Notes under the pieces: generated by a model
Told to the model about the DNA's origin: nothing
The model's input: only the letters and a program-made list of their open reading frames with translations
Database searches by the model: none
Position numbers and translations under genes: made by a program
Shown: piece after piece, positions 1-64,000 of the stretch
Layout: each line of letters starts with the position of its first letter
Position numbering within the stretch: the stretch's first letter is position 1
Source: Catellatospora methionotrophica
Lineage (GTDB): Bacteria > Actinomycetota > Actinomycetes > Mycobacteriales > Micromonosporaceae
Length of the DNA: 64,000 nucleotides
NCBI RefSeq assembly: GCF_011297335.1
Contig: NZ_JAAOTJ010000026.1
Span: 1-64,000 of the forward strand
Reading direction: 5' to 3'

Positions 1-33
<33 letters not shown>

Positions 34-40
34 GGGGGGG

Positions 41-1618
41 TTAGCGGGTGAAGCCTGCGGTGATGCGGGTGAACTCCCAGTCGGGCTGGGCGATGCCGCT
101 GCAGTTGGAGACCACGCCGCCGCCGGCGCAGCCGCGGTCGCGGTTGACCGCCCAGAAGGACAGGCGGGCGATGGCGTTGGCGTTGGCCCAGTCGCGGATC
201 TGGGTCCAGGTCGCGGTGCTGGTCAGCTCCTGCTGGTCGGACAGGCCGTTCATGCCGGAGATGCCCAGGTGGGAGTACGCCGTGGCGTCGCTCCAGCCGA
301 ACGCCGTCTTCAGCGCGTTCTTCAGGCCGACCGCCGAGTTGACGGTGTTCTGGTACATGTTCGCGCCGCCGCCGAAGTCGAACGGCATGATCGTGAAGAT
401 GTCGATGTTCGCGCCGAGCGCCGCCGCCTGGTTGATCAGGCGGGTGCCCCACCAGCTCGGGCCGGTGGTCGTGGTGCCGAGCGTGATGATCGTCTTGATG
501 CCGGGGTTGTTCTGCTTGATGATCTTCAGCGCGCCCAGGATGCGGTCCTGCACGACCTCGTTCTCGAACTCGTCGGTGTTCTCGATGTCGACGTCGATCG
601 CCTTGAGGTTGTACGCGTTGATGACCTGCTGGTACGCCCCCGCCAGCGCGGCCGCCGAGGAGCAGTTCGGGCCGAGCTTGTTGCCGCTGTAGCCGCCGAT
701 CGACGGCACGATCTCGCCGCCCGCGGCCCGGATCGCGTTGATGGTCGACTGGTCGGCGCCGCCGAGCAGCGGCCGGCTGCCGTCCCAGGCGGGCGTGCAG
801 CCGCCGCCGGACAGGATGAAGGCCATGGTGAACCACTTGATGCCGGTGGCGTTCATGACCGTGGCGGGCGCGGGCGGGTTGCCCCAGCCGACGTAGTAGT
901 ACGGCGCGGCGCCCTTGAAGTTCGAGGTCGGGCAGCCGGTCGTGGTCCCGGTGACGCTGTTGCTGGCCACGGACTCACCGGCGTTGTTGTACGCCTTCAC
1001 GGTGTACGTGTGCGCCGTGCAGGTGCCCAGGCCGCTGTGCGTGGCCGACGTGCCGGTGACGGTGGCGCGCACGGTGCTGCCCTCGTACACCCGGTAGCCG
1101 GTGACCGTGCCGGTCGACGCGCCCCAGCTCAGCGAGATGCTGGTGTTGGCGACCGAGGTGACCGACGGGTTGCCCGGCTTGCCCGGCACGCCCGCGGGCG
1201 GCGGGGACGAGCTCGGCGGCGTGCCGCCACCGCAGCTCGCGCCGTTGACGGTGCAGTTGGTCGGGTTGCCCGAGCCGTTGGCGTTGAAGCCGAAGGTCGT
1301 CGACGCGCCCGCGCCCAGGGTGCCGTTCCAGCCGACGTTGGTCGCGGTGACGTGCTGGCCGGAGGTGGTCACCACGGCGTCCCAGAACACGCCCATGGTG
1401 GTGCCCGACGGCAGGTCGAACTGCACGTTCCAGCTGGTGATGGTGGACGAGGTGTTGTTGGTGACGGTGAACTTGCCCTCGTATCCGGAGCCCCAGCTGG
1501 AGACCTTGGTGAACGTCGCGGTCGCGGCGTGGGCCGGCGACGACGCGACGAGGGACAGTGCGCCGGCCAGCAGCGCCACGCCGAGCGTGGCGAGCCCGGC
1601 CCGCAGGGACCTTCTCAT
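41..1618 (-). CDS. Secreted chitinase: CBM2 - FN3 - GH18
   Basis: Extracellular chitin hydrolase of 525 residues. The start was taken at the ATG followed by RRSLRAG because AAAGGACC lies 8 bases upstream; the frame is open further upstream but without a ribosome site. Residues 1-31 are a Sec signal peptide ending AHA. Residues ~32-130 form a family 2 carbohydrate-binding module, then a Pro/Ser/Gly linker, a fibronectin type III domain (~150-230) and a GH18 barrel to the end. The catalytic block reads IDVDIE, which matches the DxDxE end of the GH18 motif; the first Asp of the full DxxDxDxE motif is Lys here. The modular order is that of secreted Streptomyces/Micromonospora chitinases. The gene is monocistronic with an unusually AT-rich promoter region. 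Confident of family; exact substrate specificity is inferred. Confidence 0.92.
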   Translation of the reverse strand: MRRSLRAGLATLGVALLAGALSLVASSPAHAATATFTKVSSWGSGYEGKFTVTNNTSSTITSWNVQFDLPSGTTMGVFWDAVVTTSGQHVTATNVGWNGTLGAGASTTFGFNANGSGNPTNCTVNGASCGGGTPPSSSPPPAGVPGKPGNPSVTSVANTSISLSWGASTGTVTGYRVYEGSTVRATVTGTSATHSGLGTCTAHTYTVKAYNNAGESVASNSVTGTTTGCPTSNFKGAAPYYYVGWGNPPAPATVMNATGIKWFTMAFILSGGGCTPAWDGSRPLLGGADQSTINAIRAAGGEIVPSIGGYSGNKLGPNCSSAAALAGAYQQVINAYNLKAIDVDIENTDEFENEVVQDRILGALKIIKQNNPGIKTIITLGTTTTGPSWWGTRLINQAAALGANIDIFTIMPFDFGGGANMYQNTVNSAVGLKNALKTAFGWSDATAYSHLGISGMNGLSDQQELTSTATWTQIRDWANANAIARLSFWAVNRDRGCAGGGVVSNCSGIAQPDWEFTRITAGFTR

Positions 1619-1726
1619 GAGGCGGTGGTCCTTTCGAGGTAGCGCGCGGCGGGCGACGGCTGCGGGGAGCACGTCGCCCGACGGCGAGCTGTGGGACGGT
1701 CGGACGCTCATGAGCTTGGATGCCAC

Positions 1727-1780
1727 ATTAAGTTAAAGACGGTTAACAGTAAAGAGTGTTGTCGATTCTGGCACGGCGGA
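1727..1780 (-). promoter_or_regulatory. AT-rich chitinase promoter region with short direct repeats
   Basis: This stretch is far more AT-rich than its surroundings. On the plus strand TAAAGA occurs at 1734-1739 and 1750-1755 (AGTTAAAGA and CAGTAAAGA), 16 bases apart, with the palindrome GTTAAC between them. Direct repeats lie upstream of many actinobacterial chitinase genes, but these do not match the known DasR or chitinase repeat sequences I can recall. Role as a regulator site is inference. Confidence 0.4.
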
Positions 1781-1809
1781 GGGGGCGCTCCACCCCGCGG
1801 AGCGCCCCC
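1781..1809. terminator. Hairpin after the SGNH hydrolase
   Basis: Perfect 11-bp arms, GGGGGCGCTCC (1781-1791) and GGAGCGCCCCC (1799-1809), with a 7-base loop. It sits 12 bases beyond the stop codon of the minus-strand SGNH gene and has no U tract, as is usual for actinobacterial terminators. Confidence 0.75.
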
Positions 1810-1821
1810 GGTCCGATCAGC

Positions 1822-2649
1822 TCACCAGTTGTGGCCGGCGGCGTACGAGATCTGGGCCAGCACCGTCTGCCCGGCCGTGTTCGGGTGGAAGTAGTCCCAG
1901 GTGCTCACCTGCGACAGCGCGAACGGGTAGTTGAACACCGCGTTGTCGTCGAAGTCGCAGTTCGCCCCGTACGCGGCACACGCCTGCGCGAGCTGGGTGT
2001 TGAAGTCCACGACACGCTGGCGCACCCGGTCGCGGCGGTCCACGTCGGCCTGCGCGGTGGAGGTCGGGTTGGCCAGCAGGGACTGGCAGATGCCGAACAG
2101 CGACCAGGTGTTGCGGGCGGACGAGGAGCCCTTGCCGACCTCCCACAGCCGCTTGACGTCCGGAATGGAGATCAGCGCGACCCGCGCGCCGGGCAGGCGG
2201 GTCTTGAGCGTGGTCAGCGCCGTGTCGATGGACGCCCGGAACGCGGTCACCGAGGTCATGCTCGACTCCGAGCCGGTGCAGGCGTCGTTCGCGCCGATCA
2301 GGATGGTCACGTAGTCGACGTTGCGGCCCGCCACGGTGTTCGCCTGGCCGGGCATGTCGGCGGCCTTCGCGCCGCTCTTGGCGTCGTTGTAGTTGCGGCC
2401 GTCGACGGCGCTGTTCTTGGCCAGGATGCGCCGGTACTGGCTGTTGACCGAGGCGTAGCTGCCGGTGCTGAACGAGCGGGCGGTGCAGTCGACGTACCAG
2501 CCGCAGGCGTTGAAGCCTCGGGTGATCGAGTCACCCATGCTGGCCATCGAGTTGGGGATGGGGCCGGTCGCGGCTGCTGCCGGGTTCGCCGACAGGACGA
2601 CCGCGGCCAGGGCGGCGGCGAGCGCGAGGGACGGACGCGCGAGACGCAT
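1822..2649 (-). CDS. Secreted SGNH/GDSL hydrolase
   Basis: Secreted esterase/lipase-like enzyme of 275 residues. The start ATG (followed by RLARPS) has GGAAGG about 9 bases upstream. Residues 1-27 form a signal peptide. SGNH blocks are visible: block I MGDSITRG with the nucleophile Ser, block III GANDAC with the Asn, and block V DYFHPN with the catalytic Asp and His. Substrate is unknown; relatives act on lipids or on acyl groups of polysaccharides. It is co-directional with the chitinase but separated from it by a terminator and a promoter region, so it is probably transcribed alone. A TTACC-N4-GGTAA inverted repeat lies about 70 bases upstream of the start. Confidence 0.9.
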   Translation of the reverse strand: MRLARPSLALAAALAAVVLSANPAAAATGPIPNSMASMGDSITRGFNACGWYVDCTARSFSTGSYASVNSQYRRILAKNSAVDGRNYNDAKSGAKAADMPGQANTVAGRNVDYVTILIGANDACTGSESSMTSVTAFRASIDTALTTLKTRLPGARVALISIPDVKRLWEVGKGSSSARNTWSLFGICQSLLANPTSTAQADVDRRDRVRQRVVDFNTQLAQACAAYGANCDFDDNAVFNYPFALSQVSTWDYFHPNTAGQTVLAQISYAAGHNW

Positions 2650-2718
2650 GGGTGCCTGCCTTCCGGGGGGTACGGAAAACGCGGATAAGGGGGTACGAAC
2701 CACCGCGCGGGCACGCGG

Positions 2719-2732
2719 TTACCGAAGGGTAA
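2719..2732. promoter_or_regulatory. Inverted repeat TTACC-N4-GGTAA
   Basis: Perfect 5-4-5 inverted repeat in the divergent region between the SGNH hydrolase and the TPR protein. The same pattern occurs in the TetR/monooxygenase intergenic region at 19155. Such short palindromes are typical of TetR-family operators; binding here is inference. Confidence 0.4.
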
Positions 2733-2863
2733 TGTCCGTGTGGCCTAGGTCACAAGACCCGGAATCCCTATTGGCCGTCCGCTTCGGACGGTGCCGCACG
2801 ACCCCGCCACCGCCGCGCCTGAAGGAACCTCAGGGCTTCACAGATGGTGCGGAAGCAGGCACG

Positions 2864-4570
2864 ATGAGTCCCATGCCTGAGGGGGGACGGCTGGCGCGTG
2901 CCCGCGAGCTGGTGAGCCGGCTCGACTTCCCGGCTGCCCAGCAACTGCTGCGTGACCAGCTCGCGCTGGCTCACCAGGATCCGCGGCACGCCGACACGGC
3001 CGAGGCCGACACCGCCGCGCTGTACGCCGGGGTGCTGCTGCACCTGGGCGAGCCGCACGCGGCGCGCAGCTGGGCGGCGTACGCCCACGCCGCCGCCCAG
3101 GCCCTGCACGGCGACCTGGACCGGCGCACCCTGCACGCGCTCGGGGTGCTGGCCGTCTGCATGCACCGCACCGGCGCGCTCGACCGCGCTGGCGACCTTT
3201 ACCGCGACCTGATCGACGACCTGTCCGCCACCGAAGGGCCCGACGCCGACCGCACGCTGTCCGCGCGGGCCGACGCGGCCGTCGTGGAACACGCGCGCGG
3301 CAGCTGCGCCGAGGGGCGCCGGCAGCTGTCGGAGGTGCTGGCGGCGCACGTGTCCCGGCACGGCCCCGGGCACCCGGTCAACCTGCGCATGACCATCCGG
3401 CTGGCGGGCATGTGGCGCGACTGCGGCGACTTCGACCAGGCCCACGACCTGCTGGCCAGAGCGCGCGAACAGGCTGCCGTGCTGCCCGCCGCCGACGACG
3501 TGCACCGGCTGCTGCAGGCCGCGGCGCAGGCTCCGGCGCGCACCGAGCACCGCTGCGGCACCGCGCCGTCCGAGGACGAGGCCGGACGCGCGCACGATCC
3601 GGGGCCGGGTGTGCTGCCGGTGCTGATCCCGCACGCCGACGACCTGATCCCCGGCCCGCACCAGCCCGCCCCGCGCACCGCCGAGCCGGGCGAGTGGCCC
3701 GACGACGAGATCTTCGAACGCTACGACGACCCGGCCCGGCAGACCCGCGCCCGGGGTGCGCGCCCGGCGGGCGCTCCGCCGCCCCGCCACGACGACACCG
3801 ACGCCCGCCTCGACGACCTGCTCGGCCAAGGTGGCTCCGGCCGGGGGCGCCGCGAGCTGAACGGGGATCCGGCCGGCGACGGACGAGCCACGCGCGACCG
3901 GACCGGGTCCGGCTCGCCCGTGCGGGAGACGGCACGCAACAGCCACGGCCGGGAACGCGACCGCGCGGCGGCAGGCCCGGAGGACACCGACCCCGGCCAG
4001 CCCGCCGGCCCGCTGTATCGCCCCGCCGGGCGGCCGTACGTGCCCGTCGACCCGGCGTATCCGATCGCGACGACACCGCCGCCGGGGCTGCTCACGCCGC
4101 CGCGTACGCCACCGGCCGCGCGGCGCAGGCGTGGCGGTGGGGCCGCGGCGCTGGCCGTGGTCGCCGCGGTGGTCGCGATCGTGGCGCTGGTGGGCACGTT
4201 CATCCTGGCCACCGGGAGCGGCCCGGATGAGGCGTCGCCGTCACCCGCCGCCTCGCCGAGCGGACCGGCCCCGTCCGCGCCGCCGCCGGTGACCGGGCTG
4301 GCCGTCGCCGACCTGGGCACCCGGCTGCGGATCACCTGGTCCTACCCCGACGGCGCGACCGCGGCGGTGGTGCTGTCGGCCGCGCCCGCCGGGCAGCCGA
4401 TGCGCGCGCTGCAGTCGCTGCCCGCCGGGACCGAGACGGTCACCCTGCCCGGCTTCGACAAGGACCGCGACTACTGCGTCACCGTCACGCTGGCCTACAG
4501 CGCCGACCGCACGGTCATGTCGCCCCCGGTGTGCACCGACCGGCGGCGGTCCCCCGCGGCCCGCCCCTGA
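2864..4570 (+). CDS. TPR-containing single-pass membrane protein with C-terminal FN3-like domain
   Basis: Protein of 568 residues, function unknown. Residues 1-200 are helical repeats of TPR type with paired short helices and conserved Ala/Leu spacing. Residues ~220-420 are Pro/Arg/Asp-rich low complexity. A transmembrane helix lies at ~425-450 and a fibronectin III-like domain at ~474-562. The predicted topology puts the TPR part in the cytoplasm and the FN3 part outside. Start: ATG at 2864 with GGAAG 8 bases upstream; a second in-frame ATG lies three codons on. Similar TPR/Pro-rich/TM proteins are common in Micromonosporaceae. Domain reading is moderate; no catalytic motif is visible. Confidence 0.75.
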   Translation: MSPMPEGGRLARARELVSRLDFPAAQQLLRDQLALAHQDPRHADTAEADTAALYAGVLLHLGEPHAARSWAAYAHAAAQALHGDLDRRTLHALGVLAVCMHRTGALDRAGDLYRDLIDDLSATEGPDADRTLSARADAAVVEHARGSCAEGRRQLSEVLAAHVSRHGPGHPVNLRMTIRLAGMWRDCGDFDQAHDLLARAREQAAVLPAADDVHRLLQAAAQAPARTEHRCGTAPSEDEAGRAHDPGPGVLPVLIPHADDLIPGPHQPAPRTAEPGEWPDDEIFERYDDPARQTRARGARPAGAPPPRHDDTDARLDDLLGQGGSGRGRRELNGDPAGDGRATRDRTGSGSPVRETARNSHGRERDRAAAGPEDTDPGQPAGPLYRPAGRPYVPVDPAYPIATTPPPGLLTPPRTPPAARRRRGGGAAALAVVAAVVAIVALVGTFILATGSGPDEASPSPAASPSGPAPSAPPPVTGLAVADLGTRLRITWSYPDGATAAVVLSAAPAGQPMRALQSLPAGTETVTLPGFDKDRDYCVTVTLAYSADRTVMSPPVCTDRRRSPAARP

Positions 4571-4590
4571 TCGCCGCCGGGCGGCCGGCG

Positions 4591-5079
4591 TCACCGTGCC
4601 GAGCGGGCCGCCGCCGTGGCGGCCAGCTCCCGCAGCCACAGGCTCTCCCGCTCGCGCCGCCGGACGGTGGCCAGCACCGCGGGCGGCAGCGGGGCGTGGC
4701 GCAGGTGCAGCGCGACCAGCTTGGCCAGCGTCATCACCGGTATGTCGTACGAGCTGTCCTCGGCGAAGGCCAGCAGCTCGGCGACGAGGTCCGGGGGCAG
4801 CTCGCCGGGCAGCAGCGGGCACAGTGCACCGATCACGCTGTCGGCGTGCCAGCCACGGTCGGCTCGCCGGAGCCGCAGCAGCGCCCGCAGCAGTGCCTGC
4901 AGGTGCGCGGGCGGCAGCCCCGCCGCCAGGTCCAGCAGCGGCCGCAACCCGTCGCCGCCCGCCGCGCCGCCCGAGCGCCGCAGCGCCACCAGCGACGACG
5001 CGGCCGCGTCGAAGTCGCCGGCGTCCGCCGACCGGGCCACCCGGTCGAGCAGTTCGGTGTGTGTCACGAGGCCGGACAT
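4591..5079 (-). CDS. Hypothetical helical protein
   Basis: A 162-residue protein, not assigned to a known family. It is rich in Leu, Ala and Arg and almost wholly helical, with an ARM/HEAT-like feel (for example LLDLAAGLPPAHLQALLRAL). It has no signal peptide or membrane segment. The ATG followed by SGLVTHTE was chosen because GGGTGGCAG precedes it; the frame stays open 26 codons upstream. It converges on the TPR gene with a 20-bp gap. Codon use is typical for the genome, so it is probably a real gene. Confidence 0.6.
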   Translation of the reverse strand: MSGLVTHTELLDRVARSADAGDFDAAASSLVALRRSGGAAGGDGLRPLLDLAAGLPPAHLQALLRALLRLRRADRGWHADSVIGALCPLLPGELPPDLVAELLAFAEDSSYDIPVMTLAKLVALHLRHAPLPPAVLATVRRRERESLWLRELAATAAARSAR

Positions 5080-5162
5080 CTGCCACCCGCCCGGGTGAGA
5101 CGGTCCACAATGGTCTGCATCGTCATGCCGCGGGAGTGTAGGCAGGGGCACCGACAAAGAAA

Positions 5163-5205
5163 GATCCGCCGGCCCGGACCGCAGGTGCGGCCGGGTCGGC
5201 GGATC
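5163..5205. terminator. Hairpin after the small ERRA protein
   Basis: Arms of about 19-20 bases (5163-5182 and 5187-5205) around a 4-base loop, with one mismatch and one bulge. The core is GATCCGCCG paired with CGGCGGATC. It lies 14 bases downstream of the minus-strand stop at 5219. Confidence 0.75.
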
Positions 5206-5218
5206 GGGTCGGCGGGGT

Positions 5219-5416
5219 TCAGCCGGCGCGGCGGTTGGCCCACAGCCGCGGGCCGTGGCCCTGGCTCGACTTGGGCGTGACGCCCTGCTTGCCGAACGCC
5301 TGCTGCTGGGTCTTCTTGCCCTTGGCCCGGCGCTCGGCGCGGTTCATGGGCTGCTGCTCGACCTCCTCGGCGGACTCGTCCGCGGCGGGGGTCTCCGAGC
5401 TGTGATCTTCACGCAT
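5219..5416 (-). CDS. Small basic conserved protein (65 aa)
   Basis: Short hydrophilic protein with an acidic N-terminal third and a basic centre (NRAERRAKGKKTQQQ). GGAGAC lies 6 bases before the ATG and a strong hairpin follows, so it is a well-formed single gene. Small proteins with an NRAERR motif occur widely in actinobacteria without known function. No domain recognised beyond this. Confidence 0.7.
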   Translation of the reverse strand: MREDHSSETPAADESAEEVEQQPMNRAERRAKGKKTQQQAFGKQGVTPKSSQGHGPRLWANRRAG

Positions 5417-5625
5417 GAATGTCTCCTACGGATGCGGGCACGCCGACGCCTGCCGGAACGGGCAGGGGCGTGGGTCAAGACGGATCAGACGGCGCGGGCC
5501 CGGAGACCGGCGCGGCACGCTCGCCGCGCTCGGAGCGCGGGCGTGGGGATCACGCTCAGATGTACATGCGCAGGAGCCTAGCAGGCCGCACGATGATCCG
5601 CATCCGCGTACACGGGAGGACACGA

Positions 5626-5659
5626 CCGTGCCCGCGCCACCATGGTGGCGCGGGCACGG
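5626..5659. terminator. 34-bp perfect palindrome after the amidase gene
   Basis: Two 17-bp arms (5626-5642 and 5643-5659) that are exact reverse complements with no intervening base; the centre is ACCATGGT. It lies 17 bases past the amidase stop on the minus strand. It would fold with a 4-base loop and act as a terminator. Confidence 0.8.
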
Positions 5660-5676
5660 TGACGAGCCGGCGTGGA

Positions 5677-6687
5677 TCAGACGCGGGTGAGCTTCACGGC
5701 GTCGGCGATGACGTAGCCCGCGCCGCCGCTCCAGCGGCTCACCCCGACGGCGTTGTAGTCGCCCCCGGCGAGGCTGAAGGTGCCCAGGTTCACCCAGACG
5801 CCACCCCTGCCCTGCTGGTTGACCACCACCGTCTGGTTGCCGCCGGTGGCGGCGACGATGTACGGCGTGGTCGCGTTGTAGCCGGTGTTGGCCGGATACC
5901 AGACCTCGACCCGGTAACTGGCCGTCGCCGGGATGTTGAACTTGTACCAGGCGGCGTCCGAGACGGCCTGCGGGTTGGCGTACCGGTAGTCCGCGCCGTA
6001 CTTCTGCGACGAGTACGTCGAGGTGCCCCAGTTGGCCGAGGCGGTGAACCGGCCGGAAGTGGTGTTGTCCACGGTCGACGTCCACGACGGCGGCGGCGTG
6101 GTGCCGTTGACCAGCTGCATGAAGTACGACCAGTTCCAGCGGTTGCCGGGGTCGGTGTGGGTCGCGCCGGGGACCTCGCTGTGGCCGATGATGTGGGCCC
6201 GGTCCCGAGGGATGCCGTACTTGCTGGTCACGCTGCGAACGATGGCCGCCGACGCCTGGTACATCGCCTCGGTGTACCAGCCGTCCTGCTCCACGTAGCC
6301 CTCGTGCTCGATCCCGATGGACTGCGTGTTGTAGGTCCAGTTGCCCGCGTGCCACGCCACGTCGGCCTCGCGCACCATCTGGGTGACCGCGCCGCCCTTG
6401 GACACCACATAGTGGGCGCTGACCTGCGCGGCCGGATTCTGGAACCAGTTGATCGCGCTCGTGTACGAGCCCTGGACCGTGTGAATGACCACGTAGTTGA
6501 TGTTGTAGTCGGACTCGCGGCTGGCGTTGGTGTAGTTACTGGTGCTCGCAGGCACCCAGGCCGCCGGGCCGTAGTCGGTGCTCGCCTGAGCAGCGGTGGG
6601 CACGGACAACAACGCGCCGAGAGTCAGCGCGACGCCGCCCGCGAACGCCGTGGCACGGCGCAGCAGAGGAGTGGCGGTAGCCACCAT
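5677..6687 (-). CDS. Secreted N-acetylmuramoyl-L-alanine amidase (Amidase_2/PGRP) with C-terminal golvesin/Xly-type domain
   Basis: Cuts the amide bond between MurNAc and the stem peptide in peptidoglycan, outside the cell. The protein has 336 residues and starts at an ATG with GGGAGG 6 bases upstream. Residues 1-35 form a signal peptide ending AQA. The Amidase_2 domain (~37-190) shows zinc ligands His in YVVIHT and His/Asp in THTDPG, plus GIEHEG and IIGHSEVPG. Residues ~205-336 resemble the golvesin/xanthan-lyase C-terminal sugar-binding-like fold (AWYKFNIPATASYRVEVWY). It could remodel the cell's own wall or attack other bacteria. The gene is monocistronic, with a perfect palindrome downstream and an AT-rich promoter region upstream. 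Confidence 0.92.
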   Translation of the reverse strand: MVATATPLLRRATAFAGGVALTLGALLSVPTAAQASTDYGPAAWVPASTSNYTNASRESDYNINYVVIHTVQGSYTSAINWFQNPAAQVSAHYVVSKGGAVTQMVREADVAWHAGNWTYNTQSIGIEHEGYVEQDGWYTEAMYQASAAIVRSVTSKYGIPRDRAHIIGHSEVPGATHTDPGNRWNWSYFMQLVNGTTPPPSWTSTVDNTTSGRFTASANWGTSTYSSQKYGADYRYANPQAVSDAAWYKFNIPATASYRVEVWYPANTGYNATTPYIVAATGGNQTVVVNQQGRGGVWVNLGTFSLAGGDYNAVGVSRWSGGAGYVIADAVKLTRV

Positions 6688-6728
6688 GCGAAACCTCCCG
6701 AAGGAAGAGGATCAGGTGGCCAAACATT

Positions 6729-6788
6729 AATGAACTTACATCAATCCCGTCGACAATCTACAAGTAACAACTCAATGAAGAAACTTAC
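6729..6788 (-). promoter_or_regulatory. AT-rich amidase upstream region with direct repeat
   Basis: The plus strand carries AATGAACTTAC (6729-6739) and AATGAAGAAACTTAC (6774-6788), a direct repeat 45 bases apart in a patch of low GC upstream of the amidase. It resembles in composition, not in exact sequence, the chitinase promoter region. A regulator site is inferred. Confidence 0.35.
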
Positions 6789-6849
6789 CTCCACGCAGCC
6801 GCTGCTCCGCCCTCACCCGCGTCCACGAGAAACCGGGGTCGCGCAGACG

Positions 6850-7566
6850 TCAGGAGGTGCGGCGGTAGAGGAGGTCGAAGATCTGGCGGCCGGCGGCCAG
6901 GCCGCGCCGCTCGAACTTGGTGACGGGGCGGTGGGCGGGGCGGGGGGCGAAGCCGTCGTGGAGGTTGGCCAGGCCGTCGGCGGCGTTCAGGACCTCGGCC
7001 ATCTGCTCGGCGTAGGCGGCCCAGTCGGTCGCGCAGTGCAGAACGCCGCCGACCGCCAGGCGGGTGCGCAGCAGGGCGACGTTGTCGGGCTGGATCAGGC
7101 GGCGCTTGTGGTGCTTCAGTTTGGGCCACGGATCGGGGAAGTACACGTGCACCGCGTCCAGGCTGCCGGGGGCGAGCATGTGCTGCAGCAGGTTCAGCGC
7201 GTCGCCCTGGGCGACCCGTACGTTGGCCAGCTCGCGCTCCTCGACGACGGCCAGCAGGTTGCCCAGGCCGGGCGGGAACACCTCGACGGCCAGGTAGTCG
7301 CGGCCGGGGTCGGCGGCGGCCATCGCGGCGGTCGCGTCGCCCATCCCGGAGCCGATCTCCAGCACCAGCGGGGCGCGGCGGCCGAACAGGGCGGTCGTGT
7401 CCAGCGGCGGGTACGGCTCGGCGATGTCGACGCCGTAGCGCGGCCACAGCCTGGTCAGCGCGTCCTCGTGGCGTGTGCTCACCCGCCCGCGACGGGGGTG
7501 GAACGTGGTGATGCGCGCCATGCGGCGCCCGTCGCCGAGAGCGTCGGCCAGGTCAGAGGTGGTCAC
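6850..7566 (-). CDS. trmB: tRNA (guanine-46-N7)-methyltransferase
   Basis: Methylates G46 in the variable loop of tRNAs using S-adenosylmethionine; cytoplasmic. The 238-residue length is normal for TrmB. SAM-binding motif I is LEIGSGMGDAT; the family blocks VHVYFPDPWPKLKHHKRR and TKFERRGLAAGR are present. A GTG at 7566 was used as start; an in-frame ATG at 7521, just before ARITTFHPRRGR, is an alternative and neither has a clear ribosome site. It lies downstream of the TM2 gene on the same strand with a hairpin between. Confidence 0.95.
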   Translation of the reverse strand: MTTSDLADALGDGRRMARITTFHPRRGRVSTRHEDALTRLWPRYGVDIAEPYPPLDTTALFGRRAPLVLEIGSGMGDATAAMAAADPGRDYLAVEVFPPGLGNLLAVVEERELANVRVAQGDALNLLQHMLAPGSLDAVHVYFPDPWPKLKHHKRRLIQPDNVALLRTRLAVGGVLHCATDWAAYAEQMAEVLNAADGLANLHDGFAPRPAHRPVTKFERRGLAAGRQIFDLLYRRTS

Positions 7567-7588
7567 AAGACAGTCAGAGTACAGCGGC

Positions 7589-7618
7589 GGCCCCCCGCGC
7601 CGTCGGGCGCGAGGGGCC
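7589..7618. terminator. Hairpin between TM2 gene and trmB
   Basis: GGCCCCCCGCGCC (7589-7601) pairs with GGCGCGAGGGGCC (7606-7618) with one mismatch. It follows the TM2-protein stop on the minus strand and should end that transcript before trmB. Confidence 0.6.
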
Positions 7619-7656
7619 GGCTGCCGCCCGCGTCACCGCGCGGGCGGGGGGTCAGC

Positions 7657-7881
7657 TCACTTGGCGAGCGCCTGGCCCTGCTTGTCCGAGAACTTGCCGA
7701 TCAGGATCATGATGAAGTCGATCAGCACCCACAGGCCCAGGCCGCCGAAGGTGACCAGCATCAGGATGCCCGTGCCGATCTTGCCGACGTAGAAGCGGTG
7801 CACGCCCAGGGCGCCGAGGAAGAAGCAGAGCAGCAGGGTGACGAGCCAGGACTTGCTGCCGGTCGCCGTCGTCGTGGTCAC
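7657..7881 (-). CDS. TM2 domain membrane protein
   Basis: Small inner-membrane protein of 74 residues. The TM2 domain has two helices joined by the short loop that carries GVHRFYVGKIGTG, then GGLGLWVLIDFIMI. The start is a GTG with AAGGAAA about 8 bases upstream; the frame is open further upstream but without a signal. TM2 proteins have no agreed function in bacteria. It is transcribed divergently from the valS leader. Confidence 0.85.
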   Translation of the reverse strand: MTTTTATGSKSWLVTLLLCFFLGALGVHRFYVGKIGTGILMLVTFGGLGLWVLIDFIMILIGKFSDKQGQALAK

Positions 7882-8092
7882 AGAGGTTTCCTTCTGGTCA
7901 GGGTGGGCCGATCGCCGAGCCGCGATCAGCGAAAACGGACCGTAACAACAGCCCCACCCGTGGACAACCGCCACAAAGACGATCCCGGGTCATCCCGACA
8001 GCCAGCGTCGACCCGCCCGGCGGTATCGATGCGACGTAGGCGCACCCGGCGGGTTACCATCGACACCACCGGACGACAACGAAGGAGGAGCC

Positions 8093-8152
8093 ATGACCCA
8101 CGCGCTCCCCATGTCGTTCGTAGTACGCGTAGCCGACTCGGGCCGCGCGTAA
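8093..8152 (+). CDS. valS leader peptide (19 aa) with three GTA valine codons
   Basis: A 19-codon open frame encoding MTHALPMSFVVRVADSGRA. It has the best ribosome site in the area (GAAGGAGGAGCC just before the ATG) and ends 84 bases before the valS start. Codons 10, 11 and 13 are all GTA, a rare valine codon in such GC-rich genomes. A translated short frame with rare codons for the cognate amino acid ahead of an aminoacyl-tRNA synthetase is the hallmark of a ribosome-mediated attenuator: low charged Val-tRNA would stall the ribosome and favour valS expression. The sequence features are seen; the regulatory role is inferred. It is not a T-box: no T-box or specifier-loop consensus was found. 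Confidence 0.7.
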   Translation: MTHALPMSFVVRVADSGRA

Positions 8153-8162
8153 TCCTTCGATC

Positions 8163-8184
8163 GCCGCGCCCCAGGGCGCGTGGC
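8163..8184 (+). promoter_or_regulatory. GC-rich hairpin between leader peptide and valS
   Basis: CGCGCCC (8165-8171) can pair with GGGCGCG (8174-8180), 10 bases after the leader stop codon. It could be the terminator or ribosome-masking arm of an attenuator. No U tract follows, so Rho-independent termination is not certain. Alternative pairing with the leader's GGCCGCGCG end (8141-8149) is possible. Confidence 0.4.
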
Positions 8185-8236
8185 GGTCACCCAGCCTCTC
8201 TCGCGTTCGGGCGCCTATCCCCACCGAGGTGAGGTC

Positions 8237-10744
8237 ATGAGCCTTCCGGACAAGCCGACCATCGACGGTCTGCCCGACAAGTGGGCACAGCGCTGGGAAT
8301 CCGAGCGTGTGTACCGCTTCGACCGTGCCGCACCCCGCGAGCGCGTGTTCGCCATCGACACCCCGCCCCCGACCGCCAGCGGTTCGCTGCACGTGGGGCA
8401 CGTGTTCTCGTACAGCCAGACCGACATGATCGCCCGCTACCAGCGGATGCGCGGGCGGGCCGTGTTCTATCCGATGGGCTGGGACGACAACGGGCTGCCC
8501 ACCGAGCGACGGGTGCAGCAGTTCTACGGGGTGCGCTGCGACCCGTCGCTGCCGTACGACCCTGGGTACACGCCGCCCGACAAGCCCGGCAGGCAGCAGG
8601 TGCCGGTGTCGCGGCGTAACTTCATCGAGCTGTGCGAGCGGCTGACCGCGCAGGACGAGGTGGCGTTCGAGCACGTGTGGCGGGTGGTGGGTCTGTCGGT
8701 GGACTGGTCGCTGCTGTACACGACGATCGGCACGCGGGCCCGTGCGGTGTCGCAGCGGGCGTTCCTGCGGGCGCTGGCGCGCGGGGACGCCTACCCGGCG
8801 CAGGCGCCGACGCTGTGGGACACCACGTTCCGGACCGCGGTGGCGCAGGCCGAACTGGAGGATCGGGACCGCCCGGGGGCGTACCACCGGCTGGTGTTCC
8901 ACCCGGATGGGACCGGAGCCGAGCCGATCACCGTGGCCACGACGCGGCCGGAACTGCTGCCCGCCTGCGTGGCGCTGGTGGCGCACCCGGACGACGAGCG
9001 TTACCGGCCGCTGTTCGGCAGCACGGTGCGCACGCCGCTGTTCGGCGCGCGGGTGCCGGTGCTGGCGCACCGGCTGGCCGACCCGGCCAAGGGCACCGGC
9101 ATCGCGATGGTGTGCACGTTCGGCGACACCACCGACGTGATCTGGTGGCGCGAGCTGGACCTGCCCATCCGGCCGGTGCTGGGCTTCGACGGCCGGTTCG
9201 CCCCCGACGCCCCGGAGGGGCTGTCCGAGGACGGCCGGGCGGCCTACGCGGGCCTGGCGGGTGCGACCGTGCACACCGGACGCGAGCGGATCACCGCGCT
9301 GCTGCGCGACAGCGGCGAACTGCTCGGCGAGCCGGAGCCGATCACGCACCCGGTGAAGTTCTACGAGCGCGGCGACAAGCCGCTGGAGATCGTGTCGACC
9401 CGGCAGTGGTACATCCGCAACGGCGGGCGTGACGAGGCGCTGCGCGCCCGGCTGCGCGAGCGCGGCCAGGAGCTGACCTGGCAGCCCGCGCACATGCGCA
9501 CCCGCTACGAGCACTGGGTGGACGGGCTGGCCGGGGACTGGCTGATCAGCCGCCAGCGCTTCTTCGGCGTGCCGATCCCGGTGTGGTATCCGCTGGACGC
9601 CGACGGCCTGCCCGACCACGACCGGCCGATCACGCCCGGCGAGCACGCGCTGCCGGTGGACCCCAGTTCGGACACCCCGCCGGGGTACGCCGAGGAACAG
9701 CGCAACCGGCCCGGCGGGTTCACCGCCGACCCTGACGTGATGGACACCTGGGCGACGTCCTCGCTGACGCCGCAGATCGCCGGCGGCTGGGGCTTCGACG
9801 ACGACCTATTCGCCCGGGTGTTCCCGATGGACCTGCGCCCGCAGTCCCACGAGATCATCCGTACCTGGCTGTTCGCCACGGTGCTGCGCGGGCACACCGA
9901 GCACGACACGCTCCCCTGGCGTACGGCGACGATCGCGGGCTGGATCCTCGACCCGGACCGCAAGAAGATGTCCAAGTCGGTCGGCAACGTGGTCACGCCG
10001 CTGGACGTGCTGGCCGAGCACGGGTCCGACGCGGTGCGCTACTGGGCGGCGGCGGCCCGGCCGGGGGCCGACACGGCGTACGACACCGGGCAGATGCGGG
10101 TGGGCCGCCGCCTCGCGATGAAGATCCTGAACGCGACGCGCTTCGTGCTGGGCCTGGGCGAACCCGGTCCGGCCGCCGCGGTGACCGAGCCGCTGGACCG
10201 GGCCCTGCTGGGCGCGCTGCAGCCGGTGATCGCCGAGGCGACCACGGCCCTGGACGCGTACGACCAGAGCCGGGCCCTGGAGGCCGCTGAGCGCTTCTTC
10301 TGGCTGTTCTGCGACGACTACCTGGAACTGGTGAAGCAGCGCGCGTACGGCCAGCACGGCCCCGAGGGCGCGGACTCGGCGCGGCTCGCCCTGCGCACCG
10401 CGCTGTCGGTGCTGCTGCGGCTGCTCGCCCCGGTGCTGCCGTTTGTGACCGAGGAGGCCTGGTCGTGGTGGCAGCCCGGTTCGATCCACGCCGCCGGCTG
10501 GCCCACCCCGTCCGACCTGGACGGCGCGGCCGGCGACCCCGCCCCGCTGGCCGCCGCGACCGCCGCGATCGAGGCGGTGCGCCGCGCGAAGTCCGCGGCG
10601 AAGGTGTCCATGCGCACCCCGCTGAGCCTGCTGACCGCCCCGTCCGGAGACCCCTTCTCGCTCATCGAGCAGGACGTCCGCGACGCCGGGGTGATCACCG
10701 CCGTCACCCGTCACCCGTCCCCCGCCTACCTCGCCCAGGTCTGA
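8237..10744 (+). CDS. valS: Valyl-tRNA synthetase
   Basis: Charges tRNA-Val with valine; cytoplasmic class I synthetase of 835 residues, within the range of the shorter actinobacterial ValRS type. The HIGH motif appears as LHVGH (residues ~53-57) and KMSKS as KKMSKSVGN (~577). The catalytic-core block MGWDDNGLPTERR and the CP1 editing domain (TTRPELL, around residue 236) are clear. The ATG at 8237 has GAGGTGAGG just upstream. The preceding leader peptide with GTA codons suggests regulation by valine charging. A strong hairpin at 10751 ends the transcript. Confidence 0.96.
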   Translation: MSLPDKPTIDGLPDKWAQRWESERVYRFDRAAPRERVFAIDTPPPTASGSLHVGHVFSYSQTDMIARYQRMRGRAVFYPMGWDDNGLPTERRVQQFYGVRCDPSLPYDPGYTPPDKPGRQQVPVSRRNFIELCERLTAQDEVAFEHVWRVVGLSVDWSLLYTTIGTRARAVSQRAFLRALARGDAYPAQAPTLWDTTFRTAVAQAELEDRDRPGAYHRLVFHPDGTGAEPITVATTRPELLPACVALVAHPDDERYRPLFGSTVRTPLFGARVPVLAHRLADPAKGTGIAMVCTFGDTTDVIWWRELDLPIRPVLGFDGRFAPDAPEGLSEDGRAAYAGLAGATVHTGRERITALLRDSGELLGEPEPITHPVKFYERGDKPLEIVSTRQWYIRNGGRDEALRARLRERGQELTWQPAHMRTRYEHWVDGLAGDWLISRQRFFGVPIPVWYPLDADGLPDHDRPITPGEHALPVDPSSDTPPGYAEEQRNRPGGFTADPDVMDTWATSSLTPQIAGGWGFDDDLFARVFPMDLRPQSHEIIRTWLFATVLRGHTEHDTLPWRTATIAGWILDPDRKKMSKSVGNVVTPLDVLAEHGSDAVRYWAAAARPGADTAYDTGQMRVGRRLAMKILNATRFVLGLGEPGPAAAVTEPLDRALLGALQPVIAEATTALDAYDQSRALEAAERFFWLFCDDYLELVKQRAYGQHGPEGADSARLALRTALSVLLRLLAPVLPFVTEEAWSWWQPGSIHAAGWPTPSDLDGAAGDPAPLAAATAAIEAVRRAKSAAKVSMRTPLSLLTAPSGDPFSLIEQDVRDAGVITAVTRHPSPAYLAQV

Positions 10745-10750
10745 CCCGAA

Positions 10751-10795
10751 GGAAGGGCACCTTCCCATCGCCACGGTAGAGGAAGGTGCCCTTCC
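10751..10795. terminator. GGAAGGGCACCTTC-family hairpin after valS
   Basis: Perfect 15-bp arms GGAAGGGCACCTTCC (10751-10765) and GGAAGGTGCCCTTCC (10781-10795) with a 15-base loop, 6 bases past the valS stop. It is one of four places in this window with the same core. Confidence 0.9.
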
Positions 10796-10824
10796 CCACC
10801 GGGATGGTCGGGGTCGGGCGGCGT

Positions 10825-10885
10825 GATCGCTGTCTACGGTCAGAAAGTGCGGTCCGACCCCACTTTTTGACCGCAAACAGTGATC
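10825..10885. repeat. 61-bp imperfect palindromic repeat, copy 1
   Basis: Begins GATCGCTGT and ends AACAGTGATC; the inner arms are GGTCAGAAAGTG and CACTTTTTGACC. A second 61-bp copy with the same ends lies at 49228-49288 (14 differences by my alignment, about 77% identity). The two halves are near reverse complements, so it is a hairpin-forming interspersed element, a REP- or MITE-like repeat. The rest of this gap (10886-10997) is GC-rich sequence with nothing recognisable. Confidence 0.75.
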
Positions 10886-10997
10886 TACGAGCGGCGTCGC
10901 GCGGAACAGCGCAGCGACGGCCCGGAACAGCCCGGCGGCGCGCCCCGGAACGGCCCGGCGGCGGCGCGGGCGCGGGCGGCGTGGGAGGCGGCACGGG

Positions 10998-12113
10998 TCA
11001 GTAGGCGTAGGCGCGGGTTTCGGTGGCCTTGACGGCGGCCCAGACTTCGGTGCCGGGGAGGAGGCCCAACTGGGCGGCGGAGGCGGGGGTGATCTCGGCG
11101 GCGGCGGGGATCGGGCCGCCCAGTTCCACGCGCAGGTGGTCGCCGTGCGGGAGTACGCCGACGACGGTCGCCGCCCAGGTGTTGCGGGGGCTGCCGGCGG
11201 GGCGCTGCGGGTGCAGGGCGACCGCGGACGGCGGGAAGGCCAGGAACGCGTCGCCGTGCACCTCGTCGTCGGCGACCATCGTGAACCCGCCGTCGAGTGT
11301 GACGGTGTGCCCGTCGGCGCTCCCCCGGTACAGGTTCAGCCCGACGAGGCGGGCCACGTACTCGGTGCGCGGCCGGGCGGTGACCTCGGTGGCGTCGCCC
11401 TCCTGCACGATCACGCCGTCTTCGATGATCACGAGGCGGTCGGCGAGCACCAGCGCGTCGAGCGGATCGTGGGTGACCAGCAGCGTCGCGCCTTCGTGCG
11501 TACGCAGGTCGTGGTGCAGCCGCGCCCGGGTCTCCATCCGGGTGCGGGCGTCCAGCGCGGCCAGCGGCTCGTCGAGCAGCAGCAGGTCGGGGCTGACCGC
11601 CATGGCCCGCGCCAGCGCCACCCGCTGGGCCTGCCCGCCCGACAGCTGCCGGGGCCGCTGCCGGGCCAGCGCGGACAGGTCGACGCGGGCCAGCCAGCGG
11701 GCCGCCTCGGCGCGGGCGGCCTTGCGCGACGCGCCGCGCGCCTGCGGGCCGAACGCGACGTTGTCCAGCGCGGACAGGTGGGGGAAGAGCAGGTAGTCCT
11801 GGAACACGACGCCGACGCGGCGGTGCTCGGGCGGGGTGAAGAGCCCGGCGGCCGGGTCGTCGAGGACCTCCTCGCCCAGCCGCAGCCGCCCGGCGTGCAG
11901 CGGCAGCAGCCCGGCCAGCGCGCGCAGTGCCGTCGTCTTGCCGGCGCCGTTGGGCCCGAGCAGTGCCACGACCTCGCCGGGAGCCACCGACAGGGTGACG
12001 TCAAGCCGGAAGCCTGGCCGTTCGACGACCAGGTGCGCCGACAGCAGGGCGCGGCCCGCGGGCCACCCGCCGACGGTCGGGCCTGGGCCGACCGCCGTTC
12101 GCGGGTCAGTCAC
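10998..12113 (-). CDS. modC: Molybdate-type ABC transporter ATP-binding protein
   Basis: ATPase of an oxyanion importer, 371 residues, cytoplasmic face of the membrane. Walker A GPNGAGKTT, Q-loop VFQDY, signature LSGGQAQR, Walker B LLLLDEPLAAL and the switch His in VTHD are all present. Residues ~290-371 form a C-terminal TOBE domain, as in ModC. The GTG start overlaps the upstream HTH-TOBE gene by 8 bases, so the two are translationally coupled. Unusually, no modA or modB lies in this operon. A sulfate or other anion cannot be excluded, but the TOBE neighbour favours molybdate. Confidence 0.85.
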   Translation of the reverse strand: MTDPRTAVGPGPTVGGWPAGRALLSAHLVVERPGFRLDVTLSVAPGEVVALLGPNGAGKTTALRALAGLLPLHAGRLRLGEEVLDDPAAGLFTPPEHRRVGVVFQDYLLFPHLSALDNVAFGPQARGASRKAARAEAARWLARVDLSALARQRPRQLSGGQAQRVALARAMAVSPDLLLLDEPLAALDARTRMETRARLHHDLRTHEGATLLVTHDPLDALVLADRLVIIEDGVIVQEGDATEVTARPRTEYVARLVGLNLYRGSADGHTVTLDGGFTMVADDEVHGDAFLAFPPSAVALHPQRPAGSPRNTWAATVVGVLPHGDHLRVELGGPIPAAAEITPASAAQLGLLPGTEVWAAVKATETRAYAY

Positions 12114-12495
12114 GCTCGACCACCACGCTGGTGGACTTGATGACGGCGACGGCGACGCTGCCCACGTCGAGCCCGAGTTCCTCGACGGCCTCGCGGCTCA
12201 TCAGCGACACCACCCGGAACGGGCCCGCCTGGATGTCGACCTGGGCCATCACGGTGTCCTTGACGATGGCGGTGACGATGCCGCGCATCCGGTTGCGGGC
12301 CGAGGAGCGGTCGGCGCGGCCGTCGGGGTCGTCGGCCTGGGCGCGGGCATACGCCGCCAGGTCCGCCCCGGCCACCATCCGGTGGTCGTGCTCGTCGCGC
12401 TGTGCCCGCAGGCGGCCGGAGTCGACCAGCCGCCGTACGGTGTCCGCGCTGACGCCGAGCAGTTCCGCCGCTTCCCCGATCCGAAATGCGGTCAT
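12106..12495 (-). CDS. HTH (MerR/excisionase-type) - TOBE molybdate-responsive regulator
   Basis: A 129-residue protein with an N-terminal winged-helix of excisionase/MerR type (IGEAAELLGVSADTVRRLV, residues 6-24) and a C-terminal TOBE (Mop) domain (~65-129: NRMRGIVTAIVKDTVMAQV) that binds molybdate. In actinobacteria this gene usually leads a modABC operon and probably controls it. The start has TAGATT (12502-12507) 6 bases upstream and no good ribosome site, so it is likely leaderless. It overlaps modC by 8 bases. Confidence 0.88.
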   Translation of the reverse strand: MTAFRIGEAAELLGVSADTVRRLVDSGRLRAQRDEHDHRMVAGADLAAYARAQADDPDGRADRSSARNRMRGIVTAIVKDTVMAQVDIQAGPFRVVSLMSREAVEELGLDVGSVAVAVIKSTSVVVERD

Positions 12496-12569
12496 GGGGC
12501 GAATCTACCCCTCGCATCTGCGACGGGGCCGGGTGCCGGGGCGGGTGTGCGCACCGCCGTGAAACGTGC

Positions 12570-12616
12570 CGGGGAACCTGCCGTCCCGAGGAGACGGGTG
12601 GGCGGCAGGTTCCCCG
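12570..12616. terminator. Long-loop hairpin between YceI and HTH-TOBE genes
   Basis: CGGGGAACCTGCCG (12570-12583) pairs exactly with CGGCAGGTTCCCCG (12603-12616). It lies upstream of the HTH-TOBE gene and downstream of yceI, both on the minus strand, so it may end the yceI transcript. A smaller 16-bp palindrome (GAGCCCGTACGGGCTC, 12752-12767) covers the end of yceI. Confidence 0.55.
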
Positions 12617-12765
12617 ATCGCCGGACGCGACGCGCGGCCACGCGTGACGTCCGGGCACGCCCGGACGCGACCCGCTGGACGTCCACGCGCTCCCGGGTGC
12701 TCCCCCAAGCACCTTCGGGGCGGGACGTCCAGGTCCGGTCGCGGCCGCGCGGAGCCCGTACGGGC

Positions 12766-13338
12766 TCAGGCCTGGCGGGTGGCTTCGCCCTCGATCTCGA
12801 TCTTGAGGGTCTTGCCGACCAGGACGCCGCCGGTCTCCAGCGCCTGGTTCCAGGTCACGTTGAACTCCTCGCGGTCGATCTCCGTGGTGGCGGTGAAGCC
12901 GATGAGCTCCTGGCCCCACGGGTTCTTGTTCACGCCGCCGAACTCCAGCGCCAGCTCGACCGTCTTGGTGACGTCCTTGATGGTGAGCTCGCCGACGAGG
13001 GTGAAGTCCTCGCCCGAGACGGCGCGCAGGCCGGTGCTGCGGAAGCTCAGCTGCGGGTACTTCTCGACCTCGAGGAAGTCGCCGGTGCGCAGGTGGTTGT
13101 CACGGTCGGCGACACCGGTGTCGATGCTCGCGGTCTGCACGACGGCGTTGACCGACGAGGCCAGCGGGTCCTCGGCGATGACGATCTCGCCGGCGACGTC
13201 CTTGAACGAGCCGCGTACCTTGCTGACGACCATGTGCTTGATGACGAAGCCGACGCGCGTGTGCGCGGGGTCGATGGCGTAGGTGCCCGGCGCGGGGATG
13301 GTGAGGCCGTTCCAGGTGCGGGTGTTCAGCGTGGTCAT
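12766..13338 (-). CDS. YceI-family lipocalin-like protein
   Basis: A 190-residue YceI protein with the family's opening block GTYAIDPAHTRVGFVIKHM and the later DFLEVEKYPQLSFRST. YceI folds are beta-barrels that bind long polyisoprenoid or amide lipids; some respond to stress. This copy has no signal peptide and should be cytoplasmic. The ATG has GGAAGG 7 bases upstream. A TATAGT -10-like box lies at 13384-13389 on the minus strand. It is divergent from the penicillin-binding protein gene. Confidence 0.92.
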   Translation of the reverse strand: MTTLNTRTWNGLTIPAPGTYAIDPAHTRVGFVIKHMVVSKVRGSFKDVAGEIVIAEDPLASSVNAVVQTASIDTGVADRDNHLRTGDFLEVEKYPQLSFRSTGLRAVSGEDFTLVGELTIKDVTKTVELALEFGGVNKNPWGQELIGFTATTEIDREEFNVTWNQALETGGVLVGKTLKIEIEGEATRQA

Positions 13339-13579
13339 GTCAGTGCCTTCCGGTTGGGGCGAAGCTTTTTACGTGACGGTTCAACTATACGCGGCGCAAC
13401 GATATTTCGGGTAGTGCCACGCTGTTTTCCGGATCACCTCCGACGCTCACCCACAGGAAGACCGCACGACCGGCCAGAATATGCCCCTTTTCAGATGAGA
13501 TGCACGCCACAAATACTGGCAGAACGGAGATCTCCGGGCAGTCTTGACCACCCCCGCCCTCTCCCCCGAAGGTGCCGCG

Positions 13580-15976
13580 ATGCCGCAGCTCAACCGGATG
13601 ACTCGACTGACGCTGTTCGCTGTAATGGCGGGCGCCGTGGTCGCCGCCGGTGCGATGCCCGCCGCCGCGCTGGCCAACTGGGCGGTGGAGAAGTCCGCAC
13701 CCGCCTACGACACCCTGCCCGAGGTGCTCAAGCATCCCACCACGGCGCAGGCCAGCTACCTGTACGCCAACGACGGCAAGACGGTCGTCACCACCTTCTA
13801 CGACGAGAACCGGCGCGACGTGACGCTGGCCGAGGTGGCCCCGGTCGTGCCGCAGGCCGTCGTCGCCGCCGAGGACGCCCGCTTCTACTCCCACCACGGG
13901 GTGGACCTCAAGGGCGTGCTGCGGGCAGTGGTGGCCAACGGGGCCAGCGGCGGCGTCTCCCAGGGCGCGTCCACGCTGACCATGCAGTACGTGCGCAACG
14001 TGCTCAAGAGCGACCCGTCACTGTCGACGCAGGAGCGCGCCGAGGCCACCGAGCAGACGCCCACCCGCAAGATCCGCGAGGCCCGCTACGCGCTGGCGGT
14101 CGAGAAGGAGCTGAGCAAGTCCCAGATCCTCGAGCGCTACCTGAACATCGCCTACTTCGGCTCCGGCGCGTACGGCATCTACGCCGCCGCGCACACCTAC
14201 TTCTCCAAGGACCCCGCGCAGCTCACCCTGAGCGAGGCGTCGCTGCTGGCCGGGCTGCTCCAGTCGCCCGAGGCCGACAGCCCGCTCAACGGCGGCATCG
14301 AGCGCGCCCTGGCCCGGCGCGACTACGTGCTCACCGCGATGACCGGCACCGGCGCGATCACCGCCGCGCAGGCCGAGGCGGCCAAGGCGAGCACCCCGGT
14401 GGTCAAGCGTGGCTCCAGCCCCAACGACTGCACCGCCTCGCGCCAGGGCTGGGGCTTCTTCTGCGACTACTTCCGCAGCTGGTGGCGTGACCAGGACACG
14501 TTCGGCGACACCGCCGAAGACCGCGAGCAGGCGCTGCGCCAGGGCGGCTACCGCATCGTCACCACACTCGACCCGAAGATCCAGAACGCGGCGCAGGCGC
14601 AGATCACCAAGGTGTACGGGTACACGAACAAACGCGCCCTGCCGATGGCGGTCGTCGAACCCGGCACCGGCAAGGTCCTCGCCCTGGCGGTCAACCGCCG
14701 CTACAGCGCCGCGACCGGCGCGGGCAACACCATGAACCAGCTCGTCGCCGGCGGCAACGGCATCCACGGCTACCAGGCCGGATCGACGTTCAAGATGTTC
14801 ACGATGCTGGCCGCCCTGGAGGCGGGCAAGACGCTGGACACCAGGTTCGACGCGCCCAGCAAGCTCGTCACGGCCTGGCCCGAGGCGCCCGGCCCGGCCA
14901 GCTGCGACGGATTCTGGTGCCCCCGCAACGCCAACCCGGCCTACATGGACGGCGAGCGCGACATGTGGACCGGCTTCGGCCGCTCGGTCAACACGTACTT
15001 CGTCTGGCTGGAGCAGCAGGTCGGCGCGGACAAGACGATCGAGATGGCGCAGCGGCTGGGCGTGAAGCTCCGGCACCCGGACAACGCCTCGCACGCGGCC
15101 TCCGACGCGGCGGGCTGGGGCTCGTTCGTACTGGGCGTCTCGCTGACCACGCCGCTGGACCTCGCCAACGCGTACGCGACGCTGGCCGCCGACGGCGTCT
15201 ACTGCACGCCGCTGCCGGTCGCCGCGGTCACCGACGGCACCGGACGGCCGCTCGACATCGCCAAGAGCACGTGCGCGCCCGCGATCACGCCGGAGGTCGC
15301 CCGCGCGGCGACCGACGCGGCCCGCTGCCCGGTCGGGCAGGACGGGGCGTTCGGCCGGTGCGACGGCGGCACGGCCCAGGCGGTGTCGGGGCTGCTCGGC
15401 GGGCGTGCGGTGGCCGGCAAGACGGGCAGCTCGACCGACAACATGACCGAGTCGTTCGTGGCGTACACCCCACAGCTCGCGGCGGCCGCGATCGCGGCGA
15501 ACCCGGACACGCCCACCGACGCGGTCGGCGCGGCGGTGCTGTCGCAGGTGTACCGGGCCGTCGCCGCGACCCTGGCGACCGGCTCACAGGGCCTGGAGGT
15601 CAAGGACTTCCCCGCCCCGCTGCGCACGTCGGCGTTCTCGCCCGAGCCGGAGAAGACCGAGCCCACCGAGCCGCGCGACGAGGCGCACGACGGCAACGGC
15701 GACGCCCACGACGACGATGACGACGACGGCGACGACCGTCCCGGCCGTGGCGACGATGACGACGATGACGACGACAACGCGAACGACAACGGGGGCAACG
15801 GGAACGACGACGGGGGCAACGGGAACGACGACGGGGGCAACGGGAACGACGACGGCGACAGCGGCGACGACGGGTCGGACGACGACGGCGGCGGTTCCGG
15901 TGGCAACGGCGGACCTCGCCCCGGTCGCGGCGGCGACGAGGCCGACAGCGGCCCCCGCTCCGGAACCGGCCGCTGA
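13580..15976 (+). CDS. Class A penicillin-binding protein with acidic C-terminal tail
   Basis: Bifunctional peptidoglycan glycosyltransferase/transpeptidase of about 798 residues. A single membrane anchor lies at ~8-30. The GT51 domain shows AAEDARFYSHHGVDLKG and GASTLTMQYVRN; the transpeptidase shows STFK, SVN and KTGS motifs. Residues ~690-798 are a very acidic Asp/Gly/Asn tail with a seven-residue GGNGNDD unit repeated three times. The ATG at 13580 with GAAGGTG before it was chosen; a TTG 12 codons earlier with GGAGAT further upstream is possible. The gene converges on the cellulase gene with a strong bidirectional terminator between. Confidence 0.93.
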   Translation: MPQLNRMTRLTLFAVMAGAVVAAGAMPAAALANWAVEKSAPAYDTLPEVLKHPTTAQASYLYANDGKTVVTTFYDENRRDVTLAEVAPVVPQAVVAAEDARFYSHHGVDLKGVLRAVVANGASGGVSQGASTLTMQYVRNVLKSDPSLSTQERAEATEQTPTRKIREARYALAVEKELSKSQILERYLNIAYFGSGAYGIYAAAHTYFSKDPAQLTLSEASLLAGLLQSPEADSPLNGGIERALARRDYVLTAMTGTGAITAAQAEAAKASTPVVKRGSSPNDCTASRQGWGFFCDYFRSWWRDQDTFGDTAEDREQALRQGGYRIVTTLDPKIQNAAQAQITKVYGYTNKRALPMAVVEPGTGKVLALAVNRRYSAATGAGNTMNQLVAGGNGIHGYQAGSTFKMFTMLAALEAGKTLDTRFDAPSKLVTAWPEAPGPASCDGFWCPRNANPAYMDGERDMWTGFGRSVNTYFVWLEQQVGADKTIEMAQRLGVKLRHPDNASHAASDAAGWGSFVLGVSLTTPLDLANAYATLAADGVYCTPLPVAAVTDGTGRPLDIAKSTCAPAITPEVARAATDAARCPVGQDGAFGRCDGGTAQAVSGLLGGRAVAGKTGSSTDNMTESFVAYTPQLAAAAIAANPDTPTDAVGAAVLSQVYRAVAATLATGSQGLEVKDFPAPLRTSAFSPEPEKTEPTEPRDEAHDGNGDAHDDDDDDGDDRPGRGDDDDDDDDNANDNGGNGNDDGGNGNDDGGNGNDDGDSGDDGSDDDGGGSGGNGGPRPGRGGDEADSGPRSGTGR
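15791..15853 (+). repeat. Three 21-bp tandem repeats in the PBP tail
   Basis: The unit of 21 bases, beginning GGGGGCAACGGGAACG, is repeated three times without change. It encodes GGNGNDD. Perfect DNA identity suggests recent slippage, so copy number may vary between strains. Confidence 0.85.
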
Positions 15977-16005
15977 CCCGCCCGCGCCGCAACTCGCCAG
16001 AAGCA

Positions 16006-16053
16006 AGGAAGGGCACCTTCCTGACGCCTGGGCGTCAGGAAGGTGCCCTTCCT
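16006..16053. terminator. GGAAGGGCACCTTC-family bidirectional terminator
   Basis: Perfect 23-bp arms (16006-16028 and 16031-16053) with a 2-base spacer; the core is AGGAAGGGCACCTTCCTGAC. It lies between the convergent PBP and GH6 genes and can serve both. Confidence 0.92.
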
Positions 16054-16066
16054 CTGATTCAGGTGG

Positions 16067-18145
16067 TTACGAGAGCGGCGGGTAGGCGTTCGCCATCAGC
16101 TGGGCGAACTGGGCCGAGAACCACGCGCCCGAGATCGGGGCGTCCGGCAGGGCGCCGGTCAGGTTGTTGCCGTTGAGCTGGTTGCCGGTGTACGTCGGGT
16201 CGCACATCCGGTCGAAGCCCTTGCCCTCGTTGTTCGGGATCAGCGACGACGAGCCGTCGGACTCGCCCGGAGGCTTGACCCACACGTAGGCGTCGATGCC
16301 GGTCGCCGGGTTGGCCCGGGGACGCTCGCCCAGACCCGCGCCGGACTGGTTGCACCAGTTGCCGGCGTGGATACGGCGGTCGATCCGCGACTGGTTGACG
16401 AACGTGTCCACGCTGGTCGAGGTGGACGCCGCGGTCGGGCGCGCCGAACCGCCCCAGCCGTTGCGGGACGTGTCGATCAGCATGCCGATGTTGGAGTTGA
16501 AGCCCTCCGACACCAGGCGGGTGCGGAACGCCTGCGCGAACGACTGCTCGTCGACGTAGTAGTTCCAGTCGACCCACTTGCTCTGGCGCACCGTGGTGCC
16601 GCCGACCGAGGTGTTGATGGTGAAGTAGGGCTCGACCAGCGCCGAGTAGTTCGCCGTGTTGGTGATGAACCCGTGCACGTTGTTGACCGTGCTGCCCTCG
16701 GCGACGGCCGCCTCCTTCAGCTTCAGCGCCGTCGGGCCGAAGTTGGTGTCCCAGCCGATCCAGCCGTGGTGGGCCGAGTCGATGTAGTTGTAGACGTTGC
16801 TGATCGCGCCCAGCTTGTTCAGCGCGTAGCCGACGCCCTTGACGTAGCCGCCGTTGGAGTTCATGGTCGCGCACTTGGCGATGTTGAGGTTCGTGACCAG
16901 GTTCGGCAGCGAGTCGATCTCGATGATCGCCACGATCCGCAGCGACGCGTACTTCGCCTGACCCATGATCGCCGCGATCGGGTCGATGTACTCCGACTTG
17001 TAACGCGGCAGCTCGTCCACGCCCAGCTCGCCGTTGGAGGCCAGCGCCGAGCAGTCACGACCCGGCAGGTTGTAGATCACGAACTGCACGGTCAGCGGAC
17101 CTGAACCGGCGTTGGCCTGCCGCAGCGCCTCGTCGAGGTGGTCGGCCAAGCCCATCGACCCGTTCGAGCTGCTGCCCGACGTGCCCGCGATCGCCGCGAT
17201 CCGGTCCAGCCACACCGCGGTGGACAGGTTCGACACCCGGCTGCCGCCGGACACCGAGGCCGCCTTCGCCGACCACTCCGGGTTCACGTAGCCACGCGCC
17301 CCCGAGTACGGGTTGTCGACCTTGCCGCTCTGCGTGATGTCGTTGTCGATCTCGGTCACCGCCAGCGAGGCGCCGGTGTAGCCCGAGGCGGACGCCGCCA
17401 CGGTCGCGGTGCCGTTGGTCTGGTCGCTGTCCTCGGCGGCCGCGATGGCGACGCTCACGCCCGCGACCGCGTTCGACGGGGTCAGCGTGACCGACGACGG
17501 CGCGGAGATGCTGGTGTCGCCGCTACGGGCCAGGGCGACCGTCACGTTGGCGCTCGGCGCGGCGCTGAGCTTCACCGTCACCGACGAACTGCTGCCCTCG
17601 GCGACGCTCACCGCCGACGGCGAGATGATGATCGAGCGGGTCTGCGGGCTCGGGCTGGTGCTCGGGCTCGGCGGGGTGCTGGGGCTGCTGCTCGGGGTCA
17701 CCCCGCCGGTGGTGCAGGCGACGTTGTTCAGCGTGAACGCGGTCGGCTTCGGGTTGCTGCCGGACCAGCGGCCGTTGAAGCCGATGCTCGTCGACGCGCC
17801 GGTGCCGAGGCTGCCGTTGTGGGACAGGCTGGTGCCCGTCACGTTGGCGCCGGACGCGCTCCAGTTCGCCGACCAGCCCTGGGTGTAGGTCTGCCCGGCC
17901 GGGAACGCGAACTTCAGCGACCAGCTCGTGATCGGGTCGCCGGTGTTCTTGACGGTGATGGACGCGGTGAAGCCGCCGCTGCCGGGGGCCTCGGTCCAGT
18001 CGTTGGTGGTGTACGCGATGTCGCAACCGGGGGCGGCGTGCGCGATCGCCGCGGGGATCGTGACAAGGCCGGCGAACACCAGGGTGCTCGCGCCGGTCAG
18101 CGCGATGATCTTGCGCCTTCCGGACAGCCTGATCGGGAATCTCAT
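16067..18145 (-). CDS. Secreted GH6 cellulase (exocellulase type) with N-terminal CBM2
   Basis: Extracellular cellulose-degrading enzyme of 692 residues. The ATG followed by RFPIRLSG has AAGGAGAAGG just upstream. Residues ~1-38 form the signal peptide. CBM2 covers ~42-145, then a Pro/Ser linker, a Calx-beta-like domain (~170-275, starting IIISPSAVSVAEG) and a GH6 domain to the end. GH6 signature 1 reads YNLPGRDCSALASNG; the general-acid block reads IIEIDSLPNL. The EID form in place of EPD is what bacterial Cel6B-like cellobiohydrolases show. The gene is monocistronic. Confidence 0.93.
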   Translation of the reverse strand: MRFPIRLSGRRKIIALTGASTLVFAGLVTIPAAIAHAAPGCDIAYTTNDWTEAPGSGGFTASITVKNTGDPITSWSLKFAFPAGQTYTQGWSANWSASGANVTGTSLSHNGSLGTGASTSIGFNGRWSGSNPKPTAFTLNNVACTTGGVTPSSSPSTPPSPSTSPSPQTRSIIISPSAVSVAEGSSSSVTVKLSAAPSANVTVALARSGDTSISAPSSVTLTPSNAVAGVSVAIAAAEDSDQTNGTATVAASASGYTGASLAVTEIDNDITQSGKVDNPYSGARGYVNPEWSAKAASVSGGSRVSNLSTAVWLDRIAAIAGTSGSSSNGSMGLADHLDEALRQANAGSGPLTVQFVIYNLPGRDCSALASNGELGVDELPRYKSEYIDPIAAIMGQAKYASLRIVAIIEIDSLPNLVTNLNIAKCATMNSNGGYVKGVGYALNKLGAISNVYNYIDSAHHGWIGWDTNFGPTALKLKEAAVAEGSTVNNVHGFITNTANYSALVEPYFTINTSVGGTTVRQSKWVDWNYYVDEQSFAQAFRTRLVSEGFNSNIGMLIDTSRNGWGGSARPTAASTSTSVDTFVNQSRIDRRIHAGNWCNQSGAGLGERPRANPATGIDAYVWVKPPGESDGSSSLIPNNEGKGFDRMCDPTYTGNQLNGNNLTGALPDAPISGAWFSAQFAQLMANAYPPLS

Positions 18146-18454
18146 TGCCTTCTCCTTGGGCCGTGGCCGGATCCCCGGACAGGGATCCGGTGTGGACGCC
18201 GACGGAGAACGGCCGACAGGAGGGCCGCGCCGGGGCGCCACGAAGGTGGTGCGGATTGCCCTGCCCGGCGGGCGGAAACTGAGGTGAACGCAGACGACCG
18301 GAACGCGGTCCGTGACAACGCCGTCCCGGTGCGAGACCGGGTGCCCTCGGCGATGAAATCGCGTGTGCTCCCCACGCGAACACGGTCATCGTCGCACACG
18401 AAACAAGCACGACACAACACCGGACATCTATGCGTTGACCAGCGGGTGAAAGTT
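18146..18454 (-). promoter_or_regulatory. 309-bp GH6 upstream region with 9-bp inverted repeat
   Basis: The gap holds the promoter and leader of the cellulase. CCGGATCCC (18167-18175) and GGGATCCGG (18182-18190) are perfect inverted arms around 6 bases, 22-45 bases before the start codon, and could be an operator or a leader hairpin. No CebR-type TGGGAGCGCTCCCA box was found. No gene is seen in the remainder. Confidence 0.45.
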
Positions 18455-19072
18455 TCAGGGACGGTGGTTGAGCACGGCCGAGATCAATGTGACCACGTCG
18501 GAGTGCAGGGCTGCGAACCGGCCCTGCACGTCCTCACCGGCCGCACCGGTGTACGGGTCGATCGCGTGCAGCAGCAGCTCGTTGATGCCGCCGACGATGG
18601 CCAGCGCCTGCCCCTGCGACAGCGGCCGCAGGTCCGGGTCGCTGAGCCGGCCCACCTCCACCAGGTCCACCAGCGTGCCCGCGAAACGCTGCAGGGTGAG
18701 CTGGCGCAGCATGAACGCCCGGTGCCCGGCCGCCTGCACCTCGATCAGCATGGTCCGGGTGAAGGCGGGCATCGTCTCCAGCGCGCCGAGATACGCCGCC
18801 GCGCCGTCGGAGATGCGCTGCGGCCAGGGCTGGTCACCGGAGGCCGCCGCCCGGATGATCAGTATCAGCCGGTCGCAGACGTGCTCGTAGAGTGCCATCA
18901 GGCACTCCTCCTTGGCCGCGAAGTGCTCGTAGAAGGTGCGTTTGGAGACCCTGGCCAGCGCCACGACGTCGGCGATGGTGGTGGACGCGTAACCCTTCTC
19001 GGCGACGCAGGCGGCGAGCGCCGTGGTCAGGTCACGGCGGACCGACTCGGGCGTCCGGGTCGGGGCGGCCAA
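18455..19072 (-). CDS. TetR-family transcriptional regulator
   Basis: About 205 residues. The N-terminal HTH is clear (TTIADVVALARVSKRTFYEHF), with EECLMALYEHV starting the ligand-binding part. No ATG is near the expected N-terminus. A TTG at 19072 with GGAGGAG 4 bases upstream fits best; a GTG at 19150 is the alternative. It faces the monooxygenase operon across a region holding TTACC-N4-GGTAA, and probably represses both itself and that operon. Ligand unknown, probably a lipid or ketone substrate of the operon. Confidence 0.85.
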   Translation of the reverse strand: MAAPTRTPESVRRDLTTALAACVAEKGYASTTIADVVALARVSKRTFYEHFAAKEECLMALYEHVCDRLILIIRAAASGDQPWPQRISDGAAAYLGALETMPAFTRTMLIEVQAAGHRAFMLRQLTLQRFAGTLVDLVEVGRLSDPDLRPLSQGQALAIVGGINELLLHAIDPYTGAAGEDVQGRFAALHSDVVTLISAVLNHRP

Positions 19073-19154
19073 AGCTCCTCCGCTGGTCGGGCGTGGTCGA
19101 TTGGGTGGAGACTGTACCGGTGGCTCGTATCGGTTTCGGGCCTTCCCCACCCTG

Positions 19155-19168
19155 TTACCCGATGGTAA
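19155..19168. promoter_or_regulatory. Candidate TetR operator TTACC-N4-GGTAA
   Basis: Perfect 5-4-5 inverted repeat between the divergent TetR and monooxygenase genes. On the minus strand it contains TACCAT, a likely -10 box for the TetR gene, so bound repressor would block it. Assignment to this TetR protein is inference. Confidence 0.5.
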
Positions 19169-19217
19169 TTTCTCGGACAGGGGCCGGTACCCGGCGGTAC
19201 CACGGAGGAGGTCAGCC

Positions 19218-20711
19218 GTGAGCAGCGACGACGCGGGTCGCCATACCCGCATCGCGATCATCGGCGCCGGGTTCGGCGGCATCGGCACCGCGCTCCGGCT
19301 GCGTGGCGCGGGGTATCACGACTTCCTGGTCTTCGACCGCGGGGACGAGGTCGGCGGCACCTGGCGCGACAACTCCTATCCCGGCTGCGCCTGCGACGTG
19401 CCCTCGCACATGTACTCCTTCTCCTTCGCCCGCAATCCGGGCTGGAGCCGCAGCTTCTCGCCACAGCCCGAGATCTGGGCCTACCTGCGCCGCTGCGCCG
19501 ACGGGGTGCGCCCGCACCTGCGACTCGGGCACGAGGTGCACGCGGCCTCGTGGGACGGCGATGCCCGGCTGTGGCGGCTGGAAACCTCGCACGGGCCGTA
19601 CACGGCACAGATCCTCGTCGCGGCGGGCGGCCCGCTCACCGAACCGTCCCTTCCCGACCTTCCCGGCCTGGCCGGCTTCCGCGGCGACACGTTCCACTCC
19701 GCGCGCTGGCGCCACGACCTCGACCTGACCGGGCGGCGGGTCGCCGTGATCGGCACCGGGGCGTCGGCGATCCAGTTCGTGCCCCGGATCGCGCCGCAGG
19801 TCGAGGCGCTGACGCTGTTCCAGCGCACCCCGGCCTGGGTGCTGCCGCGCCGCGACCGCCGCATCAGCGCGCTGGAGCGGCGGCTGTTCCGCGCCGCGCC
19901 GTTCACCCACTGGCTGGTGCGGGCCGGGGTGTACTGGGGCCGCGAACTCCAGGCCACCGCGTTCCTGCACCCCGCGCTGATGCGGCTCGGCCAGCACATG
20001 GCCCGCCGTCACCTGCGCCGCGCGGTCGCCGACCCGGTGCTGCGCGAGCGGCTGACCCCGTCGTACACCATGGGCTGCAAGCGGGTGCTGCTGTCCAGCG
20101 ACTTCTATCCGGCGCTCGGCCGCGCCAACGTGGACGTGGTCACCGAGCCGATCACCCGCGTCACCGCCGACAGCGTGGTCACCGCCGACGGCCGTGAGCA
20201 TCCCGCCGACACCATCGTGTTCGGCACCGGCTTCCACGTCACCGACCTGCCGATGGCGCGGGCGATCCGGGGCGCGGACGGGCGCACCCTGGCCGAGCAC
20301 TGGGCGGGCAGCATGTACGCCTTCCGCGGCATGGCCGTCACCGGCTTCCCGAACCTGTTCCTGCTCCTCGGCCCGAACACCGGGCTCGGCCACAACTCCG
20401 TCGTCTTCATGATCGAGTGCCAGATCACGTACCTGCTCGGCGCGCTGCGCCATCTCGACGCCACCGGCACCGGCGCGATCGAGCCGCTGCCGGACGCGCA
20501 GCGGGCGTACAACGCCGACGTCGACCGCCGCATGGACGGCACGGTCTGGACCAGCGGCGGCTGCCGCAGCTGGTACCTCGACGCCAGCGGCCGCAACTCC
20601 ACCCTGTGGCCCGGCTACACCTGGTCGTACTGGCTGCGCACACGCCGCTTCGACGCCGCCGCCTACCGGCCGGTGCCGGCCCGCACCCCCGTCGCCGAGG
20701 AGCGCAGATGA
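19218..20711 (+). CDS. FAD-dependent Baeyer-Villiger-type monooxygenase
   Basis: Flavoprotein of 497 residues that would insert oxygen next to a ketone using NADPH and O2. The FAD-binding motif GAGFGGIG (residues ~16-23), the NADPH-binding motif GTGASA, and the Baeyer-Villiger fingerprint FxGxxxHxxxW (seen as FRGDTFHSARW) are all present. The GTG start has GGAGGAGGTC upstream. It is first in a three-gene operon with a short-chain dehydrogenase (ATGA overlap) and an alpha/beta-hydrolase. Together these could oxidise an alcohol to a ketone, convert it to an ester and hydrolyse the ester. Substrate unknown. Confidence 0.92.
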   Translation: MSSDDAGRHTRIAIIGAGFGGIGTALRLRGAGYHDFLVFDRGDEVGGTWRDNSYPGCACDVPSHMYSFSFARNPGWSRSFSPQPEIWAYLRRCADGVRPHLRLGHEVHAASWDGDARLWRLETSHGPYTAQILVAAGGPLTEPSLPDLPGLAGFRGDTFHSARWRHDLDLTGRRVAVIGTGASAIQFVPRIAPQVEALTLFQRTPAWVLPRRDRRISALERRLFRAAPFTHWLVRAGVYWGRELQATAFLHPALMRLGQHMARRHLRRAVADPVLRERLTPSYTMGCKRVLLSSDFYPALGRANVDVVTEPITRVTADSVVTADGREHPADTIVFGTGFHVTDLPMARAIRGADGRTLAEHWAGSMYAFRGMAVTGFPNLFLLLGPNTGLGHNSVVFMIECQITYLLGALRHLDATGTGAIEPLPDAQRAYNADVDRRMDGTVWTSGGCRSWYLDASGRNSTLWPGYTWSYWLRTRRFDAAAYRPVPARTPVAEERR

Positions 20712-21589
20712 AGGACGGATTGCGGGACCGGGTCATCCTGATCACCGGAGCGGCCCGGGGCATCGGCGAGCACACCGCCCGCCTGGCCGCCGCCCGTGGC
20801 GCGCGGCTGTCGCTGGTCGGGCTCGAACCCGACCGGCTGCGGCAACTGTCGCAGAGGCTGGACGCGGCCTGGTTCGAAGCCGACGTCACCGACTCGGCCG
20901 CGCTGGAGCGGGCCGTCGCCGGAACGCTGCGGGCGTACGGGCGCATCGACGCCGTGATCGCCAACGCGGGCATCGCGGGCCTGGGCACGGTCGCCACCGG
21001 CGACGTCGAGGCGCTGGCCCGCACCGTCGAGGTGAACCTGATCGGCGTCATGCGCACGGCCGCCGCCACCGCCGCGCCGGTCATCGCCGCGCGCGGCTAC
21101 TACCTGCTGGTGTCGTCGACGGCGGCGTTCACGGCGCTGCCGGGCATGTCGGCGTACTGCGCGGCGAAGGCGGGCGTCGAGCACTTCGGCAACGCGCTGC
21201 GGCTGGAGCTGGCCCATCACGGTGTCGGTGTCGGCACGGCCCACCCCGGCTGGGTCGACACCGACCTGGTCCGCGACGCCAAGGACGACCTGCCGTCGTT
21301 TCGCGCCGCGTTGCGCGGCCTGCCGTGGCCGGTCGGCTCGACCAGCACCGTGCAGCAGTGCGCGGCGGCGTTCGTCCGCGGCGTCGAGCGGCGGCGCAGG
21401 CGCGTCTACGTGCCGCGCGCCATCGGCGGCGTGCAGCTGCTGCGCACGGTGGTGAACAGCGCGCTCAGCGACCGGCTGGTCCGGCGGCGCTCGGGGTCCC
21501 TGGTGCCGCAGCTGGAACGGGAGGTCGCGGCGCTGGGCCGGTCCTTCGGCACGCACAGCGCGGAGTCGGCGCGCGGGGATGCGCGATGA
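20708..21589 (+). CDS. Short-chain dehydrogenase/reductase
   Basis: NAD(P)-dependent oxidoreductase of 293 residues, cytoplasmic. Classical SDR motifs: TGAARGIG for the cofactor, NAGIA, catalytic Ser in VSSTAAF and YCAAK for Tyr/Lys. The last ~60 residues form a basic extension (VERRRRRVYVPRAIGG) seen in lipid-acting SDRs. Its ATG overlaps the monooxygenase stop codon as ATGA, so the two are translationally coupled. It probably interconverts the alcohol and ketone form of the operon's substrate. Confidence 0.93.
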   Translation: MKDGLRDRVILITGAARGIGEHTARLAAARGARLSLVGLEPDRLRQLSQRLDAAWFEADVTDSAALERAVAGTLRAYGRIDAVIANAGIAGLGTVATGDVEALARTVEVNLIGVMRTAAATAAPVIAARGYYLLVSSTAAFTALPGMSAYCAAKAGVEHFGNALRLELAHHGVGVGTAHPGWVDTDLVRDAKDDLPSFRAALRGLPWPVGSTSTVQQCAAAFVRGVERRRRRVYVPRAIGGVQLLRTVVNSALSDRLVRRRSGSLVPQLEREVAALGRSFGTHSAESARGDAR

Positions 21590-21632
21590 CCGTCGGCCCG
21601 CGGCCGTGCCGCGCGGCCAGGCAGGAGCTGGC

Positions 21633-22442
21633 ATGAGCATCGAGGTGGCGTACGAGCGCCGCGGCTCCGGCGAGCCGCTGGTGCTGATCCACGGCATCGG
21701 CCACCACTGGCGGGCCTGGGAGCCGGTGCTGGACCCACTCGCCGACCACCACGACGTGATCGCCATCGACCTGCCCGGTTTCGGCCGCTCGCCGGTGCCG
21801 CCGGACGGCATGCCCGCCGACATGCCGCAGACCGTCGCCGCCGTCGCACAGTGGCTCGGCGAGCAGGGACTGCACCGCCCGCATGTGGCCGGCAACAGCC
21901 TCGGCGGCGCGATCGCCCTGGAACTGGCCGCGGCGGGTCTGGCCGCCTCCGCGACCGCGATCGCCCCGGCGGGCTTCTGGACCCGCTGGCACGTGCGGTA
22001 CGCGCTGACCGTGCTGACCGCGATGCGCTGGGGCACGCTGCTGCCGCAGCCGGTGGTACGCGCCAACATGCGCCCGTCCGCCACGCGGGCGCTGGCGTTC
22101 GCGATGCTGATGCGCCACCCCGGCCGCCTCGCCCCCGAACGCGCACTCGCCGACGCGCTGGCGTTGCGAACCGGCGCCGGGTTCCGCTCGGCGGCACGGG
22201 CCGCCGCCCGCGGCTACGAGTTCCGGGGCACACCGTCAGTGCCGGTCACCATCGCGTGGGGCGACCGGGACCGGATCCTGCCGCCCCGCCAGGCCGCTAT
22301 CGCCCGCAACCGCCTCCCGCAGGCCAGCCACGTGATCCTGCCCGGCTGCGGCCACGTCCCGATGAGCGACAACCCCGCCTTGCTGGCCGCCGTCATCCTC
22401 GCCACCACCCGCCCCGAGGAGCAAGGAAGGGCACCTTCTTAA
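21633..22442 (+). CDS. Alpha/beta-fold hydrolase
   Basis: Esterase-like enzyme of 269 residues. Oxyanion motif HGIGHH, nucleophile elbow GNSLGG, acid Asp in WGDRDRI and His in GCGHVPM complete the triad. The ATG at 21633 has AGGAG 7 bases upstream; an in-frame ATG at 21579, overlapping the SDR gene, is possible. It is the last gene of the monooxygenase operon and could cleave the ester made by the Baeyer-Villiger enzyme. Its last five residues (GRAPS) and stop are encoded by a copy of the GGAAGGGCACCTTC terminator core at 22423-22442. Confidence 0.92.
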   Translation: MSIEVAYERRGSGEPLVLIHGIGHHWRAWEPVLDPLADHHDVIAIDLPGFGRSPVPPDGMPADMPQTVAAVAQWLGEQGLHRPHVAGNSLGGAIALELAAAGLAASATAIAPAGFWTRWHVRYALTVLTAMRWGTLLPQPVVRANMRPSATRALAFAMLMRHPGRLAPERALADALALRTGAGFRSAARAAARGYEFRGTPSVPVTIAWGDRDRILPPRQAAIARNRLPQASHVILPGCGHVPMSDNPALLAAVILATTRPEEQGRAPS

Positions 22443-22464
22443 CCGACGTCGGTGCGGGAACCGC

Positions 22465-22519
22465 GGTTTCGGGGAAACCGCACCAGTCCAGACCAGAATT
22501 GGTGCGGTTTCCCCGAACC
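22465..22519. terminator. Bidirectional hairpin between hydrolase and Zn-dehydrogenase
   Basis: Arms 22465-22485 and 22500-22519 pair over 20 bases with one bulged base; the core is GGGGAAACCGCACCA. The 14-base loop and position between convergent genes fit a two-way terminator. It lies just after a single-arm copy of the GGAAGGGCACCTTC element. Confidence 0.85.
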
Positions 22520-22546
22520 CGCAGACGAGACGTTGCCTCGGCGGCT

Positions 22547-23593
22547 TCAGGAGGCGAAGTCGAGGACGACTTTGATGTCGTCGGGGTGGTTCTCCAGGGC
22601 GCTGGCGTAGTCGGCGGCGGGGACCCGGCGGGTGATCAGAGCGGACAGCCACGAGTGGTCGGCGGACTGGAGGGCGTGGGCGGCCTCCTGCCAGTGGCGC
22701 AGGTTGGCGTTGACGGAGCCGAAGACGACGTTGTTCTCCAGGACCATGTCGCGGTTGAGGCCGCCGAGGTCGAGGGCGAGTTTGCGGCCGCCGCTGGACA
22801 CCCCGGTCAGGCAGACCGTGCCGTTCGGGCCGACCTGGTCGATGACCTGGGCGATGACCGGCGGCGCACCGGTGCACTCCAGCACGAGGTCGGGCTCGAA
22901 GCCGAGGTCGCACACCTGGCCGCTGTGATAGGTCGCGCCGAGCCCGGCGACCAGGTCGAGTTTGGGGCCCTCGGTGGCCCGGTCGAGCACGTGCACGTCC
23001 AGGTCCCGCTGGCGGCCCAGCAGCGCGGCCAGCAGGCCGATCGGGCCCGCGCCGGTGACCAGGACGGTCTTCGGGTCGTACCGGGCCCGCAGCCCGATCC
23101 GCTCGATGTGCTCCCAGGCCTTGGCCACCACACTGGTCGGTTCGAGCAGCATGCCCACGTCGATCAGCGAGACGTCCAGGCCGACCGCGAAGTCGGGCTC
23201 GACGCGCCAGCGCTCGCGGGCGAACCCGTGCCGCTCCTTGATCCCGCACTCCACGTACTGGCCGTTGCGGCACATGTCCCACTCGCCGACCAGGCAGTTG
23301 ACGCAGGGCACCGGGTCGGGCCGGCGCACGATCCCGGCCACGAGGTCGCCCGGCTGCCAGCGGCCGGAGTCGTCGGAGATGACCCGGCCCAGCGACTCGT
23401 GCCCGATGACCAGGCGGTCGTCCGGGCCGGGCGCGGTGCCGTACTCCCCCGCGACGATCTCGCGGTCGGTGCCGCACACGCCCACGGCCAGCGCCTGCAC
23501 CAGGACCTGGCCCTCGGACTCGGCCGGCTCCGGCAGGTCGTCGACATACCGAGCCGAGTCGGGCCGTCCCGCCTCGACGATCAAACCTCGCAT
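22547..23593 (-). CDS. Zn-dependent glucose 1-dehydrogenase-like alcohol dehydrogenase
   Basis: Medium-chain zinc dehydrogenase of 348 residues. Catalytic-zinc residues appear in GVCGTDREIV and GHESLGRV; the Rossmann motif is TGAGPIGLLAA. The overall pattern (ECGIKERHGFARERW, LLEPTSVVAKAW, SVNANLRHWQEA) is that of glucose dehydrogenases of the archaeal/Haloferax type, which make gluconolactone with NAD(P). The structural-zinc loop keeps Cys in PCVNCLVGEWDMC. The ATG followed by RGLIVEAG has AGGGTGA upstream; a GTG three codons earlier is less likely. It fits sugar-acid metabolism with the SMP-30 lactonase and kdgK-eda, which is inference. Confidence 0.85.
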   Translation of the reverse strand: MRGLIVEAGRPDSARYVDDLPEPAESEGQVLVQALAVGVCGTDREIVAGEYGTAPGPDDRLVIGHESLGRVISDDSGRWQPGDLVAGIVRRPDPVPCVNCLVGEWDMCRNGQYVECGIKERHGFARERWRVEPDFAVGLDVSLIDVGMLLEPTSVVAKAWEHIERIGLRARYDPKTVLVTGAGPIGLLAALLGRQRDLDVHVLDRATEGPKLDLVAGLGATYHSGQVCDLGFEPDLVLECTGAPPVIAQVIDQVGPNGTVCLTGVSSGGRKLALDLGGLNRDMVLENNVVFGSVNANLRHWQEAAHALQSADHSWLSALITRRVPAADYASALENHPDDIKVVLDFAS

Positions 23594-23742
23594 AGCCGTC
23601 ACCCTAGGTCGATTCTTCCGCGCCCGCCGGGCATTCGACCCGGCAGATGTCTTCTTTGCCCGACTTGCCGGGTCTACCGGACAGCGTCAGACGTCGCTGC
23701 TCGCACGTGCGACACCACCGCGTGTAGTGCATCCTTTACTGC

Positions 23743-25827
23743 ATGTCGACGGACCACGCCCTCTCCGCCTACCCGCCCGCCGCCCGGCTCAACCTCGTGG
23801 AGCAGATCCACGGCCACCGGATCGCCGACCCCTACCGGTGGCTGGAGGACCCCGCCGACCCGGACACCGCCGCCTGGTCCCAGGCCCAGGACGAACTGCT
23901 CGCCGCGCACCGGGCAGACTGGCCCGAGCGCGCCGCGCTGCGCGACCGGCTGGCCCAGCTGCTGGCCGTCGGCGCGGTGACCGCACCGGTCTGGTACGGC
24001 CCCTACGGCTTCTTCCAGCGACGGGCCCCCGAGCAGGACCATCCGGTGCTGCTCGTGATCGAGCCCGACGGCACCGAACGGGTCCTGCTCGACCCCAACG
24101 CCGTCGACCCGACCGGCGCGACGACGCTGGACTGGTACTACCCGTCGCCGGAGGGCGGCCTGCTGGCGTACGCGATGTCGGTCGGCGGCACCGAGGAGCC
24201 GCTGCTGCGGGTCATGGAGGTGGCCACCGGCGAGATCGTGGACGGGCCGATCGACCGGATGCGGCACACCACGATCGCCTGGCTGCCCGGCGGCGAGGCC
24301 TTCTACTACTCGCGCTTCCTCGCGCCCGGCGCGGTCCCCGGCGACGACCCGAAACTGCACCGCCGGGTCTACCTGCACCGGCTCGGCACCGACCCGGACA
24401 CCGACCCGCTGATCCTCGGCGACGGCTCGCCCCGGGGCCGCTACTTCATGCCACGCGTCTCCCGCGACGGCCGCTGGCTGTCCATCAGCGAGACACAGGG
24501 CACCGACCCGCGCAACGACCTGTGGCTGGCCGACCTGTCGGCGAGCCCGCCCGGCGCGCCCGCGCTGCGCCCCGTGCAGCAGGGCGTCGACGCCATGACC
24601 TACCCGCACTTCCACGGCGGGCAGCTCTACCTGCAGACCAACCGCGACGCGCCCCGGTGGCGGCTGTGCGTGGCCGACCCCGCCGACCCGGCGTACCCGC
24701 ACTGGCGCGAGCTGATCGGCGAGGACGCCGGTGCGGTGCTGGAGGACTACGCGATCCTCGACGGCCCCGCCCTGGCCACGCCGGTGCTGCTGGTCGCCAC
24801 GACCCGGCACGCGCTCAGCGAGCTGACCGTGCACGAACTGCACACCGGCGAGGAGGTCGCCAAGGTCGCGCTGCCCGGCGTGGGCAGCATCGGCCCGCTG
24901 ACCTCGCGGCGCGACGGCGGCCACGAGGCCTGGTTCAGCTACGGCGACCACACCACACCCGGCACCGTGCACCGCTTCGACGCCCGCGACAACGCCGTCA
25001 CCCTGTGGGCCCGGCCGCCGGGCGCGGCCGCGGTCGGCGACGTGGTCACCGAGCAGGTCACCTACACCTCGGCCGACGGCACCGACGTGCGCATGTTCGT
25101 CATCGCGCCCGCCGACGCCGCCACCGGGCCGCGCCCCACCCTGCTGTACGGCTACGGCGGCTTCAACATCTCACTGACCCCCTGGTACTCGCCGATGGCC
25201 ATCGCGTGGGCCGAGGCCGGTGGAGTGTGGGCGGTGGCCAACCTGCGCGGCGGCGGCGAGGAGGGCGAGCAGTGGCACCGCGACGGCATGCTCGCCAGCA
25301 AGCAGAACGTCTTCGACGACTTCCACGCCGCCGGGGACTGGCTGGTCGCCTCGGGCACCACCACGCCCGGCCAGCTCGCCATCATGGGCGGCTCCAACGG
25401 CGGCCTGCTCGTCGGCGCGGCGCTGACCCAGCGGCCGGACGCGTACGCCGCGGTCGTCTGCTCCGCGCCGCTGCTGGACATGGTCCGCTACGAACTGTTC
25501 GGCCTCGGCTCGACCTGGGCCGGGGAGTACGGCACCGCCACCGACCCGGAGCAGCTCGGCTGGCTGCTGTCGTACTCGCCGTACCACCGGGTGCGGGAGG
25601 GCGCCGCGTACCCGGCGGTGCTGTTCACCGTGTTCGACGGGGACAGCCGGGTCGACCCGCTGCACGCCCGCAAACTCGCGGCCGCGCTGCAGCACGCCAC
25701 GTCGGGCGACCGGCCGGTGCTGCTGCGCCGCGAAGGCGACGTCGGGCACGGCAGCCGTTCGGTGTCACGCACCCTGGACCTGTGCGCCGACGAACTGGCC
25801 TTCCTGACCGCGTACACCCGGCCCTGA
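23743..25827 (+). CDS. Prolyl oligopeptidase family serine peptidase (S9A)
   Basis: Cytosolic peptidase of 694 residues, normal for S9A. The N-terminal beta-propeller runs to ~410, opening with the family's IADPYRWLED block. The catalytic domain has GGSNGG with nucleophile Ser551, the Asp block DSRVDPLHARK and His in VGHGSRS. It cleaves short proline-containing peptides. There is no signal peptide. No ribosome site precedes the ATG, so the transcript may be leaderless or nearly so. It is divergent from the Zn-dehydrogenase and appears to stand alone. Confidence 0.93.
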   Translation: MSTDHALSAYPPAARLNLVEQIHGHRIADPYRWLEDPADPDTAAWSQAQDELLAAHRADWPERAALRDRLAQLLAVGAVTAPVWYGPYGFFQRRAPEQDHPVLLVIEPDGTERVLLDPNAVDPTGATTLDWYYPSPEGGLLAYAMSVGGTEEPLLRVMEVATGEIVDGPIDRMRHTTIAWLPGGEAFYYSRFLAPGAVPGDDPKLHRRVYLHRLGTDPDTDPLILGDGSPRGRYFMPRVSRDGRWLSISETQGTDPRNDLWLADLSASPPGAPALRPVQQGVDAMTYPHFHGGQLYLQTNRDAPRWRLCVADPADPAYPHWRELIGEDAGAVLEDYAILDGPALATPVLLVATTRHALSELTVHELHTGEEVAKVALPGVGSIGPLTSRRDGGHEAWFSYGDHTTPGTVHRFDARDNAVTLWARPPGAAAVGDVVTEQVTYTSADGTDVRMFVIAPADAATGPRPTLLYGYGGFNISLTPWYSPMAIAWAEAGGVWAVANLRGGGEEGEQWHRDGMLASKQNVFDDFHAAGDWLVASGTTTPGQLAIMGGSNGGLLVGAALTQRPDAYAAVVCSAPLLDMVRYELFGLGSTWAGEYGTATDPEQLGWLLSYSPYHRVREGAAYPAVLFTVFDGDSRVDPLHARKLAAALQHATSGDRPVLLRREGDVGHGSRSVSRTLDLCADELAFLTAYTRP

Positions 25828-25884
25828 CACCGCCCGCCTCGCGCGGGCCACGCGGGACGACGGCCGCCGCCTACCATGTGGATC

Positions 25885-26097
25885 ATGCCGTTGACGCTGC
25901 CGACCCACCCCGTCGCCGTCGTCCCGCTCAAACTGTGGCGTCCCCGCTGGTTCGACGGCGTGGCGCTGACCATCGGCGCGATCGCACCCGACCTCGCCTT
26001 CGCCACCGACGGGTACGGCGTGACGATCCACAGCCACGCGTGGCACGCCGTCCTGTGGTGGGCCCTGCCATCGACCCTCGCCGGCCTCCGGCGGTGA
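25885..26097 (+). pseudogene. N-terminal fragment of a DUF4184-type membrane protein
   Basis: Seventy codons starting MPLTLPTHPVAVVPLK, close to the N-terminus of DUF4184 proteins, then HSHAWHAVLWW before an early stop. Full members have about 240 residues and several membrane helices; here the next gene begins 46 bases after the stop, so the rest is missing. TACCAT lies 7 bases before the ATG, so it may still be transcribed as a leaderless message. It is either a decayed gene or a short derivative. Family assignment is from the N-terminal motif only. Confidence 0.5.
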
Positions 26098-26143
26098 CCC
26101 GCCGACCCGGACGCCGCGCACCGGGCTGCGAGAATCCCGGGCC

Positions 26144-26569
26144 ATGGCCTTCCTTCTCCGTACCGCGGACTCCGCCGACATCGCGGCGCTGCTCGCCTTC
26201 TGGTCGTACGCGGCCGAGAACACCTCCCGCGAGGACAGCGCGCAGGCCGTGGCCGCGCTGCTGGCCCGTGACCCGGACGCGCTGCTGCTGGCCGTCGACG
26301 GCGACGAGATCGTCGGCTCGCTGATCGCGGGCTGGGACGGCTGGCGCTGCCACCTGTACCGGTATGCCGTCCACCCCGAGCGTCGACGCCAGGGCATCGG
26401 GCGTGCCCTGCTGGACGCCGCCGAGCAGCGCTTCGCCGCCCTCGGCGGACGGCGGGCCGACGCGATGGTGCTCGACGACAACGACCTCGCCGCCACTGCC
26501 TGGACGGCCGCCGGGTACGCCCGCCAACCACAGTGGTCCCGCTGGGTCAAGCCGCTGACGTCGAACTGA
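26144..26569 (+). CDS. GNAT-family N-acetyltransferase
   Basis: Acetyl-CoA-dependent acetyltransferase of 141 residues. Motif A is VHPERRRQGIGRALLDAAEQ with the pyrophosphate-binding RRQGIG; the C-terminal beta-bulge end reads TAWTAAGYARQPQWSRWVK. Substrate unknown. GAGAAT lies 8 bases before the ATG and no ribosome site is seen, so it may be leaderless. Confidence 0.88.
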   Translation: MAFLLRTADSADIAALLAFWSYAAENTSREDSAQAVAALLARDPDALLLAVDGDEIVGSLIAGWDGWRCHLYRYAVHPERRRQGIGRALLDAAEQRFAALGGRRADAMVLDDNDLAATAWTAAGYARQPQWSRWVKPLTSN

Positions 26570-26650
26570 ACGCGCGCCCGCGTACGCAGCCAGGCCCGCC
26601 GCCCCGAATTATGAGCTGCCGCACCTGCGGCCGTTCACTATCGTGCTGAC

Positions 26651-27394
26651 ATGACCGAGCGCAAGCCGATGATCGCCGTCCTGACCGGAGCCGGGATCTC
26701 CACCGACTCCGGCATCCCGGACTTTCGCGGACCTCAGGGCGTGTGGACCCGCGACCCGGCCGCCGAGAAGATGTTCACCTACGAGCACTACATGGCCGAC
26801 CCTGCCGTGCGCCGTGCTTCGTGGCGGGCGCGTGCCGACAACGCGGCGTGGAACGCCCAGCCCAATCCGGCGCACCTGGCGCTGGTCGAGCTGGAGCGGG
26901 CGGGTTTCCCAGTGCGGATCATCACGCAGAACATCGACGGTCTGCACCAGAAGGCGGGCTCGACGCCGCGCAAGGTGCTGGAGCTGCACGGCACCATGTT
27001 CACGGTGCGCTGCATGGGCTGCGGCGAGCGCGGCACCATGCGCGACGCCCTTGACCGGGTCGAGGCCGGTGACCCGGATCCGGCCTGCCTGTCCTGCGGC
27101 GGCATCCTCAAGGCCGGCACGATCATGTTCGGTGAGAACCTGGACTCCGAGACGCTGAACCAGGCCGGATCGATCGCCAAGGCGTGCCGGCTCTTCTGGG
27201 CCGTCGGCACGTCGCTGATGGTGCAGCCCGCTGCCTCCCTGTGCGCCATCGCGATGACCGAGGGTGCGAAGACGACCATCGTCAACGCCCAGCCGACCCC
27301 GTACGACGTCGTCGCCGACGAGGTGGTCCGCGACCCGATCGGCGAGGCCCTGCCCCGCATGGCCGCCGCCCTGATCGCCGCCCACCCGTCCTGA
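26651..27394 (+). CDS. Sir2-family NAD-dependent protein deacylase
   Basis: Sirtuin of 247 residues that removes acyl groups from lysines using NAD. Motifs: [15 protein letters not shown] for [11 protein letters not shown], catalytic His in ELHGT, and zinc Cys pairs CMGC and CLSC. The zinc module is complete. TATCGT lies 6 bases before the ATG, suggesting a leaderless transcript. It follows the acetyltransferase by 81 bases, and an acetylation/deacetylation pairing is conceivable but unproven. A strong hairpin follows. Confidence 0.95.
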
Positions 27395-27419
27395 GGATCG
27401 CGCCGACCTCGCGACCACG

Positions 27420-27452
27420 CCAAGGGCATGCCCGTCGTGGGCATGCCCTTGG
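27420..27452. terminator. Hairpin after the sirtuin gene
   Basis: Perfect 14-bp arms CCAAGGGCATGCCC (27420-27433) and GGGCATGCCCTTGG (27439-27452) around 5 bases, 26 bases after the stop. Confidence 0.88.
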
Positions 27453-27468
27453 CTCGTCCGCTGCGGGA

Positions 27469-27583
27469 TCAGGTGGCGGGTGGCGCGTCGGTGGAGCGGG
27501 GTGCCACGGCCACGGCCCAGGCCTCCTGGACACCGAGGAAGACGAGGACGGTCAGGAGTACGGCTTCGAGCTGGATTGTGGTC
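27469..27583 (-). CDS. Possible small hydrophobic peptide (38 codons)
   Basis: A minus-strand frame from a TTG reads TTIQLEAVLLTVLVFLGV then a polar tail (RSTDAPPAT). It would form one membrane helix. It lies between the sirtuin terminator and the 2H gene and ends 17 bases before that terminator, which could serve it. There is no convincing ribosome site and the start is TTG, so this is weak. Confidence 0.25.
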
Positions 27584-27630
27584 AATACTCGGTCGTCCGA
27601 AGGTCGATCATGGCGGTACGCTCTCGCACC

Positions 27631-28152
27631 ATGGCCGCCGCCCTGGAGCTCTATCTCGACCCCGTCGCCACCGCGCGCCTGCGTACCCTCTGGAACGCCC
27701 TGGAGGCCGAGGGCGTGCCCACCCTGCGCGACCTCACCCACCGCAAGCACCGGCCGCACCTGTCCATCACCAGCGCGGACGTGCTCGACGGCCCGGCCGT
27801 CGAGGCCGCACTGCGCGGGATGGCCATCGCGCCGCCGATCAGGCTGGCGTTCGACCACATCGGCCAGTTTCTGGGGCGGGTGCTCTGGCTGGGCCCGGTG
27901 CCGACCGCCGAGCTGCTGAGCCATCACGCCGCAGTGCACGGGCGGCTGACCGCGGCGGGTATCGAGACCGGCTCGTTCTACCAGCCCGGAGCGTGGGTGC
28001 CGCACTGCACGCTTTCCATGCGCGTGCCGCTGGTCCGCATGACCGACGCGATCAGGCTGTGCCTGGACATGCTGCCCCTGGAGGCCACCATCGTCGGCGC
28101 GGCCGTCGCCGACCACGCCCGCGACCTGTACCACCCGCTCCCCGCATCCTGA
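27631..28152 (+). CDS. 2H phosphoesterase (2'-5' RNA ligase family) protein
   Basis: A 173-residue protein with the two His-containing motifs of the 2H superfamily: HLSIT (near residue 40) and HCTLS (near 126). Members act on cyclic phosphates or 2'-5' linkages in RNA or nucleotides. The ATG at 27631 has TACGCT 8 bases upstream and fits a leaderless start; an ATG at 27610 with GAAGG upstream would add seven residues. Converges on kdgK with a strong terminator between. Confidence 0.85.
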   Translation: MAAALELYLDPVATARLRTLWNALEAEGVPTLRDLTHRKHRPHLSITSADVLDGPAVEAALRGMAIAPPIRLAFDHIGQFLGRVLWLGPVPTAELLSHHAAVHGRLTAAGIETGSFYQPGAWVPHCTLSMRVPLVRMTDAIRLCLDMLPLEATIVGAAVADHARDLYHPLPAS

Positions 28153-28156
28153 GCAA

Positions 28157-28204
28157 AGGAAGGGCACCTTCTTATCGCGATGCGATGTAGAAGGTGCCCT
28201 TCCT
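28157..28204. terminator. GGAAGGGCACCTTC-family bidirectional terminator
   Basis: Perfect 16-bp arms AGGAAGGGCACCTTCT (28157-28172) and AGAAGGTGCCCTTCCT (28189-28204) between the convergent 2H and kdgK genes. Confidence 0.92.
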
Positions 28205-28220
28205 AACAGCTGCGGAGGTG

Positions 28221-29318
28221 TCAGCGCTGGACGCGGGCGCCGCCGCCTGCCATCAGGGACTCGACTTCGGCACGGGTGGCCATCGAGGTGTCGCCGGGGG
28301 TGGTCATCGCCAGCGCGCCGTGCGCGGCTCCGTACTCGACCGCGCGGCCGAGGTCGCCGGTGGTGACCAGGCCGAAGATCAGGCCGCTGGCGAAGCTGTC
28401 GCCGCCGCCGACCCGGTCCATGATCTCCAGACCGGGGCGGTGCGTGGCGTGGGCGAAGCCGTCGCGGCTCCAGGCCACCGCGCCCCAGTCGTTGACCGTC
28501 GCGCTGCGCACGGTACGCAGCGTCGTGGCGACGACCTTGAAGTTGTCGTACTCCTGCACGACCTGGCCGATCATCTTCTCGAAGTTCTCGGCTTCCAGGT
28601 CCGACAGGTCGTCGGCCGTGCCGGGCACCTCGAAGCCGAGGCTCGCGGTGAAGTCCTCCTCGTTGCCGATCATCACGTCGACGTAGCGGGCCAGCCGCCG
28701 GTTGACCTCCTGCGCCCGCGCCTTGCCGCCGATCGCCTTCCACAGGCTGGGGCGGTAGTTGAGGTCGTACGAGATGACGGTGCCGTGGCGGCGGGCGGCC
28801 GCCATCGCCGCCTCGATCACGTCGGGCGTGGTGTCGGACAGGGCCGCGTAGATGCCGCCGGTGTGGAACCAGCGCACGCCCAGCGTGCCGAACAGGTGCT
28901 CCCAGTCGACGTCCGCGGGACGAAGCTGCCCGGCGGCGGTGTGGCCACGGTCGGAGACACCGACCGCGCCGCGTACGCCGAAGCCGCGCTCGGTGAAGTT
29001 GAGCCCGTTGCGCACGGTGCGGCCGATGCCGTCGTACGGCAGCCACTTCACCAGCGAGGTGTCCACGCCGCCGGTGAGGATCATGTCCTCCAGCAGGCGG
29101 CCCACCTCGTTGTCGGCGAAAGCGCTGACCAGCGCGGTACGCATGCCGAAGCACCGGCGCAGCCCGCGTGCGACGTTGTACTCCCCGCCGCCCTCCCAGG
29201 CGCGGAACGAGCGCGCGGTGCGCACCCGGCCCTCACCGGGGTCGAGCCGCAGCATCACCTCGCCGAGTGAGACCAGGTCGTAGCGGCAGTCCTCGGCGGG
29301 ACGGACCTCAACGGACAT
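28221..29318 (-). CDS. kdgK: 2-keto-3-deoxygluconate kinase (PfkB family)
   Basis: Phosphorylates 2-keto-3-deoxygluconate to KDPG. The protein has 365 residues, somewhat longer than average for the family. PfkB motif 1 region GGGEYNVARGL and motif 2 DRVGGGDSFASGLIFG with the catalytic Asp are present; DLNYRPSLWK is typical of KDG kinases. The start overlaps the upstream eda stop by 11 bases, so the two form a coupled operon. The adjacent KDPG aldolase supports the substrate call. Control by the divergent IclR protein is likely. Confidence 0.9.
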   Translation of the reverse strand: MSVEVRPAEDCRYDLVSLGEVMLRLDPGEGRVRTARSFRAWEGGGEYNVARGLRRCFGMRTALVSAFADNEVGRLLEDMILTGGVDTSLVKWLPYDGIGRTVRNGLNFTERGFGVRGAVGVSDRGHTAAGQLRPADVDWEHLFGTLGVRWFHTGGIYAALSDTTPDVIEAAMAAARRHGTVISYDLNYRPSLWKAIGGKARAQEVNRRLARYVDVMIGNEEDFTASLGFEVPGTADDLSDLEAENFEKMIGQVVQEYDNFKVVATTLRTVRSATVNDWGAVAWSRDGFAHATHRPGLEIMDRVGGGDSFASGLIFGLVTTGDLGRAVEYGAAHGALAMTTPGDTSMATRAEVESLMAGGGARVQR

Positions 29319-29988
29319 CGGCGTCTCCCGTCGTGTCCGGGCGGGTCGCCGCGACGGCCGCGGCGGTGCGCCGGGTGATCTCGGCGTAGTCCCCGGCGGC
29401 CAGCAGGTCCGCGGCGACCATCCAGGTGCCGCCGACCGCGAGCACGGCCGGGATGGCCAGGTAGGCGGCGAGGTTGGCGGTGGTCACGCCGCCCGTGGGC
29501 ACGAAGCGCACCCCGGGGAACGGCGCGGACAGCGCCTTGACCATCGGGGCTCCGCCCAGCTGCTCGGCCGGGAAGAACTTCACCGCTTCCAGGCCTGCTT
29601 CCAGGGCCATCTGGATCTCGGTGGGGGTGGCCACGCCGGGGAAGACGGGCACGCCGAGGTCCTGGCAGCGGCGTACGACCGCGGCACTGAAACCGGGGCA
29701 GACCACGTAGCGGGCCCCGGCCTCGACGGCCCGCTCGGCCTGCTCGGTGTTCAGCACGGTGCCCGCGCCGACCAGCAGGTCCGAGGAGGCCGCGAGCCGC
29801 TTGATCGCGTCGAGCGCGGCGGGCGTACGCAGGGTGACCTCGATGGAGCGCAGCCCGCCCGCGGTGATGGCGGCGGCCAGCGGTTCGGCGGCGGAGGCGT
29901 CGGGGAGGATGACGACCGGCAGTAGCCGGTCACCGGCCAGCAGCCGGACGATGTCAGATGAACGTTCATGTTGGTGAACAGCAGTCAC
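29308..29988 (-). CDS. eda: KDPG (2-keto-3-deoxy-6-phosphogluconate) aldolase
   Basis: Splits KDPG into pyruvate and glyceraldehyde 3-phosphate. About 226 residues. Family blocks: IEVTLRTPAALDAI with the catalytic Glu, GAGTVLN, the Schiff-base Lys in AVKFFPAEQLGG, and FVPTGGVTTANL. The GTG at 29988 with TATGGT 7 bases upstream is taken as a leaderless start; an ATG four codons earlier (30000) is the alternative. First gene of the eda-kdgK operon, divergent from an IclR regulator. Together they complete the catabolism of uronates, gluconate or pectin-derived sugar acids. Confidence 0.92.
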   Translation of the reverse strand: MTAVHQHERSSDIVRLLAGDRLLPVVILPDASAAEPLAAAITAGGLRSIEVTLRTPAALDAIKRLAASSDLLVGAGTVLNTEQAERAVEAGARYVVCPGFSAAVVRRCQDLGVPVFPGVATPTEIQMALEAGLEAVKFFPAEQLGGAPMVKALSAPFPGVRFVPTGGVTTANLAAYLAIPAVLAVGGTWMVAADLLAAGDYAEITRRTAAAVAATRPDTTGDADVR

Positions 29989-29997
29989 GTATGTGAC
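29958..29997. promoter_or_regulatory. Palindromes at the eda / IclR divergent promoters
   Basis: ATGAACGTTCAT (29958-29969) is a perfect 12-bp palindrome and GTCAC-GTAT-GTGAC (29984-29997) a perfect 5-4-5 inverted repeat. The second covers the presumed eda start of transcription, next to the TATGGT box (minus strand, 29996-30001). Either could be the IclR operator; the first would then lie within the start of eda. The choice is inference. Confidence 0.45.
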
Positions 29998-30023
29998 CAT
30001 AGTGGCGGACGAAGGGATTGGCA

Positions 30024-30794
30024 ATGAACCAGCAGGGGGCCGATCGCCCGCCGGTGAAGTCCGCCGACCGCACCCTCGAACTGCTCGAGGCGCTCGCCGA
30101 GGGCGGCCCGCGCGGACTGGTCGAGCTGTCCCGCGAGCTGGACATCCCCAAGAGCAGCCTGCACGGGCTGCTGCGCACGATGAGCCAGCGCGGCTGGGTG
30201 GAGGCCGACGCCACCGGCACCCGCTTCGGCCTCGGCGTACGCGCGCTGCAGGTCGGGGCGGCCTATCTGGACAGCGGCGACTCGATCGAGCTGGTCAACG
30301 CCGCGCTGGACGCGCTGGCGGAGCGCTTCGGCGAGACCGTACATCTCGGTCGGCTCGACGGGCCGAACGTCGTTTACATAGCGAAACGCGAATCCGCGCA
30401 TCCGCTGCGGCTGTTCAGTGCGATCGGGCGCCGCCTGCCCGCCCACGCCACCGCGCTGGGTAAGGCGCTGCTGGCCGCGCGCCCCGACGGCGAGGTCGAC
30501 CGGCTGCTCGAGTGGCCGCTGGCCGCCCTCACCTCGCATACGATCACCGCGCCCGACGCCCTGCACGCCGAGCTGGACCGCATCCGCGACACCGGTCACG
30601 CCGAGGACCGCGAGGAGAACACCGAGGGCATCATGTGCCTGGCCGTCGCCGTGCCGCTGCGCTCCCCCGCCGTCGACGCCATCAGCGTCTCGGTCCCGCT
30701 GGCCCGCCTGCGCGACACCACCGCCGCCGACATCGTCGCCGCCCTCCACCACCACACCGCCCAGCTCCGCGCCGCCGCCCACCTCCTGCCCTAG
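30024..30794 (+). CDS. IclR-family transcriptional regulator
   Basis: A 256-residue regulator, typical IclR length. The winged helix covers ~12-70 (LVELSRELDIPKSSLHGLLRTM) and the effector domain follows, with GRRLPAHATALGKALLA characteristic of the family. ATG at 30024 with GAAGGGA upstream. It is divergent from eda-kdgK and most likely controls that operon in response to KDG or KDPG, as KdgR-type IclR proteins do. Effector identity is inferred. Confidence 0.93.
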   Translation: MNQQGADRPPVKSADRTLELLEALAEGGPRGLVELSRELDIPKSSLHGLLRTMSQRGWVEADATGTRFGLGVRALQVGAAYLDSGDSIELVNAALDALAERFGETVHLGRLDGPNVVYIAKRESAHPLRLFSAIGRRLPAHATALGKALLAARPDGEVDRLLEWPLAALTSHTITAPDALHAELDRIRDTGHAEDREENTEGIMCLAVAVPLRSPAVDAISVSVPLARLRDTTAADIVAALHHHTAQLRAAAHLLP

Positions 30795-30798
30795 TCAC

Positions 30799-30857
30799 GG
30801 CTCGCCTGGCACCCGGGTGCGTCCGTCGTCGAGATGCGCACAGGTGCCAGGCAAGCC
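30799..30857. terminator. Hairpin between IclR gene and hypothetical
   Basis: GGCTCGCCTGGCACC (30799-30813) pairs with GGTGCCAGGCAAGCC (30843-30857), one mismatch, with a 29-base loop that can fold further. It lies between convergent genes. Confidence 0.75.
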
Positions 30858-30876
30858 GGACGGTCACGGGCAGCGG

Positions 30877-31275
30877 TCAGGAGCCGAGGGCGGCGTGGAC
30901 CTTGGCGATGGCGGCGGTCTCGGTGTCCTTGACGCCGCCGGAGGCGTTGGCCACCTGGTCGCAGGCGGCGGCGATCACCGACCGGAACTCGGTCAGGTCC
31001 TCGGGCGACTTGGCCTGCAGGATGCCGGTGGACTGCTGGAGTGCGGTGATGACGCCCGACTCCAGCTCGGCCGGGGAGCCCTTGGGGATCTCGGGCAGGC
31101 CGCCGGTCTTGAAGACGGCCTGGAGTTCGGGTGACGCGCCGGCGAGCGCCTTGGCGCCGGCGATGCTCTCCTTGAAGCTCGCGAAGAAGCCGGGGTCCGC
31201 GTGGGACACCAGGAAGACAGCGCCGAAAGCCGCGGTACGCAGGGTCTGGCGCTCTTGGTCCGTGTATTCCGTCAT
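30877..31275 (-). CDS. Conserved hypothetical protein
   Basis: A 132-residue, mostly helical soluble protein that begins MTEYTDQERQTLRTAAFGAV. I do not recognise a named domain. CACAAT lies 7 bases before the ATG, consistent with a leaderless transcript. Two further in-frame ATG codons lie just upstream (31284, 31308). Codon use is normal for the genome. It may be a small actinobacterial family; no function is offered. Confidence 0.65.
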   Translation of the reverse strand: MTEYTDQERQTLRTAAFGAVFLVSHADPGFFASFKESIAGAKALAGASPELQAVFKTGGLPEIPKGSPAELESGVITALQQSTGILQAKSPEDLTEFRSVIAAACDQVANASGGVKDTETAAIAKVHAALGS

Positions 31276-31400
31276 GCGGCACATTGTGGCCGAAGGGCGG
31301 GCATACATGAGGGGATTTCACCGCTTTTGCTTCGTCCGTTCGGCCGAGCTTCTAGGGTTCGAGGAAGAGTGTCCAGCACCGAGTACGGGGGTAACGGGAA

Positions 31401-31802
31401 ATGGCAGTCGACCTCACCCAGATCATGAAGCTGATGAGCGACCCGCAGATCCAGAGTCTGCTCAAGGGCCTGTTCAGCCAGATGTCCGGCGGCGGCGGTG
31501 GCGGCGGTCAGGCGAACCTCAGCGGTCTGGTGGATCAGCTGAGCAAGTCAGGCCTAGGCCCCCAGGTGCAGTCCTGGGTCGGCACCGGTAAGAACGAGAA
31601 CGTCACCGGCGCGCAGCTCCAGCAGGCGCTGGGCGGCGGCACCCTGGAGAACCTGGCCCAGGAGGCGGGCACCACACCGCGCCAGGCCGCCGACGACCTC
31701 GCCAAGGTACTGCCGGAGATCGTCAACCAGGCGACGCCGCAGGGCCAGATGCCCGACCCGCAGCAGCTCCAGCAGATGATGGGCAAATTCTTCGGCCAGT
31801 GA
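31401..31802 (+). CDS. YidB/DUF937-like protein
   Basis: A 133-residue protein of YidB type: an N-terminal helix, a poly-Gly segment (GGGGGGG), then the typical GLVDQLSKSGLGPQVQSWVG and the terminal ENLAQEAGTTPRQAADDLAKVLPEIVNQ. Function of the family is unknown. It lacks a signal peptide. The ATG follows CGGGAA. It ends before an elaborate palindromic terminator facing a DUF2127 gene. Confidence 0.88.
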   Translation: MAVDLTQIMKLMSDPQIQSLLKGLFSQMSGGGGGGGQANLSGLVDQLSKSGLGPQVQSWVGTGKNENVTGAQLQQALGGGTLENLAQEAGTTPRQAADDLAKVLPEIVNQATPQGQMPDPQQLQQMMGKFFGQ

Positions 31803-31898
31803 CACCAAGCCGCCCAAGCGGCCTCTCTACCCGCGCCCGCCCGGCCCCGCCGAGCGGGCGCACTCCGTCCTCCCCGGCCGCCCGCCCCCGCCCGACCC

Positions 31899-31969
31899 GT
31901 GCCGCAACTCTTAAAGAGTTGCGGCAACAAGGGCCCGTTGAGGCCGCGACTCTTTAAGAGTTGCGGCAC
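31899..31969. terminator. Nested double palindrome (bidirectional terminator)
   Basis: Two 27-base arms (31899-31925 and 31943-31969) are reverse complements with one mismatch, and each arm is itself palindromic around CTCTTAAAGAG / CTCTTTAAGAG. It can fold as one long hairpin or as two adjacent hairpins with ends GTGCCGC/GCGGCAC. It sits between convergent genes. Confidence 0.8.
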
Positions 31970-31986
31970 GGAGGGGGGCAGGAGGG

Positions 31987-32751
31987 TCAGGGGGGGCAGG
32001 TGGGGCCGGTGGCGGCGCGGGCTATGTGGATGAGGCTGGCGTGGTGGCGTTCGGCGTCGTAGGCGGGGCGGCCGCCGCGGGCGCCGAAGAGGCGCTTGCG
32101 GTAGACGAGGAAGACGACGGCGCCGATGTTGATCAGCAGGGCCGTGATGCGGACCCAGGTGACCCGCTCGATGAGCTCGTACACCTCCAGCGGGATGAAC
32201 AGCGCGGTGGCGACGGCGGCCAGGTACTCGCCCCAGCGGCGCAGCAGCCACAGTCCGGTGCCCTCGGCGAGCTGGAGCAGGCCGTAGCCGGCCAGCGCGG
32301 CGGCGATCCAGGTCAGCGTCTGCGGGCGGGTGGCCAGGGCGGTGCGGACCAGGTGCACCAGGGGCGAGTCGCCGAGGTTCCAGTGCAGTCGTTCGGCGAG
32401 CTGCTGCAGCAGGGGCAGGTCCTGATCGAACTCGGCCCGCACGGTGGGCTGCGCGCCGCGGAAGCGCCAGACGGCGTACGCCCCGAGGAAGAGCAGCAGG
32501 CCGCGGACCGCGCGCTCGACCGCCAGGGTGCGCAGGACGACGGCGTCGCGGAGCAGTTGCCCGCGCAGCGGGACGGGGGCCTCGTCGGCGGGGCCGGTGG
32601 CGCGCGGCGGGCCGGGCACGTAGTCCCCGCAGCGCAGGCAGCGCCAGGCGGCTCCGTCGACGGTGTCGACGCGCAGGTGCTCGCATAGTTCCGGTTCGTC
32701 CGGGGCATAGGTGAGGTGGTGCCGGGCGCAGGCCAGCAGGTTCCAGTCCAT
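31987..32751 (-). CDS. DUF2127-type membrane protein with N-terminal Cys/His segment
   Basis: A 254-residue integral membrane protein. The N-terminus has MDWNLLACARHHLTYAP and CLRCGD, a possible metal-binding module. Helices lie near 80-98, 145-165, 172-192 and 200-220. The block WGEYLAAVATALFIPLEVYEL matches DUF2127. AGGAG precedes the ATG by 6 bases. Function is unknown. Confidence 0.8.
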   Translation of the reverse strand: MDWNLLACARHHLTYAPDEPELCEHLRVDTVDGAAWRCLRCGDYVPGPPRATGPADEAPVPLRGQLLRDAVVLRTLAVERAVRGLLLFLGAYAVWRFRGAQPTVRAEFDQDLPLLQQLAERLHWNLGDSPLVHLVRTALATRPQTLTWIAAALAGYGLLQLAEGTGLWLLRRWGEYLAAVATALFIPLEVYELIERVTWVRITALLINIGAVVFLVYRKRLFGARGGRPAYDAERHHASLIHIARAATGPTCPP

Positions 32752-32986
32752 AGCGCTCCTGCCTGAGTCCGGCTCACAGGTTATCCGTTTTCGGCTCGTT
32801 TCAGGCTGGTTGGATAGCCTTCGATACTGCGAAGAATGTCCGTATTGCCATCAGCCGAAAGTACTACATCAACAGTGCCTGAAAGCCTGGACTAGGGCCT
32901 TGAACTGCGCCTTCCTAGCGCTCAGCAGTGGCCCCGGACACTATTCGCAGGTGGGCAGCGGTCGATCGCCTTTCTAGGATCGGCGG

Positions 32987-33886
32987 ATGCGTGGCAACGG
33001 AGCACACGAGCAGCGCGGAGTAGGCCGTCATCGAGCGGACGCCCGCCAGAATCCCCTGTCCAGTCCCCTCAAGTCCCTCGCGGCGGCGATCAACCGGCTC
33101 AGGTCGGCCGACTCGCGCAAGCTGATGGCAGTGACCGGCCTGGTCGGCGCCCTGGGCGCGGCCGCGCTCGGTGGAGTGGCGTCCGGTGCCGGAGCACCCG
33201 ACAGCAAGGTGAACCTGCAGGCGGTCAGTGTCAGTCGGGCGGAGGCCGAGAAGGCCGCGACCCGGTCGATGAATCGCGCCGCGCCCGCCGCGGTGAAGCC
33301 GGTCGAGGCTGCCGCCCCGAAGGCGGCGGCGCAGGCCCAGCCGAAGGCCGCAGCCCCCAAGGCAGCGCCCAAGGCCGCCCCGAAGGCAGCCCCCAAGGTC
33401 GTCAAGCCCAAGGCCGCCCCGAAGCCGAAGGCCGCCCCCGCCCCCGTCCTGCGCCCCGTCGCCGGGCTGGACATGACCCAGATGCGCAACGCCCAGGCGA
33501 TCGTGCAGGCCGGTCAGCAGCTGGGCCTGCCCAAGCGCGCCTACGTGGCCGCCGTCGCCTGCGCGATGCAGGAGAGCCAGCTCTACAACCTGGCCAGCAC
33601 CGTGTACGCGGAGTCGTACGACTACACCGACCAGGGTGAGGGCTCCGACCACGACTCGGTGGGCCTGTTCCAGCAGCGCCCGGCCTCCGGCTGGGGCACC
33701 GTGCGCAACCTGATGCAGCCGAAGTACGCGGCGACGCAGTTCTACAAGGCGCTGGACAACGTCCAGGGCTGGCAGGACATGCCGCTGACGCTGGCCATCC
33801 AGGAGGTCCAGGTGTCGGCCTTCCCGTACCACTACGCCAAGCACGAGACCCGCGCCCAGCAGGTCGTCGACGCCCTGACCCGATAA
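32987..33886 (+). CDS. Secreted or anchored lysozyme-like protein with Ala/Lys/Pro linker
   Basis: A 299-residue protein. An N-terminal basic stretch leads to a membrane/signal segment (~45-70, LMAVTGLVGALGAAALGG), then an Ala-Pro-Lys-rich linker (~95-150) and a C-terminal globular domain. That domain carries ACAMQESQLYN, with the Glu expected of a transglycosylase-like fold, and SVGLFQQRPASGWG. It probably acts in the cell wall, but the catalytic role is inferred from those blocks. AGGATCGGCGG precedes the ATG. The 235-bp gap upstream (32752-32986) is of lower GC and holds no recognised element beyond a promoter. Confidence 0.75.
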   Translation: MRGNGAHEQRGVGRHRADARQNPLSSPLKSLAAAINRLRSADSRKLMAVTGLVGALGAAALGGVASGAGAPDSKVNLQAVSVSRAEAEKAATRSMNRAAPAAVKPVEAAAPKAAAQAQPKAAAPKAAPKAAPKAAPKVVKPKAAPKPKAAPAPVLRPVAGLDMTQMRNAQAIVQAGQQLGLPKRAYVAAVACAMQESQLYNLASTVYAESYDYTDQGEGSDHDSVGLFQQRPASGWGTVRNLMQPKYAATQFYKALDNVQGWQDMPLTLAIQEVQVSAFPYHYAKHETRAQQVVDALTR

Positions 33887-33908
33887 CCGCACGCCACCGC
33901 GTCGGTCG

Positions 33909-34808
33909 TCATCGCCCCGGTTGCCCGGACCCATCGGTCCCGGGTGACCGGGGCTCTTCCGTGCCCGGCGGCAGCGGAGCCAGGTGCACCCGCGTGATCA
34001 GGTACGCCAGGATGGTGCGCAGCGCCGACAGCGTACGGGCGCGGTCGCCGCCGCCGTCGTGCAGCAGCACGATCGCACCGGGCCGGGTCTGCGCGGTGAC
34101 GTCGGCGGCGATGCGGTGCGACGGCCCGTCCTGCCAGTCGTGCGGGTCGACCCGCCAGTGCAGCGCGGTCATGCCCAGCCGCCGCGCGGCGGCGACCACC
34201 GTCCGCGACCAGTTGCCGCCGGGCTGGCGGTAGTACGAGATCCGCGCGTTCGGGGCGGCCGCGAGCAGGGCCGCGCTGGTGCGTTGGAGGTCGGCGAGCA
34301 CGGTCTTCTCGTCGCGCAGGCCCAGCCACACGTCGTGGCTCCAGCTGTGGTTGCACAGCGTGTGCCCGTCGGCGACGACGTCGCGTACGAGCTGCGGATA
34401 CCGCGCCGCCTGTGACCCGATCATGCAGAAGGTGGCCCGTACGCCGTAGTCGCGCAGCAACGCCAGCACCTGCGGCGTCCAGGTCTCGTCCGGGCCGTCG
34501 TCGAAGGTCAGCGCGACCTCCGGGGTCCCGGTGGTCATCCGGCTGCCGAACGGCCCGCCCTGCTCGGCGGGCAGCGGGGGGCGGCCGGGCCCGGTGACCG
34601 GCTGGGGCCGGGCGGGCAGCGGCGGCAGCGCCAGCCGTGCCTTCGGTCCGGGGCGGGACGGTTTGGCGGTGCCGGGCCGGTCGGCCGTGGGCGAGCGGGT
34701 CCCGGCCAGGTTTCCGAGCAGGAATCCGCCGCAGCCGATGACGGCGACCAGCACCAGCGCGGTGACGATGACGCGCCGTCGGTTCCCGGATGCCGGTCCG
34801 GCACGCAT
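33909..34808 (-). CDS. Polysaccharide deacetylase (NodB domain), membrane-anchored
   Basis: A 299-residue carbohydrate esterase family 4 protein that removes N-acetyl groups from peptidoglycan or chitin oligomers. Membrane anchor at ~12-34, Pro-rich linker to ~85, NodB domain ~95-275. Motifs: TFDDGPD with catalytic and metal Asp, CNHSWSHD with metal His, RQPGGNW and LLHDGGGDR with the base His. AGGAGGC stands 6 bases before the ATG. It converges on the transglycosylase-like gene. Confidence 0.93.
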   Translation of the reverse strand: MRAGPASGNRRRVIVTALVLVAVIGCGGFLLGNLAGTRSPTADRPGTAKPSRPGPKARLALPPLPARPQPVTGPGRPPLPAEQGGPFGSRMTTGTPEVALTFDDGPDETWTPQVLALLRDYGVRATFCMIGSQAARYPQLVRDVVADGHTLCNHSWSHDVWLGLRDEKTVLADLQRTSAALLAAAPNARISYYRQPGGNWSRTVVAAARRLGMTALHWRVDPHDWQDGPSHRIAADVTAQTRPGAIVLLHDGGGDRARTLSALRTILAYLITRVHLAPLPPGTEEPRSPGTDGSGQPGR

Positions 34809-34872
34809 GAAGCCTCCTGCGGCCTGGTTACCAGAACCATACCAAAATGGTCAATTTAGGCGTATAGCGTCG

Positions 34873-37800
34873 TCAGCGTGCTCCGCGCACCAGCGGGAAC
34901 GGCAGTGTCTCCCGGATGGACCGCCCGGTGAGCAGCATGACCAGCCGGTCCACCCCGATGCCGAGCCCGCCCGTCGGCGGCATGGCGTATTCGAGGGCCT
35001 GCAGGAAGTCCTCGTCCAGCTCCATCGCCTCCGGGTCGCCGCCCGCGGCCAGCAGGCTCTGCTCGGTGAGCCGCCGGCGCTGCTCGATCGGGTCGGTGAG
35101 CTCGGAGTACGCGGTGCCCAGCTCGGTGCCGAAGGCGACCAGGTCCCAGCGTTCGGCCAGCCGCGCGTCGACGCGGCTCTGCCGGGTCAGCGGGGACACG
35201 TCGGTCGGGAAGTCCTTGTAGAACGTCGGCAGGACGGTCTTCTCCTCGACCAGGCGCTCGTACATCTCCAGCACGACCGCGCCACGGCCCCACTTCGGGT
35301 CGTACGGGATCTTCGCGGCGTCGCACAGGGCGCGCAGCCTGTCCACGTCGGTGTCGGCGGTGACCTCCTCGCCGAGCGCGGCCGAGATCGCCTCGTCGAC
35401 GGTGCGCACCGCCCAGTCGCCGGACACGTCGTGCGGCTGCCCGTCGTGGATGATCACGCACTCGCCGTTGGCGGCGCGCGCCGCCGACTGCACCACCTCG
35501 CGGGTCAGCGTCAGCATCGCGTCGTAGTCGGCATAGGCCTGGTACGCCTCCAGGATGGAGAACTCGGGGTTGTGCTTGTAGTCCACGCCCTCGTTGCGGA
35601 AGGTGCGGCCCAGCTCGAACACCTTCTCCACGCCGCCCACGGCCAGCCGCTTGAGGTACAGCTCGGGTGCGATGCGCAGGTAGAGGCGCAGGTCGTAGGC
35701 GTTGATGTGGGTGGTGAACGGGCGGGCGTTCGCGCCGCCGTGGATGCGCTGCAGGATCGGCGTCTCCACCTCGATGAAGCCGCGGTCGCGCAACGACTGG
35801 CGCAGGCTGTGCACCGCCGCGCTGCGCGCCCGCAGCAGGTCGCGCGCGTCGCTGCTGGTGATCAGGTCCAGGTAGCGCTGGCGGACCTTGGCCTCGGGGT
35901 CGGTCAGGCCGCTGTGCTTGTCCGGCAGCGGGCGCAGGCACTTGCCGGTGATCTCCCAGCTGTCCACGTGCACCGTCAGCTCGCCGCGTCTGGTCGTGAC
36001 GACCTCGCCGGTGACGCCGACGTGGTCGCCGATGTCGATCGCGTTGGCCCACGTCGCGACGTCGCGGTCGAGCATCAGCTGCAGGTCGCCGTCCCAGTCC
36101 CGGATGGTCGCGAAGGCGATGTGCCCGTGGTCGCGCATCAGCATCACCCGCCCCGCGATCGACACCCGGTCCCCGGTGCGGGTGTCGGCGGGCGTCTCCG
36201 GGTGCCGCTGGTGGACCTGCCCGCAGGTCGCGGTCGGATGGAAGCCCACCGGGTACGGGTCGACGCCGTCGGCGCGCAGCCGTTCGAGCTTGGCCAGACG
36301 TACCGCCATCTGCTCGTTGACGCTCTCGTCGTGGGCCGCCCCGGCCAGCGCGGCCGGTTCGGCGGGCGCGGGCAGGCCCGCCAGCACGGGTTCCGCGGTC
36401 GCGTCGAGCGCCGCGACCGGCGTGCCCGGCACCGTCAGGAAGCCCTCCGCGATCGCCGAGGCCAGGCCGACCTTGGCCAGGTCGCGCCGCTCGCCGAAGC
36501 ACAGGAAGCGTGGCACCCACTCCGGCTGGTACTTGATGTTCGACCGGTACAGCTGCTCCAGCTGCCACCACTTGGAGAAGAACATCAGCACCCGCCGCCA
36601 CAGCCGCAGGATCGGGCCCGCGCCGATCCGGCCGCCCTCCTCGAACACGGCCCGGAACACGGCGAAGTTCAGCGACACCCGGTCCACGCCCAGCTTGGGC
36701 GCGGCGGTCATCAGCGCGGTGACCATGAACTCCATGACGCCGTTCTCGGCCTCGTGGTCACGGCGCATCAGGTCCAGCGACAGCCCGCGGCGGCCCCACG
36801 GCGAGAACGACAGCATCGAGCGCACGATGCCGTCGCGGTCGCGGGCCTCGACCAGCACGCACTGCCCGTCGTTGGGGTCGCCGATGCGGCCCAGCGCCAT
36901 CGAGAAGCCGCGCTCGCTGTCGGTGTCGCGCCAGCGGGTGGCCAGCTCGGCGATGTCCTTCATCTCCTCGGGCGGGATCTCGGCGTGCCGCCGCACCGTG
37001 GACGTGTACCCGGCCCGCTCGACCCGGTTGACGGCCTGGCGCACCTGGCGCATCTCGCGGCCGTCGAGGGAGTAGTCGTCGGTCAGCAGGATCGCCTCGT
37101 CGCCCAGTTCGAGGACCTTCAACCCCGCCTTGTGGTACGCGGTCGCGCCCTCCTCGCTGGCACCCATGGCGGCCGGGGTCCACGCGTAGCTGCGCGCCTC
37201 GGTCAGCCACGCCTCGATCGCCGAGCCCCAGGCCTCCGGGTCGCCGATCGGGTCACCGCTGGCCAGGCTCACCCCGTTGACCGGGCGGTAGGTGACCGCG
37301 GCCTTGCCGCTCGGCGAGAACGTGGCCAGCTTGTCGCGCCGGGTCGCGAAGTAGCCCAGCGAGTCGCGCTCGCCGTAGCGGTCCAGCAGGCCGCGCACCT
37401 TCACCTCGTCGGCGGGCTCCAGCACCGAGTTGACCTGCTGCGAGCGCAGCAGCGTGAACAGCGCCGCGAACACCGCGATCGCGCCGAACAGGCCGAGCAC
37501 GAAGTTGACCCAGCCGGGGGCCGCGCCGTCGCGGGTCACGTCGAACTCGAACGCGCCGCCGAGGACCTTCTCCGCCGCGTACGCCAGTTGCTCCCCGGCG
37601 TTCGCGCCCAGCGTGCCGGGGAACGCGGCGACCAGGCTGTAGCCCAGCCCGATGCCGACCGCGGCGACACCGGCGAACACCGCCAGGGCCTTCCAGACCG
37701 CGCCCTTGCGGATGCGGGCGTAGAACTGCCTGCGGGCCAGGAACAGGATGACCAGCGCCGCGACGCCGACCAGCACCGCGATGGACGTGGCCACCCGGCC

Positions 37801-38184
37801 CCAGCCGCTGAACAGCGGCACCCCGGCGTCGTCGACCAGTTCGCCCTCGGGCACGAAGGTGAGCACGCCGAGCGCGAGCACGCTGGACCCGACGTCGATG
37901 ACCAGGTAGACGATCATGGTCCACCAGGCGATGCGCTTACGCCGGGAGGTGGCCGCGGCGAGCACGGCCATGAACGCCGCGTACGCGAGGTTGGCCGGAA
38001 CCGGCACGAGCACGTCGTCGAGGATGCGGCGCACCGGCTGGGTGCTGTTGCCGAGCGCGCCGCCGACCGCGGCGATGGCGCTGATCGCGGCGATGCAGGC
38101 GATCAGGATGGCGAACACGCGGGGCACCTTCTCGCGCCAGTCGCGTCCGTTGGCGCGCTTCGGTGCGGCAGCCGGTGGGGCCAC
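34873..38184 (-). CDS. lysX: Bifunctional lysylphosphatidylglycerol synthetase / lysyl-tRNA synthetase
   Basis: Makes Lys-tRNA and transfers lysine to phosphatidylglycerol, giving a positively charged membrane and resistance to cationic peptides. The protein has 1,103 residues, like mycobacterial LysX. Residues ~20-235 hold several membrane helices; ~255-565 is the MprF-type DUF2156 transferase (SFSPWGRRGLSLDLMRRD); ~610-1103 is a class II LysRS with OB-fold, motif 2 FRNEGVDYKHNPEFS and motif 3 GLGIGVDRLVMLLTG. The GTG start has GAGGTGG upstream. It is divergent from the next membrane protein. A housekeeping lysS should exist elsewhere. Confidence 0.95.
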   Translation of the reverse strand: MAPPAAAPKRANGRDWREKVPRVFAILIACIAAISAIAAVGGALGNSTQPVRRILDDVLVPVPANLAYAAFMAVLAAATSRRKRIAWWTMIVYLVIDVGSSVLALGVLTFVPEGELVDDAGVPLFSGWGRVATSIAVLVGVAALVILFLARRQFYARIRKGAVWKALAVFAGVAAVGIGLGYSLVAAFPGTLGANAGEQLAYAAEKVLGGAFEFDVTRDGAAPGWVNFVLGLFGAIAVFAALFTLLRSQQVNSVLEPADEVKVRGLLDRYGERDSLGYFATRRDKLATFSPSGKAAVTYRPVNGVSLASGDPIGDPEAWGSAIEAWLTEARSYAWTPAAMGASEEGATAYHKAGLKVLELGDEAILLTDDYSLDGREMRQVRQAVNRVERAGYTSTVRRHAEIPPEEMKDIAELATRWRDTDSERGFSMALGRIGDPNDGQCVLVEARDRDGIVRSMLSFSPWGRRGLSLDLMRRDHEAENGVMEFMVTALMTAAPKLGVDRVSLNFAVFRAVFEEGGRIGAGPILRLWRRVLMFFSKWWQLEQLYRSNIKYQPEWVPRFLCFGERRDLAKVGLASAIAEGFLTVPGTPVAALDATAEPVLAGLPAPAEPAALAGAAHDESVNEQMAVRLAKLERLRADGVDPYPVGFHPTATCGQVHQRHPETPADTRTGDRVSIAGRVMLMRDHGHIAFATIRDWDGDLQLMLDRDVATWANAIDIGDHVGVTGEVVTTRRGELTVHVDSWEITGKCLRPLPDKHSGLTDPEAKVRQRYLDLITSSDARDLLRARSAAVHSLRQSLRDRGFIEVETPILQRIHGGANARPFTTHINAYDLRLYLRIAPELYLKRLAVGGVEKVFELGRTFRNEGVDYKHNPEFSILEAYQAYADYDAMLTLTREVVQSAARAANGECVIIHDGQPHDVSGDWAVRTVDEAISAALGEEVTADTDVDRLRALCDAAKIPYDPKWGRGAVVLEMYERLVEEKTVLPTFYKDFPTDVSPLTRQSRVDARLAERWDLVAFGTELGTAYSELTDPIEQRRRLTEQSLLAAGGDPEAMELDEDFLQALEYAMPPTGGLGIGVDRLVMLLTGRSIRETLPFPLVRGAR

Positions 38185-38300
38185 ATGCCACCTCGTCTCT
38201 TCGGCGAAGTATTCAGGCCGTCAACACGAACATATGGCACTCACTAGACTTAACGCAGCAAATACGATGAAAGCTCAGGTATGGGGGCGGAGGTGGGTCG

Positions 38301-39083
38301 GTGTCCGGCTGGTTCCACCGCACGGTCGTGGAGACCGGCCGGCTGCCGCTGTTCTGCTTCTTCGCCGGGGTGATCTTCGGTTTCGTGTTCATCCGCTTCT
38401 CGGTCCGGATGATCCGGGCCCAGGTGAAGTGGTGGCCCGGCAACGTCACCCCCGGCGGCGGCCTGCACATCCACCACGTCGTCTTCGGTGTGGTGTTCAT
38501 GCTCGTGGCAGGCGTGGGCGCGCTGATCGTGCCGGACGAGTACGTGCTCTGGCGCTCGATCCTGGCCGCCCTGTTCGGCATCGGCTCGGCGCTGGTGCTC
38601 GACGAGTTCGCGCTGATCCTGCACCTGGAGGACGTGTACTGGTCGGAGAAGGGCCGCACCTCGATCGACGCGGTGTTCGTGGCGGTGGCCGTGACCGGGC
38701 TGCTCGTGCTCGGCATACGCCCGGCGGGCATCGACTCGCTGATGCTGGCCGCCGCGGCGGCGGGCGGCGTCGGCTGGCTCATCGCCGGGGCCATCGCCTC
38801 CACCCACCTCGGCCTGGTACTGCTCACCCTGGTCAAAGGGAAGATCTGGACCGGGCTGATCGGCCTGTTCATCCCGGTGCTGCTGATCGTCGGCTCGATC
38901 CGGCTGGCCCGCCCGCACTCCCCCTGGGCCCGCTGGCGCTACACGCGGCCCACCCCGAAGGCGGCCGCGAAACTGACCAGGTCGACCTGGCGCGAGGTGC
39001 AGCTGCGGCGTCCCGTGATCAAGGCGAAGATCTGGTTCCAGGAGCTGCTGGCCGGACACCACGACGCTCCCCCACAACGGTGA
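38301..39083 (+). CDS. Integral membrane protein, function unknown
   Basis: A 260-residue protein with about six hydrophobic helices (~18-36, 55-78, 85-105, 122-140, 146-170, 175-200) and a basic C-terminal tail. A conserved-looking HIHHVVFG motif follows the first loop, and DEFALILHLEDVYW contains charged residues near the membrane. The GTG start has GGAGGTGGG upstream. It is divergent from lysX, so it may share regulation with membrane lysinylation. Not assigned to a named family. Confidence 0.75.
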   Translation: MSGWFHRTVVETGRLPLFCFFAGVIFGFVFIRFSVRMIRAQVKWWPGNVTPGGGLHIHHVVFGVVFMLVAGVGALIVPDEYVLWRSILAALFGIGSALVLDEFALILHLEDVYWSEKGRTSIDAVFVAVAVTGLLVLGIRPAGIDSLMLAAAAAGGVGWLIAGAIASTHLGLVLLTLVKGKIWTGLIGLFIPVLLIVGSIRLARPHSPWARWRYTRPTPKAAAKLTRSTWREVQLRRPVIKAKIWFQELLAGHHDAPPQR

Positions 39084-39094
39084 GGCGGGCCGAT

Positions 39095-39973
39095 ATGGTG
39101 CAACCACCGTCGTCAGTGGAGGAGCAGCCGAAGGTGCGCCGAGCTCACGTCATCACCGCCTGGGCCACCTGCACCGTGCTCGGCGGCCTGCTGCTGGCCG
39201 TGCCCGACGACGGCCCCCGGCTGGTCTCGTTCAGCGACGCGCACGGCCCCGGGCTGCTCGACACGGTCGGGGCCGTGCTGGCCGTGGCCGGGTCCGCGAT
39301 CGCCTGGTGGTGGATCTGGCGCGACCGCCGCCGCCTGTCCGCCGCGCCGCTGTGGTGGCAGGTCACCGCGCCGATCGCGGGCGGCCTCGGGCTCGGCCTG
39401 GTGCTCGCGTCGGTGTTCGGCGACTTCGCGCTGTGGTGGGCGGTCGGCGCGGCACTGGTGACGCTGGTGCAGGTCGGGCTGTTCGTCTCGGTCAGCGGCA
39501 TCGGCGCGCACCGGCCGACCCGGGTGCGGGTCACCGGCTACGTGACCCGTGGCGGCAACGACGCCCTCGAAGTGCTCGTCTTCGAGTATCCGGCCACCCC
39601 CGGCACGCACCTGCCCGGCGGCGGCGTCGAGCGCGGCGAACTGCTCAACGACGCGATGATCCGCGAGACGTACGAGGAGACCGGCGTGACCGGCCCGCTG
39701 GCCGTGCTCAGCGTCGTCGGGGTGCAGAGCGGCCGGTTCGCCGACACCCGCCGCCCCTACCTGAACGTCTACTTCCACCTGCGCGCCGACGACGACCGCC
39801 ACCAGTGGCCGCACACCGTCATCGGCGACCCCGGCGTATGGGACACCGGCCTGGTCGTCACCTGCCGCTTCATCCCGCTGGCCAAGGCCCGTGAGCTGCT
39901 GCGCGACACCGGCAACACCCAGCACGCCTTCCTCGACCTGCTCGCCGTCCCGGCCGCCAACCCGCTGTCCTGA
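39095..39973 (+). CDS. Nudix hydrolase with N-terminal membrane helices
   Basis: A protein of about 292 residues. Residues ~20-135 hold three or four membrane helices, then a Nudix domain with a complete box: GGVERGE, seven residues, RETYEETGV. Nudix proteins hydrolyse nucleoside diphosphate-linked compounds; the membrane anchor is unusual. The start is uncertain: ATG 39095, GTG 39116 and GTG 39134 (with GGAGGAG 9 bases before it) are all in frame. It follows the membrane protein gene by 11 bases, so the pair may form an operon. Confidence 0.85.
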   Translation: MVQPPSSVEEQPKVRRAHVITAWATCTVLGGLLLAVPDDGPRLVSFSDAHGPGLLDTVGAVLAVAGSAIAWWWIWRDRRRLSAAPLWWQVTAPIAGGLGLGLVLASVFGDFALWWAVGAALVTLVQVGLFVSVSGIGAHRPTRVRVTGYVTRGGNDALEVLVFEYPATPGTHLPGGGVERGELLNDAMIRETYEETGVTGPLAVLSVVGVQSGRFADTRRPYLNVYFHLRADDDRHQWPHTVIGDPGVWDTGLVVTCRFIPLAKARELLRDTGNTQHAFLDLLAVPAANPLS

Positions 39974-40114
39974 CCGCCGTCCACCGGACCCGTTCGCGTC
40001 GTGGTTCCAGGACGGGCGGGTGCCTGCGGACGCGCTCGCGGCCGTAGACCGGGGACGGGGCTGCGGCCACCGCGCGGGACCGCCGACGCGGGCGCGCTGG
40101 GTTACGATCCGGCC

Positions 40115-40663
40115 GTGGCGTCCCCTGATGACCGTTTTCCGCTGCTGTTCGCTCCGCAGCGCTGGGAGTGGGCCGGGGTGGACTGCCGGTTCTCCACCGC
40201 CGCGCCCGCCGACCGGCTCGTCACCAACGTGCACGTCGTCGGCTTCGCCGGAGACCGGGTCGTGCTGTGCCGCGACGCGCGTGACGTGTGGTTCCTGCCC
40301 GGCGGCACGCGCGAACCCGGCGAGACCGTCGCCGAGTGCGCGGCCCGTGAGCTGCGCGAGGAGGCGGGCGCGGTGCTGCGCGGCCCGCTGCGCGTCATCG
40401 GCGCGCACCACGCGGTGTCCGACCTGCCCGCGCCGTACCGCCCGCACCAGCCGCACCCGGAGATGGCCTGGCTGTGGTGCTACGCCGAGGTGAGCGTCGA
40501 ACACCCGCCGGTCAACCCCGACGACGGCGAGACCGTCCTGGAGGTACGCGCCCACCCCCTCGACGACGCCCGCCGCCTCCTCCTCACCGACGCCCCCTGG
40601 TACCCCGAACTCCTCACCCTCGCCACCGAACAACGCACCACCGACACCGCCCCCACCCTCTGA
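40115..40663 (+). CDS. Nudix hydrolase
   Basis: A 182-residue soluble Nudix protein. The box is canonical: GTREPGE, seven residues, RELREEAGA. The GTG start has TACGAT 6 bases upstream and no ribosome site, which marks a leaderless transcript. Substrate unknown. The 141-bp gap before it holds only the promoter. It converges on the sliding-clamp-like gene. Confidence 0.88.
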   Translation: MASPDDRFPLLFAPQRWEWAGVDCRFSTAAPADRLVTNVHVVGFAGDRVVLCRDARDVWFLPGGTREPGETVAECAARELREEAGAVLRGPLRVIGAHHAVSDLPAPYRPHQPHPEMAWLWCYAEVSVEHPPVNPDDGETVLEVRAHPLDDARRLLLTDAPWYPELLTLATEQRTTDTAPTL

Positions 40664-40725
40664 CCCGGCCCCGTCCGGCCCTGCGGTTGCGGGGAGGTGC
40701 CGGGCCGGGTTCGGGTGTGGGCAGG

Positions 40726-41844
40726 TCAGGCGGGGTCGGCGGGGCGTAGGGGGACGACGAGGTAGCGCAGGTCGACAGCCGGGTCGAGGGACGCCGCGGT
40801 GAAGGCGGTGGGGCGCAGGGCGGACTGGATCTCCAGGCGCACCTGACGGCCCGCGAAGGGGCGTAGCGCGTCGAGCAGGTAGCGGGCCTGGTACTGCCGG
40901 GTGAGCAGGTCGCCGAGCAGGTCTGCCTTCAGCGTCTCGGACGACTCGCCCGCCAGCGGGTCGCTGCCGCGCACGCACAGCTCGCCGTCGCCGAGTTCGA
41001 GGGTGACCGCGCCGCGCGGCCCGGCGTAGTGCGCGGCCCGGCCGACCGCGGCGGCCAGCGCGTCGGCGGCCACCCGTACCGTCGCCTCGGCCTGCGCGGC
41101 CAGCAGCTGGTCGAGCTGCCGGTCGGGGAAGGCCACCGCCAGACTGGCCGTGCCGACCGTCCAGCCGGGCCAGGACAGCGCGAACTGGCCAGAGTGCGCA
41201 TGGAGGGTCACCTCGCTCGCGCGGCCCGCCTGCTTGCCCAGCTCGGCCACCAGCGAGGCCGGGACCAGCACGTCCAGCTCCGTCCCCGGCACCGGCTGCC
41301 ACGCCGCGCGCGCCGCGGCGAGCCGGAAGCGGTCCGTGGCCAGCATCGAGACCACCGCGCCGACCGAGCGCATCCGCACCGCGGTGAACAGCGGGAGCGC
41401 GTCCTCGCGGGAGGCCGCACCGGCCACCGCGGCGGCGGCCCGCCAGTCCGCGCCGGTGAGCACGCCGACGGCCGCTGGTGGCTGCGGCGGGCGGGGGAAC
41501 GTATCCAGGTCGAGCCGGGGCAGCGCGAAGCGGGCCCGGTCGGTGCGCACCGCGAGCCGGGCGCCCTCGGTGCACAGCCGCAGCTGCGGCGCGTCGAGCG
41601 TGGCCACGGTGTCGGCCAGCGCGCGCCGCGACACCACCGCCTCGCCGTCGGTGTGCGCCGTCGCGGCCACCCGCACCCGCGCCCACGCCTCGCCGTCGGA
41701 CGCGGCCAGCTCCAGCCCTTCGGCGTCGGCCCGCAACAGCACCCCGGCCAGCGCGGGCTGATGCGCCCGCACCGGCAGCAGCCGCAGCAACTGCGCCGCA
41801 GCCTCGGCCAGCGCACCGGCCCCGACACTCACATCCAGCGACAT
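40726..41844 (-). CDS. DNA polymerase III beta-clamp-like protein (DnaN paralogue)
   Basis: A 372-residue protein with the three-domain repeat of the bacterial sliding clamp and the expected length. Recognisable clamp features: ATDRFRLAAARA in domain 2 and the C-terminal YLVVPLRPADPA, against the YL-[LM]-P end of true DnaN. Surrounding genes are not replication genes (no dnaA, recF or gyrB), so this is likely a second clamp rather than the main one. TAGCGT lies 6 bases before the ATG, suggesting a leaderless message. Role could be repair, translesion synthesis or regulation; unknown. Confidence 0.82.
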   Translation of the reverse strand: MSLDVSVGAGALAEAAAQLLRLLPVRAHQPALAGVLLRADAEGLELAASDGEAWARVRVAATAHTDGEAVVSRRALADTVATLDAPQLRLCTEGARLAVRTDRARFALPRLDLDTFPRPPQPPAAVGVLTGADWRAAAAVAGAASREDALPLFTAVRMRSVGAVVSMLATDRFRLAAARAAWQPVPGTELDVLVPASLVAELGKQAGRASEVTLHAHSGQFALSWPGWTVGTASLAVAFPDRQLDQLLAAQAEATVRVAADALAAAVGRAAHYAGPRGAVTLELGDGELCVRGSDPLAGESSETLKADLLGDLLTRQYQARYLLDALRPFAGRQVRLEIQSALRPTAFTAASLDPAVDLRYLVVPLRPADPA

Positions 41845-42004
41845 GCCCGCACGCTAGAGCCCGGGTACGACACCGGAGGAATCCGCGCGGCGAGGAGCGC
41901 GGCAGGGCGTCGGTAAGGACCACTGATGGCGTCGATGCGTGATCATGCGGGTGGTTCGCTCGTTGCACCTGCCGTAGCTCCCTCGACGCACGGAAGTGAG
42001 CGCG

Positions 42005-43465
42005 ATGATGGTGATCAAACGGCGTTCACTGCTCGGCGGTGCGGCGGTGGCTGGCGGGCTGTTCGCCGCCGGTCCCTTCAGCGGGTTCCTGGCCCGCGAG
42101 AGCGCGCCGCAGCCGCCGTCGCGGATCAAGCTGTCCGCCACGGCCGACCTGCGTGACGGCGTGGCGCGCCTGTGGGTGCCCGAGGGCTTCGCATACCGCT
42201 CCTTTCACGACACGGAGTGGCCGGTCGTGCTCGACGACGGCTCGCGGCTGCCGGGCAGCCACGACGGCATGGGCGCGTTCCAGGCGCCGGGCGGCAACAC
42301 GATCCTGGTACGCAACCACGAGGTCAAGGTCACCGGTTCGGCGTTCGGGCCGGGTCACGTCACGTACGACCCGGCGGCCGGGGGTGGCGCGACCACGATC
42401 GAGGTGACCCGGTTCGGCGAGGTGGTGCGCTCGTACACCAGCCTGAGCGGCACGCACACCAACTGCTGTGGCGGGCGTATGCCCTGGGGCACGTGGGTCA
42501 GCTGCGAGGAGACCGTGCACGGGCCCGACGTCGCCGGGGTCGGCAACTACCAGCTGCGCGAGCGGCACGGCTTCATCTTCGAGGTGCCCGCGCAGGGCAC
42601 GGTCGAGCCCGAGCCGATCACCGCGGCGGGGCGCTTCGCGCACGAGTCGGTGGCGTACGACCCGGAGGGCGGCGCGCTGTACCTGACCGAGGACAACTTC
42701 GCCTTCGCCAGCTGCTTCTACCGGTACCTGCCGCCGCGCGCGCCGGACCCGCTGCGGGCCGACGGGCGCGGCATCGCCGACGGGGGCAGGCTGCAGGCGC
42801 TGGCCGTGAAGGGACGCGAGCGGGCGGACCTCGCCGCCGCGCAGGAGCCCGGCGTGGTGTACCCGGTCACCTGGGTCGACATCGACGACCCGGCGCCGCG
42901 CTTCCCGTACACCGAGGGCGTGCCCGCGCCGACCAGCGAGCACAAGGCGCTGCGGTACGTGGGCGACCAGGGCCGCGACGGCGGGGCGGCGCTGTTCTCG
43001 CGCCTGGAGGGCTCCACGTACCGGCAGGGCGTCGTGTACTTCACCTCCACGCAGGGCGGCGGCCGCCCGGAGAAGGACGAGGGGCCCTTCGACAGCGGCT
43101 ACGGCAACGGCCACGGGCAGATCTGGGCGTACCACTGCGCGGAGCAGGTGCTGCGGCTGGTGTACCAGGCGCCCGCGGTCGACGGACTGGACTTCCCGGA
43201 CAACATCACCACCAGCCCCAACGGCACGCTCATCATGTGCGAGGACGGCGCGAACAACAACTACGTGCGCGGGCTCACCCGGCACGGGCAGCTGCTCGAC
43301 ATCGCGCTCAACCGCCTCACCAACCGTGCCGGGGTGTCCCGCGAGGCCGACGAGTTCGCGGGCTGCGCGTTCAGCCCCGACGGGCACACGCTGTTCGTGA
43401 ACGTGCTGGCCGTACACGGGATGACGTTCGCGATCTGGGGGCCGTGGGCGAAACTCGGGATCTGA
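42005..43465 (+). CDS. PhoX-family (DUF839) alkaline phosphatase, Tat-exported
   Basis: A 486-residue PhoX-like phosphatase, calcium-dependent and extracellular by family. The N-terminus has twin Arg in KRRSLLGGAAVAGG, followed by a hydrophobic stretch, so export by Tat is expected. Family features: HDGMGAF, RNHEV, LSGTHTNCCGGRMPWGTW, CEETVHG and DNITTSPNGTLIMCED. ATG at 42005 with GGAAGTGAG upstream; two near alternatives exist (41996, 42008). Releases phosphate from organic esters, typically under phosphate limitation; no PHO box was identified. Confidence 0.9.
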   Translation: MMVIKRRSLLGGAAVAGGLFAAGPFSGFLARESAPQPPSRIKLSATADLRDGVARLWVPEGFAYRSFHDTEWPVVLDDGSRLPGSHDGMGAFQAPGGNTILVRNHEVKVTGSAFGPGHVTYDPAAGGGATTIEVTRFGEVVRSYTSLSGTHTNCCGGRMPWGTWVSCEETVHGPDVAGVGNYQLRERHGFIFEVPAQGTVEPEPITAAGRFAHESVAYDPEGGALYLTEDNFAFASCFYRYLPPRAPDPLRADGRGIADGGRLQALAVKGRERADLAAAQEPGVVYPVTWVDIDDPAPRFPYTEGVPAPTSEHKALRYVGDQGRDGGAALFSRLEGSTYRQGVVYFTSTQGGGRPEKDEGPFDSGYGNGHGQIWAYHCAEQVLRLVYQAPAVDGLDFPDNITTSPNGTLIMCEDGANNNYVRGLTRHGQLLDIALNRLTNRAGVSREADEFAGCAFSPDGHTLFVNVLAVHGMTFAIWGPWAKLGI

Positions 43466-43543
43466 GCGCGGGCCACGCTCAGCCCCGGCGACGGGCCTGG
43501 AAAACGGCTATGTGCGCAGGTCCAATTGCGAGATCATCGACGT

Positions 43544-44626
43544 ATGGGCACTCTGCCACAGCTGTCGACCAACCTCACCCTTGATGACTCCGACACTCCT
43601 CGGGACGTCGTCGACGCGATGATCCTCGCCCCGTTCAGCACGGGCGAGCAGCCGTACGCCCACACCGCCCGCCTGCCCCGCGTCCGCAAGGACGCCGACC
43701 TGCTGCCCCAGGAGGGGCGGGTGCTGCGGGTGGCCACCGACGACGGTCTGCGCAGCCACCTGGCCGCCGGCGACGGCTGGACGCTGCGCGCCGCGCGCTG
43801 GCGTGGCGGCGTCGCCGAGGTCACCGTCACCGCGACCACCGAGGAGCTGGCGCTGCGCATCCTCGACGCCGCCACGCGCAACGCGCGCGAGGACCACGTC
43901 GAGCGCGCCGACACGGTGCCGATGGGCTTCTGGCACCACTCGGCCAAGCGCGGCGCGCAGCGCAGCACCCGGCCGATCACCACACCGTCGTGGGAGGCGA
44001 TCCGGGACAACTACTCCGCCGACGTCGCGGGCTCGCTGGAGCGCCTGATGACGCTCACCCCGGACTCGATCAGCGGCCGCCTGCTGCTGCTGCACGGCGT
44101 GCCCGGCACCGGTAAGACCACCGCGCTGCGCGCGCTCGCCCGGGCGTGGTCGTCGTGGTGCCAGGTCGACTGCGTACTCGACCCGGAGCACCTGTTCCAC
44201 GACTCCAGCTACCTGATGGAGGTCGCCATCGGCGACGACGAGTCCGAGGAGCGGCGCTGGCGGCTGCTGCTGGTCGAGGACTGCGACGAGCTGATCTCCT
44301 CGGCGGCGAAGGCGTCCAGCGGCCAGGCGCTGTCGCGCCTGCTCAACCTGACCGACGGGCTGCTCGCCCAGGGCCGTGACGTGCTCGTGGGCCTGACCAC
44401 CAACGAACCGCTGAACAAGCTGCACCCGGCCGTGGTCAGGCCGGGCCGCTGCCTGGCCCAGATCGAGGTCGGCCCGCTGCCCTTCGCGCAGGCCAGCGCC
44501 TGGCTGGGCAGCACCGTGGGCCTCAGCTCGTCCGGCGCGACGCTGGCGGAGCTGTTCGCCATCCAGCGCGGCGACCGCGACCTCGTCCAGCTCACCCCCG
44601 AACCCTCCACCGGCTGCTACCTGTGA
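43544..44626 (+). CDS. AAA ATPase with N-terminal DUF5925-type domain
   Basis: A 360-residue protein. Residues ~1-160 are an uncharacterised N-terminal domain (DUF5925 by pattern). The AAA core has Walker A GVPGTGKTT (~182-190), Walker B LLLVEDCDEL, and sensor-like VGLTTNEPLNKLHPAVVRPGR, resembling AAA+ remodelling ATPases. Partner unknown. GATCAT lies 6 bases before the ATG, consistent with a leaderless start. The helicase-nuclease gene begins 88 bases downstream on the same strand, so the two might act together. Confidence 0.85.
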   Translation: MGTLPQLSTNLTLDDSDTPRDVVDAMILAPFSTGEQPYAHTARLPRVRKDADLLPQEGRVLRVATDDGLRSHLAAGDGWTLRAARWRGGVAEVTVTATTEELALRILDAATRNAREDHVERADTVPMGFWHHSAKRGAQRSTRPITTPSWEAIRDNYSADVAGSLERLMTLTPDSISGRLLLLHGVPGTGKTTALRALARAWSSWCQVDCVLDPEHLFHDSSYLMEVAIGDDESEERRWRLLLVEDCDELISSAAKASSGQALSRLLNLTDGLLAQGRDVLVGLTTNEPLNKLHPAVVRPGRCLAQIEVGPLPFAQASAWLGSTVGLSSSGATLAELFAIQRGDRDLVQLTPEPSTGCYL

Positions 44627-44714
44627 GCTGCGCGCCGCGCGAGCTCGACGGCAGGGTGTGATTGCTTTCGGTGGGGCGCTTGGCGGGGGTGCGGGAGTCT
44701 GCGATCGTTGGGCC

Positions 44715-47700
44715 GTGACCGTGTCCGACAGTGTTCCGCAGTTGCCGCAGCCGTCCCATGTCGCGCTCGCCACCAGGCGGTGGGCGGACGCGCTGGTGGA
44801 CGACTCCGGGCGTAACCAGCTGGCGTACTACCGCGATCTGCGGGCCGGGACGCTGCGGCTGGACACCGCGCGGCCGGAGGCGGTGACCGTGCTGACCGCC
44901 GGGCGCACCGTCACGCTGCGTCAGCTGTTCCCCGACGACGTCGCGCACGCCGACGCGATGCGGCGCACGCGCACGATCCGGACCCGGATGCGCACGCTGG
45001 CCGAGGAGCGCGGCGTCGACGTCGGCTACCTGGCCAGCGGGATCGCGAGCTGGTGGGAGGCGGACCGGACGCCGCGCTCGCCCGTGCTGCTGCACCGGCT
45101 GACGGTGCGGACCACCTCGGCCGCCGAGACCGACTTCGCGCTGACCCTGGACACGGAGCCGACGGTCAACCCGGTGCTGCTGTTCAAGCTGTTCAAGGAG
45201 CACCGGCTCGACATCGACCCGGAGACGCTGCTCGACGCGCTGCCGGACGGCCCGTACGATCCGGCGCCGCTGTTCGAGCAGCTGGCCAAGGCGGCCCAGG
45301 ACGTACGCGGGTTCACGGTCGGCCCGGAGCTGCTGGTCGGCACGTTCCTGTACGAGAAGCTGCCGATGGTCGCCGACATCACCGAGCACAGCGAGCTGCT
45401 GGAGAGCAGCGAGGTCATCGCCGCGCTGGCGGGCGACCCGCGGGCGCTGAGCGAGCTGTACGCGACCGCGCCGGTCGAACCGGACGCGCCGGACCGGCTG
45501 CCGCCGGGCGACGAGTTCCTGGTGCTGGACGCCGACTCGTCGCAGAGCTACGCGGTCAACGCGGCCGTGGCCGGGCACCACCTGGTGGTCAAGGGGCCGC
45601 CGGGGACCGGCAAGAGCCAGACCATCGCCAACATGATCATGGCGTTGGCGGCGCGCGGGCGCACGGCGCTGTTCGTGGCCGAGAAGCGGGCCGCGATCGA
45701 CGCGGTGCTGGACCGGCTCAACCAGGTCGGCCTCGACGACCTGGTGCAGAACCTGCACGGAGACCAGAGCAGCCGCCGGGAGCTGGCGCGGGCGCTGGAC
45801 TCGCGGCTGCAGCGGGCCCGCCACGAGACCCGGCCGACGACCGAGGACACCGACCGCAGCCTGCTCGACGCGCGCGGCGCGCTGGCCGCCCACCACGCGG
45901 CGCTGCACACCAAGCACGACCCGTGGGGCCTGTCGATGTTCGAGCTGCAGTCGCGGCTGCTGGGCGTCAGCCCCGCCGACATGACGCCGCAGCGCTGGTC
46001 CGGCGACGACCTGGCCCGCCTCGACGCGCCGACCGCGGCCCGGCTGCGCGCCGCGGTCACGGAGCTGGCACAGCTCGGCGCGTTCGACGCCGAGCCCGGA
46101 CCGGGGCCGTGGGTGCGTTCCACGATTCCCGACCGGGCCGCCGCCCAGCTGGCGTACGCGCTGGCGGGTCAGGCCGCGACCACCCTGGCACCGGCGCGGC
46201 AGCGGCTGACCGCGCTCGCCGCGCAACTGGGCCTGTCGGTGCCGGGCACGCTGGGTTCGGCGCAGAAGATGGCCGCGCTGCTGTCGGAGGTCGACGCGAC
46301 GCTGCGGCGGCTGCGCCCGGAGGCGTACGCCGCGGACCTGGCCGCCTGGGTGACCGCGTCGCAGACCGGCCCCGACCGCGCCAGCATGAGCTTCTGGCAG
46401 CGCCGCAAGCTGCTCAAGCAGATCCGGGCGCACTGGATCGCACCCGGCCGCCCGAGCACCGCCGAGCTGCACCAGGCCGCCGTCGCCGCCGCCGACGAGC
46501 TGGCCCGCTGGCGCGTGGTCAGCCGCGACGGGCAGCCGCCGCGCACCAGCCCGTCGGCCGCCGCCTCGCTGGCCGTGTTCGCCGAGTTCGCCGGGGCCCT
46601 GGAGTCGCTGCGCGGGTACGTGCCGGTCGACAACGACGACCTCACGCTGCTGCAACCGGAGCTGGACCGGCTCGCCGGCGACCAGGCCGACCTGCTGCGC
46701 ACCGCGCGCCGCAACGAGCTGGCCGCGTCGCTGGTCGAGTGGCGGGCCCGGCGGCTGCTGGACGAGTTGGCCGCGCGCGGCGTCGGCGGCGACACCGCCC
46801 GCGCCGGGGCCGCGTTCGACCACGCGTGGCTGAGCTCGGTGCTGGAGCACGTGCGGTTCACCGACGAGCACCTGTCCACGTTCCACGGCGCTGCCCTGCA
46901 CGCGGCGGTGACCTCGTTCCACACCGCCGACGCCGCGCACATCACCGCCGCCGCGCAGCGGGTGCGGCACCTGGCCGCCCGCAACCTGATGGCGGTGCTC
47001 GACGAGTTCCCCGACCAGCAGCAGCTGGTCCGCCGCGAGGCCGCGAAGAAGGCCCGCCACCTGCCGGTGCGCAAACTGTTCGAGCAGGCCCCGGACGCGC
47101 TGACCGCGCTCAAGCCGTGCTGGGCGATGAGCCCGCTGCTGGTCAGCCAGGTGCTGCCGGCGCGGGTGCTGTTCGACGTGGTCATCTTCGACGAGGCCAG
47201 CCAGGTCGAGCCGGTCGACGGCGTGCCCGCGATCATGCGCGGCCGCCAGGTCGTGGTCGCCGGGGACGAGCACCAGCTGCCGCCGACGAACTTCTTCCAG
47301 CGCGCCGACGGCGACGCCGACACCCCCGACGACGGCACCGCGCTCGGCGACGACGTCGAGTCGCTGCTGCAGGCGTTCGCGCACACCCTGCCGCTGCCGC
47401 AGGTACGGCACCTGGCCTGGCACTACCGCAGCCGCGACGAGCGGCTGATCGCGTTCTCCGACCGTCATGTGTACGCCCCGAACGGCAACGCGCTGACCAC
47501 GTTCCCGGGCGCGGACGCCGGCGACTGCATCAGCCACGTGCTGGTCACCGGCGAGGCCGACCCGGACGCCTCCGCCGAGAGCGGCAGCGCCGAGGTGCGC
47601 CGGGTGGTGGAGCTGATCCTCGCCCACGCCGCGCAGCGGCCCGCCGAGTCGCTGGGCGTGATCACCATGGGCATCACCCACGCCGAGCGCGTCGACGCGG

Positions 47701-48701
47701 CGCTGCGCCGGGCGCTGGCCACCCGCCCGGAACTGGAGCCGTACTTCTCCGAGCACGGGCACGAGCCGTTCTTCGTCAAGAACATCGAGCGGGTGCAGGG
47801 CGACGAACGCGACGCGGTGATCCTGACCGTCGGTTACCCCAAGGGCCTGGACGGGCGGATGCTGTACCGGTTCGGGCCGCTGAACACCAAGGGCGGCCAC
47901 CGGCGGCTCAACGTGGCGATCACCCGCGCGCGCCGCCGGATGACCGTGGTCAGCTCGTTCACCCACCTGGACATGGACCCGCAGCGGCTGCGGGCCGAGG
48001 GCGCGGTGATGCTGCGCGACTTCCTGGCGTACGCGTCCTCCGGCGGCCGCCGCGAGTCGCTGGCCGCGGTCACCGCCCCGGCGCTGAACCCGTTCGAGGC
48101 CGACGTGCTGGCCAAGCTCACCGCGGCGGGCATCCCGCTGGTGGTGCAGCACGGTGTCGGCGGGCATCGCATCGACTTCGCGGCGACCCACCCCGACGAC
48201 CCGGAGCGGCTGGTGCTGGCGATCGAGGCCGACGGGGCGTCGTATCACGCTTCGCCGACGGTGCGCGACCGCGACCGGCTGCGCCAGCAGCACCTGGAGC
48301 GGCTGGGCTGGCGCTTCCACCGGATCTGGTCCACCGACTGGATGCGCCAGCGCGAAGTGGAGATCGCCAAGGCGCGGGCCGTGTACGACCTGGCGGTGTC
48401 GGAGTCGGCCGGGCTGCCGATGGACACCGTCGCCGACGGCGTCACCCTGCGGCTGCCCTCGGCGACCCCGCGCAGCCTGCCCAAGCCCGAGCTGCCGCCG
48501 ACCGCGCAGATCACCGAGGTGCCGCGCCAGACGCTGGTGGACCTGGTCCGCTGGATCGAGAGCGACGGCCTCAACCGCACCGAGGACGAGGTCGTCGCCG
48601 AGGCCACCACCGAGCTGGGCTTCGCCCGCCGCGGGCCGCGCATCACCGAGACGCTGCGCCAGGTCCGCCGCGAGACGATCGAGGGCGGCGCTACTTCTTG
48701 A
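44715..48701 (+). CDS. DUF4011-type superfamily I helicase fused to a Vsr/MTES_1575-like nuclease
   Basis: A 1,328-residue DNA/RNA helicase. The N-terminus has the DUF4011 pattern (RWADALVDDSGRNQLAYYR). Walker A is GPPGTGKSQ (~294), motif II is IFDEASQ (~824), motif III GDEHQLPP, motif V QGDERDAV and motif VI NVAITRARRR. The C-terminus (~1120-1220) carries HRIDFA and EADG followed by RDRDRLRQQHLERLGW, the pattern of Vsr-like/MTES_1575 restriction-endonuclease folds. Such fusions occur in antiphage defence and DNA repair. The GTG start is the likely one; GTG 44721 is an alternative. It overlaps the convergent Nudix gene by 11 bases. Confidence 0.88.
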   Translation: MTVSDSVPQLPQPSHVALATRRWADALVDDSGRNQLAYYRDLRAGTLRLDTARPEAVTVLTAGRTVTLRQLFPDDVAHADAMRRTRTIRTRMRTLAEERGVDVGYLASGIASWWEADRTPRSPVLLHRLTVRTTSAAETDFALTLDTEPTVNPVLLFKLFKEHRLDIDPETLLDALPDGPYDPAPLFEQLAKAAQDVRGFTVGPELLVGTFLYEKLPMVADITEHSELLESSEVIAALAGDPRALSELYATAPVEPDAPDRLPPGDEFLVLDADSSQSYAVNAAVAGHHLVVKGPPGTGKSQTIANMIMALAARGRTALFVAEKRAAIDAVLDRLNQVGLDDLVQNLHGDQSSRRELARALDSRLQRARHETRPTTEDTDRSLLDARGALAAHHAALHTKHDPWGLSMFELQSRLLGVSPADMTPQRWSGDDLARLDAPTAARLRAAVTELAQLGAFDAEPGPGPWVRSTIPDRAAAQLAYALAGQAATTLAPARQRLTALAAQLGLSVPGTLGSAQKMAALLSEVDATLRRLRPEAYAADLAAWVTASQTGPDRASMSFWQRRKLLKQIRAHWIAPGRPSTAELHQAAVAAADELARWRVVSRDGQPPRTSPSAAASLAVFAEFAGALESLRGYVPVDNDDLTLLQPELDRLAGDQADLLRTARRNELAASLVEWRARRLLDELAARGVGGDTARAGAAFDHAWLSSVLEHVRFTDEHLSTFHGAALHAAVTSFHTADAAHITAAAQRVRHLAARNLMAVLDEFPDQQQLVRREAAKKARHLPVRKLFEQAPDALTALKPCWAMSPLLVSQVLPARVLFDVVIFDEASQVEPVDGVPAIMRGRQVVVAGDEHQLPPTNFFQRADGDADTPDDGTALGDDVESLLQAFAHTLPLPQVRHLAWHYRSRDERLIAFSDRHVYAPNGNALTTFPGADAGDCISHVLVTGEADPDASAESGSAEVRRVVELILAHAAQRPAESLGVITMGITHAERVDAALRRALATRPELEPYFSEHGHEPFFVKNIERVQGDERDAVILTVGYPKGLDGRMLYRFGPLNTKGGHRRLNVAITRARRRMTVVSSFTHLDMDPQRLRAEGAVMLRDFLAYASSGGRRESLAAVTAPALNPFEADVLAKLTAAGIPLVVQHGVGGHRIDFAATHPDDPERLVLAIEADGASYHASPTVRDRDRLRQQHLERLGWRFHRIWSTDWMRQREVEIAKARAVYDLAVSESAGLPMDTVADGVTLRLPSATPRSLPKPELPPTAQITEVPRQTLVDLVRWIESDGLNRTEDEVVAEATTELGFARRGPRITETLRQVRRETIEGGATS

Positions 48702-49113
48702 CGGCGGTGCGCAGCACGTCGCGCACCGCGTCGAGCATGGGGATCTGATCGAGCTCGGCGGCGCTGTGCCAGCTCGGCTCGACCATGATGCCGTCGGGCT
48801 GGGGACGCAGCTCCCCGCCGAGCACGGTCACGCCGTACAGCATGAACACGCCGTGGAAGTCGATGCCGCCGGTCAGCTGCCGGTGGTCGGAGCCGACCTC
48901 CAGTAGCCCGTCGACGCGCACCTCCAGCCCGGTGGTCTCGGCGAACTCGCGCACGACCGTCTCGGCCGGGTGCTCGCCGTGCTCGATGGTGCCGCCGGGC
49001 GGCATCCACTTGCCGAGGTCCCCGTGGGCGCTGCGGCCGATCTGCACGAGCAGCACGGTGTCGCCCTCGCGGGCCAACCCGTACGCCGAGACCCGCTGCC
49101 ATTGCCTGACCAT
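48691..49113 (-). CDS. Nudix hydrolase with variant box
   Basis: About 140 residues. The Nudix box reads GGTIEHGE, seven residues, REFAETTGL, so the second Glu of the REUxEE core is Thr. That Glu normally helps bind metal, so activity may differ. Start is uncertain: ATG 49113 (MVRQWQRVSAYG), GTG 49119 or ATG 49137. It overlaps the end of the helicase gene by 11 bases on the opposite strand. Confidence 0.82.
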   Translation of the reverse strand: MVRQWQRVSAYGLAREGDTVLLVQIGRSAHGDLGKWMPPGGTIEHGEHPAETVVREFAETTGLEVRVDGLLEVGSDHRQLTGGIDFHGVFMLYGVTVLGGELRPQPDGIMVEPSWHSAAELDQIPMLDAVRDVLRTAVKK

Positions 49114-49227
49114 CGTCACGAGGAGAAAGCCTGCCATGTTCTCGCGCGGTCGCACAGATGGTCGAACCGCCGATTCGCCCCACGAAACGCTTGTTCCTGC
49201 TCACACCCGCCGCGACTTTTGCGTCTT

Positions 49228-49288
49228 GATCGCTGTTCGCGGGCGGAAAGCGTGGCCTGACCGCACTTTCTGACCGGAAACGGCGATC
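49228..49288. repeat. 61-bp imperfect palindromic repeat, copy 2
   Basis: Same length and ends (GATCGCTGT ... GATC) as the copy at 10825-10885. Inner matching blocks include GAAAG, GACC, CACTTT and TGACCG. Pairing between its halves is weaker than in copy 1. It lies in the gap upstream of the Imm51-like gene. Confidence 0.7.
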
Positions 49289-49376
49289 ATCGCTGGTGCT
49301 TCACCGGTTCGGAGGAGGTGAAGTCGGCCTTTCGGCGAAAACGCGATGGCATACGCCAAGGCCTATGCTCGCGGAC

Positions 49377-49724
49377 ATGGCACGTGACCCCGACTTCGAC
49401 CCCTGCGAGCTGGTCGAGCACGACTCCGGTGAGTTCAGCCTGACCTTCGACGACTTCGACGACTATGTGGACATCTTCGACGAGCAGGGCTGGCTCGGCA
49501 ACGGCTACGCCTGGGAGGGCGTGGTGCAGGTGCTACTGACCGACCGCGCGCCGCAAGTGCTCGACCAGGTCGAGTTCGACTCCGAGGCCGACCTGTTCTC
49601 GGTGCGCGCCGCCGACACCGAGCCGCTGCTGGAGGTGGCCGCGACCATCCGCGACGCAATCGTCGACCTCGACGTGCTGGCCGACGCCATCACCCGCGCC
49701 GAGGAGCAGGGCCTGCTCGACTGA
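49377..49724 (+). CDS. Imm51-like immunity protein
   Basis: A 115-residue acidic protein (many Asp/Glu). The pattern HDSGEFSLTFDD followed by GWLGNGYAWEGVVQVLL resembles Imm51 proteins, which neutralise toxins of polymorphic toxin systems. No toxin gene lies next to it. TATGCT lies 7 bases before the ATG and no ribosome site is present, so a leaderless transcript is likely. A second ATG lies 12 bases upstream. Family call is from the motif pattern only. Confidence 0.65.
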   Translation: MARDPDFDPCELVEHDSGEFSLTFDDFDDYVDIFDEQGWLGNGYAWEGVVQVLLTDRAPQVLDQVEFDSEADLFSVRAADTEPLLEVAATIRDAIVDLDVLADAITRAEEQGLLD

Positions 49725-49729
49725 ACCCG

Positions 49730-50779
49730 TCAGGACGGCTCGGGCGGCGCGACGACGGCGACGCGGGTCTGCGGCAGGCCCTCGGGGTGGTGCTCGCGCA
49801 CGTACGCGATGAGCTTCTCGCGGATCTCGCAGCGCAGGTCGTAGGCCTTCGCCGCGTCGTCGGCCGAGGCCAGCACCCGGACCACCATCGCGGTCTCGGT
49901 GGTGTCGACGACCTGCAGCACCCAGTCGCGGCGGTCCCACAGCGGCGACGCCTCCACGACCCGCTGCGCCTCGGTGCGCAGCGCGTCGACGGGCATGCGG
50001 TGGTCCAGGTAGAGGACCGACGCGCCGAGCACCCGGGAGTCGTTGCGGGTCCAGTGCTGGAACGGCGTGGTGGTGAAGTACGTCGTGGGCAGCACCAGCC
50101 GCCGTTCGTCCCACAGCCGCACCACGACGTAGGTCAGCCGCAGCTCCTCGATGCGGCCCCACTCCCCCTCGACGACGACCACGTCGTCCAGGCGCAGCTC
50201 GTCGGTGAAGGCCAGTTGCAGCCCGGCGAAGATGTGCGCGAGCGTGGCGTGCGCGGCCAGCGCCGCCACGACACCGGCCAGCCCGGCCGAGGCCAGCAGC
50301 GACGCGCCGAGCGTACGCAGCGGCGCGAAGGTCATCAGGATCGACGCGACGGCCAGCAGCGTCACGGTGACCGCGGTGAGCCTGCGCAGCATGCCGATGC
50401 GGGTGCGGGCCCGCCGGTAGCGCCGGTTGTCGGCGACGTCGATCGGCAGCCGCCGGAACGCCGCGTCCTCCAGTACGAACAGCACCCGCACCGCGAGCCA
50501 GGCCGACGCCCCGATCAGCGCGATGACCAGCCCGTGGTGCACCATCTCCCGGGCCGAACCGGCGAGGCCGGTGAACGGCAGCGCGACCAGCAGGGCGACC
50601 ACCACGAGCGTGGCCCGCCACGGGCGGCGGCAGGCCTGGCTGAGGTGCTCCATGAACCGGTGGTAGCGCCGGCGGCCGACCCGTCGCACGATCACCGCCG
50701 ACAGCCATCCGGCGACCAGTGCCGCCAGCAGCGCCGCGGTCACCACCACGACGGCGCGCAGCAGGTGCTCGGCGTCCAT
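49730..50779 (-). CDS. MscS-family mechanosensitive ion channel
   Basis: A 349-residue channel that opens under membrane tension to release solutes. Helices lie at ~6-28, 55-72, 82-100 and the pore helix at ~150-175 with the Gly/Ala-rich LLASAGLAGVVAALAA, followed by the family block AHIFAGLQLAFTDELRLDDVVVV and the beta domain GEWGRIEELRLTYVVVRLWD. GGAG precedes the ATG by 8 bases. It converges on the Imm51-like gene with a 5-base gap. Confidence 0.93.
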   Translation of the reverse strand: MDAEHLLRAVVVVTAALLAALVAGWLSAVIVRRVGRRRYHRFMEHLSQACRRPWRATLVVVALLVALPFTGLAGSAREMVHHGLVIALIGASAWLAVRVLFVLEDAAFRRLPIDVADNRRYRRARTRIGMLRRLTAVTVTLLAVASILMTFAPLRTLGASLLASAGLAGVVAALAAHATLAHIFAGLQLAFTDELRLDDVVVVEGEWGRIEELRLTYVVVRLWDERRLVLPTTYFTTTPFQHWTRNDSRVLGASVLYLDHRMPVDALRTEAQRVVEASPLWDRRDWVLQVVDTTETAMVVRVLASADDAAKAYDLRCEIREKLIAYVREHHPEGLPQTRVAVVAPPEPS

Positions 50780-50931
50780 CAGCGGACTCCGGGGCAGGTC
50801 GGCACGGTGTCGTCTCTCACCGGTTCAATGATCACCTCGCCATCCCTACCCGGGCGGCGGTATGCGAAACGCCGCCCGCACCGGGGTGCGAGCGGCGTCA
50901 GCGCCGTGGCGGGGTCACCGCCGTCGTGGCG

Positions 50932-51714
50932 TCAGAGCGTGGCCAGCAGCGCGGCCGGGGCCTCGACGATCTCGCCGGCCGGCTTCTCGATGGTCACCGG
51001 AGCACCGAAGTCGCTGTAGGCGATCGTCATGTCACCCACGCCCGCGGCCGGGGCCACCGCGCCCAGGGCCACGGTCATCGTGCTCAGCCGACCCTGGTCG
51101 TCGATGGTCGCGGTGAACGGCACGGCCTTGATCTGGTCGCCGAGCGTGCCGACCATGGCCGGGTTCATCGACGGCGACTGGGTCAGGTCGAGCACGCCCT
51201 TGACCTTGCCGGTGCCGTCCCACTGCACCTGCGCGGCCGTGGTCAGCATCTTCGCGGTGTACGACGGGTCCTCGATCGACTTGCGCAGCGTGCTCTGCGC
51301 GCCGAGCTTCGCGACGTCGATGTGCATCCAGCCCGCGGGCATGCCGGGCACCCCGGCGGCCTTCATGTACACCTGGTCGCCGAGCTGGATGACCTCCATC
51401 TTGAGGGTCATCACGTCCATCGAGGTGGCGGACTTCTTGCCCGGCCCGTCGAGCTGACCCGTGATCTTCATGGCCGCGCCAGCCGCGCCGCCCATGCTCA
51501 TCGTCATCTTGGCGGTGGTGCCCTTGAGCTTGTCCGCGGCGGCGGTGAGCGCGTCAGACGCCGCGGCCGCACCCTGCGCCGGTGCGGACGCCGCCGCCGA
51601 CGTGCTCGCGGACGCGGTCGCGCCCGGCTTGTCGGCTGCCTTGCTGCAGCCGGTCGCCAGCGCGGCGAGCGCGATCAGGCCTACTGCCGCCACACCGAAA
51701 CGTCGTGTCTTCAC
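50932..51714 (-). CDS. LppX/LprAFG-type lipoprotein
   Basis: A 260-residue exported lipoprotein. The signal peptide ends in the lipobox LATGC with Cys23 as the acylated residue. A short Ala/Ser linker is followed by a domain of the LppX/LprG type (alternating strands, LGDQVYMKAAG, GVLDLTQS), which binds lipids in mycobacteria. The GTG start has GGGAGGG 6 bases upstream. Role in lipid binding is inferred from family. Confidence 0.82.
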   Translation of the reverse strand: MKTRRFGVAAVGLIALAALATGCSKAADKPGATASASTSAAASAPAQGAAAASDALTAAADKLKGTTAKMTMSMGGAAGAAMKITGQLDGPGKKSATSMDVMTLKMEVIQLGDQVYMKAAGVPGMPAGWMHIDVAKLGAQSTLRKSIEDPSYTAKMLTTAAQVQWDGTGKVKGVLDLTQSPSMNPAMVGTLGDQIKAVPFTATIDDQGRLSTMTVALGAVAPAAGVGDMTIAYSDFGAPVTIEKPAGEIVEAPAALLATL

Positions 51715-51936
51715 GTGGTTCCCTCCCCATCGGTGCCCCGATACGGTCCCGGGGCACAGCTCCAGGAGCCTAGCCAGGCTCCGCCATGGTCGCCTCTGCG
51801 GACGGCACGGCCTTGACCCACCTACCCGATCTCCGTGATGATCGACCACATCTGTCGCGACCTCGGCGGACACCGCCCCGGCTGCGGACCGTACGGGCTG
51901 AAACGTCGACTTCCCATCGACGAAAGGCGACACATC

Positions 51937-52854
51937 ATGGGTGTTCCTTCTCACCCCGAACGTGGCGTGCTGGTGCTCGGCGGCGCGGGCGTGGACACGA
52001 TCGTGCGGGTTCCGCAGCTGCCGCTGCCCTACGCGGACAGCTACCTGGTCCCGGCGATCACCATGCGGGCCGGGCAGACCGGGGACTTCCTGGCGCTCGG
52101 GCTGCACGCGCTGGGCCTGCCCGTCCACCACGTCGACGTGCTCGGCGACGACCCGGAGGGCGCGCTGGTCCGGGCCCTGCACGAGACGTCGGGCATCGCG
52201 TTCACCGCGCTGCCGAGCAGTACCGGCACCAAACGCGCGGTCAACCTGGTGGACCCGGCCGGGCGGCGGCTGTCGCTGTACGACGTCAGCCGTGGCGGCG
52301 AGCACGACCGCTTCCCGGAGCCGCTGCTGGCCGAGCTGGCCGCGGGCTGCCGCCACGTGCACGTGTGCATCACCCATCCGGGGGCGTACGCCCTGGCACA
52401 GCTCGCTGACCTGGACGTGACCGTCTCCACGGACCTGCACAACTGGGACGGCGAGAACCCGTACCACGAGCAGTTCGCGGCGGCCGCCGATGTGGTGTTC
52501 GTCTCGGCGGCGGCGCTGGCCGATCCCGAGGCGGCGCTGCGCCGGGTGCTGGCGCTGGGCCGGGCCCGGATCGCGGTCGCGACCGACGGCGAGCGGGGCG
52601 GTCACCTGCTCACCCGCGAGGACGGCACGGTGCGCCGGTTCGCCGCGGTGACGCCGCCGCGGCCGGTCGTGGACTCCAACGGCGCTGGTGACGCGTTCGC
52701 CGCCGGTTTCCTGTATGGACTGCTCACGGGTTTGCCGCCGGAGCGGTGCGCGGCGTACGGTGCGATTACAGGAGCGCACGCGTGCACGGTCGCGGCGACC
52801 GCAGTGGACCCGCTGGACCGGTCCGCGCTATTGGCACGCGCCCTCACGTTTTGA
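51937..52854 (+). CDS. PfkB-family carbohydrate kinase
   Basis: A 305-residue sugar kinase. N-terminal GGAGVDTIVRV, TMRAGQTGDFLALGL, and the C-terminal signature VDSNGAGDAFAAGFLYG with the catalytic Asp. The substrate is not clear from sequence; it could be ribokinase- or ketohexokinase-like. ATG at 51937 with AAAGG 9 bases upstream; the frame is open 34 codons further but without signals. Confidence 0.88.
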   Translation: MGVPSHPERGVLVLGGAGVDTIVRVPQLPLPYADSYLVPAITMRAGQTGDFLALGLHALGLPVHHVDVLGDDPEGALVRALHETSGIAFTALPSSTGTKRAVNLVDPAGRRLSLYDVSRGGEHDRFPEPLLAELAAGCRHVHVCITHPGAYALAQLADLDVTVSTDLHNWDGENPYHEQFAAAADVVFVSAAALADPEAALRRVLALGRARIAVATDGERGGHLLTREDGTVRRFAAVTPPRPVVDSNGAGDAFAAGFLYGLLTGLPPERCAAYGAITGAHACTVAATAVDPLDRSALLARALTF

Positions 52855-52882
52855 GTGGTGCGCGTGCGGTTACATGGGACGC

Positions 52883-53071
52883 ATGAGCCTGCTGTTCCGC
52901 AAGACCTGGAAACTCGGCCCCCTGCGCCTGAACTTCACTCAGGGCGGCCTGTCCTCATGGAGTCTCCGCATCGGCCGCTGGTCGTGGAACTCGCGCACCC
53001 GGGCACACCGGGTGGATCTGCCCGGTCCCTGGTCCTGGAAGCAGAACAAGGGCGGCGGCAACAAGAGCTGA
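52883..53071 (+). CDS. DUF4236 domain protein (62 aa)
   Basis: Short basic protein that starts MSLLFRKTWKLGPLRLNFTQGGLSSWSLRIG, the DUF4236 pattern of short beta strands. Function is unknown. TTACAT lies 7 bases before the ATG, suggesting a leaderless start; an ATG three codons upstream is possible. It ends 1 base before the convergent CGNR gene. Confidence 0.8.
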   Translation: MSLLFRKTWKLGPLRLNFTQGGLSSWSLRIGRWSWNSRTRAHRVDLPGPWSWKQNKGGGNKS

Positions 53072-53072
53072 C

Positions 53073-53678
53073 CTAACGAGCATCAGGTGCGCGCCGCTCC
53101 CGCAGGGCGCGCACCTTGCTGCGGTTACCGCAGCGTTGCATGGCGCACCAGCGGCGGCTGCCCGGCCGCGAGGTGTCCAGGAAGACCAGCCCGCACCGGT
53201 GCCCGCCGCACTCGCGCACCCGGTCGGCGTGCGGGCCGCTCAGCACGTCGATCACGTCGCGGGCGACCGAGGACAGCAGCTGCGTGCCGGTGGCGGGCAG
53301 CGTCCACTCCCGACGGAAGCCGCCCGGCGCGCCACGCAGCCGGGGAGCCAGCGACGGTGGCGCCGCCGCCTCGTCGACCAGCGAGGTCAGCTCGGGCCGC
53401 ACGGGGTCATGGTGGATCAGCGCCCTGGCGAGTTCCCATAGTCCGTCGCGCAGCCGTTTCCCGGCGGCCAGCTCGCCCTGGCTGACCCGCACCTGCGCCG
53501 GGTCCAGCCGCAGCCGGCTCAGCGCGGCCCAGGCGGCCAGGTCGGCGGGCGCGTGCAGCGTCTCGAACACCGACAGCTCCCCCGGACCGCCGGAGACCAG
53601 CAGGTCCAGCCAGAGCGTGCCGGGATCGAACCGGAACACCCCACCTGACGGCGGCCGCAGCACCATGCCCGCTTCCAT
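53073..53678 (-). CDS. CGNR zinc-finger transcriptional regulator
   Basis: A 201-residue regulator. The C-terminal CGNR zinc finger is complete (CGGHRCGLVFLD, then RWCAMQRCGNRSKVRA) and should bind DNA; the N-terminal ~130 residues form the stress-response/ABATE domain that senses a ligand. The ATG sits 6 bases after TATAGT (53685-53690), so the message is leaderless. A 25-bp palindrome covers both this -10 box and the start codon, a likely autoregulatory operator. Divergent from the VOC gene, which is its probable target. Confidence 0.9.
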   Translation of the reverse strand: MEAGMVLRPPSGGVFRFDPGTLWLDLLVSGGPGELSVFETLHAPADLAAWAALSRLRLDPAQVRVSQGELAAGKRLRDGLWELARALIHHDPVRPELTSLVDEAAAPPSLAPRLRGAPGGFRREWTLPATGTQLLSSVARDVIDVLSGPHADRVRECGGHRCGLVFLDTSRPGSRRWCAMQRCGNRSKVRALRERRAPDAR

Positions 53679-53701
53679 GTAACCACTATATGTGGTTACA
53701 T
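53677..53701. promoter_or_regulatory. 25-bp palindromic operator between CGNR regulator and VOC gene
   Basis: Arms ATGTAACCAC (53677-53686) and GTGGTTACAT (53692-53701) are exact reverse complements around TATAT. The left arm contains the regulator's start codon and the centre its -10 box. The position fits control of both divergent genes. Confidence 0.75.
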
Positions 53702-53736
53702 GACGGGAGTACAGACCGGACGAGAGGAGCACCGTC

Positions 53737-54186
53737 ATGGCACTGGACTGGAAGGTCGTCATCGACTGCGCCGACCCCCACGCGCTGACCGCGTTCTGGG
53801 CGCAGGCGCTGGGTTACGAGGTCGAGGACAACTCCGCGCTGATCGACCAGCTCGCCGCACAGGGTGCGATCGGCCCGGACGTCTACCTGGAGACCGGTGG
53901 GCGCAAGGCGTTCCGCGACCTGGTCGCCGTACGCCACCCGGACGACCCGGTGCAGCCGGTCACCGGCGTCGGGCTCGGCCGCCGCCTGCTGTTCCAGCGG
54001 GTGCCCGAGCCCAAGCACGGCAAGAACCGCCTGCACCTGGACCTGCACGCCGGGCCGGAACGGCGCGACGGTGAGGTCAGGCGCCTGGAAGGACTCGGCG
54101 CGTCGATCCTGCGCGAAGTGCAGGAACCGGGCACCCACCACGTCGTGATGGCCGACCCCGAGGGCAACGAGTTCTGCGTGCAGTGA
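53737..54186 (+). CDS. VOC (glyoxalase-like) family protein
   Basis: A 149-residue vicinal oxygen chelate protein: two beta-alpha-beta-beta-beta modules, with KVVIDCADPHALTAFWAQALGYEV opening module 1 and NRLHLDLHAGPERRD and the end MADPEGNEFCVQ in module 2. Metal-binding residues are plausible (His in LHLDLH, Glu near the end). GAGAGGAGC precedes the ATG. Reaction unknown; many relatives confer resistance or isomerise small molecules. Probably controlled by the adjacent CGNR regulator. Confidence 0.9.
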   Translation: MALDWKVVIDCADPHALTAFWAQALGYEVEDNSALIDQLAAQGAIGPDVYLETGGRKAFRDLVAVRHPDDPVQPVTGVGLGRRLLFQRVPEPKHGKNRLHLDLHAGPERRDGEVRRLEGLGASILREVQEPGTHHVVMADPEGNEFCVQ

Positions 54187-54270
54187 CCAGACCTTGCGGC
54201 ACGGACGTGGCCCGGTGAGTCCGCGACGGGTGCGGCCGTGCCGCCGCCCGCGCGCGTCACAGCCGCTTGA

Positions 54271-55431
54271 TCACAGCAGCTCGATGATGGTGGCGTTGGC
54301 CATGCCGCCGCCCTCGCACATCGTCTGCAGCCCGTAGCGGATGCCGTTGTCGCGCATGTGGTGCAGCAGCGTGGTCATCAGGCGCGCACCGCTGGCCCCC
54401 AGCGGGTGCCCGAGCGCGATCGCCCCGCCACGCGGGTTGAGCCGCGCCGGGTCGGCGCCGGTCTCGGCCAGCCAGGCCAGCGGCACCGGCGCGAACGCCT
54501 CGTTGACCTCGTACGCGCCGATGTCGCCGATGGACAGCCCGGCCCGCTTGAGCGCCTTGGCCGTCGCCGGGATGGGCGCGGTGAGCATGATCACGGGATC
54601 GTCGGCGGCGACGACCGCGGTGTGGATCCGGGCCAGCGGGGCGTATCCGTGTTCGGCGGCCCAGGCCGAGGTGGTGACCGCGATCGCGGCCGCGCCGTCG
54701 GAGATCTGCGACGCGGTGCCCGCGGTGACCACGCCGTCGGCCTTGAACGGGGTCGCGAGCTGGCCCAGCTTCTCCAGCGACGTCTCGCGCCGGATGCCCT
54801 CGTCGGCGTACACGTCACCGACCGGGGCGATCTCGGCGGCGAACAGCCCGCCGTCCGAGGCGGCGGCCGCCTTGTGGTGGCTGGCCAGCGCGTACTCGTC
54901 GAGCTGCGCCCGCGTCAGGCCCCACCGTGCGGCGATCATCTCCGCGCCGACGCCCTGGTTGAAAGGCACCGGGGCGTCCCCGGCGAAGCCGTCGACCCCG
55001 GCGTAGCGGGTGCGCAGTTCGGGGCCGTACGGCACGCCCAGTTCGCCGACCGAGGAGCCCATCGGCACCCGGCTCATCGACTCCACGCCGGCGGCGACGA
55101 CGAAGTCGGCCTGCCCGGACAGCACGGTCGCGGCGGCGAAGTGCACGGCCTGCTGGCTGGAGCCGCACTGGCGGTCCAGGGTGGTGCCGGGCACGGTCTC
55201 GGGCCAGCCCGCGGCGAGCACCGCGTTGCGGCCGATGTTCCAGGACTGCTCGCCGGTCTGCGAGACGCAGCCGAGGATGACGTCCTCGACGTCGGCCGGG
55301 TCGAACCCGGTGCGGTCGCCGAGGTCCTGCAGGATCTGCCCGGCCAGGTCGACGGGGTGTACGCCGGACAGGCCGCCGTTGCGCCGGCCGACGGGGGTAC
55401 GGACCGCTCCGATGATCACCGCATCACGCAT
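54271..55431 (-). CDS. Thiolase family protein (acetyl-CoA C-acyltransferase)
   Basis: A 386-residue thiolase that cleaves or condenses beta-ketoacyl-CoA. Catalytic Cys in DRQCGSSQQAV, His in NPRGGAIALGHPLGASG and the C-terminal Cys/Gly block QTMCEGGGMANA are present. It is degradative-type by its length and motifs. TAGGCT lies 6 bases before the ATG, suggesting a leaderless message. No other beta-oxidation gene is adjacent. Confidence 0.94.
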   Translation of the reverse strand: MRDAVIIGAVRTPVGRRNGGLSGVHPVDLAGQILQDLGDRTGFDPADVEDVILGCVSQTGEQSWNIGRNAVLAAGWPETVPGTTLDRQCGSSQQAVHFAAATVLSGQADFVVAAGVESMSRVPMGSSVGELGVPYGPELRTRYAGVDGFAGDAPVPFNQGVGAEMIAARWGLTRAQLDEYALASHHKAAAASDGGLFAAEIAPVGDVYADEGIRRETSLEKLGQLATPFKADGVVTAGTASQISDGAAAIAVTTSAWAAEHGYAPLARIHTAVVAADDPVIMLTAPIPATAKALKRAGLSIGDIGAYEVNEAFAPVPLAWLAETGADPARLNPRGGAIALGHPLGASGARLMTTLLHHMRDNGIRYGLQTMCEGGGMANATIIELL

Positions 55432-55478
55432 GACAGCAGCCTACTGCGAAGTAACCTGAACGGCCGCTCAGGTATGCG

Positions 55479-55946
55479 TCAGAGCCGCCCCAGCCCCGCG
55501 ACGCCCGCCACCAGCAGCGCGACCAGCACACCGAGCGTGATCCAGCGCGCCCGCGCCGACACCCGCCCGTCGACCAGCACCGCGGCGACCGCGTACGCGG
55601 CCATGATGGCGATCACCCACAGCTGCGGCGTACCCAGGAAGAACCCTCCGACCAGGCCGAACACCAGCAGCAGGAAAACTCCCGGCCCGGCCAGCGCGAC
55701 CTGCCACGCCGGGCGCACCCGCGCCAGCCGCAGCAGTCCCCACATCGACAGTGCCGCACCGAGCAGGCACAGGAAGATGATCCCGAGCGCGTCGCCCAGG
55801 CACTCCATGCCGCCGACGCAGCCCTGCACCTGGATCACCGTGTAGGCCAGGCCCATCCACACGGCCAGGGACACGAAGGCGCACCCCGCCGCGCGGGCGG
55901 CACGGGCTGCGGGGCTCACGCCGGTGGTGGGCTCGATGCTCGTCAT
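55479..55946 (-). CDS. Small integral membrane protein
   Basis: A 155-residue protein with four to five hydrophobic helices and no recognised family. CACGAT lies 7 bases before the ATG at 55946, so this start is preferred to the ATG at 55955. It is divergent from the glutathione peroxidase gene, with only 57 bases between starts. Function unknown. Confidence 0.7.
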   Translation of the reverse strand: MTSIEPTTGVSPAARAARAAGCAFVSLAVWMGLAYTVIQVQGCVGGMECLGDALGIIFLCLLGAALSMWGLLRLARVRPAWQVALAGPGVFLLLVFGLVGGFFLGTPQLWVIAIMAAYAVAAVLVDGRVSARARWITLGVLVALLVAGVAGLGRL

Positions 55947-56003
55947 GACCGACATCGTGGCAGACCGGGGTGGCCACGGGCACCGGCGCTATGGTTGGCC
56001 CCC

Positions 56004-56489
56004 ATGAGCCTTTACGACGTACCGATCAAGACCCTGCAGGGCGGCGACGCCGACCTCGCCCAGTACCGCGGCAAGGCCGTGCTCGTCGTCAACGTCGCCT
56101 CCCGCTGCGGGCTGACCCCGCAGTACACCGGGCTGCAGAAGCTCGCCGAGGCGTACGCCGACCAGGGCCTGGTCGTGCTCGGCGTGCCCTGCAACCAGTT
56201 CGCCGGGCAGGAGCCGGGCAGCGCCGACGAGATCGCCGAGTTCTGCGACGTGAACTACGGCGTCACCTTCCCGATGACGGAGAAGGTCGAGGTCAACGGC
56301 CCCGGCCGGCACCCCCTGTACGACCTGCTCACGCAGACCGCCGACGGCGACGGCGAGGCCGGCGACGTGAAGTGGAACTTCGAGAAGTTCGTCGTCGACC
56401 GCTCCGGCGCGGTCACCGCCCGGCTGCGCCCCCAGACCACCCCGGAGTCGCCGGAGCTGGTCGGGGCTGTCGAGCGCGCCCTGGCCTGA
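56004..56489 (+). CDS. Glutathione peroxidase-type thiol peroxidase
   Basis: A 161-residue peroxidase that reduces hydrogen peroxide or lipid hydroperoxides. Actinobacteria lack glutathione, so the reductant is probably thioredoxin. The peroxidatic Cys stands in VNVASRCGLTPQY, Gln in CNQFAGQEPG and Trp in KWNFEKF, as in the catalytic triad. TATGGT lies 8 bases before the ATG, suggesting a leaderless start. It ends flush against the convergent BrkB gene. Confidence 0.94.
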   Translation: MSLYDVPIKTLQGGDADLAQYRGKAVLVVNVASRCGLTPQYTGLQKLAEAYADQGLVVLGVPCNQFAGQEPGSADEIAEFCDVNYGVTFPMTEKVEVNGPGRHPLYDLLTQTADGDGEAGDVKWNFEKFVVDRSGAVTARLRPQTTPESPELVGAVERALA

Positions 56490-57584
56490 TCAGGACCGGT
56501 CCTCGTCGGGCCGTACCTGCCCGGCCGCGGGTTCGGTCACCGGCTCCGCTGGTGCCGCCGGCTGCTCCGGCACCGACTCCAGGGCGGGCGGCCCGTCGCG
56601 GGGCTCCTGCTTGGGCACGTCGCGCAGGGGCAGGTACGGCTCGGCGTCGGGCGGCAGGCCCGCGGCGATGGCCCGCGCCCGGCCCAGCTCGGCGTCGAAC
56701 TTCGCGCCGAGCAGCACCGCGACGTTGGTCAGCCACAGCCACACCAGGAACGCGATGATGCCGCCGAGGGCCCCGTAGGTGCGGTTGTAGGAGTCGAAGG
56801 TCGCGATGTAGTACGCGAAACCGGCCGACACGGTGATCCAGGTGCCCATCGCCACCATGGTCCCCGGCGTGATCCACCGGAACCCGCCCAGCCGCGCGTT
56901 CGGCGCGGCCCAGTAGAGCAGCGCGAGCAGCAGGCTGATCACCACCACCAGGACCGGCCACTTGATCACGTCGAGCACCTTCACGGTGGTGTCCTCGACG
57001 CCGAAAGCGCGCCCGACGCTGGTCGCGACCCGGCCGCTGAGCACCACGGCCAGCGCGCTCACGGCCAGCGAGACGCCCGTCACCGCGGTCACGAACAGCT
57101 GCACCGGGACCGTCTTCCACAGCGGCCGGCCCTCCGGCACGTCGTAGATCACGTTCGCGGCGCGCATGAAACCGCCGATGTAGCTGGTCGCCGACCAGAA
57201 CGCGATAGCGAGACCGACCGCCAGGGCCACGCCCGCCGCCCGCTGGTCGTAACGCAGGTTGTCGAGGATCTCGAGCACGGCGTGCCGGGCGGGCGGCGGC
57301 GTCAGCTCGCTCAGGTTCTCCGCGACCGCGTCACTGGTCGGTTTGCCGAACAGGCCCACCCCGGCGACCAGTACCAGCATCCCGGGCAGGATCGACGTCA
57401 CGCTGTAGTAGGTCAGCGCCGCCGCCCGGTCGGCGAGCTCGTCGTTGAGCAGTTCGACCACGGTCCGGCGGGCCACCCCCAGCCATGCCCGGAAGCTGAG
57501 CTGCGACGGCCGTTCCGGTCCCCGGGACAGGATGTGCAGCAGCCGCTCCCGGTGTGCCCGGCCCGGTTCCCTCGTACGTGCCAC
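56490..57584 (-). CDS. YihY/BrkB family inner-membrane protein
   Basis: About 364 residues with six helices in the BrkB core. The family opening block NDELADRAAALTYYSVTSILPG is clear, as are GFMRAANVIYDVPEGRP and the end FLVWLWLTNVAVLLGAKFDAE. The C-terminus (~310-364) is a Pro/Glu-rich tail. The GTG at 57584 has GGAGG 5 bases upstream; longer frames from 57599 or 57665 are possible. Function of the family is unsettled (transport or envelope). Confidence 0.9.
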   Translation of the reverse strand: MARTREPGRAHRERLLHILSRGPERPSQLSFRAWLGVARRTVVELLNDELADRAAALTYYSVTSILPGMLVLVAGVGLFGKPTSDAVAENLSELTPPPARHAVLEILDNLRYDQRAAGVALAVGLAIAFWSATSYIGGFMRAANVIYDVPEGRPLWKTVPVQLFVTAVTGVSLAVSALAVVLSGRVATSVGRAFGVEDTTVKVLDVIKWPVLVVVISLLLALLYWAAPNARLGGFRWITPGTMVAMGTWITVSAGFAYYIATFDSYNRTYGALGGIIAFLVWLWLTNVAVLLGAKFDAELGRARAIAAGLPPDAEPYLPLRDVPKQEPRDGPPALESVPEQPAAPAEPVTEPAAGQVRPDEDRS

Positions 57585-57778
57585 CGCTGCCTCCGCCACC
57601 GCGCCTGATCGATACCCCCGTATGACAGCAGAGTGAGCAACGCGTGACAAGCTCGGGCAGGTCACGGCGTCGTCTGTGGATCACGCACACGGAGCGTGCA
57701 CGGCACGTATTATCAGGTCACCCCCGGTGACGGCAGTGCACGGCAGTGCGCTGCGGCAAGCAAGACGGGGGTATGGGC

Positions 57779-59887
57779 ATGGGCTGGAAGTACCACTCAC
57801 CGCCGGGATGGCCCGAGCCGCCGGAGGACTGGACCCCTCCCGCGGGCTGGCGTCCGGACCCCGCCTGGCCGTCCGCGCCCGAGGGCTGGCAGTTCTGGGT
57901 CAGCGACGGGGCCGACGACCCCACGCTGATGTTCGAGCTGCCCCCGGACGAGGGGCCGTTCACCAGCCTCGACGAGCTCATCAACCATCCGCGCGGCGAA
58001 CGGCCCGACAGCGGCACGCCACGGCCGGGTCCGACCGCCGACGCGGTGACGGCCCGGTCGGCATCCGACGCGGCGGTGGAGGCGACCGACGTCGTGGTGG
58101 AGGACGCCGACGCCGCGGACGCCACCGACGTCGACCCTTCGCCGCAGCCGGTCCTGGCCACCGCCATGGACGCGGCCGAGCAGCCCGTACCCGCCGACCA
58201 GGCCCCGGCGGACGTCTGGGCGAGGCCGGCGACCGAGGCCGTCGCCGCGCGCGACGCCACGATGCCTCCGGAGCAGCTCCCCGAGCCGGTGCCCACCACG
58301 GCGCACCCGCAACCGGCCCCGGTGCTCGCCGTGCAGACCGCCATGGCCATGGACGCCGCAGCGGCCCCCGACGCGGTGTGGTCCGACCAGCGACCGCGGC
58401 CGGTCTGGCCGGTCGACCCGGCGATGACGGCCGAACCCGCCTGGATCGCTGAACCCGCGCCCGAACCGGCGCTGGCCGACACCCCGCCACCGGCCTGGAC
58501 GGACGAGCCGACCAGCCCGGCCTGGGTGGCCGCACCCGCGATGTCAGCCGAACCGGCCTGGGCAGGGGCAACCGACGCCGTGGCCGCCGCACAGGACACG
58601 ACGGGCGCGGCCCCGGCGTTCGCCACCGCACCGGACACGACGGGCGCGGCCCCGGCGTTCGCCGCCACCGCACCCGAGCTGACACCCGCCACCATGTCGG
58701 CGACGTCCGAGCCGGTCGCCGTCGAGCGAGAACCGGCCGTCACGCCAGCGATGTCCGAGCCCGTCGGCGTCGAGCGGGAACCGGTGGTCATGGCAGCGAC
58801 GTCCGCGCTGGTCGACGTCGAGACGGTCGACGCTGCCGCGATCGGCGATCCGGTCGCGGCGGCCGCCGAGGTCGCCGAGCCCGAGCCCGTGCCTGTCGCC
58901 GCGCCGTTGACGTCGGGGATCGCGTGGCCGGCGTTCGACCCGAAGGACGCGGAGGAACCCGAGCCCGTGCCGGTCGGCGTGCCGACCGCGGGGGTGCCGC
59001 TGACCGGGGTGCCGGTCATGGCCTTCGCGGCGGAGCCCACGCCCGCCCCTGCCTCGCCGCCGCCCGGCACGCCGCCCGGCACGCCGCACCTGCCCGCCCA
59101 TGCCGCGTCGCACGTGCCCGCGCACGCCGCGACACGTTCCCGCCGCCCGTGGTGGATCTGGGGGCTGGCCGGAGCGGCCGGGCTGCTGCTGTGCGCCATG
59201 GTCGGCGTGGGCGGTTTCCTCGCCGTGCGGTGGGGCGACGGCGGTTCGACCGCGGTCGCCGAACCCGGTGCCACCGCCGTCGGCACGGTGCCCGAAGCGG
59301 AGGCCAGCAAGCAGGCCCAGGCCCGGCCGATCCCGTCGCCGAGCAGCCAGGCCGCGCAGGCCCAGCCCCAGGACCAGATCTTCGAGGGCGAGGGACCGCA
59401 GACGGTGCCGGTGGAACTGGGCAACACCTTCCACACCGTCGCGCTCACCTACATGGGCACCGGCGCGTTCGTGGTGCGCACCGTCAAGGCCGACGGTCAG
59501 GAGATCCAGACGCTGGTCAGCGCCGCGGAGAGCTACGAGGGCGTACGCCCGCTGGACCTGGGCGAGATCCGGCCCGACGCGGTCAGCATCCAGGCCGACG
59601 GCGGCTGGCGCATGGTGGTGCGGCCGCTGGCGTCCGCGCAGACCTTCAGCGGCAACGCGTCCGGGGTGGGCGCGGACGTGCTGCTGATCCCGCGCACCGC
59701 GGCGGAGTCGGTGAAGGTCGCGTTCGACCACCGCGGCACGGGCAAGTTCACCGTGCAGGCGATCGGCTCCGACAGCGCGACGCTGATCAGCCAGGAGGGC
59801 GACTTCACCGGCGAGACCATGCTGCCGCGCGGCACGGTCGTGGTCGTGATCGACACCAATGGGGTGTGGACCTTCAGCCGCGAGTGA
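57779..59887 (+). CDS. Ala/Pro-rich single-pass membrane protein
   Basis: A 702-residue protein. The N-terminus has Trp/Pro repeats of DUF2510-like type (PPGWPEPPEDW, PPAGWRPDPAWP). Residues ~85-440 are low-complexity Ala/Pro/Val/Thr with a 39-bp imperfect DNA duplication (58595-58672). A transmembrane helix lies at ~459-480, followed by a ~180-residue beta-rich extracellular domain (ELGNTFHTVALTYMGTGAFVVRTV). The ATG at 57779 fits GGGGG spacing better than the ATG six bases earlier. Function is unknown. Confidence 0.75.
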   Translation: MGWKYHSPPGWPEPPEDWTPPAGWRPDPAWPSAPEGWQFWVSDGADDPTLMFELPPDEGPFTSLDELINHPRGERPDSGTPRPGPTADAVTARSASDAAVEATDVVVEDADAADATDVDPSPQPVLATAMDAAEQPVPADQAPADVWARPATEAVAARDATMPPEQLPEPVPTTAHPQPAPVLAVQTAMAMDAAAAPDAVWSDQRPRPVWPVDPAMTAEPAWIAEPAPEPALADTPPPAWTDEPTSPAWVAAPAMSAEPAWAGATDAVAAAQDTTGAAPAFATAPDTTGAAPAFAATAPELTPATMSATSEPVAVEREPAVTPAMSEPVGVEREPVVMAATSALVDVETVDAAAIGDPVAAAAEVAEPEPVPVAAPLTSGIAWPAFDPKDAEEPEPVPVGVPTAGVPLTGVPVMAFAAEPTPAPASPPPGTPPGTPHLPAHAASHVPAHAATRSRRPWWIWGLAGAAGLLLCAMVGVGGFLAVRWGDGGSTAVAEPGATAVGTVPEAEASKQAQARPIPSPSSQAAQAQPQDQIFEGEGPQTVPVELGNTFHTVALTYMGTGAFVVRTVKADGQEIQTLVSAAESYEGVRPLDLGEIRPDAVSIQADGGWRMVVRPLASAQTFSGNASGVGADVLLIPRTAAESVKVAFDHRGTGKFTVQAIGSDSATLISQEGDFTGETMLPRGTVVVVIDTNGVWTFSRE

Positions 59888-59905
59888 CTGCGTACCATCA
59901 CCGCC

Positions 59906-60997
59906 ATGGGTCCGCTGGACGGCTTGAAGGTGCTGGAGGTCGGCGGCATCGGCCCCGGTCCGTTCTGCGGCATGCACCTGGCCGACCTGGGCGCGGACGT
60001 GGTGCGGGTGGACCGCCCGGGCGGCGGGATCACTGCCGTGGACCCGCGCTTCGACCTGCTGCAGCGCGGCAAGCGAGCGGTCGCGGTCGACCTGAAGGAC
60101 CCCGGCGGGGTGGCGCTGCTGCTGCGCCTGGTCGACCGGGCCGACGTGCTGGTCGAGGGCTTCCGGCCGGGCGTCGCCGAGCGGCTGGGCTTCGGGCCCG
60201 AGGTGTGCCTGCACCGGCGGCCGCAACTGGTCTACGGCCGGATCACCGGCTGGGGCCAGGACGGGCCCCGGGCGCACACCGCCGGGCACGACCTCACCTA
60301 TCTCGCGGTGACCGGCGCGCTGCACGCGATCGGCCGGGCGGGCGGGCCGCCGCAGATCCCGCTCAACCTGCTCGGCGACTTCGCGGGCGGCGCGATGTAC
60401 CTGGTGTCGGGAATCCTCGCGGCACTGTGGCGGGTGCGCGGCGGAGGGCCGGGCCAGGTCGTCGACGCGGCGATCGTGGACGGCGCGGCCCACCTGACGG
60501 CGATGCAGTGGGGCATGTACGCGGGCGGCACCTGGCGCGACGAGCGCGGCGTGAACCTGCTCGACGGCGGCGCGCCCTTCTACGACGTGTACGCCACCGC
60601 CGACGGCCGCCACGTCGCGGTGGCGGCGCTGGAGCCGCAGTTCTTCGCCGCGCTGGTCCGGCTGCTGGACCTGCCCGCCGACACCCCGCAGTACGACCGG
60701 GCGACCTGGCCCGAGCTGCGCGGGCAGCTGGCGCGGCGGTTCGCGGCCCAGCCGCAGGCGCACTGGGCGCGACTGTTCGCCGACACCGACGGCTGCGTGG
60801 CCCCGGTGCTGTCGATGGCGCAGGCCCCGACCGATCCGCAGCTCACGGCACGGGGAACCTACGTGGTGCGGGACGGGGTGACCCAGCCCGCGCCCGCCCC
60901 CCGCTTCTCGGACACCCCGGCCGCCCTGGACCGGCCCCCGGCCCTGCCGGGCGAGCACACCGCGCAGGTGCTCGCCGACTGGTGCGGCGAGCGGTGA
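59906..60997 (+). CDS. CaiB/BaiF CoA-transferase family (alpha-methylacyl-CoA racemase-like)
   Basis: A 363-residue family III CoA enzyme. The N-terminal block LKVLEVGGIGPGPFCGMHLADLGADVVRVD and GRITGWGQDGPRAHTAGHDLTYLA are diagnostic; the catalytic His/Asp pair of racemases lies in the latter (AHTAGHD). It probably racemises alpha-methyl-branched acyl-CoA. TACCAT lies 7 bases before the ATG and no ribosome site is present, so a leaderless start. Confidence 0.92.
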   Translation: MGPLDGLKVLEVGGIGPGPFCGMHLADLGADVVRVDRPGGGITAVDPRFDLLQRGKRAVAVDLKDPGGVALLLRLVDRADVLVEGFRPGVAERLGFGPEVCLHRRPQLVYGRITGWGQDGPRAHTAGHDLTYLAVTGALHAIGRAGGPPQIPLNLLGDFAGGAMYLVSGILAALWRVRGGGPGQVVDAAIVDGAAHLTAMQWGMYAGGTWRDERGVNLLDGGAPFYDVYATADGRHVAVAALEPQFFAALVRLLDLPADTPQYDRATWPELRGQLARRFAAQPQAHWARLFADTDGCVAPVLSMAQAPTDPQLTARGTYVVRDGVTQPAPAPRFSDTPAALDRPPALPGEHTAQVLADWCGER

Positions 60998-61025
60998 GCT
61001 TGCGGCGCGTGGTTAGCGTCGGGGC

Positions 61026-61394
61026 ATGACGACCAGCATCGCGTACGACCGCAAGGAGCAGCTCCAGCAGATCCAGAGCGGGCTGCTGCCCGGCGAGCAG
61101 GTGATCGCCGTGTACGACGCCATCGGGACGGGCACGGGCTTCATCGGCCTCACCGACCGCCGCGTGATCATTCAGGACAAGTCCTTTGTGGGCAAGAAGA
61201 CGGCCATCACCAGCATCCCCTATTCGAAGATCACCAGCGTGAGCGTGGTCAGCAACAAGTCCTGGGCGGGGCAGTTCTTCTCGACCGGCGCGATCGCCAT
61301 CAACGTCGGCACGCACGTGTACGAGATGGAGTTCCGGGGCGACGAGAAGTCGCACCATGTCCACGATCTGATCCTGCATCGCATCACCAGCTGA
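61026..61394 (+). CDS. Bacterial PH-domain protein
   Basis: A 122-residue single-domain protein of bacterial pleckstrin-homology type (YvbH/bPH_3-like): LLPGEQVIAVYDA, GFIGLTDRRVIIQDK and IPYSKITSVSVV. Lipid or protein binding is possible; function unknown. TAGCGT lies 6 bases before the ATG, suggesting a leaderless transcript. It lies 29 bases after the CaiB-like gene. Confidence 0.88.
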   Translation: MTTSIAYDRKEQLQQIQSGLLPGEQVIAVYDAIGTGTGFIGLTDRRVIIQDKSFVGKKTAITSIPYSKITSVSVVSNKSWAGQFFSTGAIAINVGTHVYEMEFRGDEKSHHVHDLILHRITS

Positions 61395-61498
61395 GCAACC
61401 TCCCGGCCCCCGTCGCGCGTCTGGTGACGCGGCAAGGGTTACCGTGGCAGCCCCCTGGATGGCAGGATGTCGCGTGACTCAGCGGGGACAGTCCGTAA

Positions 61499-61523
61499 GG
61501 CCGCGGCAAGGCATGCCGCGGCC
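61499..61523. terminator. Hairpin upstream of the Ser/Thr kinase gene
   Basis: Perfect 10-bp arms GGCCGCGGCA (61499-61508) and TGCCGCGGCC (61514-61523) with a 5-base loop. It lies 105 bases after the PH gene and 33 bases before the kinase start. It may terminate the upstream transcript or fold in the kinase leader. Confidence 0.5.
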
Positions 61524-61555
61524 TGCGCGGGCATCGAGAACGGGAGATCGCGTCC

Positions 61556-63322
61556 ATGGTCGGCGCCGACGCTTCGCGGCCGCTGCGGCCCACGGACCCA
61601 CGTGAGCTGGGCGGTTACACACTGCTGGGCCGCCTCGGCGAGGGCGGCATGGGTTGTGTCTACCTGGCCCGTGATCCGTTGGACGCCCTGGTCGCGGTCA
61701 AGGTGATCCGGGCGGACCTGGCCGGGGAGCCCGAGTTCCGGCAACGGTTCCGCAGTGAGGTCGAGCGGGCCAAACAGGTGCCGCCGTTCTGCACCGCCGA
61801 GGTGCTCGACGCCGATCCCGACCACGACTCCCCCTACCTGGTGGTCGAGTACGTGGACGGTCCCAGCCTGTCCCATGTGGTGCAGCAGCGCGGCCCGCTG
61901 ACCCCGGCCAACCTGCACGGCCTGGCGATCGGCGTGGCGACGGCGCTGACCGCGATCCACGGCGCGGGCGTCATCCACCGCGACCTCAAGCCCAGCAACG
62001 TGCTGCTGGCCCCGGGCACGCCCAAGGTCATCGACTTCGGCATCGCCCGCGCGGTCGAGGGGCAGCCCGGCAACACCCGCACCGACCAGCTCATCGGCAC
62101 GGTCGCGTACATGGCCCCGGAGCGGCTGGACACCAAGGCGCGCAAGGCGCTGACCCCGGCCGCGGACGTGTTCGCCTGGGGTGCCGTGGTCGCGTTCGCG
62201 GGCACCGGCCGGATCACCTTCGCCGCCGACTCGATGCCCGCGGTCGCCGTACGCATCATGACCGCCGAACCGGACCTGGACGGGCTCACCGGACCGCTGC
62301 GCGAGCTGGTCGAGGCGGCCCTGGCCAAGGATCCCAAGGACCGCCCGACGGCCCGCGACCTGCTGGACCGGCTGCTCACCCGCGGGCCGGACCGGGCGCT
62401 GAGCTCCGGCGAGCTGCCCCGGCAGGCGGCCGCGGCGGCCGAGGCGGGCAGCAGGTTCGCCGTGGTCGACGCCGACCCGACCAGTCTGCGGCCCGACGCG
62501 GCGCCACGGCTGCGCGACTCCCGCTGGGCCAAGCCGGTCGCGGCCGGGCTCGGCGCGACGACGCTGCTGCTCGGCGGCCTCACCGTGGCGCTGCTGACCG
62601 GGGCGCTGCCGGCCGGGTTCGCGGCCGCGCCGTCGGCGAGCACGTCGCCCAGCGCCTCCCCCACGCCGTCGCCGAGTCCCAGCCTGAGCCCGTCGCCGAG
62701 CACGTCGCCGTCGCCGTCGCTCTCGCCGTCCCCGTCGGCCACCCCGAAGCCGTCCAAGCCCGCGCCGTACCGGGTGGAGAAGCTGAACCGGGCGCAGAGC
62801 TGGTCGGTGCGCACGGACGACCCCGACGGGGCCACCTGCCGCTACGGCAACCAGGCGTTCGAGGTGACCACGCTGAAGGACTGGAGCTACCAGTGCAGCG
62901 GCCCGGACGACACCCTGGCCGACTTCCGGGTCGAGGTCGACGTCGCCCTGATGGATGAGGGCTCATGCGCCGGGATCTGGTTCCGCTACCGCGCCCTGCA
63001 CGGCTACGAGCTGCGGGTGTGCGAGGACAAGGTCCGCCTGATGCGCCACGCCGACGACGACCCCAGCAACGGCCGGACCCTGGTCGACATCCCGCTGGAC
63101 AAGCCGCTGGCGCTGGGCAAGTTCACCCGCGTGGGCATCTCCGCGGCGGGGCCGCGGTTCCGGCTGTTCCTCGGCGGCAAGGAGATCACCCGGACGCCGT
63201 TCGAGAACGCCCAGTTCACCGAGGGCCGGGTGATCCTGGGCGTGTCCACCGTGGGCAAGGAGGGCGCGTCCCCGTGGCGGGTACGGTTCCGGAACATCTC
63301 GATGTGGCAGAGCGCCCTCTGA
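61556..63322 (+). CDS. Membrane Ser/Thr protein kinase with extracellular sensor domain
   Basis: A 588-residue Hanks-type kinase. Kinase domain ~20-275: GRLGEGGMGCVYLA, ATP-binding Lys49 in VAVKVI, HRDLKPSNVLL, DFGIA and the activation-loop end IGTVAYMAPERL. Transmembrane helix at ~325-350, then a Ser/Pro linker (~360-405) and an extracellular beta-sandwich-like domain (~410-588) with a concanavalin/DUF1080 feel. GGGAG lies about 10 bases before the ATG. Ligand unknown. Confidence 0.93.
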   Translation: MVGADASRPLRPTDPRELGGYTLLGRLGEGGMGCVYLARDPLDALVAVKVIRADLAGEPEFRQRFRSEVERAKQVPPFCTAEVLDADPDHDSPYLVVEYVDGPSLSHVVQQRGPLTPANLHGLAIGVATALTAIHGAGVIHRDLKPSNVLLAPGTPKVIDFGIARAVEGQPGNTRTDQLIGTVAYMAPERLDTKARKALTPAADVFAWGAVVAFAGTGRITFAADSMPAVAVRIMTAEPDLDGLTGPLRELVEAALAKDPKDRPTARDLLDRLLTRGPDRALSSGELPRQAAAAAEAGSRFAVVDADPTSLRPDAAPRLRDSRWAKPVAAGLGATTLLLGGLTVALLTGALPAGFAAAPSASTSPSASPTPSPSPSLSPSPSTSPSPSLSPSPSATPKPSKPAPYRVEKLNRAQSWSVRTDDPDGATCRYGNQAFEVTTLKDWSYQCSGPDDTLADFRVEVDVALMDEGSCAGIWFRYRALHGYELRVCEDKVRLMRHADDDPSNGRTLVDIPLDKPLALGKFTRVGISAAGPRFRLFLGGKEITRTPFENAQFTEGRVILGVSTVGKEGASPWRVRFRNISMWQSAL

Positions 63323-63384
63323 GGCGGCCGCTGCCGATTATGGTGAAGCGTGGGCCCGTGCGGCGGGCCTGAGGGGTGGACCCG

Positions 63385-64000
63385 ATGCCGGACGTGGAGG
63401 TCTTCGACTCCCGGCGCTGTGAGCTGGGCGAAGGTCCGCTGTACGCCGACCGCGACGACCGGGTCTGGTGGGTCGACATCCTCGGCCGGCGGGTGCTGTG
63501 GCGCTCGCCCGACGGCGCGGACTCCGGCGAGATCAGCACGTCGGCGCACGTCGGCGCGGCGGTGCCGGTCTGCGGCGGCGGTTTCGTGGCGTGCCTGCCG
63601 CAGGGACCGGTGCGGATGCTGCCCGGCGGCGGCGAGCAGCGGCTGCCCGGCTATCCCGGCGACACCGCCGGGCTGCGCTCCAACGACGCCAAGGCCGATC
63701 CAGCGGGGCGGCTGTGGCTGGGCACGATGGCCTACGACGAGCGCCCCGGCGCGGCCACGCTGTACCGGCTGGATCCGGGGGCCCCGGCGCTGACGGCCGT
63801 GTTCACCGGGCTGACCATCAGCAACGGGCTGGGCTGGTCACCCGACGGCGCCACGATGTACCACATCGACACCCCGACGGGGCGGGTCGACGCCTACGAC
63901 TACGACCTGGACACCGGGCAGCCGACCGGGCGGCGCACGCTCGCGGACATCGATGAGGGGCACCCCGACGGCATGTGCGTCGACGCCGACGGCGGGGTGT
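63385..64000 (+). CDS. SMP-30/gluconolactonase family protein (truncated by window end)
   Basis: The first 205 codons of a six-bladed beta-propeller lactonase. Metal-ligand motifs: Glu in CELGEGPLYAD, Asn in LRSNDAKADPAGRLWLGTM and SNGLGWSPDG, with the later block EGHPDGMCVDADGG also present. ATG at 63385 has GAGGGG 8 bases upstream; an in-frame GTG at 63376 is possible. It probably hydrolyses an aldonolactone, feeding the sugar-acid path that kdgK-eda serves. The C-terminal part lies outside the window. Confidence 0.88.
   Translation, partial: MPDVEVFDSRRCELGEGPLYADRDDRVWWVDILGRRVLWRSPDGADSGEISTSAHVGAAVPVCGGGFVACLPQGPVRMLPGGGEQRLPGYPGDTAGLRSNDAKADPAGRLWLGTMAYDERPGAATLYRLDPGAPALTAVFTGLTISNGLGWSPDGATMYHIDTPTGRVDAYDYDLDTGQPTGRRTLADIDEGHPDGMCVDADGGV

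Follow-up and report, generated by a model that had tools for sequence, protein, structure and literature searches.

The window, as the whole stretch of 64,000 nucleotides of Catellatospora methionotrophica DNA is called here, contains a short open reading frame ahead of a gene for a valyl-tRNA synthetase. A preliminary description had proposed the region as a candidate ribosome-mediated attenuator of valS. The frame at 8093-8152 (encoding MTHALPMSFVVRVADSGRA), the AGGAGG preceding it and the 84 nt between its stop codon and the ATG of valS at 8237 were verified. The following elements were assigned:

8055..8060, + strand: candidate -10 box TACCAT of the leader/valS transcript, a putative promoter proposed from the sequence
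8083..8088, + strand: AGGAGG, leader ribosome site, present in 11 of 11 loci of the window's genus (g1)
8093..8152, + strand: frame of the leader peptide MTHALPMSFVVRVADSGRA with its stop codon, kept across four genera (14 loci)
8120..8131, + strand: putative regulatory codons GTA GTA CGC GTA (Val-Val-Arg-Val, in 14 of 14 loci)
8124..8151, + strand: hairpin 1:2, Val codons (8124-8134) paired with the leader end including the stop codon (8141-8151), 99% of cells paired
8140..8173, + strand: candidate alternative pairing 2:3 (8140-8147 with 8165-8173), weak, six of eight pairs forming in the window
8159..8188, + strand: hairpin 3:4 after the leader stop, z -2.1 to -5.4 against shuffles in 14 loci
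8194..8234, + strand: hairpin predicted in minimum free energy (MFE) folds to pair the valS ribosome site GAGGTGAGG (8226-8234)
8237..10744, + strand: auxiliary valyl-tRNA synthetase alt_ValS (NF000540), with 0 GTA, 5 GTC and 50 GTG valine codons

The protein encoded at 8237-10744 scored 1408.2 bits against the NCBIfam model alt_ValS, which has a curated cut-off of 900, and 554.5 bits against TIGR00422 (valS), under the cut-off of 612.1. A canonical-type ValS with 33% identity to the window protein is encoded elsewhere in the source genome (C7:203652-205775), and the leader therefore precedes an auxiliary synthetase. The name valS in the preliminary description is to be corrected to an auxiliary ValRS gene; the canonical valS as the identity of the gene was ruled out by the copy on C7. 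That the gene is a second ValRS gene, and that it avoids GTA, had been missed. Among 150 genomes drawn from the family Micromonosporaceae, alt_ValS was present in 121 (E up to 1e-150), canonical ValS in 145 and both in 118. No Val-rich stretch was found in the 400 nt upstream of the canonical valS of the source genome.

The three GTA codons of the leader (8120-8122, 8123-8125 and 8129-8131) are codons 10, 11 and 13 of the frame, in agreement with the three GTA in four codons reported earlier. GTA is indeed rare: in 39 window ORFs, which were picked by codon-position GC, include valS and may not all be genes, it makes up 0.23% of codons (40 of 17,360) and 40 of the 1,391 that encode valine. A six-frame scan of the window gave two places with three GTA triplets within four codons: the leader, and a site near position 892 that seems to encode Pro-Tyr-Tyr-Tyr on the opposite strand.

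The leader was found ahead of alt_valS in 11 of 11 genomes of the window's genus and in one genome each of three other genera (g17, g19 and g42), always before alt_valS. The start, the frame and Val-Val-Arg-Val were kept in all 14 loci when the relatives were compared, as the preliminary description had proposed. The peptides have 19, 21 or 17 residues, so the changes in length preserve the frame; in L010, L013 and L014, which have an additional in-frame start further upstream, the start behind AGGAGG was taken. The first Val codon, which sits outside the modelled helices, encodes Val in all 14 loci, by GTA at 6 of them and by GTC at the other 8. Between genera, identity was 85-91% over the 33 nt from the Val codons to the stop, 43-57% in the first part of the leader and 47-63% in the spacer.

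Outside the genus, alt_valS was located at 112 places in the family, and the DNA at all but 11 of them was read for a leader. A scan of 100 alt_valS upstream regions of other genera for three GTA or five Val codons within eight codons flagged eight: one genome each of g17, g19 and g42, three genomes of genus g39, and L154 and L172. Two more regions, L067 and L084, were flagged among 80 named relatives. The Val-rich stretches of L154 and L172 in the family and of L067 and L084 among the named relatives were taken as unrelated; L154 lacks a small ORF. A covariance model built from nine loci and run on 354 family genomes (E up to 0.01) had matches in 26, of which 14 were true (E ≤ 1.1e-15) and 12 weak. 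Each of the 14 genomes gave a single strong match, except that in G028 the hairpin was additionally hit on the antisense strand. Two of the weak matches, L215 and L216, were inspected and rejected as homologues, not being leaders; the other ten had E values of 0.0016 to 0.0087. When 394 genomes of the class were searched with the model, the source genome was the sole match at 1e-4. In a tree of alt_ValS with 49 rows, the 14 genes with the Val-Val-Arg-Val leader formed one clade with 100/100 support; L026, whose translation from the match start broke off early, was left out of the tree and the codon counts, and L016 was included without its first codons.

Genus g39 has an unlike Val-rich leader of 34 codons, MATTANPMNRAP...VVEVCGVRVRRVRVAG or near variants, before alt_valS in four of four genomes (L197-L200). 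Its end, VVEVCGVRVRRVRVAG or a near variant with 4 or 5 GTA codons, lies 70-102 nt before the alt_valS match. The alt_ValS of g39 forms a separate clade (100/100) in the 49-row tree, and the predicted RNA folds differ from those of the first leader type.

Of the 14 loci, 13 have a TANNNT box within the 45 nt scanned ahead of the leader start; in the window's genus it lies at -37 to -41 in 10 of 11 loci, and L016 has no such box within 45 nt. In g17, g19 and g42 the box is at -13, exactly 7 nt ahead of the start codon, and AGGAGG is absent, which is the pattern of a leaderless transcript. The leader transcripts of L189, L195 and L196, each starting exactly 7 nt past TANNNT and lacking AGGAGG, are likely to be leaderless. 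The canonical valS of the source genome (L002, on C7) has a TAGACT box 7 nt before its GTG start, and this housekeeping gene may be leaderless.

The GC-rich hairpin reported past the leader stop was recovered as hairpin 3:4 (8159-8188, -23.0 kcal/mol, z -2.8 against shuffles in the window), and exceeded shuffled sequence in stability at each of the 14 loci. Covariation was assessed on 10 distinct rows, in an alignment that was fitted to the model and hence leans towards it. Overall, 97.8% of cells pair, which none of 500 shuffles reached. For hairpin 3:4, 96.9% of cells are paired and both partners have changed in three of 13 pairs; 26 of 500 shuffles had at least as many such pairs, and one of 500 attained the covariation score of this helix. 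The hairpin thus appears to keep its pairing through compensatory changes. In hairpin 1:2, eight of ten pairs are invariant, so covariation gives no test there, and since the GTA codons at 8123 and 8129 lie inside this hairpin, part of their conservation may reflect RNA structure. For pairing 2:3, two pairs have changed on both sides, only in the g17 locus (reached by 11 of 500 shuffles), and in the window's genus the duplex energy was no better than that of shuffled sequence; a strong antiterminator was sought there and not found. The sequence past 8188, ACCCAGCCTCTCT, has no U-tract of the kind that defines an intrinsic terminator. No Rfam family matched the window at the gathering score, and a T-box or other known RNA family was ruled out on this basis. 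A block TTCGGGCGCC at 8206-8215, before valS, is kept in most relatives and differs in L010 and L011; it shows partial complementarity to the loop and the 5' side of hairpin 3:4.

The region 8093-8188 is probably a leader-peptide attenuator that senses Val-tRNA charging for the auxiliary valyl-tRNA synthetase. This reading is based on the conserved leader and hairpin, the identity of the gene and the partition of valine codons described below. In the broad sense, such an attenuator has a short leader frame with cognate codons and a conserved hairpin between leader and gene, both of which are present here. The earlier reading as a candidate attenuator is supported, the frame and its Val codons having proved to be conserved. 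When charged valyl-tRNA for GTA is scarce, the ribosome on the leader would stall in the Val-Val-Arg-Val stretch, the RNA ahead would refold and alt_valS would be expressed. When charged tRNA is plentiful, the ribosome would reach the stop codon, the hairpin at 8159-8188 and that over the ribosome site would form, and expression would be low. Sensing of Val-tRNA charging would account for leaders that are rich in Val and written with GTA, and for a regulated gene that is auxiliary and free of this codon.

The attenuator may act on transcription, with hairpin 3:4 as a terminator without a U-tract as in some Streptomyces leaders, a version that stands only a shade below even. The elements have the order of a classical attenuator, the hairpin is conserved with apparent compensatory changes, and the trpS leader of S. 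lividans is described as having two hairpins and no uridine-enriched sequence (PMC8079986); the absence of a U-tract and the weakness of pairing 2:3 in g1 argue against termination. In MFE folds of nine loci with a ribosome placed on the first Val codon, hairpin 3:4 was kept in eight and g17 alone switched to 2:3. With the ribosome at the stop codon, hairpin 3:4, partly cut by the footprint, formed in six of nine loci, and L014, L016 and L196 took another fold.

Alternatively, the switch may act on translation, the ribosome on the leader determining whether the ribosome-binding site of valS is sequestered in a hairpin, and we lean somewhat against this version. The six-mer of the valS ribosome site has an unpaired probability of 0.02 in the window and is predicted to be paired in most leader loci, the mean being 0.14 in the 14 leader loci and 0.43 in loci without the leader (of 94 examined, the 29 that cleared a filter on the site), a comparison that ignores kinship. 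Hairpin 3:4 without a U-tract would suit such a switch, and the T-boxes of actinobacterial ileS genes are presumed to regulate at the level of translation (PMC1262725). In g17, however, the site is mostly unpaired (0.67), the partner in the folds varies by genus (upstream CCTC in g1, CCCC in g17, g19 and g42), and folding of the nine loci gave no consistent structure in which stalling frees the site.

The attenuator reading is accompanied by a partition of valine codons between leader and gene. The 18 leader-bearing alt_valS genes contain 964 valine codons, of which 0 are GTA, 113 GTC, 845 GTG (88%) and 6 GTT, whereas 19 alt_valS genes of the family without the leader contain 41 GTA, 565 GTC, 642 GTG and 16 GTT, and none of these 19 lacks GTA. 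GTA is absent from 18 of 18 leader-bearing genes and from 14 of 99 genes without the leader, and a GTG/(GTG+GTC) ratio of at least 0.85 was found in 15 of 18 and 0 of 99, respectively. Three of the four g39 genes have ratios of 0.71-0.73, within the range of genes without the leader. Valine content is lower in the leader-bearing proteins, 6.5% compared with 7.9% in the 99 others; leucine and alanine contents differ too.

In the window, valine codons alone differ clearly between alt_valS and the other ORFs (p 6e-8; the next amino acid, leucine, 0.06). Seven of the 18 leader genomes were tested (two of the window's genus, g17, g19, g42 and two of g39), with 20 kb stretches of 10 to 36 ORFs each as codon background outside the window. 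In all seven, alt_valS ranked first in GTG share among genes with at least 15 Val codons, and valine had the smallest p of eight amino acids (chi-square p 1e-5 to 1e-14); the leader-bearing genes are related and come from two clades, so these p-values overstate independence. Values below 0.01 were also obtained for serine (g17, g19), arginine (g19), alanine (G087) and glycine (G069), each with a much weaker signal than valine. GTG share was not raised in two control genomes without the leader (0.48 vs 0.46 and 0.37 vs 0.50); in the control G118 valine differed (p 0.01) towards less GTG, and leucine differed in both controls. In the source genome, the canonical valS (3 GTA, 32 GTC, 37 GTG) is not shifted, and ilvC shows no GTG shift. 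At conserved Val residues, the window gene has the same codon as the g17, g19 and g42 genes at 31 of 32, 29 of 34 and 29 of 36 positions; in these three comparisons, codon identity for other amino acids is 0.38-0.60, with Thr once at 0.73. In four between-genera pairs of the clade, the Val codon was kept at 81-97%, compared with 34-60% for other amino acids (Thr once 73%) and with a Val codon identity of 0.44-0.56 in four pairs without the leader. Within g39 (L199 vs L197) it was 0.69, which hardly stands out.

By standard decoding, the TAC tRNA is the sole reader of GTA, and both the CAC and the TAC tRNA decode GTG. One tRNA-Val gene each with the anticodons TAC, GAC and CAC was found in the source genome by ARAGORN, run on loci covering 57 tRNA matches. 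Being written almost only in GTG, the synthetase gene would be translatable in the shortage that induces it. Leader and gene may thus form a two-sided valine codon code, with the sensor in the codon that fails first and the backup synthetase in the codon that still works, a view for and against which we see equal weight. Found with two unlike leaders and in two clades, such a code, which we judge neither likely nor unlikely, would let the cell rebuild the charging enzyme amid shortage.

The GTG-rich gene might instead reflect an isoacceptor preference of the alt_ValRS, which may charge the CAC tRNA-Val best and so secure its own translation. This explanation concerns the codon pattern alone and may coexist with attenuation; the single tRNA-Val gene for each of the three anticodons speaks for it, but we regard it as unlikely, as alt_ValS relatives without the leader lack such a shift, which therefore goes with the leader and not with the enzyme family.

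Very unlikely, in our view, is that the leader is translated just to hold ribosomes in the vicinity of valS, by reinitiation or coupling, and that its Val codons serve RNA structure and not sensing. The second and third GTA codons do lie within hairpin 1:2, but the first Val codon lies outside it and varies between GTA and GTC, yet encodes Val in 14 of 14 loci; moreover, the unlike leader of g39 is again Val-rich, and the regulated gene lacks the codon of the leader. That the leader is a chance short frame, of which GC-rich intergenic DNA has many, is practically excluded: judged by sequence comparison it is not a chance frame, given its conservation over genera.

As Vecchione and Sello are said to have described in 2010, the gene for an auxiliary, antibiotic-resistant TrpRS of S. 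coelicolor is under ribosome-mediated attenuation. That system resembles the one proposed here in that a second synthetase copy is governed by a leader peptide carrying the cognate codons. It differs in the amino acid, valine here, and in the RNA; here the gene also lacks the codon of the leader and no resistance is known. A T-box, in turn, binds tRNA directly. The ileS T-box of actinobacteria (PMC1262725) shares with the putative valine attenuator the control of a synthetase by tRNA charging through RNA, but it has no leader peptide, and the window has no Rfam match at the gathering score.

Attenuators before trp, trpS and leuS of Actinobacteria, and none before valS, are named in the part of PMC1262725 available, whose genome list (2005) includes no Micromonosporaceae in that part. 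The accessible text of PMC8079986 describes eight leaders of S. lividans, among them those before leuS, trpS, alaS and thrS, several of them leaderless, and the term valS is absent from that text. The Streptomyces synthetase leaders, as far as these portions of the two articles go, are like the present one in being short, with cognate codons, in several cases leaderless and in some without a U-tract, and unlike it in that no valS case is among them. A valine leader before valS was not found in the open-licence part of PubMed Central by titles and abstract openings.

According to the theory of selective charging, attenuation leaders use the codon most sensitive to shortage, and an abundant isoacceptor whose codons are little used keeps its charge (Elf and Ehrenberg 2005, PMC1183508). 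Whether GTA is the sensitive codon would accordingly depend on tRNA levels. What differs from the theory here is that the regulated gene bears the mirror-image bias, strongest for valine. If the attenuator reading is correct, sensing by leader peptides ahead of synthetase genes extends to valine, with the sensor tied to a backup enzyme. The codon partition would then be a sign, readable from DNA, of the codons that fail under charging stress, and could help to find other stress-proofed synthetase genes. The two-sided code, if true, would provide a natural gene pair for testing the selective charging of tRNA isoacceptors.

The alt_valS genes L072 and L108, from records titled Acidimicrobiia, and L086, from an unclassified bacterium (MAG), have a GTG preference well above that of their other codon boxes and no leader of either type, and another regulator may exist there. 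The source genome also carries a tRNA-like gene at C21:18493-18565 (L269), for which a four-base anticodon (gcaa) was called.
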